DNA of 40,385 nucleotides, taken from the NCBI GenBank assembly GCA_947627925.1, contig CANQXW010000008.1:1-40385 (forward strand), written 5' to 3'. This stretch comes from an uncultured Bacilli bacterium (GTDB taxonomy: Bacteria > Bacillota_I > Bacilli_A > RF39 > UBA660). Position numbers and translations under genes: made by a program. Shown one piece after another: positions 1 through 40,385 of the stretch (the stretch's first letter is position 1; every line of letters starts with the position of its first letter). The notes under the pieces are model-generated. The model was not told where the DNA came from and made no database searches. It saw only the letters and a list, made by a program, of their open reading frames with translations.

Positions 1-5
1 ATTTA

Positions 6-48
6 AAAATCTCTCAATTCCTTATAAACAAAGGGTTTGGGAGATTTT
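6..48 (+). terminator. Hairpin, probable terminator of an upstream gene
   Basis: Two 12-base arms (6-17 and 37-48) pair with one G-T wobble around an 18-base loop and end in a short T run. The gene it would serve lies outside the window. The hairpin is nearly symmetric, so direction is inferred from the following + strand gene. Confidence 0.5.
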
Positions 49-125
49 ACTCTTTCAAAACTGATAAATTCAAGATTTTAGGTATTTTTAAAAGTTTTTT
101 CGCATATTCTTTAGGGGTGAATATT

Positions 126-704
126 ATGCAAAAATTCTTTCAAAAAAATAAAAAGTATTTATTATTTGTTTTCGTAGTCCTTATTATTGGTCTTATTACA
201 GGTATTCTTTTCTTTTTAGTGCAAAATAGTACCGTTAAAACTGAAATTATAAATAGTCTTTCTAATACTAACAATTATCATTATAACGCCATCATGAAAG
301 ATTTAATTATTTGCTCCATTTTACTGGTTTTAAGTTTTTTTGTAATTGGTATTCCCATCAGTGTTTTTTATCTTTTTTACGAAGGATTATCTTTAGGTTT
401 TATGTTAATTACCTTTTTAATGACTTATTCTTTTAAGGGTTTAATTTATATGCTTATATATATTTTTTTAAATAAACTAATTCCTTTAATTTTAATGATT
501 TTCTTTATTCAAAAACTTATTAATATAGGGCGTTTGGTTATTGGTTTTATCATTTATCGGAAGGATAATTATATTAAAGAAAAAATAATTTTAAATTTTA
601 AAAATGCTTTATATATTTTAATCTTTATTCTAATTTATAATGTTATTAGTTATTTTGTATCTCCTCTTATTTTCCAAAATTTAACCTTTTTACTTGAATT
701 CTAA
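126..704 (+). CDS. spoIIM: SpoIIM-like integral membrane protein
   Basis: This is a small polytopic membrane protein of 192 residues. It has an N-terminal transmembrane segment (about 12-35), an extracytoplasmic loop and roughly four further hydrophobic helices, including a VIGIPISVFYLFYEG...GFML stretch typical of the SpoIIM family (stage II sporulation protein M). SpoIIM forms the DMP complex with SpoIID and SpoIIP, which remodels peptidoglycan during engulfment. A GTG nine bases upstream is in frame, but AGGGGTGA at 113-120 sits five bases before the ATG at 126, which fixes the start. A single gene with its own terminator follows the window-start hairpin. A CATATTCT at 103-110 could be a sigma-E-like -10, but no clear -35 is seen. 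Family assignment rests on topology and motif memory, so a general DUF95/SpoIIM-family transporter-like protein remains possible. Confidence 0.6.
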   Translation: MQKFFQKNKKYLLFVFVVLIIGLITGILFFLVQNSTVKTEIINSLSNTNNYHYNAIMKDLIICSILLVLSFFVIGIPISVFYLFYEGLSLGFMLITFLMTYSFKGLIYMLIYIFLNKLIPLILMIFFIQKLINIGRLVIGFIIYRKDNYIKEKIILNFKNALYILIFILIYNVISYFVSPLIFQNLTFLLEF

Positions 705-730
705 AATCCGAATTTATCATTCGGTTTTTT
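704..730 (+). terminator. Rho-independent terminator of spoIIM-like gene
   Basis: A CCGAAT/ATTCGG stem (708-713 with 719-724) with a 5-base loop is followed by six T. It begins directly after the stop codon. Confidence 0.75.
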
Positions 731-770
731 GGTGAATAAAAAGATTATTTGGTTTTTTTCTTGGGAGTTA

Positions 771-799
771 TTGAAAAAAAGCCCTCATTTTGGTAGAAT
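771..799 (+). promoter_or_regulatory. Sigma-A promoter of the ireB operon
   Basis: TTGAAA (771-776), a 17-base spacer and TAGAAT (794-799) lie just upstream of the ireB ribosome binding site. It would drive ireB-ruvX-yrzB-mltG-trmR-U32 genes, which are packed with overlaps or very short gaps. Confidence 0.75.
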
Positions 800-819
800 T
801 AATTAATGAGAGGTTAAAT

Positions 820-1062
820 ATGGATAAGACTAGTATATTTAATGTTGCGGCATTAAGACAAGAAATGATTTTAATAACGATTAATGAAGTTATAGACTCT
901 TTAGAGAAAAAAGGATATAAAGCCGAAAACCAATTAGTAGGTTATTTATTAACGGGTGATCTTGCTTATATATCTAATTTTGAAGGAGCTAGAGATAAAA
1001 TGAAAGATTTAAAAAGAGAAGAAGTGCTCCTTGCTTTAATTAATTCTTACGAAGGAAAATAA
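820..1062 (+). CDS. ireB: IreB family regulatory phosphoprotein
   Basis: This 80-residue protein belongs to the IreB/YrzL (DUF965) family. In enterococci IreB is the substrate of the PASTA kinase IreK and damps intrinsic cephalosporin resistance. The conserved core is visible: EKKGYKAENQLVGYLLTGD followed by A-Y-I and a terminal helix. An upstream in-frame TTG at 790 is rejected because GAGAGG at 809-814 sits just before the ATG at 820 and the promoter -10 lies at 794-799. Thr4 near the N-terminus could be a kinase target by analogy with E. faecalis IreB, which is inference. First gene of the ireB-ruvX-yrzB-mltG block, the same order as B. subtilis yrzL-yrrK-yrzB-yrrL. Confidence 0.88.
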   Translation: MDKTSIFNVAALRQEMILITINEVIDSLEKKGYKAENQLVGYLLTGDLAYISNFEGARDKMKDLKREEVLLALINSYEGK

Positions 1063-1063
1063 G

Positions 1064-1489
1064 ATGCGAATTTTAGGCTTGGATTTAGGAACTAAAACCC
1101 TTGGCGTTAGCATAACTGATAAAATGGGTATTTTAGTAAGTCCTTTAAAAGTTATTAGATTTCCTTTTGAAGATTATGATAAAGCCTTAGAAGAGGTTAA
1201 ACAAATAATTTCTGAATATAATATATCTTTAGTGGTCTTGGGGCTTCCTAAAAATATGGATGGTAGTATTGGCTTTGCAGGTATGAGGAGTTTAAATTTT
1301 CAAAAGATGTTAGAAAGTTTAAATTTAAAAGTTGAATTAGTTGATGAAAGGCTAACAACTAAGGAAGCCGAAAATTTAGTGCATGAGGCGGGAGATAATA
1401 TTAAATCTAGTAAAAAACGTCTTGATAGTGTAGCCGCTTGTGTTATATTAGAAAGTTATTTAAGGAGTAAAAATGATTTTAGAAAATAA
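1064..1489 (+). CDS. ruvX: Putative Holliday junction resolvase RuvX/YqgF
   Basis: The 141-residue protein has the RNase H-like fold of the RuvX/YqgF family, which acts on recombination intermediates and, in some bacteria, on 16S rRNA 5' maturation. The first acidic strand MRILGLDLGTKTLGVS (Asp7), the VLGLPKNMDGS motif, the VDERLTT motif and the C-terminal RLDSVAACVILESYL with its Asp are all present, so the catalytic acid set looks complete. The start ATG follows the ireB stop by one base, and a GAAGGA inside the ireB end serves as ribosome binding site. Length is normal for the family. Confidence 0.93.
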   Translation: MRILGLDLGTKTLGVSITDKMGILVSPLKVIRFPFEDYDKALEEVKQIISEYNISLVVLGLPKNMDGSIGFAGMRSLNFQKMLESLNLKVELVDERLTTKEAENLVHEAGDNIKSSKKRLDSVAACVILESYLRSKNDFRK

Positions 1490-1682
1490 GAAACATAATC
1501 GCAAATCTGTAAAACTACTTTATAAATTAAATATTAATGAAGAAGAATATTTAGTTTATGAAGATCCCGATACCATGAATGTTTATGCGGGCTTATATAA
1601 AGATGAAAGTCTCCATAAATTAGAAGAAAGAGATTTATTTTTAATTGAGGAGTTAACTAAAAGAATAGAAGGTAGTGAATAA
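1473..1682 (+). CDS. yrzB: DUF1292 (YrzB-like) small protein
   Basis: This is a 69-residue protein of unknown function. It has a central beta-rich segment (about 14-46, with EEYLVYEDPDT and VYAGLY) and a C-terminal helix. Composition and position, between ruvX and mltG, match YrzB of the DUF1292 family, but the sequence is divergent and the family call leans on synteny. Its ATG lies 17 bases inside the ruvX end, preceded by AAGGAG, and its stop overlaps the mltG start (TAATG), so translation is probably coupled. Confidence 0.65.
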   Translation: MILENKKHNRKSVKLLYKLNINEEEYLVYEDPDTMNVYAGLYKDESLHKLEERDLFLIEELTKRIEGSE

Positions 1683-2713
1683 TGAAAAAGAAAATAATAA
1701 TTGTCGTAATTGCTTTACTCGCAGTCATTGTTTTAATGGTTGGAATGTATTTTTATGGTTTAACTAGTGTTACTAAAAATTCTGAAAAAGTTACTTTTAA
1801 TATTGAAAAAGGAACGAGTACCAAAGAAGTAATTAATGATTTATATGAAGCTAAATTAATTAGAAGTAAAATATCTTCTTTAATTTATGTTAAGTTACAT
1901 AAAAATATTTTAATTCAAGCAGGAAGTTATGAATTAGATCGTAAATATAGTACCGATGAATTATTTGATGTTTTAAGTAAGGGCAAAGTCATTGATGATT
2001 CTATTAGTATAACTTTTGTGGAAGGAAAAAGAGTCGTTGATTATGTTAAACAAATCGCCACAAAATTTAATTATAGTGAAGAAGAAATATTAAGTGTTTT
2101 TAAAGACCAAGATTATTTAAAAGAATTAATTAATGAATATAGCTTTTTAGATGAAAGTATTTTAAATAAAGATCTTTATTATAGCTTGGAAGGGTATTTA
2201 TTTCCTGATACTTATTCTTTTAATAAAGAAGCCACGATTAAAGAAATCCTTGCGAAAATGCTTGCAAAAACTAAGGAAGTGTTAGATAATTATAGTACTT
2301 CTATTAAGGAGTCAGGTTTTACTAATCATGAAATATTAACGATGGCTAGTATTATTGAAAATGAAACGATGGCTAAAGAAGATAGAAGTATTGTTAGTGA
2401 AGTAATTCGCAAAAGACTTAATCTTAAAATGAGTTTAGGCATGGATGTTACGGCTTATTATGGGGCAAGAAAAGCCTTATCAGAAACTTTAACAACGGCG
2501 GACCTAAATGCGGTAAATGCATATAATACTAGAAATACAAATTTTTTAGGGTTGCCAGTAGGGCCAATTTGTAATCCAAGTGAGGATTCAATTAAAGCGG
2601 CCTTGAATCCTAGTGATGATGATTATGTATATTTTTATGCGGATAAAAATGGCAAATTACATTTTGCTAAGACAAATTCTGAATTTCAAGAACTCATAAG
2701 ATTATATAGTTAG
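1682..2713 (+). CDS. mltG: Endolytic transglycosylase MltG
   Basis: This membrane-anchored lytic transglycosylase cuts nascent glycan strands and is thought to terminate peptidoglycan polymerisation next to the divisome and elongasome. The 343-residue protein has an N-terminal membrane anchor (about 4-26), a LysM-like region (about 36-105) and a YceG catalytic domain. The motif LEGYLFPDTY (169-178) and the catalytic ASIIENET, with Glu226 as the expected catalytic acid, are present. The downstream GMDVTAYYG and LPVGPICNPS segments also match the family. Start by TAATG overlap with yrzB and a GAAGGTAGTG ribosome binding site. It shows that this organism makes peptidoglycan, unlike true Mycoplasma. 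Confidence 0.95.
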   Translation: MKKKIIIVVIALLAVIVLMVGMYFYGLTSVTKNSEKVTFNIEKGTSTKEVINDLYEAKLIRSKISSLIYVKLHKNILIQAGSYELDRKYSTDELFDVLSKGKVIDDSISITFVEGKRVVDYVKQIATKFNYSEEEILSVFKDQDYLKELINEYSFLDESILNKDLYYSLEGYLFPDTYSFNKEATIKEILAKMLAKTKEVLDNYSTSIKESGFTNHEILTMASIIENETMAKEDRSIVSEVIRKRLNLKMSLGMDVTAYYGARKALSETLTTADLNAVNAYNTRNTNFLGLPVGPICNPSEDSIKAALNPSDDDYVYFYADKNGKLHFAKTNSEFQELIRLYS

Positions 2714-2721
2714 GTGGTATT

Positions 2722-3318
2722 ATGAAAGAAAAAATCCTGGAAATGGAAAATTATGCACAGGAGAATAATGTTCCAATTGTCGAGAAAAAAACTATTGCGT
2801 TTTTAATGAAATATATTAAAGAACATAATGTTAAAAACATTTTAGAGATAGGTTCAGCAATTGGTTATTCGGCTATTTTAATGGCTAGTACTAAAGAAGA
2901 TGTAATGGTTACAACTATTGAAAGAGATGAAACTAGATACATGGAATGCCTTAAAAATGTGAAAAAATGTGAGATGGATAAAAAAATTAATGTGGTTTTT
3001 CAAGATGCTTTAGAGGTTAATTTATCCGAAGAAATCCAATATGATTTAATTTTTATTGATGCAGCTAAAGCCCAAAATATTAAATTTTTTGAAAAGTATA
3101 AATATTTCTTAAAAGATACAGGAACTATTATAACTGATAATTTAAAATTCCATGGTTATGTTGGGAAAAGTAAAAATATTGAAAGTAAAAATTTAAAAAG
3201 TTTAGTTACCAAAATTGAAGATTATATTACTTATTTACAAGAAAATCCGGAATTTGATACCAAGTTTTATGATATTGGGGATGGTATTTCCGTAAGTGTT
3301 CGTAAAGATGAAAAATAA
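2722..3318 (+). CDS. trmR: tRNA 5-hydroxyuridine O-methyltransferase (YrrM/TrmR)
   Basis: This is a class I SAM-dependent O-methyltransferase of 198 residues. It shows the SAM-binding loop ILEIGSAIGYSAI (about 40-52), an acidic residue after the second strand (TIERDE) and the metal-binding-type IFIDAAKAQ and TDNLKFHG segments found in the COMT-like family. In B. subtilis the syntenic YrrM (TrmR) methylates 5-hydroxyuridine at position 34 of tRNA to give 5-methoxyuridine. The next two genes are U32 proteins homologous to those that make the hydroxyuridine, which supports the same pathway here. A ribosome binding site (AGGTGG) lies seven bases ahead of the ATG. Confidence 0.85.
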   Translation: MKEKILEMENYAQENNVPIVEKKTIAFLMKYIKEHNVKNILEIGSAIGYSAILMASTKEDVMVTTIERDETRYMECLKNVKKCEMDKKINVVFQDALEVNLSEEIQYDLIFIDAAKAQNIKFFEKYKYFLKDTGTIITDNLKFHGYVGKSKNIESKNLKSLVTKIEDYITYLQENPEFDTKFYDIGDGISVSVRKDEK

Positions 3319-4090
3319 AAATATATTAATTACAATTAATGATTTAAAAGATATTGAAGATTTAAAAGAATTAGGTATTGAAAATTATGTTTTTCCCTTA
3401 AAAGATTTTTGTGTTGGGATACCTAATACTTTTTTAATTTCTGAAATACCTTTAGATGTTCGTTCTCATAGTTATCTTTATTTAAATAGAGTTTTAGATA
3501 ATGCTGGTATTGATAATTTTAAATTATTGGAAAATATTGAAAGTTTCAAAGGAATTATTTTTGATGATTTAGGAATTATTCCGTTAGTAAAGGATTTAAA
3601 AATAGAGCATATTTTATATTTAAGTCATTTTAATACTAATAAAGAAAGTATTAAAATTTATTTAGAATATGTGGATTCAGTTATATTATCATCAGATATT
3701 ACTTATGAAGAAACTAAAGAAATAGTAACTTCTATCCCTAATGTTTCTTTATTTATTTTAGGCTATCCTATGGCCATGTATTCTAGAAGACTATTAATAG
3801 ATAATTATACTAAATTTCATCATTTAGAAAAAAAGAATCCTTTAGTAATTAAAAATAGTAGTCAAGAATTTTTAGTTTATGAAAATGAATATGGCACTTG
3901 TTTTTATCACATGCCAGTCTTTAATGGTTTATCTTTAAGAAATTTAGATTGTAAATATTATTTTATTTCTTCCGCCTTTCTAGATATTAAAGATGTTATT
4001 GCCATTTTAAATGGCGAAAGTAAAATGGAAACCGATGATGGATTTTTAAATAAAGAAACGATTTATAAATTAAAGGGGGAATCTAAATGA
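3308..4090 (+). CDS. U32-family partner protein (YrrN-like)
   Basis: A 260-residue protein occupies the place of B. subtilis yrrN, immediately before the larger U32 gene. Only weak resemblance to the U32 TIM-barrel family is visible: alternating strands and helices, with ITINDLKDIEDLKELGIENYVF at the N-terminus and LGYPMAMYSRR near residue 155, which resembles the U32 segment before the cysteine region. The cysteines of the metal site are not evident. It may act as the non-catalytic partner in 5-hydroxyuridine formation on tRNA, which is inference from gene order. The in-frame GTG at 3296 is less likely than the ATG at 3308. It overlaps trmR by 11 bases and the next gene by 4 (ATGA). Confidence 0.6.
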   Translation: MKNKNILITINDLKDIEDLKELGIENYVFPLKDFCVGIPNTFLISEIPLDVRSHSYLYLNRVLDNAGIDNFKLLENIESFKGIIFDDLGIIPLVKDLKIEHILYLSHFNTNKESIKIYLEYVDSVILSSDITYEETKEIVTSIPNVSLFILGYPMAMYSRRLLIDNYTKFHHLEKKNPLVIKNSSQEFLVYENEYGTCFYHMPVFNGLSLRNLDCKYYFISSAFLDIKDVIAILNGESKMETDDGFLNKETIYKLKGESK

Positions 4091-5268
4091 CTGAGTTATT
4101 AGCGCCCGCCGGAGATTTAGAGAGATTAAAAATTGCCCTTTTATATGGAGCGGATGCGGTTTATATTGGGGGAAAAGATTATAGTTTAAGAGCTAATGCC
4201 AAAAATTTTAGTGAGGATGATATTCAAGAAGCCACTACTTTTGCTCATAATTTGGGCAAAAAAGTTTATGTGGCGGTCAATATTGTTTTTCATGATAAAA
4301 ATTTAGAAGGTTTAGAAGAATACTTAAAATATTTAAAGGAAATTAGTGTTGATGCGGTCATTGTTAGTGATATTATTGGGGTTAAAATGGCGCATGAAAT
4401 TGGACTAGATATTATTTTATCTACCCAAGCTAGTACCCTAAATTATTCCGCGATTTCTTTTTGGCAAAGTTTAGGTGTCAAAAGATTTGTTTTAGGAAGA
4501 GAAGCTACGAGGGAAGATATTATTCGCATTAAAAAAGAAACTAATGCCAGTTTAGAGTGCTTTATTCATGGCGCGATGTGTACTTCTATAAGTGGCAAAT
4601 GTGTTTTATCTAATTATTTAACAGGAAGAGATTCCAACCGTGGCGGTTGTGCCCAAATTTGTCGGTGGGTTTTTGAAACTGATAATGTACCTTTTACTTT
4701 TATGAGTAAAGATTTAAATATGGTTTCATACCTTCAAGATATGATTAATATTGGTGTTGATTCTTTTAAAATTGAAGGAAGAATGCGGTCAGTTTATTAT
4801 ATTGCCACAGTTATTATGTGTTATCGGAAGATTATTGATAAAATTACCAATAATACTTTAACTGATCAAGATAAAAAATATTATGAATTAATTTTAGATC
4901 GGGTGGCCAATCGCGATTCGGTTCCGCAATTTTACCAAAAATTTCCAGGACCTAACGAAAGTTATTTTCAAGACCGCGAAGAAGTTAGCAATCAAGACTT
5001 TTTAGGAATAGTCTTGGATTATGATGAAAAGAGGAAGTTAGCCAAAATTGAAGAGCGAAATTATTTTAAAGTTGGCGATGTTGTTGAATTTATTGGTCCT
5101 AATATGGAAGAAATAACATATACTATAGAAAGCATAAAAGATGAAGAGGGTAATTTAATTGAAGTAGCAAGGCATCCTCAAATGGTAGTTTATTTAGATG
5201 TTCCTTTTAAGTTACCTTTATATGCGATGATGCGATTAAAAGTATTTGACAAAAATAAAGTTTTATAG
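4087..5268 (+). CDS. trhP: Peptidase U32 family tRNA hydroxylation protein (YrrO/TrhP)
   Basis: The 393-residue protein is a member of the U32 family. The N-terminal LLAPAGDLERLKIALLYGADAVYIGG is the classic opening of the barrel, and ECFIHGAMCTSISGKCVLS (157-175) is the U32 signature. Cys165, Cys172, Cys188 and Cys192 are candidates for the metal or iron-sulfur cluster site. E. coli TrhP and B. subtilis YrrN/YrrO are needed to hydroxylate U34 of tRNAs read by 5-methoxyuridine or its derivatives; the trmR gene two places upstream supplies the methylation step. Despite the name, proteolysis is not the expected role. Start overlaps the previous gene by ATGA. Its stop codon lies in the spacer of the greA promoter. 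Confidence 0.85.
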   Translation: MTELLAPAGDLERLKIALLYGADAVYIGGKDYSLRANAKNFSEDDIQEATTFAHNLGKKVYVAVNIVFHDKNLEGLEEYLKYLKEISVDAVIVSDIIGVKMAHEIGLDIILSTQASTLNYSAISFWQSLGVKRFVLGREATREDIIRIKKETNASLECFIHGAMCTSISGKCVLSNYLTGRDSNRGGCAQICRWVFETDNVPFTFMSKDLNMVSYLQDMINIGVDSFKIEGRMRSVYYIATVIMCYRKIIDKITNNTLTDQDKKYYELILDRVANRDSVPQFYQKFPGPNESYFQDREEVSNQDFLGIVLDYDEKRKLAKIEERNYFKVGDVVEFIGPNMEEITYTIESIKDEEGNLIEVARHPQMVVYLDVPFKLPLYAMMRLKVFDKNKVL

Positions 5269-5274
5269 TATTAT
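5246..5274 (+). promoter_or_regulatory. Strong sigma-A promoter of greA
   Basis: TTGACA (5246-5251), a 17-base spacer and TATTAT (5269-5274). It overlaps the 3' end of the U32 gene, so greA has its own promoter. Confidence 0.85.
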
Positions 5275-5306
5275 TTTGTAAGTCATAAAAAGGAGAGATT
5301 TTTAAA

Positions 5307-5777
5307 GTGAAAAAAGAAGATTTATTCGAGCTAACTGCTGAAGGCTATTTAGAGTTAGAGAATGAGTTAAACGAACTTAAAAATGTGAAAAGAAAAGAAG
5401 TAATTGTCGCTTTAAAAGAAGCTAGAGCTATGGGCGATTTATCAGAAAATGCTGATTATGATGCTGCCCGTAATGATCAAGCTCAAATTGAAGCTAGAAT
5501 AAAAGAATTAGAATACAAATTAGAACACAGTCAAATTGTGGACTCTAAGAAAAAAGGTGGAAGTATTGGTATTGGTTCCGTAGTTACTATTAAAGATGAA
5601 GATGGTGACGAAGAAGAATACAAAATTGTATCTTCTGTAGAATCTGACCCTTTCAATAATAAAATTTCGGTAGAAAGTCCAATTGGTATGGCTATTAAAG
5701 GTCATAAAAAAGGTGACAAGGTTTTAGTTGAAAGTCCCAATGGCGGATATAATATTACTATTTTAAATGTAGCCTAA
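5307..5777 (+). CDS. greA: Transcription elongation factor GreA
   Basis: GreA reaches into the secondary channel of RNA polymerase and stimulates cleavage of backtracked RNA. The 156-residue protein has the usual two parts: an N-terminal coiled coil (about 1-76) with the tip motif ARAMGDLSENADYD carrying the acidic residues, and a C-terminal FKBP-like domain (about 85-156) ending in the typical KGDKVLVESPNGGY. It starts with GTG at 5307 after AAAGGAGAG. B. subtilis has udk between the U32 gene and greA; udk is absent here. Confidence 0.97.
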   Translation: MKKEDLFELTAEGYLELENELNELKNVKRKEVIVALKEARAMGDLSENADYDAARNDQAQIEARIKELEYKLEHSQIVDSKKKGGSIGIGSVVTIKDEDGDEEEYKIVSSVESDPFNNKISVESPIGMAIKGHKKGDKVLVESPNGGYNITILNVA

Positions 5778-5794
5778 ATTTTTAGGCTTTTTTT
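5771..5794 (+). terminator. Rho-independent terminator of greA
   Basis: AGCCTA (5771-5776) pairs with TAGGCT (5783-5788) across an A/T loop and is followed by seven T. The hairpin includes the greA stop codon. Confidence 0.85.
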
Positions 5795-5795
5795 C

Positions 5796-5824
5796 TTGCC
5801 ATAATTGCTTTCTTAATTTATAAT
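5796..5824 (+). promoter_or_regulatory. Sigma-A promoter for the 5848 gene
   Basis: TTGCCA (5796-5801), a 17-base spacer and a perfect TATAAT (5819-5824), placed directly after the greA terminator. Confidence 0.8.
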
Positions 5825-5847
5825 AGAGTCTCGTTAGGAAAATTGTT

Positions 5848-7053
5848 ATGAGTGAAATTGGAAATTTAGAATTTACAAAATTTTATAATGGTAGAGAGAT
5901 AACCACCGAATTTTTAGATAGTTTAATTAATTTGCCCGATTATTATATTATTTATATTGAAAATATTGGGGAAACTGAAGATCAATATCTACAGAAAGTT
6001 AGAAAGTTGCTGGAAAAATTAATAAGTTTAGGAAAAAGTAATGAAGTAAAATTTTCTTTTTCTTCTTTCAGTTTAATGAATCAAAATTATATTAATAGCT
6101 TATTAATGGAATATCCTAATGTTACTTTAATTTATTCTAATTTTCGTGAGCGGTTTACATCGTCCGAATATTTAGATTTTTATCATGAATTAACTGAATT
6201 TTTAAGGCCGATTATCTTAAAAAATATTCAAGAAAAGTTAAGTCCATTAGAATTATTTACGTTAATATATAATAAAGTGATTAATTATCGGGAATATAAA
6301 AGTTATCCTGATGATTATCCCAAAGAATTAGACGTTATACAAAATCTTTTTTCTTCCCCTTATTTTGTTTGTCGTGATTTTGTTAAACTTTTAGTTTGTT
6401 CTCTTAGTTATATGGGAATACCCGCCTCTATGGTAACATTAGATATCGATAAATGGCAGCAAGAGAAATTAGTTCCATTACATCATGCTCGGGCTATAAT
6501 TAGATTAATTGACTCTAAGTATGGTTTAGATGGGTTCTACTTAAGTGATCCAACTTTTGATAAAGAAGAAAGATTTACTCATGCTTTAATGTCTTTTCGA
6601 GATACCACCATAGAAAAAGAATTTCAAAGATTAGATTTTCTCGATTTATTCTTTGATATTAAAAGTCGAGAAGAATTTGAATTAAAAATGCAATTCTTGT
6701 TTACGAAAGGCAAAACTCCAGTCAAGATTTTTTTCTTGTTTTTGAATAAAATAAAGCCTTTAGACTATAAATTTTATAATTATCTTTACAATAAATATGG
6801 TAATTATAATGCCTTTAGTTTTCCAGCTTTTGAATTTTGTGAAGATGCTTATACCTATTTAGTTTCGAGAACCAATCATGATATAGAAATGGATACAATT
6901 ATGGAAGCTTATATGATGGCCCAATTGGGTGAATCTTTAGATGAACAAGAAGTTAAAAAATTAGAAAGATTGAAAAAAGAAAATGCTTTGGCCAAATACC
7001 ACTTTTTTGGGAATTTTTGGCCATATGATATGGCTCATAAAAGAGTTAATTAA
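5848..7053 (+). CDS. Transglutaminase-like (papain-fold) protein of unknown role
   Basis: A 401-residue cytosolic protein without signal peptide. Residues about 170-240 look like a transglutaminase/protease core: FVCRDFVKLLVCSLSYMGIP puts Cys175 at the head of a helix, HHARAIIRL gives His212/His213 on a strand, and YLSDPTFD gives Asp234, the Cys-His-Asp order and spacing of the family. The N-terminal third (about 30-100) alternates strands and helices and is unrecognised, as is the C-terminal 160 residues. It probably forms a two-gene unit with the next gene, 11 bases downstream. Substrate unknown; peptide cleavage or crosslinking is inference. Confidence 0.55.
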   Translation: MSEIGNLEFTKFYNGREITTEFLDSLINLPDYYIIYIENIGETEDQYLQKVRKLLEKLISLGKSNEVKFSFSSFSLMNQNYINSLLMEYPNVTLIYSNFRERFTSSEYLDFYHELTEFLRPIILKNIQEKLSPLELFTLIYNKVINYREYKSYPDDYPKELDVIQNLFSSPYFVCRDFVKLLVCSLSYMGIPASMVTLDIDKWQQEKLVPLHHARAIIRLIDSKYGLDGFYLSDPTFDKEERFTHALMSFRDTTIEKEFQRLDFLDLFFDIKSREEFELKMQFLFTKGKTPVKIFFLFLNKIKPLDYKFYNYLYNKYGNYNAFSFPAFEFCEDAYTYLVSRTNHDIEMDTIMEAYMMAQLGESLDEQEVKKLERLKKENALAKYHFFGNFWPYDMAHKRVN

Positions 7054-7064
7054 AGGAGAGTAAT

Positions 7065-7898
7065 ATGGAAAAGAAAAATTTAGCTTGTGTTAGTATTCCA
7101 AGCCCCAAATTGAGATTATTTTTAAAAGAATGGTTAGGATATATTGTTGTAACCGAAGAAGAATTAAATAATATTATGACTAAAGTTTTAGATCAAGCCT
7201 TAGGTTCATCATCTTATGTTCTATCCAATCCTCAAATTCATTATTATGACGATTATCATATTATTGGTTTTTTAGTTAAAGATGAAAAAAATGATATAAC
7301 TTATCATTTAGAAGCCACGGTGTATGATGAAGAAGAGAACACTTTAAATGTAAAATGTGGCGAAAAACTTAAAGAGTATCATTTAAAAGAAGATTTTTAT
7401 TTGGCCCCGGTAATTTCGGAACGACAAAGATCTTTTTGCCAAATTGATTCCCATGTAAAAGGAAATTATTATGAAGTTTTGATTGAAGAAGATGATTGTA
7501 CAATTAAAATTGGCATTAATACTTTAAAGAAAGGACAAGTAAATCAATTAATTAATATTCAAGGTTTAGAAGATTCATTAAGGGGAGAATCCTTTTGGGG
7601 ATTATCTCTTAGTAGTATTATCGAAGATATTTTTTATAATAGTTTTGATGTTGAAAACTTTAAAAAATTAAGAATTACTCTTGCGGTTTGTAATAGCGAA
7701 GAAGAATTTAAGGCTGTTATTTATAATGGTATCATGGGTAATGTTAGTACGAAATCTGATAGTCAAAATTATCATTTTACTCAAAAAGAAGAAACGGCCG
7801 TACCATGGAATTTTTCTGATGTGGAATTTAAAGGAGTAGGAGAACAAATAAAGCCAGCGATGAAAGTATTAGCAAGAATTAAAAATAATAGCAAGTAA
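7065..7898 (+). CDS. Hypothetical protein, 277 residues
   Basis: No family recognised. The protein is soluble, acidic and mixed alpha/beta, with no signal peptide or membrane segment. Visible features are a conserved-looking opening CVSIPSPKLRLFLKEWLGY, a beta-rich middle (about 55-140, with repeated short charged strands) and an unusually Gly/Trp-rich segment GESFWGLSL near residue 170. A strong AAAGGAGAG lies six bases before the ATG. Position after the transglutaminase-like gene suggests that the two are co-transcribed and may act together. Confidence 0.6.
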   Translation: MEKKNLACVSIPSPKLRLFLKEWLGYIVVTEEELNNIMTKVLDQALGSSSYVLSNPQIHYYDDYHIIGFLVKDEKNDITYHLEATVYDEEENTLNVKCGEKLKEYHLKEDFYLAPVISERQRSFCQIDSHVKGNYYEVLIEEDDCTIKIGINTLKKGQVNQLINIQGLEDSLRGESFWGLSLSSIIEDIFYNSFDVENFKKLRITLAVCNSEEEFKAVIYNGIMGNVSTKSDSQNYHFTQKEETAVPWNFSDVEFKGVGEQIKPAMKVLARIKNNSK

Positions 7899-7908
7899 TT
7901 TCTTGCTA
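7889..7908 (+). terminator. Stem-loop after the 7065 gene
   Basis: TAGCAAG (7889-7895) and CTTGCTA (7902-7908) form a 7-bp stem over a 6-base loop spanning the stop codon. No T run follows, so it may be a weak terminator or RNA end. Its right arm doubles as the -35 of tig. Confidence 0.4.
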
Positions 7909-7931
7909 AATTAAAATATTCATAATATAAT
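7903..7931 (+). promoter_or_regulatory. Sigma-A promoter of tig
   Basis: TTGCTA (7903-7908), 17-base spacer, TATAAT (7926-7931). The ribosome binding site AAGAAGGGA follows at 7947-7955. Confidence 0.75.
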
Positions 7932-7959
7932 ATAGAAGTATTTGAAAGAAGGGATTATT

Positions 7960-9210
7960 ATGAAAAATGTCCATGAAATTGAAATAAAACTTGAAGGAGA
8001 AAAATGGACTAAGTGTTTAGATAACGCTTTTAAAAAACAAAATAAAGAAGTTAAAATTGATGGTTTCCGTAAAGGAAGTGCCCCTAAAGATATTTTCTTA
8101 AAGAAGTTTGGGATTGAATCATTATACCCAGATGCTGTTAATGAAGCCATTAATGTTGCTTATAAAGAATTACTTGATCAAAATGATTTAACACCAGTTA
8201 TTGAACCAAGTGTTGATGTTACAGGTATTTCTGATGGCTCTGTTATTTTTAAATTTACAATTATTACTAAACCAGAAGTTAAGTTATCTTCTTATAAAAA
8301 TTTAGGAGTTAAAAAAGAAGCTGCTAAAGCAACTAAAGAAGAAATAGCTCATGAAATTGAACATTTAAGAGAAGATTTAGCCGAAATAGTTGTGAAAGAT
8401 AATGGCGAAGTTGCAGAAGGCGATACTGTTGTCATTGATTTTGATGGCTTTGTTGATGGTAAAGCCTTAGAAGGTGGTAAAGGAGAAAATTATCCTTTAG
8501 AAATTGGTTCCCATACTTTTATTCCTGGTTTTGAAGAAGGCTTAATTGGTAAGAAAGCCAATGAAGAGGTGACATTAGAATTAAAGTTCCCTGAGAATTA
8601 TGTTCAAGATTTAAAGGGCAAGGATGTTACTTTTAAAGTAAAAATTCATGAAATTAAAACGAAAGTCTTACCAGAAATCGGCGAAGAATTTTACCAAGAT
8701 TTAGGTTTAGATACCGTTAAAACTAAAGAAGAATTTGAAAGCGAAGTTAAGAAAACAATTATCGATCGTAAAAAACAAGAAAATGATGATAAATTTGTTG
8801 AAGATTTACTTGCCAAAGCATCAGAAAATCTTGAGGTAGAAATTAATCCAGAAATAATTGATGCCGAGGTTCATCGGATGATTGAAGGATTCCAACGTCA
8901 ACTTAAAATGCAAGGAGTTTCTATAGAACAATATTATGAATTAACGGGAACTTCTCATGAAGATATTCATAAACAAATGGAACCAGAAGCCATTAAAAAT
9001 TTAAAGAGCCGCTATGTAATAGAGTATATTGCTGATAGTGAAAAAGTTGACTTTACGGAAAAAGAAGTTGAAGCTAAAGCTAAAGAAATGGCTGAAAATT
9101 ATGGAATTAAATTAGAAGAATTAATTCAAGCTTATGGTTCTTTAGAAGTAGTAAAATATGATATGAGAATGCATAAGGCTTTAGAAATTCTAAAAGAAAG
9201 TAATGAATAG
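7960..9210 (+). CDS. tig: Trigger factor
   Basis: Trigger factor is the ribosome-bound chaperone and peptidyl-prolyl isomerase that meets nascent chains. The 416-residue protein shows the ribosome-binding GFRKGSAP loop in the N-terminal domain, an FKBP-type isomerase domain around residues 150-240 (GDTVVIDFDGFVDG, then IGSHTFIPGFEEGLIG), and the helical C-terminal substrate-binding arms. An in-frame TTG at 7942 is rejected because AAGAAGGGA is placed for the ATG at 7960. It has its own promoter and terminator. In B. subtilis clpX and lon genes follow; here an ORF6N gene lies between tig and lon. Confidence 0.96.
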   Translation: MKNVHEIEIKLEGEKWTKCLDNAFKKQNKEVKIDGFRKGSAPKDIFLKKFGIESLYPDAVNEAINVAYKELLDQNDLTPVIEPSVDVTGISDGSVIFKFTIITKPEVKLSSYKNLGVKKEAAKATKEEIAHEIEHLREDLAEIVVKDNGEVAEGDTVVIDFDGFVDGKALEGGKGENYPLEIGSHTFIPGFEEGLIGKKANEEVTLELKFPENYVQDLKGKDVTFKVKIHEIKTKVLPEIGEEFYQDLGLDTVKTKEEFESEVKKTIIDRKKQENDDKFVEDLLAKASENLEVEINPEIIDAEVHRMIEGFQRQLKMQGVSIEQYYELTGTSHEDIHKQMEPEAIKNLKSRYVIEYIADSEKVDFTEKEVEAKAKEMAENYGIKLEELIQAYGSLEVVKYDMRMHKALEILKESNE

Positions 9211-9234
9211 TTGCAATGTAGCAACTATTTTTTT
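9207..9234 (+). terminator. Rho-independent terminator of tig
   Basis: ATAGTTGC/GCAACTAT, an 8-bp stem with a 6-base loop (9207-9228), followed by six T. The stem includes the stop codon. Confidence 0.9.
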
Positions 9235-9288
9235 GGAAAAAAATTATTTTTAATAAGATTATCGTAATAAAATAATAGAAAAAATAGC

Positions 9289-9317
9289 ATTTGCGGTTTC
9301 AATTTGAAACCGCAAAT
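9289..9317 (+). repeat. Palindrome P1, upstream of the ORF6N gene
   Basis: A perfect 14+1+14 inverted repeat. The core is GGTTTCAATTTGAAACC with flanks ATTTGC/GCAAAT. It lies upstream of the putative -35 (9359) and shares its core with P2 and, in pattern, with P3 and P4. Confidence 0.9.
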
Positions 9318-9358
9318 TTTAAAATGGAAAGAAATTTGTTAAAATTTACCAAAAACTC

Positions 9359-9387
9359 TTGTCAAAACAACAGTTCGATGATATAGT
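9359..9387 (+). promoter_or_regulatory. Probable promoter of the ORF6N gene
   Basis: TTGTCA (9359-9364), 17-base spacer, TATAGT (9382-9387). A short dyad ATGATA-TAGT-TATCAT (9378-9393) overlaps the -10. The promoter sits between palindromes P1 and P2, leaving a leader of roughly 110 bases that contains P2. Confidence 0.55.
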
Positions 9388-9448
9388 TATCATACAGCAA
9401 GGTAGTAAAACTTTATATAGATAGAATAAAAGGGGAATAAAAATAGTT

Positions 9449-9475
9449 TCTAAGGTTTCAATTTGAAACCTTAGA
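9449..9475 (+). repeat. Palindrome P2, in the ORF6N leader
   Basis: A perfect 13+1+13 inverted repeat with the same core as P1 (GGTTTCAATTTGAAACC) but different, still complementary, flanks (TCTAA/TTAGA). It ends 14 bases before the ribosome binding site, so it could be an operator or an mRNA hairpin. Confidence 0.9.
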
Positions 9476-9505
9476 GAAAAAAATAAGAGGGAGGATTTTG
9501 GTAAA

Positions 9506-10783
9506 ATGAATAATCAAATTGAAAAAATTGTAAAAGAAAATTTAGTTTATGAGGTAAGAGGAAAAAGGGTAATGCTAGATAGTGATCTAGCTAAATTGTA
9601 TGAGTGTAATAATGGCACAAAAGAATTGAACCAATTGGTAAGAAGACACATAGAAAAGTTTTCAAGTGATATGTATTTTCAATTAGAAAAAGAGGAGTAT
9701 TTAGAACTTTTAAGGTCACAAATTGTGACCTTAAAGGTTTCAACAGGGCAACATGTTAAGTACTTGCCATACGTGTTTTCTCGAGAAGGAATCGAGGTTT
9801 TAAATGATTTAATAAGAAATGAAAACAAAGAAAAAATTTACAAAAAAATATTAAATAATTTTCAAGATGCTAAAAATTTTGATTTAGTCGAAATGCGTGC
9901 AAACCCGCATAAAATCGGGGATTTAATCTATGAAGTGAGAGGACAACAAGTGATGTTAGACAGTGATTTAGCCAATCTATATCAAGTCGAAACTAAGAGA
10001 ATAAATGAGGCGGTAAGAAGAAATCCAGATAAGTTTCCCGAGCGATTTACGTTCGTTTTAACAGACGATGAAAGTGAACTTTTTTTGGTCGCAAATTGCG
10101 ACCAAAAAAATAAAAACATGGAAAAACGAGGAGGCAAATATAAAAGTCCTAGAGTATTTACAGAGCAAGGTGTAGCAATGCTTGCCACAGTTTTAAAAAG
10201 TGATGTGGCTGCTAAAGTAAGTATTGCAATAATGGATGCTTTTGTTTTGATGCGAAAATATATTTCTAGTAATTTAATGGAGCAACATTATTTAAAAGAT
10301 ATGGTTATAAAACACGATGGAGAAATAAAACAACTTCAAGAATCATTTAATAAATTTGAAGAGAAAAAAGAAAATGTAAATGAAATATATTTTTATGGAA
10401 GAATATATGATGCTTATTCAAAGATAGTAGATATTTTAAAAGAAGGAGTGGAAGAAGTAATAATTATCGATAGATATGCTGATAAAAGTGTATTAGATAT
10501 GATAAGAGATATAAAGGCTAAAGTAATATTAATAGTCAAAAGAAATGGCTTGTTAAAAGAGATAGATATTGAAAAATATAATAAACAATACCATAACTTA
10601 AAAGTAAAGTATGATAATACTTATCATGACAGATATATAATAATTGATAGAAATAAAGTATACCATTTAGGATCATCTCTAAATCAGGCGGGAAGTCGAA
10701 CATTTAGTATTAATATTTTAGAAGATGAGCTTATTACGCAAAGTTTAATTAATAGTGTTTTTAGTATTAAAGTTAACCCTTAA
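9506..10783 (+). CDS. Double ORF6N-domain protein with PLD-like C-terminus
   Basis: The 425-residue protein has two tandem ORF6N domains (about 10-100 and 137-250), each opening with LVYEVRGKRVMLDSDLA-type sequence and closing with an FTEQGVAML-type segment. ORF6N is a DNA-binding-type domain common in phage antirepressor-like proteins. The C-terminal part (about 295-425) resembles a phospholipase D-like fold with one HxRx4D motif (His374, Arg376, Asp381) followed by GSSLNQAG; Arg replaces the usual Lys, so activity is uncertain. A GGGAGGA ribosome binding site lies ten bases before the ATG. Two palindromes (P3, P4) are embedded in the coding sequence. The gene interrupts the tig-lon neighbourhood and is probably an acquired phage- or defence-type gene. 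Confidence 0.8.
   Translation: MNNQIEKIVKENLVYEVRGKRVMLDSDLAKLYECNNGTKELNQLVRRHIEKFSSDMYFQLEKEEYLELLRSQIVTLKVSTGQHVKYLPYVFSREGIEVLNDLIRNENKEKIYKKILNNFQDAKNFDLVEMRANPHKIGDLIYEVRGQQVMLDSDLANLYQVETKRINEAVRRNPDKFPERFTFVLTDDESELFLVANCDQKNKNMEKRGGKYKSPRVFTEQGVAMLATVLKSDVAAKVSIAIMDAFVLMRKYISSNLMEQHYLKDMVIKHDGEIKQLQESFNKFEEKKENVNEIYFYGRIYDAYSKIVDILKEGVEEVIIIDRYADKSVLDMIRDIKAKVILIVKRNGLLKEIDIEKYNKQYHNLKVKYDNTYHDRYIIIDRNKVYHLGSSLNQAGSRTFSINILEDELITQSLINSVFSIKVNP
9709..9735 (+). repeat. Palindrome P3, inside ORF6N domain 1
   Basis: A perfect 13+1+13 inverted repeat with core GGTCACAAATTGTGACC and flanks TTTAA/TTAAA. It encodes LRSQIVTLK, its centre being the first base of codon 73. A GGTTTCAA half site identical to the P1/P2 arm follows at 9736-9743. 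Confidence 0.9.
10080..10110 (+). repeat. Palindrome P4, inside ORF6N domain 2
   Basis: A perfect 15+1+15 inverted repeat with core GGTCGCAAATTGCGACC and T7/A7 flanks. It encodes LFLVANCDQKN, its centre being the second base of codon 197, so it is read in a different frame from P3 although it lies at the homologous place of the second domain. Confidence 0.9.
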
Positions 10784-10811
10784 AAAAATTAAAAAATATA
10801 GTGAGTTTTTA

Positions 10812-10840
10812 TTTACAAAAACGCGCTTTTTAATTATAAT
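10812..10840 (+). promoter_or_regulatory. Sigma-A promoter of lon
   Basis: TTTACA (10812-10817), 17-base spacer, TATAAT (10835-10840). No CtsR- or CIRCE-type repeat is seen next to it. Confidence 0.75.
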
Positions 10841-10866
10841 AAATTTTAATGTTTTGGAGGTGTATT

Positions 10867-13149
10867 ATGGATTATACAATACTCGTTATGCTACTAAAAG
10901 ATTTAGTAATATTGCCTCATCAAGAAATAAAATTAGAACTTAAAGATGAGATTAGCAAAAAGATTGTTAAGATAAGTAGCAAAAAATATAGTAATCGAGT
11001 ATTAATAGTTAATCCTAATACCACTTCTACAGAGCCTTCAGTTGAAGATTTACCTCACATTGGGGTTGTTGCCTATATTAAAAGTAAGCTAGAACTTTCT
11101 AATGGCAACTTACGTCTTACTTTAAGAGGAGAAAAAAGAGTTAAAATTTTAGAATATAATTCTTTTAGCGATGACATTATTTGTGCTAATGTTACCGATA
11201 TAGTTTTGCCAAAATTAGAAGAAAATAACAAAATAGTAATTTTAAAAAAATTAAAAGAAAATATTAATCAATATTTAGATGCTGCTCCAAATATTTCCAA
11301 TAGTATTTTTACCTTAGTATCTGAAAATGATGATTTGGATTTTTTGACTGATGCCATTACTTCATTTTTGCCTTTGAAGGCTTCTAAAAAATTACAATAT
11401 ATGAGTGAAGCTAATTATGAGAAAAGGGCTATTTCTTTAATTAAAGATATTAAATTAGAAATTAAGTATTTAAAATTAGAAGAAAAAATTGATAATCGTG
11501 TGCAAATGAAATTATCTGAAGAACAAGAAGAATACTATTTAAAAGAAAAATTAAAAGAGATTGAAGGTATATTAGGAATTAAAGATAATAGTTCTGAGAC
11601 TTATAAGTATTATGAATTATTAGAAAAATTAGAAATACCTAAAAAAACTCATGATAAATTAGAAGAGGAAATCAAAAAATTAGAGAGAATGAATTATGCT
11701 TCTCCCGAAACGGCCACTTTACAAAGTTATTTAGATTTAGCCTTAAATTTACCATGGAATATTTCAAGTAAAGAAATTCTAAATGCAAAAAAAGTTATGA
11801 CTTCTTTAAATAAAAGTCATTATGGTTTAGAGAAAGTTAAAAATAGAATTGTTGATTATATAAACATTAAAAATATTAATCCTAACTTAACGAGTCCGAT
11901 AATATGCTTAGTCGGACCTCCGGGAGTTGGTAAAACCACTATTACGAAAAGTATCGCTGATGCTCTAGGAAGAGAATTTTATAAAATAAGTGTTGGTGGC
12001 TTAAATGATTCTACGGAACTTATTGGTTCCAGAAGAACTTACCTTGGGGCCTTACCGGGCAAAATAATTCAAGGATTAAAAAAATGTGGTACCAAAAATC
12101 CGGTCATTTTAATTGATGAAGTGGACAAAATGGTTAAGGATTTCAAAGGGGATCCCGCTAGTACTTTATTAGATATTTTGGATAGTACCCAAAATAAATC
12201 TTTTGTCGATAACTATTTAGAAGAGCCTTTTGATTTAAGCAATGTTTTGTTTATTTTAACCGCCAATGATTTAAATAATATTCCTTATACTTTGCTTGAT
12301 CGTTTAGAAATAATTGAATTATCTAGTTATACTATTTATGAGAAAATGGATATTGCTAAAAAGTACATTTTGCCAAGAATTTATAAAGATTTTAATTTAA
12401 GTAAAAAAGTGGTTATGAAAGATGATACTTTAATGCATTTAATCAATAATTATACCAAGGAAGCTGGAGTTAGAAATTTATCCCGAGTGCTTCGCGATTT
12501 AGTAACTAAAATTGTAACTACCAAATCATCTTTTGTAGTTAGTGAAAAAAGTTTACAAAAATATTTAGAAAATGAAATTCAAGAACCTATGGATTATGAA
12601 ATCAAAAATTGTGGGGTAGTTAACGCTTTAGCTTATACCAATGTGGGTGGTGTTTGCTTTAAAGTGGAATGTGCCATTTATGAAGGTAAAGAAGAAATTT
12701 TAGTAACCGGTTCTTTGGGCGATGTTTTAAAAGAAAGTATTAGAGTAGCAGTGTCCTATTTACAAGAAGTCGGATTTATTAAGAAAGATGCCTTAAATGG
12801 TAAAACTTTGCATCTTCATTTCCTTGATGCTTCCACGAAAAAGGAAGGACCTTCTTGTGGCGTAGCCATTACAACCGCTATTTTATCCGAAATTAATCAG
12901 ATTTTAATTGATAGAGAAGTTTCATTTACGGGTGAAATTTCCTTAAAGGGTGACATTCTGAAAATTGGCGGTTTAAAAGAAAAAATTATCGCCGCTTATA
13001 ATGCTAAAATTAAAACAATATATATACCTTATGCTAATCAAAACGATTTAAAGAATGTTCCTAAAAAAATTTTGGACAAATTAGAAATTAAAAAAGTTCA
13101 TAATTATCAAGAAATTTATAAAGATTTATTTAAAAATAATATAGCCTAA
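10867..13149 (+). CDS. lon: ATP-dependent protease Lon
   Basis: Lon is the cytosolic AAA+ serine protease that removes damaged and selected regulatory proteins. In the 760-residue protein the N-terminal LON substrate domain (about 1-190) is followed by a coiled helical linker, the ATPase with Walker A GPPGVGKT (350-357) and Walker B VILIDE (413-418), and the proteolytic domain. The catalytic dyad is Ser663 in EGPSCG and Lys704 in GGLKEK. The ATG at 10867 is chosen because GGAGGTG lies four bases upstream; the in-frame start at 10849 precedes that site. The N-terminal domain is shorter and more divergent than usual. clpX and a second lon gene, neighbours in B. subtilis, are absent. Confidence 0.95.
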   Translation: MDYTILVMLLKDLVILPHQEIKLELKDEISKKIVKISSKKYSNRVLIVNPNTTSTEPSVEDLPHIGVVAYIKSKLELSNGNLRLTLRGEKRVKILEYNSFSDDIICANVTDIVLPKLEENNKIVILKKLKENINQYLDAAPNISNSIFTLVSENDDLDFLTDAITSFLPLKASKKLQYMSEANYEKRAISLIKDIKLEIKYLKLEEKIDNRVQMKLSEEQEEYYLKEKLKEIEGILGIKDNSSETYKYYELLEKLEIPKKTHDKLEEEIKKLERMNYASPETATLQSYLDLALNLPWNISSKEILNAKKVMTSLNKSHYGLEKVKNRIVDYINIKNINPNLTSPIICLVGPPGVGKTTITKSIADALGREFYKISVGGLNDSTELIGSRRTYLGALPGKIIQGLKKCGTKNPVILIDEVDKMVKDFKGDPASTLLDILDSTQNKSFVDNYLEEPFDLSNVLFILTANDLNNIPYTLLDRLEIIELSSYTIYEKMDIAKKYILPRIYKDFNLSKKVVMKDDTLMHLINNYTKEAGVRNLSRVLRDLVTKIVTTKSSFVVSEKSLQKYLENEIQEPMDYEIKNCGVVNALAYTNVGGVCFKVECAIYEGKEEILVTGSLGDVLKESIRVAVSYLQEVGFIKKDALNGKTLHLHFLDASTKKEGPSCGVAITTAILSEINQILIDREVSFTGEISLKGDILKIGGLKEKIIAAYNAKIKTIYIPYANQNDLKNVPKKILDKLEIKKVHNYQEIYKDLFKNNIA

Positions 13150-13167
13150 AGTTATATTATTTTTTTT
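13132..13167 (+). terminator. A/T-stem terminator of lon
   Basis: A 12-bp stem made only of A and T (13132-13143 with 13153-13164), 9-base loop containing the stop codon, and a continuous T run to 13167. Confidence 0.7.
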
Positions 13168-13179
13168 GCCTCATATTAT
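13154..13179 (+). promoter_or_regulatory. Possible sigma-E-type promoter of spoVID-like gene
   Basis: ATATT (13154-13158), 13 bases, then CATATTAT (13172-13179), which resembles the ATATT-N13/14-CATACAHT layout of mother-cell sigma-E promoters. No sigma-A promoter is apparent. In B. subtilis spoVID is sigma-E dependent. The match is short and in A/T-rich DNA, so confidence is low. Confidence 0.35.
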
Positions 13180-13198
13180 TTTTTAGGAGATGATTAAG

Positions 13199-13876
13199 AT
13201 GTTTGTCAAAATACCTTTTGAAAATACTTTAGAATTTAATACGAGTATTTATGAAATTACCAAAATGTCTTTAGAACACGAATTTAATGTTAATGATGGC
13301 GTTGTCTTAGGAAATTTTTATATTACGGGAGAATATCGTAGCCATGAAGTAAGTGTTAATAAAGAACCTTTTAAATTTACTTTGCCATTTACAGTAGAAT
13401 TAAATGAACGAATTGATAATGATACTTTAGAGTTTAATATTGAAGATTTTTCTTATGATATTGTTGATGATAATAAATTAAAAGTTAATATTGAATATTC
13501 TCTAGAAGCTGAAGAAAGAAAAGAAGAAAGAGAAGATAAGGATGAATTATTCCAAAAAGTTGATGATGAAGAGTTAGATAGTGAGGTGAAAGAAATGGAT
13601 GCCGTATTAGATACCGATAATACTCCTTCTAATAAAGAAGATTTTTCCTTAGAAGAAGAACGTTTAAGTGCGGAAGAAGAAAAAACGGTCATGGATACCA
13701 TTGCGGGTGAAGATGATACTTTTGTTACTTATCATGTTCATGTTGCCTTAGAAAGTGAAACGTTAGAATCTATTTGTAGCATTTATAATGTTCCGGTCAG
13801 TTTAATTAAAGAATACAATAATGTTGATAGTGTTAGTACAGGAGATAAAATATTAATTCCAACTTATGATGAATAA
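13199..13876 (+). CDS. spoVID: SpoVID-like spore coat morphogenesis protein with LysM
   Basis: A 225-residue protein. The N-terminal domain (about 1-105) has the strand pattern of SpoVID/SipL proteins, including LGNFYITGEYRSHE followed by FTLPFTVELNE and FNIEDFSYDIV. A very acidic low-complexity linker follows (about 106-172). Residues 177-225 form a LysM domain (TYHVHVALESETLESICSIYNVP...ILIP). SpoVID encases the forming spore and recruits coat proteins. AGGAG at 13185-13189 fits the ATG at 13199, not the ATG at 13190. The next gene is a YsxE/CotS-like protein, the same pair as in B. subtilis downstream of lon, which strongly supports the call. It is shorter than B. subtilis SpoVID. Confidence 0.75.
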   Translation: MFVKIPFENTLEFNTSIYEITKMSLEHEFNVNDGVVLGNFYITGEYRSHEVSVNKEPFKFTLPFTVELNERIDNDTLEFNIEDFSYDIVDDNKLKVNIEYSLEAEERKEEREDKDELFQKVDDEELDSEVKEMDAVLDTDNTPSNKEDFSLEEERLSAEEEKTVMDTIAGEDDTFVTYHVHVALESETLESICSIYNVPVSLIKEYNNVDSVSTGDKILIPTYDE

Positions 13877-14768
13877 TAAAGTTGAGGCTTTAAAATCTTT
13901 ATATAAGCCTTATCGTTATACCATAAGGGGAAAGTGTACAATTTTAGAAACCACCAGTGGCAATTTTGTAGTGAAGAAAAAACCAAAGAATAAAGATATT
14001 CCGGGACTATTCAATTATTTAAAAAGCCGTAATTTTACTTTTTTCCCCGATATTTATACTGATAATCGGGATGATGAGTATATTTATGAATACATCGAAG
14101 ATGATAATTTAATTAATCCCCAAAAGAGTGAAGATTTAATTAATGTCGTAGGTCTTCTTCACTCGAAAACCTCCTTTAATAAAGAAGTTTCGGAAGAAAC
14201 TTTTAAAGAAATATATGAGAATGTTAAAAATAACATTCTCTATTTAAAAGAATATTATTTAAAATATTATGAACTTTTTTTAAATCCTATTTATATGAGT
14301 CCTTCCGAATATGAATTTGTGCGTAATTACTCCAAATTAAATGCCGCCCTTAATTTTTCAGAAAAGGAATTAGATGAGTGGTATAGTGAGGTTAACGAAA
14401 AAAAAGATGAGCGGATTAGTCTTATTCATAACAACTTAAGTTTAGATCATTACTTAAGAAGTGATAAAGATTATTTGATCAGTTGGGATAAGGCTAAATT
14501 TGATACACCAGTTTTAGATTTGGTTAAACTCTATCAAAATAATTTTTGGGATATGGAATTTTCTTCTTTGTATAAAAGATATTTAAGTATTTCGCCTTTA
14601 TCTAATTCGGAACAACGGTTATTTTTTATTCTTATTAGTATGCCACCCGAGATTAAATTTGAAGATAGTGAATTTGAAAAATGTAAACAAATGCGTAAAT
14701 GTTTAGATTATGTATATAAAACGGAAAGTTTTTTAAAACCATACTATACGACTGATAGCGAAGAATAA
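13866..14768 (+). CDS. ysxE: YsxE/CotS-like spore coat kinase-fold protein
   Basis: A 300-residue protein with the aminoglycoside phosphotransferase (CotS/YsxE) fold. Visible pieces are an N-terminal lobe with FVVKKKPKNKD, a hinge with YIYEYIEDDN, a catalytic-loop-like ISLIHNNLSLDHYL (about 195-208) and YLISWDKAKFDTPVLDL (about 214-230) in the place of the metal-binding loop. The usual HGD catalytic motif reads HNN, so phosphotransfer activity is doubtful. It overlaps the spoVID-like gene by 11 bases, and the pair repeats B. subtilis spoVID-ysxE. No strong ribosome binding site is seen close to ATG 13866 or ATG 13869, consistent with coupled translation. Confidence 0.72.
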   Translation: MMNNKVEALKSLYKPYRYTIRGKCTILETTSGNFVVKKKPKNKDIPGLFNYLKSRNFTFFPDIYTDNRDDEYIYEYIEDDNLINPQKSEDLINVVGLLHSKTSFNKEVSEETFKEIYENVKNNILYLKEYYLKYYELFLNPIYMSPSEYEFVRNYSKLNAALNFSEKELDEWYSEVNEKKDERISLIHNNLSLDHYLRSDKDYLISWDKAKFDTPVLDLVKLYQNNFWDMEFSSLYKRYLSISPLSNSEQRLFFILISMPPEIKFEDSEFEKCKQMRKCLDYVYKTESFLKPYYTTDSEE

Positions 14769-14906
14769 GAAAAATATTTCAATAAATAAAATAAAAATAT
14801 TGTAACGAAAGGGAAGGATAAAGGTAATAATTAATTGATAAAAAATTAAAATACATAAACCTAAAGCAAGTAAAATATAAAAAGTGGGATTGGGTCTTGG
14901 CCGCAT
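14733..14906 (-). CDS. Possible small membrane protein, antisense to ysxE end
   Basis: A minus-strand frame of 57 residues begins MRPRPNPTFYILLALG and contains two hydrophobic segments (about 8-31 and 35-56). Its ATG at 14906 is preceded by AGGTGAT with four bases of spacing. The ribosome binding site lies within the dyad at 14910-14941. It overlaps the 3' end of ysxE tail to tail by 36 bases. The proline-rich start followed by two membrane helices looks more protein-like than random A/T sequence, but nothing confirms expression. No family recognised. Confidence 0.45.
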   Translation of the reverse strand: MRPRPNPTFYILLALGLCILIFYQLIITFILPFRYNIFILFIEIFFLFFAISRIVWF

Positions 14907-14909
14907 GAT

Positions 14910-14941
14910 AATCACCTATAAATAATATATTATAGGTGATT
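14910..14941. repeat. Inverted repeat between ysxE and hrcA
   Basis: AATCACCTATAA (14910-14921) is mirrored by TTATAGGTGATT (14930-14941) over an 8-base loop. On the plus strand it may terminate ysxE (only a weak T run follows). On the minus strand it would enclose the ribosome binding site of the small membrane protein gene. Confidence 0.55.
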
Positions 14942-14992
14942 TATTTAGGTTCATTGGAAAATAAATTTGCCAAAATCAAAAAAAATTAAAAA

Positions 14993-15020
14993 TTAGCACT
15001 CATATATTGACAAGTGCTAA
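14993..15020 (+). promoter_or_regulatory. CIRCE-like HrcA operator 1 (imperfect spacing)
   Basis: TTAGCACTC (14993-15001) and AAGTGCTAA (15012-15020). The arms match the CIRCE halves with one change, but the gap is ten bases instead of nine. The promoter -35 lies inside it. Confidence 0.7.
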
Positions 15021-15035
15021 ACATAATATTATAAT
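15007..15035 (+). promoter_or_regulatory. Consensus sigma-A promoter of the hrcA operon
   Basis: Perfect TTGACA (15007-15012), 17-base spacer and perfect TATAAT (15030-15035). It is covered on both sides by CIRCE-type operators, as expected for heat-inducible control. Confidence 0.92.
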
Positions 15036-15039
15036 GTAA

Positions 15040-15066
15040 TTAGCAATCAGAAATTATGAGTGCTAA
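15040..15066 (+). promoter_or_regulatory. CIRCE HrcA operator 2
   Basis: TTAGCAATC-N9-GAGTGCTAA (15040-15066): canonical nine-base spacing, right arm exact, left arm one mismatch from TTAGCACTC. It lies just downstream of the -10, in the hrcA leader. Confidence 0.92.
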
Positions 15067-15086
15067 TCGGGTGGTGATGAAATTAA

Positions 15087-16094
15087 ATGGATGAGAGAAA
15101 AAAAGCCCTATTAAAAGAAATAGTTGAAATTTACGTCAAAACAGTGAAACCTGTAGGAAGTAATTCCTTATGCAAAAAGCTAAAATGTTCTAGTGCGACG
15201 ATTAGAAATGAAATGGCCGTTCTAGAAAATTTGGGCTATATTGAAAAGAACCATATTTCTAGTGGCCGGGTTCCTAGTGAATTAGGTTATAAGTATTATG
15301 TGGAAAATTTAATGCAGCCTAAAGATTTAACGGGTGAAGATATGTTAAAACTGCAAACCATTTTTGCTAATAATGAGCTTAAAGTAAGTGATGCCGTTAC
15401 AAGATGTTTAGAAATAATTAGTGATTTAACTAACTATACTTCAGTTGTTTTAGGAAGAGGTAGTAGTGATAATCTTTTAAGACAATTGAATATTATAGCT
15501 TTAGATTTAAATAAAGTAGTCGCTATTGTTTGTACGGATAAAGGCTTAGTAGAAAACAAGGAATTTATTATTCCTGATAATATTGATGCCAATGAAATAG
15601 TTAGAGTTGGCGAAATGGTTAATAAAATGTTAGTTGGAACTCCGATTAGTAAAGTAGCGGAAAAATTAGAATTTGAAATTAAACCGATAATTGCTAAAAA
15701 GGTCAAAGATTATGAAACTGTTTATAATATTTTCTATGATGCGTTCAATGATTTCTTGATTCATAATACCAACATTCATGTATCAGGAAGAGTTAATCTT
15801 TTAAAAGAACCGGAATATGATAATACCACGAGTATTAAAAGAATTGCTTCGAAATTAGAAGATGATGCTTTTAAGAAAATGGTTGATGATATTGATGGTG
15901 GGGAAGATTTACAAATTTATATTGGTAAAGATAGTAATTTTGATGATAATGTCACAGTTATTAAGAAAAAATATAGAACCGCTGGCGAAGAAGGAACAAT
16001 TGCGATTATTGGACCTAAGAGAATGGAATATGAAAGAGTTGTTTCGCTTCTAAATTATATGGTCGATAGAATTGAGGGAAAAGATGGAAAATAA
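15087..16094 (+). CDS. hrcA: Heat-inducible transcription repressor HrcA
   Basis: HrcA binds CIRCE and represses the class I heat shock operon; GroE normally tunes it. The 335-residue protein begins with the winged-helix domain (about 1-75: ALLKEIVEIYVKTVKPVGS, then CSSATIRNEMAVLENLGYIEKNH and SGRVPSELGYKYYV), followed by the GAF-like dimer domain and the terminal segment with ITVIKKKY-type and GTIAIIGPKRMEYERV sequence. The ribosome binding site GGTGGTGAT precedes the ATG at 15087. It is first in hrcA-grpE-dnaK and is presumably autoregulated through the two sites upstream. Confidence 0.96.
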   Translation: MDERKKALLKEIVEIYVKTVKPVGSNSLCKKLKCSSATIRNEMAVLENLGYIEKNHISSGRVPSELGYKYYVENLMQPKDLTGEDMLKLQTIFANNELKVSDAVTRCLEIISDLTNYTSVVLGRGSSDNLLRQLNIIALDLNKVVAIVCTDKGLVENKEFIIPDNIDANEIVRVGEMVNKMLVGTPISKVAEKLEFEIKPIIAKKVKDYETVYNIFYDAFNDFLIHNTNIHVSGRVNLLKEPEYDNTTSIKRIASKLEDDAFKKMVDDIDGGEDLQIYIGKDSNFDDNVTVIKKKYRTAGEEGTIAIIGPKRMEYERVVSLLNYMVDRIEGKDGK

Positions 16095-16611
16095 GGAAGA
16101 AATTGAAGTATTAGAAGAAAAAGAAGTAAAAAAGAAAAAAGAACATAAAAAAGAAAATAAAGAATTATTAAAACTAGAAGAAGAAAAAAGACTATTAAAT
16201 GATAAGCTTTTGCGAGTTAGTGCCGAAATGCAGAACATGAAAAGAAGATATGAAGAAGAACTTGCTAAAAGTTATAAATATAGTGGGGAAGATGTAATAG
16301 TAAGTTTACTACCCGTAATTGATAACTTTGAAAGAGCTATTAAATTAGATGATAGTAATTTATCCGATGAATTGTCAAAATTCCTTGAGGGATTTAAAAT
16401 GATTTATGGTAATGTCTTAAATATTTTAAACAACTTAGAAGTAAAAGAAATCGAAGCTTTACATAAGCCCTTTGATCCAACGATGATGGAAGCGGTTTTA
16501 ACTAGTCATGAAGATGGTGTTGAAGCTGGAATAGTTACTGATGTTATGCAAAAAGGTTATATGTATAAAGATAAAGTTATAAGAGTCGCTATGGTTAAGG
16601 TTAGCGAATAA
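16084..16611 (+). CDS. grpE: Nucleotide exchange factor GrpE
   Basis: GrpE releases ADP from DnaK. The 175-residue protein has a very charged Glu/Lys N-terminus (about 1-45), a long coiled-coil helix (LLRVSAEMQNMKRRYEEELAK), a four-helix part and the C-terminal beta domain with FDPTMMEAVLT and GYMYKDKVIRVAMVKVS. The ATG at 16084 lies inside the hrcA end (11-base overlap) and has GAGGG five bases upstream, so the alternative TTG at 16072 is rejected. Length is normal. Confidence 0.95.
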   Translation: MENKEEIEVLEEKEVKKKKEHKKENKELLKLEEEKRLLNDKLLRVSAEMQNMKRRYEEELAKSYKYSGEDVIVSLLPVIDNFERAIKLDDSNLSDELSKFLEGFKMIYGNVLNILNNLEVKEIEALHKPFDPTMMEAVLTSHEDGVEAGIVTDVMQKGYMYKDKVIRVAMVKVSE

Positions 16612-16642
16612 TACTCAAAAGAAAGAAAGGAAATGATATATA

Positions 16643-18460
16643 ATGAGTAAAATAATTGGAATCGATTTAGGTACAACAAATAGTTGTGTTGCTGTTTTGG
16701 AAGGAGGAGAACCAAAGGTTATTCCTAATAGCGAAGGTAATAGAACTACTCCTTCCGTTGTAGCTTTTAAAGGGGAAGAAGAATTAGTTGGCGAAACTGC
16801 TAAAAGACAAGCTGTTACGAATGTTAAAAATACTATTTCTTCAATCAAAAGAAAAATGGGTACTAGTGAAAAAGTGGAAGCTAATGGTAAAAAATATACA
16901 CCGGAAGAAATTAGTGCCAAAATTTTAGGAAAATTAAAGAAAGATGCGGAAAGTTATTTAGGAGAAAAAGTAACTAAAGCTGTTATTACTGTTCCAGCTT
17001 ACTTTAATGATGCTGAAAGACAAGCCACTAAGAATGCTGGTAAAATTGCGGGTTTAGATGTTGAAAGAATTATCAATGAACCAACGGCAGCAGCTCTAGC
17101 ATATGGACTTGATAAACAAGATAAATTACAAACTATCTTAGTTTATGACTTAGGTGGTGGAACATTCGACGTTTCTATTCTTGAACTTGGTGATGGTGTC
17201 TTTGAAGTTAAATCTACTAGTGGAAATAATCGTCTTGGTGGTGATGACTTTGATGAAAGAATTAGTGATTATTTAGTTAGCGAATTTAAGAGTGAACATG
17301 GTGTTGATTTATCAAAAGATAAAATGGCTATGCAAAGAATTAAAGATGCGGCTGAAAAAGCGAAAAAAGATTTATCTGGTATGACTAATGCGCAAATTAG
17401 TTTACCATTCATTGCTCAAAGTGATGAAGGACCACTTCATATGGAAATGAGTTTATCTAAAGCTAAATTTGAAGATTTATGTCGCGATTTATTTGATTCT
17501 ACTTTGGAACCAGTAAGAAAAGCTTTAAAAGATGCGAAACTTACCAGTAAAGATATTGATAAAGTAATCTTAGTTGGTGGTTCAACTCGTATTCCTTATA
17601 TTCAAGAATTAGTTAAAAAAGAATTAGGTCAAGAACCTAATAAAGGTGTTAACCCTGATGAAGTAGTAGCCATGGGAGCCGCTATTCAAGGTGGTGTCTT
17701 AACCGGGGAAGTTGATGATATCGTTTTACTTGATGTAACTCCATTATCATTAGGTATTGAAACTTTAGGTAATGTTATGACAGTTTTAATTCCAAGAAAT
17801 ACAACTATCCCAACTAGTAAGAGTCAAGTATTTAGTACCGCTGCGGATAATCAACCCGCTGTAGACATTCATGTTTTACAAGGTGAAAGACCAATGGCGT
17901 ATGATAATAAAACATTAGGTAACTTCCAACTTACTAATATTCCTCCTGCAAAAAGAGGTATACCACAAATCGAAGTTACATTCGATATTGATGCTAATGG
18001 TATAGTTAATGTTAAAGCTAAAGATTTAGGAACGGGAAAAGAACAATCTATAACAATTACTTCAAGTACTAATCTTTCTGATGAAGAAATTGATAAAATG
18101 ATGAAAGAAGCTGAAGCTAATAAAGAAGCTGACGAAAAGAGAAAAGAAGAAGCTGAAGTTAGAAATAATGCGGATTCAATGATTTTCCAAACGGAAAAAG
18201 CTTTAGAAGATTTAGGTGATAAAGTAGATTCAAAAGATAAAGAAAAAGCTGAAGATTTAGTTAAAGAATTAAAGAAAGAACTTGAAGGTAGCGATATTGA
18301 TAAGATCAAAGAAAAAACCGAAGAGTTATCTAAAACAGCTATGGATTTAGCAGCTAAAGTTTATCAAAGTGCTACACCAAATAGTGAGGCTACTGCAGAG
18401 GAAAACAATAAATCTTCTAAAAAAGATGATGTTGAAGAAGCAAAATTTGAAGAAAAATAA
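16643..18460 (+). CDS. dnaK: Chaperone DnaK (Hsp70)
   Basis: The 605-residue Hsp70 chaperone carries the [10 protein letters not shown] phosphate loop at the start, [14 protein letters not shown] and [13 protein letters not shown] signatures in the nucleotide-binding domain (to about 360), the [11 protein letters not shown] linker-proximal segment, a substrate-binding domain and a lysine/glutamate-rich helical lid. The C-terminus ends in an acidic tail rather than the Proteobacterial EEVKD form. It follows grpE by 31 bases and shares the CIRCE-controlled promoter. A hairpin follows. Confidence 0.98.
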
Positions 18461-18464
18461 AAGA

Positions 18465-18495
18465 TTAGGTTCTAGAAAACTAGAGCCTAACTTTT
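18465..18495 (+). terminator. Hairpin between dnaK and pepF
   Basis: An 11-bp stem (18465-18475 with 18480-18490, one G-T wobble) on an AAAA loop, followed by CTTTT. The short T run suggests partial termination, which would lower pepF-dnaJ expression relative to dnaK. Confidence 0.65.
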
Positions 18496-18516
18496 AGTTA
18501 TAGAAAGGTAATTTTA

Positions 18517-20316
18517 ATGGCAAAAACAAGAAAAGAATTTAAAGACATTTATAAATGGAATGTGACAGATTTATATAAAAATGATAAGGAAGCTTTAAAG
18601 GAAATTAAAAGTTTAGAAAAAGATATTCTGGCTTTAGATGAATATAAAGGCCATATATTAGATAGCGCCGATAGTTTATACAATGTTTTAAATACGGATA
18701 CTTTATTAGAAAAAAGAATTGAAAGAATATATACTTATGGTCATATCAATAATGATGCTGATACCAAAGATGTTAATTTTCAAACTATTTATGGTCTGGC
18801 TAAAAATATTTATACAAAATATTTAGAACATTCGTCATATATTGTTCCGGAACTTTTAAAAGGCGATTATGATTTAGTTTTAAAATATATTAAAGAAAAT
18901 AAAAGTTTAAAGCCTTATGAAAGAGTTTTAAAACATATTTTTCGAAATAAAGAACATGTTTTAAGTGAAGAAGTGGAAAGTACTTTAGCTAGTTTTGCTA
19001 ATTTATTTGCGGCTCCTGATGAAATAATGCAAATTTTAAGTGATAGTGATTTTACTTTTGATAGTATCAATGTTGATGGTAAAGAGACAGAACTTACCGC
19101 AAGTAATTATTCGGTCTATATAAAAAATCCTAATCGGGAAGTTCGCCAAGCGGCCTTTAATTCTTTACATAAAACTTATGGTAAATTTAAAAATACGATT
19201 GCCACGATTTTAAAAAGTGAAGTTGAAAAAAATGTCGTTAATGCTAAATTAAGAAAATTTAAAAATAGCCTAGAAGCCTCTTTATTTCCTAATGAAATAG
19301 ACCCTAAAGTTTATCATAATTTAATTAGTGGGGTTCATAAACATTTACCATCTTTATATAAATATTGGGAATTAAAAAGAAAAGAATTAAATTTAGAAGA
19401 AATGCATATTTATGATACTTATGCTGATATAAGTAAAAAAGATCATCAAAAATATACTTTTGAAGAAGCTAAAGATTTAGTTTTGAAGGCGGTTGAGCCT
19501 TTAGGAGAAGTTTACCAAAAAGATATATTACAAGCATTTACAAAGGGTTGGATTGATTCATGTAATAATGATGGTAAAAGAGGCGGAGCCTATTGTACAA
19601 CTTGTTATGATGTTCATCCTTATGTCTTACTAAGCTTTGAAAATGATATGCAAAGTATATCTACTTTAGCTCATGAACTTGGTCATGCTATGCACTATTA
19701 TTACGCTTGTCAAAATCAATCTTATCAAGATTATGGCTATAGCATTTTTGTCGCTGAAGTTGCCAGTCAAACTAACGAAATATTATTAGATCGTTATTTA
19801 CTTGACCATGCCACTTCCAAAAGTGAAAAATTAAGAATCATTGATAATTTATTATTAGGCATGAAAGCTTCAATCTTTAGACAAACTATGTTTGCTGAAT
19901 TTGAATTATTTATTCATGAATATACCGAAAAAGGTAATGTCTTAACTTATGAAAATATGATAGATAAATATTATGAATTAAATAAACTTTATTTTGGATC
20001 TAATGTTGTTTGTGATGATTTAATTAAATATGAATGGGAAAGAATCCCGCATTTCTATTTAAACTTTTATGTTTATCAATATGCCACTAGTTTTACAGCC
20101 GCCATTAGTTTAGCTAATAAAATTTATGATGGCGATAATAAAGTGCGAGATAAATATTTAGAATTTTTAAAATTAGGTTGTACTAAAAACCCAATTGATT
20201 CTTTAAAAGTTGCGGGTATTGATATGACCACTAATAAAGTTTTAGATGATGCCATTAAATTTATGGATGAACTTTTAGAAATGTATGAAGAATTACAAGG
20301 AAGTGATAAAGCATGA
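18517..20316 (+). CDS. pepF: Oligoendopeptidase F (M3B)
   Basis: PepF is a cytosolic zinc metallopeptidase that degrades short peptides. The 599-residue protein shows the helical N-terminal PepF domain and the zinc site HELGH (386-390) with Glu414 in [11 protein letters not shown] as the third ligand, as in the M3 family. Its C-terminal segment [13 protein letters not shown] is also typical. A ribosome binding site AGAAAGG is placed ahead of the ATG. It lies between dnaK and dnaJ and its TGA overlaps the dnaJ ATG, so dnaJ translation is tied to it. No separate sigma-A promoter is evident. Confidence 0.96.
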
Positions 20317-21440
20317 ACAAAAAAGATTATTATGAAATTTTAGGAGTTTCCAAAGATGCTAGCGATGAAGAAATAAAAAGAGCGTTCCGGGTTTTGGCCA
20401 AAAAATATCACCCTGATGTTAATAAAGAACCAGGAGCAGCGGATAAATTTAAGGAAATTGGCGAGGCTTACCAAGTCTTATCTGATAAAAACAAAAGAGC
20501 TCAATATGATCAATTTGGCCATGCCGCTTTTGAAAATGGTGGAGCTTCTAACTTTGATATGGGCGATATTAATTTAGACGATATTTTATCAAGCATTTTT
20601 GGAGGTAGCTTCGGAGGCCATTTTTCTTCTTTTACCGACCTGGGAGGATTTGGCCAAAGAAGAGGAGCTAAAAGAGCAAGACGTGGTGACGATTTATTAA
20701 TGCGTATTCGCTTAACTTTTGAAGAAGCCATCAAGGGTTGCAAAAAAGATATCCAAGTAAATGTCAGTGAAGAATGTGATAAATGTCATGGTGCTGGTGG
20801 TTTTGGAGAAGCCAAATGTCCTACTTGTAATGGTTTAGGAGTAATAAGAGATGAACAAAGAAGTTTATTTGGTCTTATTCAAACCCAAAAGACTTGTCCT
20901 GAATGTGCTGGAAGTGGTAAAGTTTTTAAAGAAATTTGTCGGGAATGCCATGGCGAAGGTAGAGTAGATAAAAACAAAACTTTAACTATTACCGTACCGG
21001 CTGGTGTTGATAATGGTAGTCAACTTCGTTTAAGTGGCAAAGGTGAAGCCGGCATAAATGGGGGCCCTAATGGGGATATTTATTTAGAATTTGTAGTGGA
21101 AGACCATAAATATTTTGAAAGACACGATGATGATATTTACTTAGAAGTCCCAATAACCATAACCGACGCTATTTTAGGATGTAAAAAAGAAATACCTACT
21201 TTAGATGGAAGTGGTTATATTGAAATTAAACCAGGAACTCAAAATTACACTAAATTAAAACTTAAAGGTAAAGGAGTTAAAGGGGTTAATAGTAGAGTAC
21301 CTGGTGATATGTATGTAGTAGTTAATGTTATCATTCCAACTAAACTTACAAAGACGCAAAAAGATTTATTAAAAGAACTTTCGGAAACTGATTTAGAAAG
21401 TGAACCGGAATTTAAAGATTTTAAAAAATCATTAAAATAA
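20313..21440 (+). CDS. dnaJ: Chaperone DnaJ (Hsp40)
   Basis: DnaJ delivers clients to DnaK and stimulates its ATPase. The 375-residue protein has a J domain (1-68) with HPD at 33-35, a Gly/Phe-rich linker, and a zinc-binding domain with all four CxxCxGxG-type repeats (Cys155/158, 169/172, 195/198, 209/212), then two beta-rich C-terminal domains. It is a complete type I DnaJ. ATGA overlap with pepF; AAGGAAGTGAT gives the ribosome binding site. B. subtilis has dnaJ directly after dnaK. Confidence 0.97.
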
Positions 21441-21448
21441 TTAGGAGA

Positions 21449-21480
21449 AGATTTTTCTAGGAATAGAGAAATCTTTTTTT
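21449..21480 (+). terminator. Rho-independent terminator of dnaJ
   Basis: An 11-bp stem with one G-T wobble (21449-21459 with 21464-21474) and a GGAA loop runs into seven T. It closes the heat shock operon and marks the left edge of the accessory island. Confidence 0.88.
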
Positions 21481-21513
21481 ACGCACAATTATCAACAAAA
21501 TAAAATCCAAAAC

Positions 21514-21541
21514 TTGACACCGGGGGGGGGTATTATATAAT
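21514..21541 (+). promoter_or_regulatory. Promoter with G9 tract in the spacer (likely phase-variable)
   Basis: Perfect TTGACA (21514-21519) and perfect TATAAT (21536-21541) are separated by 16 bases, nine of which are an unbroken G run (21522-21530). Such a tract is highly unusual in DNA this AT-rich. Slippage by one base would change the spacer to 15 or 17 bases and thus promoter strength. It drives the two-gene surface-protein operon at 21645-23633. Confidence 0.85.
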
Positions 21542-21569
21542 AAACATATAAGATAAGAAGAATAGAAGT

Positions 21570-21600
21570 ATTTATGTAGTTGTTAACATAAATTATTTTT
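21570..21600 (+). terminator. Possible leader attenuator hairpin
   Basis: ATTTATGT (21570-21577) and ACATAAAT (21586-21593) form an 8-bp stem followed by TATTTTT within the roughly 100-base leader of the surface-protein operon. All A/T-rich pairs, so weak. Confidence 0.3.
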
Positions 21601-21644
21601 AGTTGTTATCTGTATTCGGTATTATAAACAAAAGGAATGATAAG

Positions 21645-22376
21645 ATGAAAATAAAGGAAAGTAAAATTTTAAATGTTATTAAAGAATATAAAAGTTTAGT
21701 AATAATTGCTTTAGTAATTATAGTTCAAGTTATTTGGCTAATATCATCAAATGATTCTTATGCTTATTATAGTAGTAGTAATGAAATGCCTATATTAAGT
21801 ACTAAAATAGGAGAATTTGCTAAAGGAGATACATCTCCTTTAGATACTAATACTGATATAAACTTATTATATTATATCCAAGATATATTTAATCCCAAAG
21901 AATATGTCGTATTAGAAACAGCACCCGTAGATATAAAAGATTATACATTAGTAAAAAGTAAGAGTAATTGTATACCGGAAGAAAGTGAACTAGCTAATGA
22001 TAAAGTAAAATATAGTAATTATGGCTTTGATGAAAACGGAAATTTAAAAATAACCATAAGTGAAGATAAACCTCATCAAATAGTATGTAGATTATATTAC
22101 AATATCGACTTTAGTAAATATGATCAATTAAATGGAGATATAAATGTAATAGCGTTAGTAGAATCAAATGAAGGAACAATAGTAAAAGAAAAAGAAGGAA
22201 AAAAATATACAATCCAAGAGATACCAGAGAGTGGATATAGATTAGAAAGTTATGAATGTAATAACAAAGATAAATCTACTCAAACAGAGATAACATATGA
22301 AAATAATAAAATGACAGTGAAATATAAAGTACCGGATTTATGTTATGCCTATTTTAATAAAGAAGTGGAGGGATAA
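21645..22376 (+). CDS. Membrane-anchored surface protein, 243 residues
   Basis: No named family recognised. The N-terminus is a signal anchor (hydrophobic 20-36, VIIALVIIVQVIWLISS) followed by an extracellular region. That region contains two or more beta-rich segments. The last (about 170-240) has LNGDINVIALVESNEGTI, then YTIQEIPESGYRLESYECNNK and closing beta strands with cysteines, the form of a small immunoglobulin-like or prealbumin-like repeat of surface proteins. The ATG at 21645 is preceded by AAAGGAATGAT; the upstream TTG at 21603 has no such site. It is the first gene behind the G9 promoter, seven bases ahead of the next. Confidence 0.65.
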   Translation: MKIKESKILNVIKEYKSLVIIALVIIVQVIWLISSNDSYAYYSSSNEMPILSTKIGEFAKGDTSPLDTNTDINLLYYIQDIFNPKEYVVLETAPVDIKDYTLVKSKSNCIPEESELANDKVKYSNYGFDENGNLKITISEDKPHQIVCRLYYNIDFSKYDQLNGDINVIALVESNEGTIVKEKEGKKYTIQEIPESGYRLESYECNNKDKSTQTEITYENNKMTVKYKVPDLCYAYFNKEVEG

Positions 22377-22382
22377 AGATTA

Positions 22383-23633
22383 ATGAAAAGGAAAATATAT
22401 AAAATAATATTAATAATATTATTAATAATAGAAATACCGATAATGTATTTAACATTTAAAACATTTAGTAATAAAGAAATAAATAAAGTAAGTTATAATG
22501 AAAATATAAAAAGTAAAAGTACCTTAGCCTATTATATAGATGGAGAGTTACAAGAAGGAATGACTTCATGGCCAACGGACAAAGAATATGAGAAAGCAGA
22601 ATGTTATTATGGGAATCATGTTGAAGTACCCGCAAGTGAAGTATTATCATTTGATAATACTAGTCATACCGCAACCATAACATCGAATAAAACCATATAT
22701 TGTTCATTATATTTTGGAAAGACACCATCAAAGCCAAGTGGTTCTGGTAACGCAGCAAGTGTAATTGATAAAAATTCTGGAGGCGGAACATTAGAAACAG
22801 TGGTACAATTAGAAGAAAGAAATAAATCTATATCTGGTGATATCAAAGATGACTTAAGGAGATTTATCGGAACAAAAGATGAAGTAACAGATAACTTTAT
22901 CTGTTTCGGAACAAATAGCCAAAAAGATTGTAAAGACAATATGGATATATACATGTATCGAATAATGGGGATAGATACAGAAGGAAGATTAAAACTAATC
23001 AAAGCGACAAAATTAGTACAAGGAAGCACAAGTACTTTCCAATGGTTTAGTGATTATACATCTGATATACATTGGAATGAATCAGGTTTATATAGTGGGC
23101 TAAACGGTAGTTACTATGCTGCAAATACTAAATATAGTTATATGCAAGATACAGCATGGACAAATTTAATAGATACGTCAACATATTATATAGGAGATTC
23201 GCCTTATGTAGGAGAGTTGACAACCAGTACTTATCCAACATTATTTCAAAATGAACGGAGTAAAGCTTACGGTGGTAGTTGGCCGTTGGATGTATATATC
23301 GGATTAATGTATTTGAGTGATTATTTATATGCCAATAATGGATATCAAAGTACAAATAATTGGTTGTTTATCCAAAATGGATTAAATGGAACAGCCAATA
23401 CACCTTCAGGATCAATCGCACCAACCTCGGATTGTGAATGGACAATGACCAGGTATGCCGATGGCGACGGCCGTTCTTATGCGTGGGGCGTGGAAGATTG
23501 GGGGACTGGAGAGTTCCATTATTTTGACGGTGAGCTTGCGGTTCGTCCAGTCTTCTATCTTTCATCCGAGATAACAATCACAGACGGTAATGGTTATATA
23601 AATACTCCATATATAATTTCTCCACAAAGTTAA
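22383..23633 (+). CDS. Secreted or membrane-anchored protein with DUF6273/lectin-like domain
   Basis: The 416-residue protein has an N-terminal membrane anchor (about 4-24), a beta-rich stalk containing WPTDKEYEKAECYYGNH, a Ser/Gly linker (about 117-132) and a C-terminal domain (about 165-416). The latter has the layout of the DUF6273/SUMF-like surface domain: YMYRIMGIDTEGRLKLIK, an Asn/Tyr/Trp-rich middle, and a closing LAVRPVFYLSS segment. Residues about 350-396 are encoded by DNA near 53% GC, far above the rest. A homologous domain occurs in the protein at 24921. GGAGG precedes the ATG. The gene is second in the G9-promoter operon and ends before a strong terminator. Ligand unknown; adhesion is inference. 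Confidence 0.65.
   Translation: MKRKIYKIILIILLIIEIPIMYLTFKTFSNKEINKVSYNENIKSKSTLAYYIDGELQEGMTSWPTDKEYEKAECYYGNHVEVPASEVLSFDNTSHTATITSNKTIYCSLYFGKTPSKPSGSGNAASVIDKNSGGGTLETVVQLEERNKSISGDIKDDLRRFIGTKDEVTDNFICFGTNSQKDCKDNMDIYMYRIMGIDTEGRLKLIKATKLVQGSTSTFQWFSDYTSDIHWNESGLYSGLNGSYYAANTKYSYMQDTAWTNLIDTSTYYIGDSPYVGELTTSTYPTLFQNERSKAYGGSWPLDVYIGLMYLSDYLYANNGYQSTNNWLFIQNGLNGTANTPSGSIAPTSDCEWTMTRYADGDGRSYAWGVEDWGTGEFHYFDGELAVRPVFYLSSEITITDGNGYINTPYIISPQS
23421..23570 (+). other. GC-rich patch in the surface-protein gene
   Basis: Counting bases gives about 80 G or C in 150 (53%), against roughly 25-30% around it. It encodes the Trp/Gly/Asp-rich end of the lectin-like domain. The frame is intact. Confidence 0.85.
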
Positions 23634-23669
23634 TGATTGTCATAAATGCACAATATTTTAATAGAATTA

Positions 23670-23691
23670 GGAAGCAAAAAGCTTCCTTTTT
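23670..23691 (+). terminator. Rho-independent terminator of the surface-protein operon
   Basis: GGAAGC-AAAAA-GCTTCC followed by five T (23670-23691). Confidence 0.92.
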
Positions 23692-23784
23692 ATATTGTTT
23701 TCGACAAAATAGAAGAAATATCGACAAATGTTGTCAAAATCTCCTATGGACTTTTAGGTAATACTTGTGTTTTAATAGTAAGTC

Positions 23785-23802
23785 GAGACGAGAAGGCTTG
23801 CC
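23785..23802 (+). repeat. 5' arm of a long-range RNA pairing (toxin mRNA)
   Basis: GAGACGAGAA (23785-23794) and TTGCC (23798-23802) are complementary to TTCTCGTCTC (23983-23992) and GGCAA (23974-23978). Together they make a 15-bp interrupted stem that would join the two ends of the putative toxin mRNA. The same bases also resemble the 5' end of the antisense RNA. Confidence 0.75.
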
Positions 23803-23854
23803 TACTTTCAGGGGGTTTTGGAAAGACCAAGATCAATTGAAAGGGGTGGTTTTG

Positions 23855-23962
23855 ATGAAATTAAATATCTGCGGATTTTTAAAAGTAATGATTTTTCTGT
23901 CTAGTCAAATGACAAAACAAAAAAAGACTATCCTTATTCGGATTGAGTTCCGTTTAGGATAG
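23855..23962 (+). CDS. Putative type I toxin peptide (35 residues), possibly degenerate
   Basis: A small frame begins at ATG 23855 behind a strong AAGGGGTGG. It encodes a short hydrophobic stretch (GFLKVMIFLSS) followed by a basic tail (MTKQKKTILIRIEFRLG). The hydrophobic part is shorter than in the Firmicutes holin-like/Fst-like toxins, so this may be a divergent or decayed toxin. The support is the surrounding RNA architecture: an antisense promoter, an antisense terminator inside the toxin 3' end, and complementary 5' and 3' mRNA arms. No clear sense promoter was found. Confidence 0.5.
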   Translation: MKLNICGFLKVMIFLSSQMTKQKKTILIRIEFRLG

Positions 23963-23994
23963 CATTCCACTAAGGCAACGATTTCTCGTCTCCT
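23919..23994 (-). ncRNA. Antisense RNA, putative type I antitoxin
   Basis: On the minus strand a promoter at 24001-24029 would start a transcript near 23994. It would end at a hairpin formed by CTATCCT/AGGATAG (23928-23934 with 23956-23962, inner stem CGGA/TCCG) followed on the minus strand by TC and a T7 run (23919-23925). The product is about 75 nt. It is complementary to the 3' end of the toxin frame and the downstream mRNA arm. This layout is that of antitoxin RNAs of the Fst/TxpA/holin-like toxin class. Confidence 0.72.
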
Positions 23995-24000
23995 AATAAG

Positions 24001-24029
24001 ATTATACAACATGGTTAGAAAATTGACAA
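24001..24029 (-). promoter_or_regulatory. Promoter of the antisense RNA
   Basis: Reading the minus strand: TTGTCA (24029-24024), 17-base spacer, perfect TATAAT (24006-24001). Confidence 0.78.
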
Positions 24030-24071
24030 TAAGGAAAACTTTTAAATATAGTGGTTAAGGGGGTGAAGCTG

Positions 24072-24851
24072 ATGAAAAAGAAAATAATTTTTATTATTAA
24101 ACTAATTATTTTAATAATATTACTACTATTAATAACTTTATTAATTATTGCTAAAATGCAATATCCTAAAGTATACAAAATAAGTAGTAGTGATAAAGAT
24201 ATTAAAATAAATGGGATAATGATTAAAACTAATAAGGATTTGTTTTTAGGATTATCTTTAGATAAAATAACGACCGGATTTTATAAAAAAGAATTATATA
24301 GTAAATTAGATAATCAATTATTAGGTAGTACTTTTGATAATTCTATCTCAGTAGCGGACTATGATTTATATCATAAATATATCAGTAAAGATAATTCTTA
24401 TTATGTGCGAATTTATCATAGTAATGATCCTAATGATTATGTTGATGTTGATTTAAAATTAAAATTAGGTTATAAAAATGATTTAGCCAAGAATATTCCT
24501 AAATATAAAGAAACCTTACTAGATAAATCCAATGAATTTAGAAATAAAATTCGTTTAAAGATGACAGAAGAGTTAAATTATTATCATTATAAAGAAAATG
24601 ATATTTATTATACTTATTACGTTGAAGATAATGAATTTGTTATTGATGATTATAGTAACAAAGGAGAAGTTAATCAATATTTTTATGATTTTGAAACTTT
24701 ATCTTTAGTCTATTTTAATAGGGTAAATGATGAAATAAAATATACTATAACGTACTATGACGGGGGTAATTCTTGTTTAGAAAATTGTGATAATGTTCAA
24801 GAAAAATTAGATATATTTTATAAATTAGTAGATAATTTATTAAAATCGTAA
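24072..24851 (+). CDS. Membrane-anchored hypothetical protein, 259 residues
   Basis: No family recognised. A strongly hydrophobic N-terminal anchor (about 5-27) is followed by an extracytoplasmic domain rich in Tyr, Asp, Asn and Lys. It contains paired strands (DNSYYVRIYHSNDPNDYVDVDLKL, near 95-125) and a C-terminal beta hairpin (YTITYYDGGNSCLENCDN) with two cysteines three residues apart. AAGGGGGTGA lies six bases before the ATG at 24072, so the upstream GTG at 24051 is rejected. The gene sits between the antisense-RNA locus and another anchored surface protein. Confidence 0.6.
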   Translation: MKKKIIFIIKLIILIILLLLITLLIIAKMQYPKVYKISSSDKDIKINGIMIKTNKDLFLGLSLDKITTGFYKKELYSKLDNQLLGSTFDNSISVADYDLYHKYISKDNSYYVRIYHSNDPNDYVDVDLKLKLGYKNDLAKNIPKYKETLLDKSNEFRNKIRLKMTEELNYYHYKENDIYYTYYVEDNEFVIDDYSNKGEVNQYFYDFETLSLVYFNRVNDEIKYTITYYDGGNSCLENCDNVQEKLDIFYKLVDNLLKS

Positions 24852-24870
24852 TATTTTTTTCTTTCATAAA

Positions 24871-24899
24871 TTGACATATTTTTCTCTTTTTAATATAAT
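24871..24899 (+). promoter_or_regulatory. Consensus sigma-A promoter for the 24921 gene
   Basis: Perfect TTGACA (24871-24876), 17-base spacer, perfect TATAAT (24894-24899). In contrast to the 21514 promoter it has no homopolymeric G tract. Confidence 0.9.
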
Positions 24900-24920
24900 G
24901 TCTATAAGGGATGATGCCTA

Positions 24921-26177
24921 ATGAAAACTGTAACATTAGTAAAATTAAAAATGAAAAAAATATATAAGGCATGTTTAACTTTTATTGGGTTTTTAATAAT
25001 TTTAGCATCTTTAGTAGGGGTTTTATATTTATTTTATGATAAAGTCATTGATCCTTCTAATGATATTGAAGTAAATGGGGCATTGTCTATTAACTATGTT
25101 GATGGTAAATCTTTTAATAGTGGTAAAAATAAAGAAATGAAATTTTCAATTTCTAATAGTAGTGAAGAAGTTCAATATTATAATATTGTTTTCTTAAAAG
25201 TCAGGGGTATGGGCGAATATCGAATATTATATAATGATTCAGTTGTCATGAGTGGCAATTTAGAAACTACTGATGAAGTAGTTACGGATTCAATAAGTAT
25301 TGATGCTTTAGAAACTAAAGTTTATACTTTAGAACTTGCAAATAAAGGAGAAAATGTTTTAAAAGGTCTTTTAAATGTAAGAATTCAAAAAGGTAAGATG
25401 GAAACTTTTGCAGATGTGATTTTAAAAAATAATTCGGCTAGTGAAAATCCTTTAACTAAAGTAGGCACAGATATAGCCGTAGAAAATGAAGGCTTAATTA
25501 AGAGTAGTGATGATATTGGCGTATCATATTATTTTCGCGGTAATATTCCGAATAATTATGTTAAAATTAATGATTTATTATGGCGAATTGTCAGGATTAA
25601 TGGTGATGGCACTATTAGGTTAATTTTAAATGATACCATAAAAAATACCATTAATTATTATAATGCTAGTGAGTTAAAAAGTGATTTTAATGATTCTTCA
25701 ATTTATTCTTATTTAAATAGTTGGTTTGAAGAAAATTTGCGTAATTATATTAAATATATTGCGAATACGCGTTATTGTAATGATGTTAGTCATGATGATG
25801 CTTATACTTATTTAAATTATACGAGAATTGTGACTAATAAAATTCCGACTTTAAATTGCTTGAGTAATTCCATTACGAGTAAACTGGGTATTTTATCCGT
25901 TGATGAAGTTATCCTCGCGGGTGCTACTACTGATAAAAATAATAATAATTACTATTTATATAATCCTAATTTTACCGATTCTTGGTTTACGATGAGTGGA
26001 GCTAAAGGTAGTGATAGTAGTTTAAATTTATTTATGGTTGATCAATACGGTAAAGTAAGAAGTGATATTGTCGGTAGTTCTTATCATACCGTTCGGCCAG
26101 TCATTAATTTAATTAAAAATACGGAAGTTACAGGAAGTGGTACTTTAGATGATCCTTATATACTAAAAGAAGAATGA
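24921..26177 (+). CDS. Membrane-anchored protein with DUF6273-like domain
   Basis: The 418-residue protein has an N-terminal anchor (about 15-38), a beta-sandwich-like stalk (about 50-160, with LSINYVDGKSFN and MKFSISNSSEEVQYYNI) and a C-terminal domain (about 195-418). The domain matches the layout of the 22383 protein: INDLLWRIVRINGDGTIRLI, a YLNSWFEENL helix, LGILSVDEVILAG, then HTVRPVINL and GSGTLDDPYIL. These pieces are typical of the DUF6273-type domain in Firmicutes surface proteins. AAGGGATGAT supports the ATG at 24921 over a later ATG at 24951. It has its own strong promoter and so is probably constitutive while its relative is switchable. Confidence 0.65.
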   Translation: MKTVTLVKLKMKKIYKACLTFIGFLIILASLVGVLYLFYDKVIDPSNDIEVNGALSINYVDGKSFNSGKNKEMKFSISNSSEEVQYYNIVFLKVRGMGEYRILYNDSVVMSGNLETTDEVVTDSISIDALETKVYTLELANKGENVLKGLLNVRIQKGKMETFADVILKNNSASENPLTKVGTDIAVENEGLIKSSDDIGVSYYFRGNIPNNYVKINDLLWRIVRINGDGTIRLILNDTIKNTINYYNASELKSDFNDSSIYSYLNSWFEENLRNYIKYIANTRYCNDVSHDDAYTYLNYTRIVTNKIPTLNCLSNSITSKLGILSVDEVILAGATTDKNNNNYYLYNPNFTDSWFTMSGAKGSDSSLNLFMVDQYGKVRSDIVGSSYHTVRPVINLIKNTEVTGSGTLDDPYILKEE

Positions 26178-26178
26178 T

Positions 26179-26207
26179 TTGCTATCTGTAAATTGTTGTG
26201 TTATAAT
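26179..26207 (+). promoter_or_regulatory. Promoter for the 26300 gene and mtaB
   Basis: TTGCTA (26179-26184), 17-base spacer, TATAAT (26202-26207). The -10 merges with the left arm of the following hairpin. Confidence 0.65.
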
Positions 26208-26261
26208 AAGTGTCAACATTTGCCTAAATATATGTAAAGCAAATGCAAGGCACTTATTTTT
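26207..26261 (+). terminator. Terminator-like hairpin after the island
   Basis: TAAGTG/CACTTA (26207-26212 with 26251-26256) encloses CATTTGC/GCAAATG (26217-26223 with 26239-26245), followed by TTTTT. It can terminate the surface gene and may also attenuate transcripts from the overlapping promoter. Confidence 0.5.
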
Positions 26262-26299
26262 ATTATTAGTAAGTGATAAAATATACATGTGGTGAGAAA

Positions 26300-26896
26300 A
26301 TGAAACTAATTAATGACATAATTTATTTTATTAGATCTTTGAGCTTAGTTGATGTTGTCTTTTTTGTTGCCATAATTGTTTTGTTAATTTTATTAGTAAC
26401 TTTAGTTTATTTTATCAAAATTAACAATGATATTTTAAGTGAAGATGATTTTTTTAAAGACTTAACTGATGATGATAAAGATAAAAGTAAAGAAGAGAAT
26501 ATTGTTAAATTGAAAGATGAAGTAGAAGAAAAAGAAAAAAAGGAAGAAGTCAAGGAAGAATATAATGATGAAGAAGGAGAACTATTAGACTTAAAAAGTT
26601 TAACTAAGAAACTTGAAGAAGAAGCTATTAGACCAATGGGTATTGCTGAATATGAGAAAGATCAAGAAGAGAAGGCCATTATTAGTTATGATGAACTTAT
26701 CCAAAATAAAAATAAATATGCCGTTAATTATGAAAAAGAAGAAGTTTTAGATGATTTAGTTGTTAAAAAAGTGGATTTAAATGATTTAGTAAATAAAGAT
26801 GTTTTAGATGAAGTAAAAGAAGTAAGAGTAATTAGTTATGAAAAAGAAGAAGCATTCTTAAATGCTTTAAAGGAGCTTAACAAATTACTTAATTAA
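26300..26896 (+). CDS. Single-span membrane protein with acidic coiled-coil tail
   Basis: A 198-residue protein of unknown function. One transmembrane helix (about 19-42, VVFFVAIIVLLILLVTLVYF) is followed by a cytosolic, strongly charged Asp/Glu/Lys region (about 48-110), probably coiled coil. A more ordered end contains AIISYDELI and ISYEKEEAFLNALKELNKLL. GTGGTGAG precedes the ATG at 26300. Its stop lies 11 bases before mtaB, so the two are probably co-transcribed. The layout recalls membrane scaffold proteins such as EzrA-like or GpsB-partner anchors, but no homology is claimed. Confidence 0.65.
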   Translation: MKLINDIIYFIRSLSLVDVVFFVAIIVLLILLVTLVYFIKINNDILSEDDFFKDLTDDDKDKSKEENIVKLKDEVEEKEKKEEVKEEYNDEEGELLDLKSLTKKLEEEAIRPMGIAEYEKDQEEKAIISYDELIQNKNKYAVNYEKEEVLDDLVVKKVDLNDLVNKDVLDEVKEVRVISYEKEEAFLNALKELNKLLN

Positions 26897-26907
26897 AGGG
26901 TGGTTTT

Positions 26908-28158
26908 ATGTTAGTTTATATTGAAACTTTTGGATGTAAAGTCAATGCTTATGAATCAAACTATATAAAACAGTCACTAGAAGCTAGTGGCTTTCTTTTT
27001 ACGACTAATATTAAAGATGCTGATGTAGTTATTGTTAATACTTGCACGGTAACTAATACTGCGGATAGTAAATGTAAGAAGTTTGTAAGAAGAGTAAGAA
27101 GAGAAAACCCTAATTGCATTTTAATCGTGGCGGGATGTAGTACGCAAAATAAGGCTTCCGATTATGAGAAAATGGATATCGATATCCTTTTAGGTAATCG
27201 TTATAAATCTAAAATACCGGAACTTTTAGATAACTATTTAAAAACCAAAGAAAAATATAGCTTTGTCGATAACAATCGCGATCTCGCTTTTGAAAATATG
27301 GAAATAAGTGATTTTAATCACACTAGAGCTTTTATTAAAATTCAAGATGGCTGTGATAATTTTTGCTCCTATTGTATTATTCCTTTTATGAGGGGAAAAT
27401 GTCGGAGTAAAAATTTTGATGAAGTTATATCCGAAGCCGAAAAGTTATCTTTGAATCACCAAGAAATTGTTTTAACAGGTATTCATACCGGGTCTTATAG
27501 TGATAATGGCAAAGATTTAGTCGATGTCATTGAAGCTATTTCTAAATTACCTAATATCAAAAGGATAAGACTTTCTTCAGTCGAAATCACGGAGTTAAAT
27601 GAAAAATTTATGGATATGCTAAAATGCAATTCTAAATTTTGCAACCATTTACATATTCCTTTGCAAGCGGGTAGTGATCATGTTTTAAAACTTATGAACC
27701 GCAAATATGATTTAGATTATTATTTTAACAAAATAAAAGAGATTAGAGATATTAGACCTGATATTGCTATTTCTACAGACATCATTGTCGGATTTCCGGA
27801 AGAAACTGATGAAGATTTTATGGCAACTTATGAAAATGCCCAAAAACTTCAATTTAGTAAAATTCATGTTTTTCCTTACTCTAAAAGAGATGGTACTAAA
27901 GCTAGTTTAATGAAAGAAGTATCAGATAAAGAAAAAACTAGTCGAGCTCATAAATTATTAGAATTATCCGATATTTTAGAAAAAGAATATAATAATAAAT
28001 TTATCGGTAAAGAAGTAGATGTTTTAGTTGAAGAAGTAAAGAATGGTGTCAGCATTGGTCATACATCTAATTACTTAAAAGTTAGTATTAATGGCAAATT
28101 AGAGAAAAATAAAATTTATAAAGTCTTTTATAAAGGCGAAAAAAGTGATATTATATAA
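26908..28158 (+). CDS. mtaB: tRNA (t6A37) methylthiotransferase MtaB
   Basis: MtaB converts N6-threonylcarbamoyladenosine at position 37 of tRNA to the 2-methylthio form using two iron-sulfur clusters and SAM. The 416-residue protein has the N-terminal UPF0004 domain with Cys10, Cys46 and Cys77, the radical SAM motif CDNFCSYC (Cys149, Cys153, Cys156), the GIHTGSY motif that marks MtaB rather than MiaB or RimO, and a C-terminal TRAM domain (about 350-416). Strong AAAGGGTGG before the ATG. In B. subtilis mtaB follows dnaJ-prmA-rsmE; here about 5.4 kb of accessory DNA lies between dnaJ and mtaB. Confidence 0.93.
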   Translation: MLVYIETFGCKVNAYESNYIKQSLEASGFLFTTNIKDADVVIVNTCTVTNTADSKCKKFVRRVRRENPNCILIVAGCSTQNKASDYEKMDIDILLGNRYKSKIPELLDNYLKTKEKYSFVDNNRDLAFENMEISDFNHTRAFIKIQDGCDNFCSYCIIPFMRGKCRSKNFDEVISEAEKLSLNHQEIVLTGIHTGSYSDNGKDLVDVIEAISKLPNIKRIRLSSVEITELNEKFMDMLKCNSKFCNHLHIPLQAGSDHVLKLMNRKYDLDYYFNKIKEIRDIRPDIAISTDIIVGFPEETDEDFMATYENAQKLQFSKIHVFPYSKRDGTKASLMKEVSDKEKTSRAHKLLELSDILEKEYNNKFIGKEVDVLVEEVKNGVSIGHTSNYLKVSINGKLEKNKIYKVFYKGEKSDII

Positions 28159-28197
28159 AAATTATTAAATATTAATCTCTTATGGGGGGTGATCATG

Positions 28198-31100
28198 ATG
28201 GGAGAAGAAGATATTAAAGAAGTAAGCGAACAAGAACTGGAAAGTGCTTTTCCCGATAATGCCTTTAAAGCCTATATGAATGAAATAAACAAATATCCCC
28301 CTTTAAGTGTTGATGAGCAAATTAGTTTAGGAAGAAAAATGATTAATGGAGATGAGACTGCTCGCGAAAAGTTAGTTAAATCTACATTGAAACTAGTGGT
28401 ATGGGTAGCCTTTAAGTATTATCATACCTTAAAACATATGACAATCCTTGATATTATTCAAGAAGGTAATATTGGTCTACTTAAAGCGGTCGAGCGCTAT
28501 AATCCCGAAGAAGGTGCTTTTACCACTTATGCGACTCGGTGGATTAAACAAAGTATTACTAAAGGTATTCATGATAAAAATGATGAGGTTAGAAAACCTG
28601 TTCATTTGCAAGAATCAATAAATAAGTATAATAAACTAATGCAAAGCTTAAAAGCTAGGGGTAAAATAATTAGTGATGAAGAAATATGCGAAATACTTAA
28701 TATAGATTTAAAAAAATTAGCATTGATAAGAGAAACTATGCAAAATACGGCGACTGTATCGATGCACGCTAAGATAGAAGACGATAAAGATGGTACTGAG
28801 CTTTCAGCATTTATTGAAAGTGATAGTACTAAACAATATAACGATATAATAAATCAAATGGTAGACCATGATTTATTTGTTATTTTAAAAAATGTCTTAA
28901 AACCATTACATTACTATATTTTATATCATCGCGTTTTAGCTGGTGAACATTTAACCCTGGAAGTCATAGGAGAAGAATTTCATGTAACAAGAGAGAGAAT
29001 AAGACAAATAGAAGCCAAGACATTAAGAATTGTTAAACCATATTTAGATTGGGATAGTGAATATAATAGGGATTTACTAAACAAAATCAAGATTAGAGAA
29101 GGGGTAAAATATCCTTATATCAAGGAAGAACCGACAAGTCCTAAAGATGTAATAAGATATCTTTTTTTAAAAGATCATTTATCTATTGAAGAAAGAGAAC
29201 TATATAAGCTTAGATTTTTATCTAATTATAAATATTCTTTTAAAACTATTGCCCATATTATGAATATTTCGGAAGATTATCTTACTTCTTTAAATAAATC
29301 TTTACAAAGTAAAATAGCTTATTATTTAAAAGATTTAAAGCATTATAAATTATTTGAAAAAGATATGATGCAAAAATATTCTACGAAAATACTTGCTATC
29401 GATGTTGATAAAATAGATGATACTATTCTTTATAGAAGTTTAGAAGATAAATATGCCAATCTTACTTATGATGAATTCTTAAGAATTTATAATGATTCGG
29501 GTATCTCTTTAGATAATCATGATTTAGAATTAATAAAAAGATTTTATAATGCTCATTTAGATCATAGTTTTGCCATGAAAAATGATGTTGAAAAAGATAT
29601 TAATCTACCAAGATTTGGTTTTGTTAAAAAAGATGGTTTAGTACCATTATCAAAACTTTATAAAACCTATTTACAATCTAAAGATGAATATCGTCCTGAT
29701 CAACAATTGTATTTAGAGTGTTTCTTCTTTAATCGTAAACCTAAAGAATTATTTTATGAAAAGTATCCTGATTCACCACTTTTAGAAAATGATTTTCATT
29801 TAATAGCAAGAGTTGAACGAAGATATTTTCATATCTATTCACTCTTGGAATCATCCTTATCTAAAGAAGAATGGCTAGATGTGAAAAGTACTTATCCTGA
29901 ATTATTCACTCCCTTTAGAATAGAAATATTAGATAGGTATTTTGGCGTTTATGGTAAACCTATACCTATTATTGAATTATATAAAAATTATGATATGGAA
30001 TATAATGAATTTCACGATGCAATTTTTGGAGCGCGTAATTTAGCGATAGCATTAAAAGCGGGAATTAAACATAAAATAAAAATAGACAAAAGTTTATATA
30101 TTCCTTATCTCGAGTCACCTTATTATAAATTTTCCGAGCCTTCAAATACAATTTTAAGAAGATTTATTATCGAAAATAAAGGTTATGATGAGATAGCAAA
30201 GGAAGTTGGTTTAACAAGAACCCAGGTATCTAATGCTATTACTAACGGTATTCGGAAAATGGATAATTATCGTTTTGGCTTAACGGACATTTTTATTGTA
30301 AGTAAAGAAGAAGTTGAAGAAGTAATAAGAATATATAAAAAGAGATTTAGTGATTTAGATATTAAATTTATTATGGAACGTTATATAAATTTAAAAGATG
30401 TAGATGAAATAACTAAAATGTATCACGTTGATAATCGTAGTGTTAATGATGTAATTACGAAGTTTAATAAGTTATATAAAGATCTTAAGATAAAAGATGT
30501 TGAAGTATCAATTGAAGAAATAGAAAGAGAAGTGGCACTTCCTCCGTGTGAATCAGTATATTCAATAAGAGAAAAAATACATGCCTCTTTCTATTATGGG
30601 TTTAAAAATAGTTATAATAAAGAAGGAATTAAACTAACAAGCGAAGAGATTCAACAATTACTTAAGATAACTCCACATGTTTATTATCATCTTCGTAAAC
30701 AGGAAATTAGTAATTTAAAAATGCGTAAATCAGGTCTTTTAAAACCAAGTGATTGTTATATAAGCCGAAGTAAAATGGCCGAATTATTAAGTGATGTTCA
30801 CTTACCAATTAGTGACAAAGAACGAGATATAATATCTTATTTTTATGGACTGAATGGTAGAGAATTTTTAAGTTTTAAAGAGTTAACTAAAATATTTGGG
30901 GATACTGAAGGAAGCATTAGAAGACGTTATCAAAGAGCTATTGTAAATATTTTTAAATATATGAATAATGAAATACCTGGCAAGATAGATTATGAAAATG
31001 ATATTGTACCTATTTTAAAATATTTTGCCACCAAAGATAGAGAAAAAGTAATTGATTTTTATAGAGATAATCTATCTTACGAAGAGATAGCTAAAAAATA

Positions 31101-31836
31101 TTCCTTAACTTTTAGAGCTGTAGTCGGAATAATGACGAGAATTAAAGTAAATGTTTATGATATCTTAAATAATCCTGAAGCTAAAAAGTTTGATTTTGAT
31201 TATTATAAGGAAGCTATAAAAGATGAAAGACTGCCTTTCTATGGAAATTTAAAAGAAGCTACCCAAATCCTAGAATTATCTTTAGGTATGAGAGATGAAG
31301 AACGTTTAACTTTCCCTCAAATAAAAGAAAGACTAAATATTGAGATGAGTGTATCGTCAATGAGTCAAGTAGTAAGCTTTCTCATGCTTGCTGTTTGTAA
31401 ATTGCGAATAGGTATTTATAAAGAAAAAACTTATCCATCTAAAAGGGTAGAAGATTATTATAATTTACATTTTAAAGATATGGGTGCGGTAGAAAAAAAG
31501 GTTTATGAAAAATATTTAAAATACCAAAAAGATCATAAAAAAAGGAATAAAAGAACTCATCGTATTCCTGGTTTGATTTTAAATGATTTAATAAAAGAAG
31601 ATTATCCAGATGCTTTTAGATATGAAAGTGCTACTAGAGAAGAAGTGTTAGAAATACTTAAGAATCCTAATTTAAATTTATCATCAAGGATAAGAAGACA
31701 ATTAATGTTTCATTTTAATATACCTGAAAGAATATTTATGAAAGGTAAAGAATTAAGCCATATCTATAGAATATTTAATCAAATAGAGAGCATAATAAGA
31801 AATAGGGGAGAAGAAAGAACATTAAATATAAAATAA
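28198..31836 (+). CDS. Giant sigma-70-family protein with repeated HTH tail (1212 residues)
   Basis: Residues 20-285 form a complete group 1/2-type sigma factor. Region 1.2 is at about 20-50, region 2 has LDIIQEGNIGLLKAVERYNP (84-103) and TTYATRWIKQSITKGIHD (109-126), region 3 covers about 130-215, and region 4.2 has LEVIGEEFHVTRERIRQIEAK (254-274). Beyond 285 the protein continues for over 900 residues, with at least seven further segments shaped like sigma region 4 helix-turn-helix units: about 346-380, 660-690, 733-763, 813-840, 891-922, 958-988 and 1037-1070. Known sigma-70 factors end near region 4. The tail could read extended DNA or hold several promoter elements, which is inference. 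GGGGGGTGAT suggests the ATG at 28198. It is convergent with lexA. Confidence 0.85.
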   Translation: MGEEDIKEVSEQELESAFPDNAFKAYMNEINKYPPLSVDEQISLGRKMINGDETAREKLVKSTLKLVVWVAFKYYHTLKHMTILDIIQEGNIGLLKAVERYNPEEGAFTTYATRWIKQSITKGIHDKNDEVRKPVHLQESINKYNKLMQSLKARGKIISDEEICEILNIDLKKLALIRETMQNTATVSMHAKIEDDKDGTELSAFIESDSTKQYNDIINQMVDHDLFVILKNVLKPLHYYILYHRVLAGEHLTLEVIGEEFHVTRERIRQIEAKTLRIVKPYLDWDSEYNRDLLNKIKIREGVKYPYIKEEPTSPKDVIRYLFLKDHLSIEERELYKLRFLSNYKYSFKTIAHIMNISEDYLTSLNKSLQSKIAYYLKDLKHYKLFEKDMMQKYSTKILAIDVDKIDDTILYRSLEDKYANLTYDEFLRIYNDSGISLDNHDLELIKRFYNAHLDHSFAMKNDVEKDINLPRFGFVKKDGLVPLSKLYKTYLQSKDEYRPDQQLYLECFFFNRKPKELFYEKYPDSPLLENDFHLIARVERRYFHIYSLLESSLSKEEWLDVKSTYPELFTPFRIEILDRYFGVYGKPIPIIELYKNYDMEYNEFHDAIFGARNLAIALKAGIKHKIKIDKSLYIPYLESPYYKFSEPSNTILRRFIIENKGYDEIAKEVGLTRTQVSNAITNGIRKMDNYRFGLTDIFIVSKEEVEEVIRIYKKRFSDLDIKFIMERYINLKDVDEITKMYHVDNRSVNDVITKFNKLYKDLKIKDVEVSIEEIEREVALPPCESVYSIREKIHASFYYGFKNSYNKEGIKLTSEEIQQLLKITPHVYYHLRKQEISNLKMRKSGLLKPSDCYISRSKMAELLSDVHLPISDKERDIISYFYGLNGREFLSFKELTKIFGDTEGSIRRRYQRAIVNIFKYMNNEIPGKIDYENDIVPILKYFATKDREKVIDFYRDNLSYEEIAKKYSLTFRAVVGIMTRIKVNVYDILNNPEAKKFDFDYYKEAIKDERLPFYGNLKEATQILELSLGMRDEERLTFPQIKERLNIEMSVSSMSQVVSFLMLAVCKLRIGIYKEKTYPSKRVEDYYNLHFKDMGAVEKKVYEKYLKYQKDHKKRNKRTHRIPGLILNDLIKEDYPDAFRYESATREEVLEILKNPNLNLSSRIRRQLMFHFNIPERIFMKGKELSHIYRIFNQIESIIRNRGEERTLNIK

Positions 31837-31870
31837 AAAAGGATATTCATCATCTTTGAATATCCTTTTA
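31837..31870. terminator. Bidirectional terminator between the sigma gene and lexA
   Basis: AAAAGGATATTCA (31837-31849) and TGAATATCCTTTT (31857-31869) form a 13-bp stem with a 7-base loop. T runs on both strands serve the two convergent genes. Confidence 0.9.
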
Positions 31871-31873
31871 GAT

Positions 31874-32497
31874 TTAAAATTTTCGGTACAGACCAATTGC
31901 TTTGCCTAAAATTACACAGTTATCTAAAATAATTGGGGCCATAGTATCATTTTCTGGTTGTAATCTAATATGCCCATTTTCTTTGTAAAAAGTTTTAATT
32001 GTTGCTTCATTTTCCATAGTCATGGCTACAACAATGTCGCCATTTTTGGCGGTACTTTGTTTTTGAACAATAACATAATCGCCATCATAGATGCCCGCAT
32101 TAATCATACTTTCACCACTGACATGAAGAGTGAATATAGTTGCTGCAGCTGGCACTAGGGAAGCGGGAAGATCGAAAAATTCATTTGGTTGTTCAATTGC
32201 TGTAATTGGATTTCCAGCGGTAATTTTTCCTAGTAACGGAACTTTAACAACATCTTCGCTGTGAGGCATATATTCATTTTCACATAAAATTTCAATTGTT
32301 CTAAATTTGTTGCTCGTTGTTTTGATATAGCCCATACTTTCCAAATTTTTCAAATGGGTGAAAACAGTGGCGGGACTACTTAGGCCAACTCCTTTGCAGA
32401 TTTCCCTTATGGCAGGGGGATAACCGTGTTCAGCTGTGTATTTTTTGACAAAATCTAAAACGTCATGTTGTCTTACTGTAAGTTCTTTAGTATTCAT
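31874..32497 (-). CDS. lexA: SOS repressor LexA
   Basis: LexA represses the SOS regulon and cleaves itself when RecA filaments form. The 207-residue protein has the N-terminal winged HTH (LTVRQHDVLDFVKKYTAEHGYPPAIREIC, about 6-34, and LSSPATVFTHLKNLESMGYI), the Ala94-Gly95 cleavage site in KITAGNP, and the catalytic dyad Ser130 (SGESM) and Lys168 (ATIKTF). GGAGATGAT precedes its ATG on the minus strand. A SOS-type box overlaps its -35. The next, divergent gene also has such a box. The position matches B. subtilis lexA opposite yneA. Confidence 0.97.
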   Translation of the reverse strand: MNTKELTVRQHDVLDFVKKYTAEHGYPPAIREICKGVGLSSPATVFTHLKNLESMGYIKTTSNKFRTIEILCENEYMPHSEDVVKVPLLGKITAGNPITAIEQPNEFFDLPASLVPAAATIFTLHVSGESMINAGIYDGDYVIVQKQSTAKNGDIVVAMTMENEATIKTFYKENGHIRLQPENDTMAPIILDNCVILGKAIGLYRKF

Positions 32498-32517
32498 AAT
32501 ATCATCTCCTTAAAATT

Positions 32518-32546
32518 ATTTTACAATATTTATCTAATAATGTCAA
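32518..32546 (-). promoter_or_regulatory. lexA promoter
   Basis: On the minus strand: TTGACA (32546-32541), 17-base spacer, TAAAAT (32523-32518). The -35 touches SOS box 1. Confidence 0.82.
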
Positions 32547-32556
32547 ACAAATGTTT
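32545..32556. promoter_or_regulatory. SOS (LexA) box 1
   Basis: AAACAAATGTTT resembles the Bacillus LexA site GAAC-N4-GTTC with A/T outer bases. It overlaps the lexA -35, as expected for autorepression. Its sequence is nearly identical to box 2. Confidence 0.72.
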
Positions 32557-32583
32557 AAAATTATTAAAATTTTCTTTTTGCTA

Positions 32584-32612
32584 TTGAAATCAAACTAATG
32601 TTTTGATATTCT
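32584..32612 (+). promoter_or_regulatory. Promoter of the SOS micro-protein
   Basis: TTGAAA (32584-32589), 17-base spacer, TATTCT (32607-32612). The spacer contains SOS box 2. Confidence 0.75.
32592..32603. promoter_or_regulatory. SOS (LexA) box 2
   Basis: AAACTAATGTTT, differing from box 1 in one central base, is centred between the -35 and -10 of the divergent micro-protein gene. LexA bound here would block RNA polymerase. Confidence 0.75.
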
Positions 32613-32637
32613 AAATACAGAAAGAAGGAGTGATATA

Positions 32638-32778
32638 ATGAAAAAGAAGTTAAGACATTTTGGAGGGCTAATTTTATTTTATGCCGTCATAGTTTTTGGA
32701 GTATTGCTCCTGAATGCTCGGTTTTATTATCTTAATAATAATGTCCATGATGTGAATGTTGTGGCTGTTAATAATTAG
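32638..32778 (+). CDS. SOS-controlled membrane micro-protein (YneA position)
   Basis: A 46-residue peptide with a basic start (MKKKLRHFGG), one transmembrane helix (about 9-28, GLILFYAVIVFGVLLLNARF) and a short polar outer tail (YYLNNNVHDVNVVAVNN). AGAAGGAGTGAT gives a strong ribosome binding site. In B. subtilis the gene divergent from lexA is yneA, an SOS cell-division inhibitor with one membrane helix and a LysM domain; here only the membrane part exists. A role as division inhibitor during DNA damage is therefore plausible but inferred from position, topology and the LexA box in the promoter. Confidence 0.75.
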   Translation: MKKKLRHFGGLILFYAVIVFGVLLLNARFYYLNNNVHDVNVVAVNN

Positions 32779-32800
32779 AAGTTAGTGTCCTTTACCAGCA

Positions 32801-32830
32801 TTGACTTCTAATGCCACTATTTGCTATAAT
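32801..32830 (+). promoter_or_regulatory. Promoter of the 32852 gene
   Basis: TTGACT (32801-32806), 18-base spacer, TATAAT (32825-32830). No LexA box lies in or next to it. Confidence 0.7.
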
Positions 32831-32851
32831 AACCCGCGAGGAGATGAATTA

Positions 32852-33256
32852 ATGGAAGGCGGAAAAACAATTCAAAGTAGATTTATATCTGAAATACATA
32901 ATATAGCAGTGCTTTATCCTGATATGCTGGAGAGAATACTAACTGATGAAGTGCTAGTTTGGTGTTTAGAAGATGTCCTATCAATATTAGGGACTTATTC
33001 CCATTACTGCTTAAATCTTCAAAGCAATTTTAATTTACCTGAGGCTAACCAATCGCCAAGAAATATTTATCGAACTATATTTGATTCTTGTAAATGCAAA
33101 TTAAAAACATATTATGATTTATTTTTGACTTATCAAAGTATTCAAAAGAAAAGAAATATCTCTTTAAATTTATCTTTAGATATTGATCAATTTCTTTCTA
33201 ATGTAAGGCAAATATTAGGGGAAGATTTAAACAATATCGAAATGGGTAGCCGTTAA
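32852..33256 (+). CDS. Hypothetical helical protein, 134 residues
   Basis: No family recognised. The protein is predicted soluble and mostly helical, with a central region containing several cysteines (VLVWCLEDVL, HYCLNL, SCKCKLKTYYD). GAGGAGATGA precedes the ATG at 32852; the longer reading from 32801 would begin inside the promoter and is rejected. It sits between the SOS micro-protein and a lipid glycosyltransferase, the place where B. subtilis has yneB and ynzC, but it resembles neither. Own promoter and terminator. Confidence 0.65.
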   Translation: MEGGKTIQSRFISEIHNIAVLYPDMLERILTDEVLVWCLEDVLSILGTYSHYCLNLQSNFNLPEANQSPRNIYRTIFDSCKCKLKTYYDLFLTYQSIQKKRNISLNLSLDIDQFLSNVRQILGEDLNNIEMGSR

Positions 33257-33274
33257 TTATTTTTAACTTAGAAG

Positions 33275-33307
33275 AACAATGAATGAGTAAATTCATTGTT
33301 TTATTTT
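33275..33307 (+). terminator. Terminator of the 32852 gene
   Basis: AACAATGAAT/ATTCATTGTT, a 10-bp stem with a 6-base loop (33275-33300), followed by TTATTTT. Confidence 0.82.
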
Positions 33308-33324
33308 GAAAATCAGTTTATAAT
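33296..33324 (+). promoter_or_regulatory. Promoter of the glycosyltransferase gene
   Basis: TTGTTT (33296-33301), 17-base spacer, TATAAT (33319-33324). The -35 lies in the preceding terminator. Confidence 0.55.
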
Positions 33325-33343
33325 AATAGAAGAAGGTAGTAAT

Positions 33344-34474
33344 ATGAAGAAGAAAGTTTTAGTATTATATGCTCGTTATGGCTCTGGTCATGCTGCCATT
33401 GCCAAATATGTGGCTAATTATATTAAAGAAAAAAATTCTAATTGGATAGTGGAATTACTAGATATTAGTGATTATGGTAACTGGTTAGGTCGGACTGGTG
33501 TTAAAGTAATGGACTTTGTGGGTAAACATAGGACAGCTTTAATATTTGATTTTTTCTATGAATTAATGGATCACCGGATTTCCACGATGGGTGATAATGC
33601 TATTACGAAAAGAAGTTATGATAATAAAAGACTTAGAAAAATAATTGTCGATTTTAATCCTGATGTTGTTATTTCTTCCCATTTTTACTGTAGTAATATT
33701 ATTACTTATTATAATAAACTTGGACTTATTAAAACTAAATTATATACGATTATTACGGATTATCGGACGCATGAATGTTGGATTAGAAACAAAAAATTGG
33801 AAGATGGCTATATCGTAGGCAATGAAGTAGTTAAAGAAGAATTAGTGGAAAGAGGCGTTGAGGCGAAAAAAGTCTATCCCTATGGACTTCCTCTAAATTT
33901 AGAAAAAATTCATCATTTAGATTCTAAAGAAGTAATCTATCATCGATATAACATTGAAGGTAAGAGAAAAGTATATTTATTTTTTGGCGGATCTTCTGCT
34001 GGTAGTATGTATTATTATGATTATTTTAAAGCTTTAGCCAAACTGAATTTAGATGCTGATGTTATTTTCATCAGTGGCCATAATGAAAAACTAAGATCCA
34101 AATGTGCCAATTATGTTCTTAAAAATAATCTTTCTAACATCAATGTTCTTGGTTATTCTAAAGATGTTTTAAATTTAATGAAAATTAGCGATTTAGTTAT
34201 TTCCAAACCAGGGGGAGCCACCGTTACCGAATGCTTAGAGATGCGCGTACCAATGTTATTAGTTCCCGGAGTTGGGGGTCAAGAAAAATATAATGCCCGG
34301 TTTATGACCCGGAAAAGATATGGGATTAAAGTGCGTAATGTTTGGGCTTTTAAAAGAGTTTTAAAAAGACTGGAGGCAAGTCCTATTACTTTAAAGAAAG
34401 CTAAAGAAAGATTAAATAAATTAGATGATAATAAATCAGTAGAAAAAATTTACAATTTAATTAATAAAGGATAA
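33344..34474 (+). CDS. Diacylglycerol glucosyltransferase-like protein (GT28, UgtP/MGDG synthase family)
   Basis: The 376-residue protein has the two-domain GT-B fold of MGDG-synthase-like enzymes. The opening VLVLYARYGSGHAAIAKYV is the acceptor-side motif, and the C-terminal half carries FGGSSAGS, the DLVISKPGGATVTECLEMRVPMLLV donor-binding region and GQEKYNARF. Such enzymes add glucose or galactose from UDP-sugar to diacylglycerol for glycolipids and lipoteichoic acid anchors at the membrane. Sugar and product are not fixed by sequence. AGAAGG gives the start at 33344; the earlier frame start lies inside the promoter. The transketolase-like gene follows by 13 bases. Confidence 0.85.
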   Translation: MKKKVLVLYARYGSGHAAIAKYVANYIKEKNSNWIVELLDISDYGNWLGRTGVKVMDFVGKHRTALIFDFFYELMDHRISTMGDNAITKRSYDNKRLRKIIVDFNPDVVISSHFYCSNIITYYNKLGLIKTKLYTIITDYRTHECWIRNKKLEDGYIVGNEVVKEELVERGVEAKKVYPYGLPLNLEKIHHLDSKEVIYHRYNIEGKRKVYLFFGGSSAGSMYYYDYFKALAKLNLDADVIFISGHNEKLRSKCANYVLKNNLSNINVLGYSKDVLNLMKISDLVISKPGGATVTECLEMRVPMLLVPGVGGQEKYNARFMTRKRYGIKVRNVWAFKRVLKRLEASPITLKKAKERLNKLDDNKSVEKIYNLINKG

Positions 34475-34487
34475 GGAAGTAGGTAGT

Positions 34488-36449
34488 ATGAGTAAGAAAG
34501 ATAATTTAATTATAAATAATTTACAAATGCTAGGTTTAGATATGATTAAAGAAGCTGGAAGTGGGGATGTCGGATTAACCATGGATTCCGCCAGAGTGTT
34601 TTATACTTTATTTATGAAACATCTTAATTTTGAGCCTCATAAGCCTAATTTTATCAATCAAGACCGCCTTTTTGTTAGCAGTCATTTTTTGCCTTTGTAT
34701 TATGCTTCCCTTTATTTATTTCAAAAAAATTTAACGATTGAAAATTTAAAAGATTATAAAAAGTTTTCTTCCGTAACCCCAGGATATTTATCTTCTATAA
34801 CGCCTTCTGTTTTAGTAGGCAATAGTGCGTATGGCGAAGTAATCGGCGAAGCGGTAGGTGTTTCTTTAGGAAAAAGATATCTTGATGCTTTAATTAAAAA
34901 AGAAGATAAGAAAAATGATTTAATCAATTTTAAAACTTATGTTATTTGTACTATCCAAGATTTAATGAGTGGCACTAGTTATGAAGCTTTGTCTTATGCC
35001 GCTGCGAGTGACTTAAAAGATTTAATTATTTTAGTAATTAATGATGGTATTTGTAAAGATAGTGGAACGAAAACAGTTTTTTCTGAAGAACTAACGGATC
35101 GGTTTATTTCCTTAAATTTTGATATTGATACCATTAATGATAATTTAAGCTCTATTGATGGGGCGATTGAAGATGCTAGACATAGTAAGAAAAGCTGTGT
35201 CATTGTTATTAATACTACTTATGGAATTGATACTAGTAGGGAAGACACTAATCTTTGTTATAATGAACCATTAGATGATGAAGAAATGGCTTCTTTAAGA
35301 AAAGATTATGGTTTAACGGCCCCTTTTATGGTTTTAGAAGAAGTTAAAATGGAAATTAAAGAGGCATTAAATAAAAGACTAAGTAGATCTTTAAAAAGAT
35401 GGTATGATTTAAAAGAAGAAAGTTTAGAAGATGCCAAAATTAAAGAAATTATTGATTTTTTAGAAACCAGAAAAACTAAATTAAGTTTTAAAGCCGATAA
35501 TATTAAAATAAATGATAATTATGATGAAGAATTAATTTTAAGTAATAGTAAGATTTTAAATATTTTAGCCAATAAAAGTCCTTTTGTTTTATGTGGTAGT
35601 AATGATAATTTTACTTATACTAAAGCAAGTATCAACAAATCTTCTGTAATGTCAAAAGATAATCCAAACGGACGTAATATTTTATTTGGCTCAAGAACTT
35701 TAGCGATGGGTAGTGTTTCTTTAGGTCTTGCTAGTTTAGGTTTTAAAGTTTTCTTAAGCGCTCCTTTAGTTGATGAGGCTTATCTTAAACCATTTATTAA
35801 ACTGGCGACTTTAAATAGTTTACCAATTAATTATATTTTTACAAATGATACTTTTTTGGATACTTATGAAGATAATGGTTATAGTGCTTATGATGAGATT
35901 AGTAATCTTCGGAGTATTCCTAATTTAATTAATTTCCGACCTGCTGATATTAATGAGATTTTAGGTGTTTATGAAACTTTAAGTAATTATCATAAAACGA
36001 GTACCATTATTATTGGGGGTAATAAAGTAAAGAAATTAACGGGCACAAATGCGAAATATGTTTTGGCGGGAGCTTACCGGGTAAGAAAAGAAAGAGAAGA
36101 TGTTAATGCTATTATTATTACGAGTGGTAGTGAGGTATCAATTGCTTTAAGACTAGCCTCAGAACTAGCCCCATATGGCTTAGATATCCGCGTTATTTCG
36201 ATGCCTTCAGTAGAATTATTTGCTCTTCAAAGCGAAAAATATCAAAGTATGTTACTTCCTCATCATGTTAAAACCTTTACTTTAGAATATTCTTCAGCGG
36301 ATTTCTTTAATAAGTATGCCACCAGTCCGGAGTATGTTTTAGGTTTAACTAAATATTCGGAAGGTGGTAGTAAAGAAGAATTACTAAATTATCATAACTT
36401 AGATTTAGATTATTTAAAAACTAAAATTTTAACTTTGATGAAAAGTTAA
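34488..36449 (+). CDS. tkt: Transketolase-like protein, probable pseudoenzyme
   Basis: The 653-residue protein aligns along its whole length with transketolase: LDMIKEAGSGDVGLTM at the start, QDRLFVSSH, LSYAAASDLKDLIILVIND, then LRSIPNLINFRPADINE in the pyrimidine domain and a normal C-terminal domain. Key residues are gone. The SGHPG motif reads SGDVG (25-29). The thiamine-diphosphate GDG motif reads QDL (157-159). The following Asn reads Gly (NDG, 185-187). The catalytic Glu of GIREHAM is Thr in GSRTLAM (401-407). The HDSxxxGEDGPTHQ stretch has lost its histidines (453-468). It probably lacks the usual pentose-phosphate activity. Next to sirA, as in B. subtilis tkt-yneE. Confidence 0.8.
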   Translation: MSKKDNLIINNLQMLGLDMIKEAGSGDVGLTMDSARVFYTLFMKHLNFEPHKPNFINQDRLFVSSHFLPLYYASLYLFQKNLTIENLKDYKKFSSVTPGYLSSITPSVLVGNSAYGEVIGEAVGVSLGKRYLDALIKKEDKKNDLINFKTYVICTIQDLMSGTSYEALSYAAASDLKDLIILVINDGICKDSGTKTVFSEELTDRFISLNFDIDTINDNLSSIDGAIEDARHSKKSCVIVINTTYGIDTSREDTNLCYNEPLDDEEMASLRKDYGLTAPFMVLEEVKMEIKEALNKRLSRSLKRWYDLKEESLEDAKIKEIIDFLETRKTKLSFKADNIKINDNYDEELILSNSKILNILANKSPFVLCGSNDNFTYTKASINKSSVMSKDNPNGRNILFGSRTLAMGSVSLGLASLGFKVFLSAPLVDEAYLKPFIKLATLNSLPINYIFTNDTFLDTYEDNGYSAYDEISNLRSIPNLINFRPADINEILGVYETLSNYHKTSTIIIGGNKVKKLTGTNAKYVLAGAYRVRKEREDVNAIIITSGSEVSIALRLASELAPYGLDIRVISMPSVELFALQSEKYQSMLLPHHVKTFTLEYSSADFFNKYATSPEYVLGLTKYSEGGSKEELLNYHNLDLDYLKTKILTLMKS

Positions 36450-36452
36450 TTC

Positions 36453-36496
36453 TTCGCCACAATATGACAATTTTTTCCTTTAGTTTTTTATATAAT
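36453..36496 (+). promoter_or_regulatory. Possible Spo0A-dependent promoter of sirA
   Basis: TATAAT (36491-36496) lacks a -35 at normal spacing; the nearest is ATGACA (36464-36469), 21 bases away. A 0A-box-like TTCGCCA (36453-36459, reverse of TGGCGAA) lies upstream. Long-spaced -35/-10 pairs with 0A boxes are the form of Spo0A-activated sigma-A promoters. B. subtilis sirA is Spo0A-controlled. Confidence 0.4.
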
Positions 36497-36514
36497 AGAC
36501 TAAAGGTGAGTATT

Positions 36515-36931
36515 TTGAGAACATTTTATATATTTAAAATTAAAAGAGAAATGACTATTTTAACGAAAGAGATCCCATATAATTTATATAGGACTATTGA
36601 AAGTATGTATTATATTGATAGTTTTAATATGGGTTGCTCTTTTAAAATTTATGATGAAATATTTGCATCTTTTGATCCTGTCTATCTTAATAAAAGAATT
36701 TATAATTTATTTAAAAGCAATCGTTATTATAAATATTATGATAAAAAACATATCATTTATAATCCTTATAAACCGGAAGAAAGTATTTTAAAAGTTTATA
36801 ATAGTCATATAATATTGAAATCGAATGCCATAAATCCCACCCTTTTAATCAATTATTTAGCTACTGATAATTTATTTGTTTGTGATTTTAAAAATAAAGA
36901 TTATTTTTGGTTAAATGAGTTTGTAAGGTAG
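36515..36931 (+). CDS. sirA: SirA-like sporulation inhibitor of replication
   Basis: SirA binds DnaA and blocks new rounds of replication when sporulation begins. The 138-residue protein resembles it at both ends: RTFYIFKIKREM near the start and DNLFVCDFKNKDYFWLNEFV at the end, with a helical middle (YLNKRIYNLFKSN). It follows the transketolase gene, exactly the B. subtilis tkt-yneE order. The start is set at TTG 36515 because AAGGTGAG lies at 36503-36510, downstream of the TATAAT at 36491; the ATG at 36464 lies before that promoter. Sequence identity is low, so synteny carries much of the weight. Confidence 0.75.
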   Translation: MRTFYIFKIKREMTILTKEIPYNLYRTIESMYYIDSFNMGCSFKIYDEIFASFDPVYLNKRIYNLFKSNRYYKYYDKKHIIYNPYKPEESILKVYNSHIILKSNAINPTLLINYLATDNLFVCDFKNKDYFWLNEFVR

Positions 36932-36949
36932 CTAATATTGTGTTAAAAT
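36921..36949 (+). promoter_or_regulatory. Promoter of the ygjP-like gene
   Basis: TTGTAA (36921-36926), 17-base spacer, TAAAAT (36944-36949), overlapping the sirA stop region. Confidence 0.55.
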
Positions 36950-36965
36950 AAAATAGTGATGAATA

Positions 36966-37601
36966 ATGAAGTTTAAAATAAATGACTATGTTATTGAATA
37001 TGAAGTAATAAAAAAAGATAATAAAAATCTTTATTTTCGTTTTGATGAAAATTGTAAGTTAATTATTACCGCCCCTAGATTTATTAGTGATACCGAGGTT
37101 AAAAATTTAATTACCAAAAACTCCAGTGCAATTTTAAAGATGTATGAAGAAGCCAAAATTAGAGAAGAAAAAGTAGGCGAATTTTACTATTTAGGCAAAA
37201 CTTATCAAGTGACTTTTGATAATCGCCTTACGGAAGTAAAATTTGAAGATGATACTATTGTGGGTCATGATGAAGAAGCCATTAATAAATTTTATGATGC
37301 GGAATGTGAGCGGATATTTAATGAAGAAATTGAGATATGTCAAAAATGTTTTAATAATCTTCCTCCATTTAAATTAAAAATTAGAAAGATGCGGACTCGC
37401 TGGGGCGTATGTAATCCGCATAAGAAAACCATTACTTTAAATAGTGATTTGCTAAAAAAAGATATATCTTTAATTGATTATGTAATTATTCATGAAATGG
37501 CTCATTTTTATGAAGCTAATCATAGTAAAGAATTTTGGCATATTGTTGAAGAAGCTATTCCCGATTATAAAGAAAGAAGAAAGAGATTACGGCATTTTTA
37601 G
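36966..37601 (+). CDS. YgjP/DUF45-family metallopeptidase-like protein
   Basis: The 211-residue protein has an N-terminal beta-rich segment with LYFRFDENCKLIITAPRFIS and a C-terminal zincin-type helix VIIHEMAHFYEANHSKEFW. HEMAH (176-180) and His186 supply the zinc ligands of the WLM/YgjP family, and KMRTRWGVCNPHKKTITLNSDL upstream is the family hallmark. Cytosolic, with no membrane segment. The biological substrate of the family is not established. The ribosome binding site is weak (AGTGAT). Confidence 0.88.
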   Translation: MKFKINDYVIEYEVIKKDNKNLYFRFDENCKLIITAPRFISDTEVKNLITKNSSAILKMYEEAKIREEKVGEFYYLGKTYQVTFDNRLTEVKFEDDTIVGHDEEAINKFYDAECERIFNEEIEICQKCFNNLPPFKLKIRKMRTRWGVCNPHKKTITLNSDLLKKDISLIDYVIIHEMAHFYEANHSKEFWHIVEEAIPDYKERRKRLRHF

Positions 37602-37627
37602 GCGGAATCTTTTTATTTGAAAAAAGA

Positions 37628-37656
37628 TTGTCAAAAATTGTTTAGTTTATTATAAT
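37628..37656 (+). promoter_or_regulatory. Promoter of the SpoU-rimM-trmD operon
   Basis: TTGTCA (37628-37633), 17-base spacer, TATAAT (37651-37656). It would drive five tightly packed genes to 40314. An A/T hairpin (37617-37630 area) precedes it without a T run. Confidence 0.8.
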
Positions 37657-37672
37657 AAAGTTGGTGAGGAAA

Positions 37673-38392
37673 ATGGAAATAACTAGTTCTAGTAATGAAA
37701 AGGTTAAAGCTTGGCAAAAATTAAAGCAAAAAAAGTATCGGGATATAGAAGGACTTTTTTTAATCGAAGATGAACATTTAATTAATGAGGCTTTATCTCA
37801 TCATTTAGTTAAAGAAATAATTACTAGTGATTCTAGTTTAACTTATCCGGTACCAACCTTTTATGTAAGTGAACATATCATGAAACTTTTAACTGATCAA
37901 GTTAGCGGGTCTAAAGTCATTGGGGTCTCTAAAAAAATCGAAGAACAAGAAATAAAAGGTAATTTAATCATTTTAGATAATATTCAAGATCCTGGCAATT
38001 TAGGAACCATTATAAGAAGTGCGGTTGCTTTTAATTTTAAAACTCTTGTTTTATCGAAGGAAACTGTGGATCTTTATAATCCCAAAGTCATAAGAGCAAC
38101 TGAAGGCATGCTTTTTAATCTGAATATTATTAGAACCGATATTATTCCTTTTTTAAAGAATTTAAGTTCTAATTATTTAAAAGTGACAACAGATGTTAAA
38201 ATGGGTAAAGATATTAAAAATATTGATAAAAAAGAGATTGCTTTAGTAATCGGTAATGAAGGAAAAGGCGTAAGAGAAGAAGTAGCAAACCTTTGTGATG
38301 AAAAAGTCCATATCAAAATGAATGAAGCTTGCGAGAGTTTAAATGCCGGAATATCTGCGAGTATTTTAATGTATGAGGTTTTTCATGGATAA
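37673..38392 (+). CDS. SpoU/TrmH-family RNA 2'-O-methyltransferase (YsgA-like)
   Basis: A SPOUT-class methyltransferase of 239 residues that places a 2'-O-methyl on rRNA or tRNA. An N-terminal L30e-like substrate domain (about 1-92) begins with the usual SSNEKVKAWQKLKQKKYRD. The knotted SAM domain carries the three motifs: LDNIQDPGNLGTIIRSA (101-117) with Asn109 and Arg115, LVIGNEGKGV (191-200), and IKMNEACESLNAGISASI (214-231). The target is not fixed; B. subtilis YsgA is the closest fit. GGTGAGGA supports the ATG at 37673. It overlaps rimM by 8 bases. Confidence 0.9.
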   Translation: MEITSSSNEKVKAWQKLKQKKYRDIEGLFLIEDEHLINEALSHHLVKEIITSDSSLTYPVPTFYVSEHIMKLLTDQVSGSKVIGVSKKIEEQEIKGNLIILDNIQDPGNLGTIIRSAVAFNFKTLVLSKETVDLYNPKVIRATEGMLFNLNIIRTDIIPFLKNLSSNYLKVTTDVKMGKDIKNIDKKEIALVIGNEGKGVREEVANLCDEKVHIKMNEACESLNAGISASILMYEVFHG

Positions 38393-38876
38393 TTATGTTT
38401 TAATTGGAAAAATTATAAATTCTTTTGGGATTAAAGGAGAAGTTAAAATGCTTTCTTCTTTTGAATATAAAGAGCGAATTTTAAAAGAGGGTAGTTTTTT
38501 ATACATTGGTCCTTTAAAAGAGAAAGAAGAAATTAAAAGTTATCGGGTGCATAAACATTATGATTTAGTAAGTTTTAAGGGCTATGACAATATTAATGAG
38601 ATATTAAAATATAAAGGTTTAAATGTTTATGTTAAAAGAGCTGATTTACATCTTTTAGATAGTGAATATTTAATTAGTGATTTAATTGGTTATCAAGTTT
38701 ATGATAAAGATACTCTTCTGGGAACAGTCATTGATTATGAAGAAAATAATAATATTTTATTGAAAGTAAAGGGTGAGAAGAATTTCTATTTACCTTTAAT
38801 TCCTAATTATATCAAAGAAGTATTAAAAGATAAAAAAATAATTAAAACGAATAATGGCCAAGATTTAATTCTTTAA
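38385..38876 (+). CDS. rimM: Ribosome maturation factor RimM
   Basis: RimM binds ribosomal protein S19 and aids maturation of the 30S head. The 163-residue protein has the N-terminal RimM barrel (IGKIINSFGIKGEVKML at the start) and a C-terminal PRC-barrel domain (about 92-163: YLISDLIGYQVYD, then FYLPLIPNYIKEVLKDKKII). The ATG at 38385 follows GAGG by six bases; the ATG at 38373 does not. It is next to trmD, the near-universal arrangement, although rpsP is not upstream here. Confidence 0.94.
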   Translation: MDNYVLIGKIINSFGIKGEVKMLSSFEYKERILKEGSFLYIGPLKEKEEIKSYRVHKHYDLVSFKGYDNINEILKYKGLNVYVKRADLHLLDSEYLISDLIGYQVYDKDTLLGTVIDYEENNNILLKVKGEKNFYLPLIPNYIKEVLKDKKIIKTNNGQDLIL

Positions 38877-38892
38877 AGGGAGGTGGCAACTT

Positions 38893-39579
38893 ATGAAAAT
38901 AGATATTTTAACTTTATTTCCGAAAATGTTTGAGGGCTTTTTAACCGAGTCTATTATTAAAAGAGCTATTAATGAAGGCTTAGTTGAAATAAATATTATT
39001 GATTTTCGGAAGTATTCTTCTTTTAAACATCATCAAGTTGATGATACACCTTATGGGGGAGGGGCCGGCATGGTTTTAATGTGTGAACCCGTAGTTTCAG
39101 CCATTGAAGACATAAAAACTCCGGATTCTTTAGTGATTCTTACTTGTCCCCAAGGCCAAACTTATCAAGAAAAAACGGCTCATACTCTAAAGAATTATCA
39201 TCATCTAATAATCATCTGTGGTCATTATGAAGGATATGATGAGAGGATAAGAGAATTTGTCGATTTAGAACTTAGTATTGGGGATTACATTTTAACGGGT
39301 GGCGAAATACCTGCGATGGCGATTACCGATTCCGTGGTGCGTTTAATCGAGGGTGTAATTACGAAAGAAAGTTATGAAGAAGATTCTTTTACGAATAATT
39401 TACTCGATTATCCTACTTATACAAAACCATCATCTTTTAGAGGTTTGGATGTTCCTGAAGTTTTACTAAGTGGGGACCACCAAAAAATTAAAGAATATAG
39501 AATGCAAGAACAAATTAAAAGGACTAAAGAAAGACGACCAGATTTAATGGAGGAGCAAGATGAAAGTAAAGAACACTAA
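38893..39579 (+). CDS. trmD: tRNA (guanine37-N1)-methyltransferase TrmD
   Basis: TrmD methylates G37 next to the anticodon and prevents frameshifting. The 228-residue SPOUT protein has IDILTLFPKMFEGFL at the start, the VDDTPYGGGAGMV motif, the knot sequences IICGHYEGYDERI and SIGDYILTGGEIPAM, and LLDYPTYTKPSSFRG with the following HQKIKEYR of the C-terminal tRNA-binding domain. A very strong AAAGGGAGGTGG leads the start. Its last 20 bases overlap the next gene. Confidence 0.98.
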   Translation: MKIDILTLFPKMFEGFLTESIIKRAINEGLVEINIIDFRKYSSFKHHQVDDTPYGGGAGMVLMCEPVVSAIEDIKTPDSLVILTCPQGQTYQEKTAHTLKNYHHLIIICGHYEGYDERIREFVDLELSIGDYILTGGEIPAMAITDSVVRLIEGVITKESYEEDSFTNNLLDYPTYTKPSSFRGLDVPEVLLSGDHQKIKEYRMQEQIKRTKERRPDLMEEQDESKEH

Positions 39580-39925
39580 TGCTGAATTAAAAGTTATCGA
39601 AATAGAAGAGGAAGATGGTTTAAAATTACCGAATAAAGCGGGAAGTGTCACGATTTATGATGCGGAGTTAAAAATAAAAATCATCGCCGAAAGATTTGAT
39701 AAAAGATACCGGAATTTGGTTTATTTAGTAATGGATTTAAATAATAATGACGAGGCTAGTGAAGATGATGCTTTACTCATTCGGGATAAGTTAGAAGAAT
39801 TAAGAAATATTTTATTAAATAATTATAGTAAACATTTAACTAGATCAATTTTGAATAAATATTTAAAAATGATTCTTTTACTAGAAGAAAAAATAGTTAT
39901 TCCAAAAAGAAATAGAGGTCGCTAA
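39560..39925 (+). CDS. Hypothetical protein between trmD and a Nudix gene, 121 residues
   Basis: No family recognised. The N-terminal half (about 1-50) looks beta-rich (VIEIEEEDGLKLPNKAGSVTIYD) and the C-terminal half helical with a basic end (KIVIPKRNRGR), which could bind RNA. It is locked into the operon: GGAGGAG inside trmD, a 20-base overlap with trmD, and a TAATG overlap with the next gene. That coupling supports a real gene and perhaps a translation-related role, which is inference. Confidence 0.7.
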   Translation: MKVKNTNAELKVIEIEEEDGLKLPNKAGSVTIYDAELKIKIIAERFDKRYRNLVYLVMDLNNNDEASEDDALLIRDKLEELRNILLNNYSKHLTRSILNKYLKMILLLEEKIVIPKRNRGR

Positions 39926-40314
39926 TGAAGTGGGAAAAATCATGCGGAACCATTATTTGTAATGGCGATAAAGTTTTATTAATTGCTGATCTCGAAGGTA
40001 ATTGGGGATTTCCTAAAGGCCATGTAAATGAGGGCGAAACGGAAGAAGAAACGGCTTTAAGGGAAACCAAAGAAGAAACTAATTTAGATGTAATTTTGGA
40101 TAAAGATAAAAGATTTATGATAACTTATTCGCCTAGAGAAGGCGTTATGAAAGATGTAGTTTATTTTAAAGCACGTCTAAGGAGTCAAGATATTAAATTA
40201 CAAGAAACCGAAATTTCTAATTATAAATGGGTTTTAGCGGAATATGTTACTGGATATTTAAAATATCCGGAAGCGAGAGAAATGTGGCAAAATATTCAAG
40301 ATAAATTATTTTAG
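39925..40314 (+). CDS. Nudix hydrolase (Ap4A-hydrolase-like)
   Basis: The 129-residue protein is a single Nudix domain. The Nudix box Gx5Ex7REUxEExGU is complete at residues 32-54 (GHVNEGE...RETKEET). The preceding WGFPKGHV and the opening EKSCGTIIC resemble asymmetric Ap4A hydrolases more than MutT, so hydrolysis of diadenosine polyphosphates or mRNA caps is possible. It closes the SpoU-rimM-trmD operon. Confidence 0.88.
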   Translation: MKWEKSCGTIICNGDKVLLIADLEGNWGFPKGHVNEGETEEETALRETKEETNLDVILDKDKRFMITYSPREGVMKDVVYFKARLRSQDIKLQETEISNYKWVLAEYVTGYLKYPEAREMWQNIQDKLF

Positions 40315-40385
40315 AATAAATTCCTTTGTTAAATAAAGTACGAAAAATAGTAAGTATAAAGAAGATTAAAAAAAAGAGAACGCAC
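40315..40385. other. Window end, no feature seen
   Basis: A/T-rich sequence after the Nudix stop. No hairpin with a T run, promoter or complete frame could be supported here. Confidence 0.5.

Follow-up and report, generated by a model that had tools for sequence, protein, structure and literature searches.

Why would a sigma factor carry more than one region 4? Sigma factors are described with one region 4, which sets -35 specificity, and a gene in the window (the whole stretch of DNA analysed, 40,385 nt) encodes a protein that continues far beyond it. The open reading frame comprises 1212 codons plus a stop, has no frame break and encodes a sigma-70 core (residues 1-285) followed by a tail of 927 residues (Table 1). 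Alternative starts lie at GTG 28189 or ATG 28195, at most three codons upstream, preceded by a GGGGGG run. A first-pass annotation had described a single 1212-residue sigma-70 factor with a tail of about 900 residues, and on this point it was right, as it was in placing the motifs that it quoted: TRERIRQIEAK at residues 264-274, YDEIAKEVGLTRTQVSNAI at 663-681, LSYEEIAKKYSLTFRAVV at 959-976 and LSIEERELYKLRFL at 328-341.

Table 1. Features of the giant sigma factor locus. Percentages against region 4, region 3 or another unit are hhalign probabilities.
Feature	Residues	Position	Strand	Basis
Giant sigma factor gene, 1212 aa	1-1212	28198..31836	+	ORF call, Pfam, full-length homologs in other assemblies
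Sigma-70 core (regions 1.2, 2, 3, 4)	1-285	28198..29052	+	Pfam, alignment with the genome's RpoD
U1, region-4-like	313-379	29134..29334	+	76% vs RpoD region 4; fold
U2, helical	411-475	29428..29622	+	9% vs RpoD region 4; fold
U3, helical	481-547	29638..29838	+	0% vs RpoD region 4; fold
U4, region-4-like	553-623	29854..30066	+	73% vs RpoD region 4; fold
U5, region-4-like, holds YDEIAKEVGLTRTQVSNAI	629-695	30082..30282	+	72% vs RpoD region 4; structural matches to region 4
U6, region-4-like, basic last helix	698-767	30289..30498	+	91% vs RpoD region 4; KorA Z 11.2, YlxM-family 1xsv Z 9.4 (model 413-482)
U7, region-4-like, region-3 likeness, basic last helix	769-847	30502..30738	+	78% vs RpoD region 4; 92% vs class A region 3; charge
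U8, region-4-like, basic last helix	853-925	30754..30972	+	88% vs RpoD region 4; several sigma region 4 Z 7-8
U9, region-4-like, holds LSYEEIAKKYSLTFRAVV	929-993	30982..31176	+	32% vs RpoD region 4; 97% vs U5; sigma-28 region 4 Z 7.7
U10, weakly region-4-like	997-1072	31186..31413	+	41% vs RpoD region 4; 90% vs U4
U11-U12, helical	1079-1212	31432..31833	+	0 and 3% vs RpoD region 4; fold
Terminator-like stem-loop, sigma gene/lexA intergenic		31837..31869	-	palindromic

Is the core that of a sigma factor? The first 285 residues had been called one, and Pfam matches bear this out for regions 1.2 (residues 24-53), 2 (59-125) and 4 (241-277), with region 3 (139-209) just sub-threshold at 24.4 bits, 0.9 below the cut-off. 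In the whole protein, Sigma70_r2 (3.2e-14) and Sigma70_r4 (2.3e-22) both exceed their cut-offs. Alignment with the RpoD of the source genome, an ordinary protein of 368 aa encoded elsewhere, revealed that the core retains LDIIQEGNIGL, the region 2.2 core-binding motif, DGTELSAFI, the 3.2 finger, and the RpoD-like region 4 helix TRERIRQIEAK. In the same comparison, region 2.4 is one residue shorter and the first of its two tryptophans is missing; the -35-reading helix differs between homologs. Judged by this core, the protein is a member of the sigma-70 family. The presence of a separate RpoD and the absence of the gene from relatives set it apart from group 1 (housekeeping) factors, and a region 3 near the cut-off together with an alignment to RpoD throughout sets it apart from ECF (group 4) factors. 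Because the core keeps the sigma motifs and a normal RpoD is encoded elsewhere, we read the protein as an alternative sigma factor, with a core that is plausible and an activity that is putative.

What, then, is the tail made of? Structure prediction and HMM comparison, both proposed with the first-pass annotation, were applied to it. The AlphaFold2 model, built from the 927 residues with eight aligned homologs (mean pLDDT 82.7, pTM 0.58), is a chain of about ten helical units, each 60-75 residues long and most distinct between U4 and U10. Each unit follows the pattern of a helix of about 10 residues, a helix of about 11, a helix of about 8, a turn and a long helix of 18-20, which in the model is the layout of region 4. 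Acidic helical stretches, LSIEERELYKLRFL among them, had been thought to separate the units; this idea has to be given up, since in the model they form helices 1-2 of a region-4-like unit. Taken singly, U5, U8 and U9 matched region 4 of several sigma factors with Z scores of 7-8 over about 60 residues, values that alone are middling and weigh less than the profile tests, and U6 matched KorA (rmsd 1.3) and the YlxM family (Z scores in Table 1). A Foldseek search of the PDB with the whole tail found no match at E <= 0.001, its top rows being sigma factors with poor global superposition, and no sequence relative of the whole tail was found in the PDB.

For the profile tests, each unit was excised from the homolog alignment as a profile and compared by hhalign with region 4 of 25 RpoD proteins. 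Eight of the 12 segments (U1 and U4-U10) scored 32-91%, far above the maxima of two controls, column-shuffled profiles (4.2%, n=180) and segments from seven unrelated protein families (1.0%, n=98). On this basis these eight units are related to region 4, and U2, U3, U11 and U12 can be described as helical. The units also resemble one another, with probabilities of 97 for U5-U9, 96 for U5-U6, 95 for U4-U6 and 90 for U4-U10. Pfam recognises four Sigma70_r4 stretches in the entire 1212-residue protein, its region-4/HTH matches in the tail including residues ~646-690 and ~878-914, and a genome search gave a region-4 match at 30811-30948. Thus, of the earlier claim of at least seven region-4-like segments, the likeness to region 4 stands, while the count gives way to about ten units.

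Relatives of the protein reveal how such a tail may change. In a paralog of 1052 aa (L041:7613-10771), residues 696-704 and 712-853 are missing, in essence U6 and U7. Another paralog, of 672 aa (L041:5552-7570), aligns to residues 21-398 and then, with its own residues 429-574, again to 228-373; by this alignment, region 4 plus U1 is duplicated in it. A third relative, of 978 aa (L062:6498-9434), is a tail protein without a core, with an alignment from residue 227 to 1196, and shorter relatives (431, 449 and 480 aa) align to about residues 412-476 only. A DUF3800 gene directly precedes the core-less tail protein (L062:5651-9434). Judging from the two-unit loss, the repeat of region 4 with U1 and the core-less tail, units are gained and lost as modules. 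Repeated duplication of region 4 had been suggested from the outset. Serial multiplication is supported by the profiles, the predicted fold, the two-unit deletion and the region 4 plus U1 repeat; copying from the protein's own region 4 and recruitment of YlxM/KorA-like HTH domains are indistinguishable at the present divergence.

A search of related genomes, also proposed at the outset, found the full-length architecture in several separate assemblies at 27-46% identity. Eight full-length homologs share 28-46% of core residues and 27-41% of tail residues with the window protein, and conservation tends to peak in U5, U8 and U9. Among 117 sampled genomes of the family, five besides the source genome carry long tail homologs, some of them broken by stops, and a first search had found them in two of 24 other genomes of the genus, one of which (G006) carries three copies. 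Rabbit-gut ('Lapin') assemblies under the title 'uncultured Bacilli bacterium' contain homologs as well. In a class-level sample of 395 genomes, long matches were confined to this family; matches in other families were ORFs of 107-124 aa only, probably YlxM-like. A phylum-level sample of 392 genomes gave no match at 1e-10 except the source genome itself. Among the sampled genomes, full tails are patchy and restricted to one family of uncultured Bacilli with small genomes, with the proviso that these searches covered samples or patterns and rare members elsewhere may escape them.

The genomic setting indicates how the gene came to lie where it does. In the nearest sampled relative (G009), a gap of 32 bp separates the MTTase gene from lexA and the sigma gene is absent, and the products of the two genes are 88.8% and 93.2% identical to those of the window; the two genes are likewise adjacent in three further genomes (G503, G011 and G008). 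Since this site is empty between the same two neighbours, the giant gene is best described, from the comparison of loci, as an accessory insertion. The final MTTase residues differ at the insertion junction, at which no target-site duplication was identified. Other copies of this type (class A) lie at other chromosomal sites, and once two copies flank a DDE transposase. Class A homologs in two genomes, G126 and G092 (L067, L070, L072, L075), are stop-broken or split into several ORFs, which suggests gene turnover; patchy presence together with broken copies makes the gene look dispensable. A phage or plasmid origin was rejected because no tail match was found in phage, plasmid or viral collections, viral contigs included.

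No neighbour conserved across loci suggested itself as an anti-sigma factor or target: lexA, uvrA, addAB, fmt and ileS vary by locus. Class A-type sigma genes adjoin uvrA in two genomes (L041 and L044), and the window copy adjoins lexA, a setting in which a connection to DNA repair is conceivable. Homologous proteins adjoin class A sigma genes in two genomes (L044:4537-5391 and L063:10752-11468) and represent a possible partner. Elsewhere in the window, 9506-10783 encodes a protein with two ORF6N domains (phage antirepressor-like) that matches the candidate defence family PDC-S05. No upstream motif was shared among the homologs, upstream of which only TATAAT-like elements were seen by eye, and promoter-like matches around the giant gene did not exceed those in shuffles; no target promoter was found.

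How might such a protein work? Region 4 of known holoenzymes is seated on the -35 element with its C-terminal end towards upstream DNA, and for this reason the first tail residue, 286, would lie immediately upstream of -35. A model of the potential mechanism is as follows. Residues 1-285 would bind core RNA polymerase, read the promoter and open it. With region 4 at -35, the roughly ten helical units, most of them akin to region 4, would follow over the DNA just upstream; those whose last helix is basic (U5-U8, perhaps U1) would touch this DNA, and the remaining units would space and stiffen the array. The giant protein would then be a sigma factor with its own activator, sending polymerase to promoters whose long upstream region matches the array. 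We give nearly even credence to this proposal, in which an accessory alternative sigma factor has an upstream DNA-binding array as part of its own chain. Its architecture is well supported (intact ORF, sigma core motifs, conserved modular helical-repeat tail, eight region-4-related units, accessory insertion); the working holoenzyme, the binding of DNA by the tail and the upstream placement of the tail are what we infer.

Several observations favour this sigma-activator proposal. The core keeps its 2.2, 3.2 and 4 motifs alongside a separate RpoD, the tail model repeats a four-helix unit, and the units match region 4 above two kinds of control and structurally resemble region 4, YlxM and the DNA-bound repressor KorA. 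Mean charges of the last helix are +1.9 in U5, +3.2 in U6, +4.4 in U7 and +3.3 in U8, compared with +4.2 in the core's own region 4, which suggests that a subset of the units may contact DNA. Furthermore, identity in the tail is near that in the core over nine homologs, and units are lost and gained as modules. It is the position of the tail beyond region 4, together with the basic last helices of U5-U8, that leads us to favour an upstream DNA-reading array. Against it, the assignment to region 4 covers eight of 12 segments, the last helices of U3, U4 and U9 are weakly charged (+0.6 to +1.1), and the tail as a whole carries a net charge of just +16 across 927 residues. Core region 2.4 is altered and the -35 helix variable, neither a target promoter nor a conserved upstream motif was found, and patchy presence with broken copies marks the gene as dispensable. 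The earlier idea that the protein reads long or multipartite promoters fits the tail position and the basic last helices, yet some units look structural.

In the main rival explanation, the tail might be a scaffold for protein interaction or regulation, built of region-4-like folds most of which have lost DNA binding, and might control the core by autoinhibition, oligomerisation or partner binding, like some ECF extensions. Several units without basic last helices and the four segments described simply as helical (U2, U3, U11, U12) would fit such a tail, and C-terminal extensions do regulate sigma factors in some ECF groups (reviewed in PMC8999054). Basic last helices are nonetheless kept in U5-U8, conservation tends to be highest in U5, U8 and U9, and no partner recurs beside class A genes except the one homologous neighbour pair in two loci. 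We regard a scaffold as a serious possibility, one to which we would incline less readily than to the sigma-activator proposal.

A different kind of explanation is a selfish or defence-related gene, mobile and accessory, that diverts RNA polymerase or titrates it, for instance through many region-4-like units competing for the beta-flap. Single-gene insertion, empty sites in relatives and scattered sites speak for this, as do the two copies around a transposase, the broken copies and the core-less tail protein; moreover, the nearest named large sigma factor, MzaA, is a member of a defence system. However, the likeness to MzaA is limited to the sigma core, no defence operon lies alongside, no phage or plasmid copies were found, and long-term conservation of the entire tail suggests a more specific role. 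Given the mobile-like distribution, a role in defence or polymerase competition is possible; as a full account of the gene we hold it to be improbable. Finally, misassembly, which the first-pass annotation had itself named as a danger, can be dismissed: the source genome is a draft metagenome assembly (56 contigs, 88% complete), but a sigma gene falsely fused to an unrelated downstream gene would hardly recur as a whole architecture in several other assemblies and genera, with a tail conserved nearly like the core.

A second group of giant sigma factors (class B) exists in the same family, with about 200 residues ahead of the core, variable tails and lengths of ~500 to 1850 aa, often in tandem. 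Within class B tails, three repeats closely resemble one another (about 99%), and two of the three reach 93 and 87% against RpoD region 4; class A units U1 and U4-U10 score 47-96 against class B region 4. The two classes share a sigma core followed by region-4-like repeats; class B differs in its pre-core residues and in a shorter and different tail, probably a separate expansion. Because class B tails match class A tail units only partly, region-4-like arrays probably arose more than once. The AlphaFold model of a class B relative was poor (pLDDT 64.8), and no conclusion here draws on it. In the source genome, the stretch L039:1496-6679 (on G000:C4) holds the gene of a second giant sigma factor, a class B protein of 1059 aa, and behind it in tandem two sigma-like genes of ~300 aa, with a DUF3800 gene close by. 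A genome of the same genus contains a sigma ORF of 1850 aa (L046:3752-9304) whose tail has region-4 and LuxR-type HTH matches. Two genes adjoining class B sigma genes encode proteins without regions 2-3: one has a region-4 match near its start (L048:1342-2649) and the other, without a Pfam match, looks HTH-like by eye (L058:5917-6909).

What would such proteins mean for transcription? A conserved chain of about ten helical units, mostly region-4-like, following a core that looks functional would mean that multiplying a domain is a way to extend promoter recognition, and the giant sigma factor would offer a natural sigma-activator fusion for testing. Reduced genomes are usually expected to have few, simple sigma factors; contrary to this expectation, a lineage with genomes of ~1.1 Mb retains sigma ORFs as long as 1850 residues. 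More broadly, and more tentatively than either of the two leading readings of the window protein, these genes may represent a sigma family of small-genome gut Bacilli with a multi-site DNA reader, in which modular region-4-derived arrays, gaining and losing units, steer polymerase to long composite promoters and sigma and activator are merged in a spreading accessory protein.

Does the protein correspond to any known system? No sigma factor with several region-4 units is described in the open-access literature searched; a match to 'two sigma4 domains' was rejected because it compares two different proteins. MzaA, of the MZA anti-phage system (NF041931, PDLC02203), is likewise a large sigma-70 protein, and among NCBIfam profiles the sigma part of MzaA matches the core best, but the MzaA profile has its extra length before the sigma part and the giant protein after it. 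The protein scores 177.4 bits against this profile, in the sigma part only, with a cut-off of 800 bits, and PADLOC agrees. Membership of an MZA defence system was rejected because only the sigma core matches, the tail being without an MzaA match, and no MZA genes (mzaBCDE) were found among ten window proteins, mostly near neighbours. ECF factors with C-terminal extensions (e.g. ECF41, ECF56) share the fusion of a sigma factor to a C-terminal regulatory part; they lack region 3, and the extensions described for them are SnoaL-type or other domains and not region-4 arrays. YlxM (UPF0122) and KorA (TrfB) HTH proteins share the fold of single tail units, U6 above all, whereas they are stand-alone proteins of ~100 residues with neither sigma core nor array. 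By these comparisons the giant protein is not a group 1 factor, not an ECF factor and not MzaA. With RpoD-like sigma-70 factors (groups 1-3) it shares regions 1.2, 2, 3 and 4 in order and the 2.2, 3.2 and TRERIRQ motifs, and it differs from them in a region 2.4 that is one residue shorter and in the 927 residues that it adds past region 4, their usual end point.
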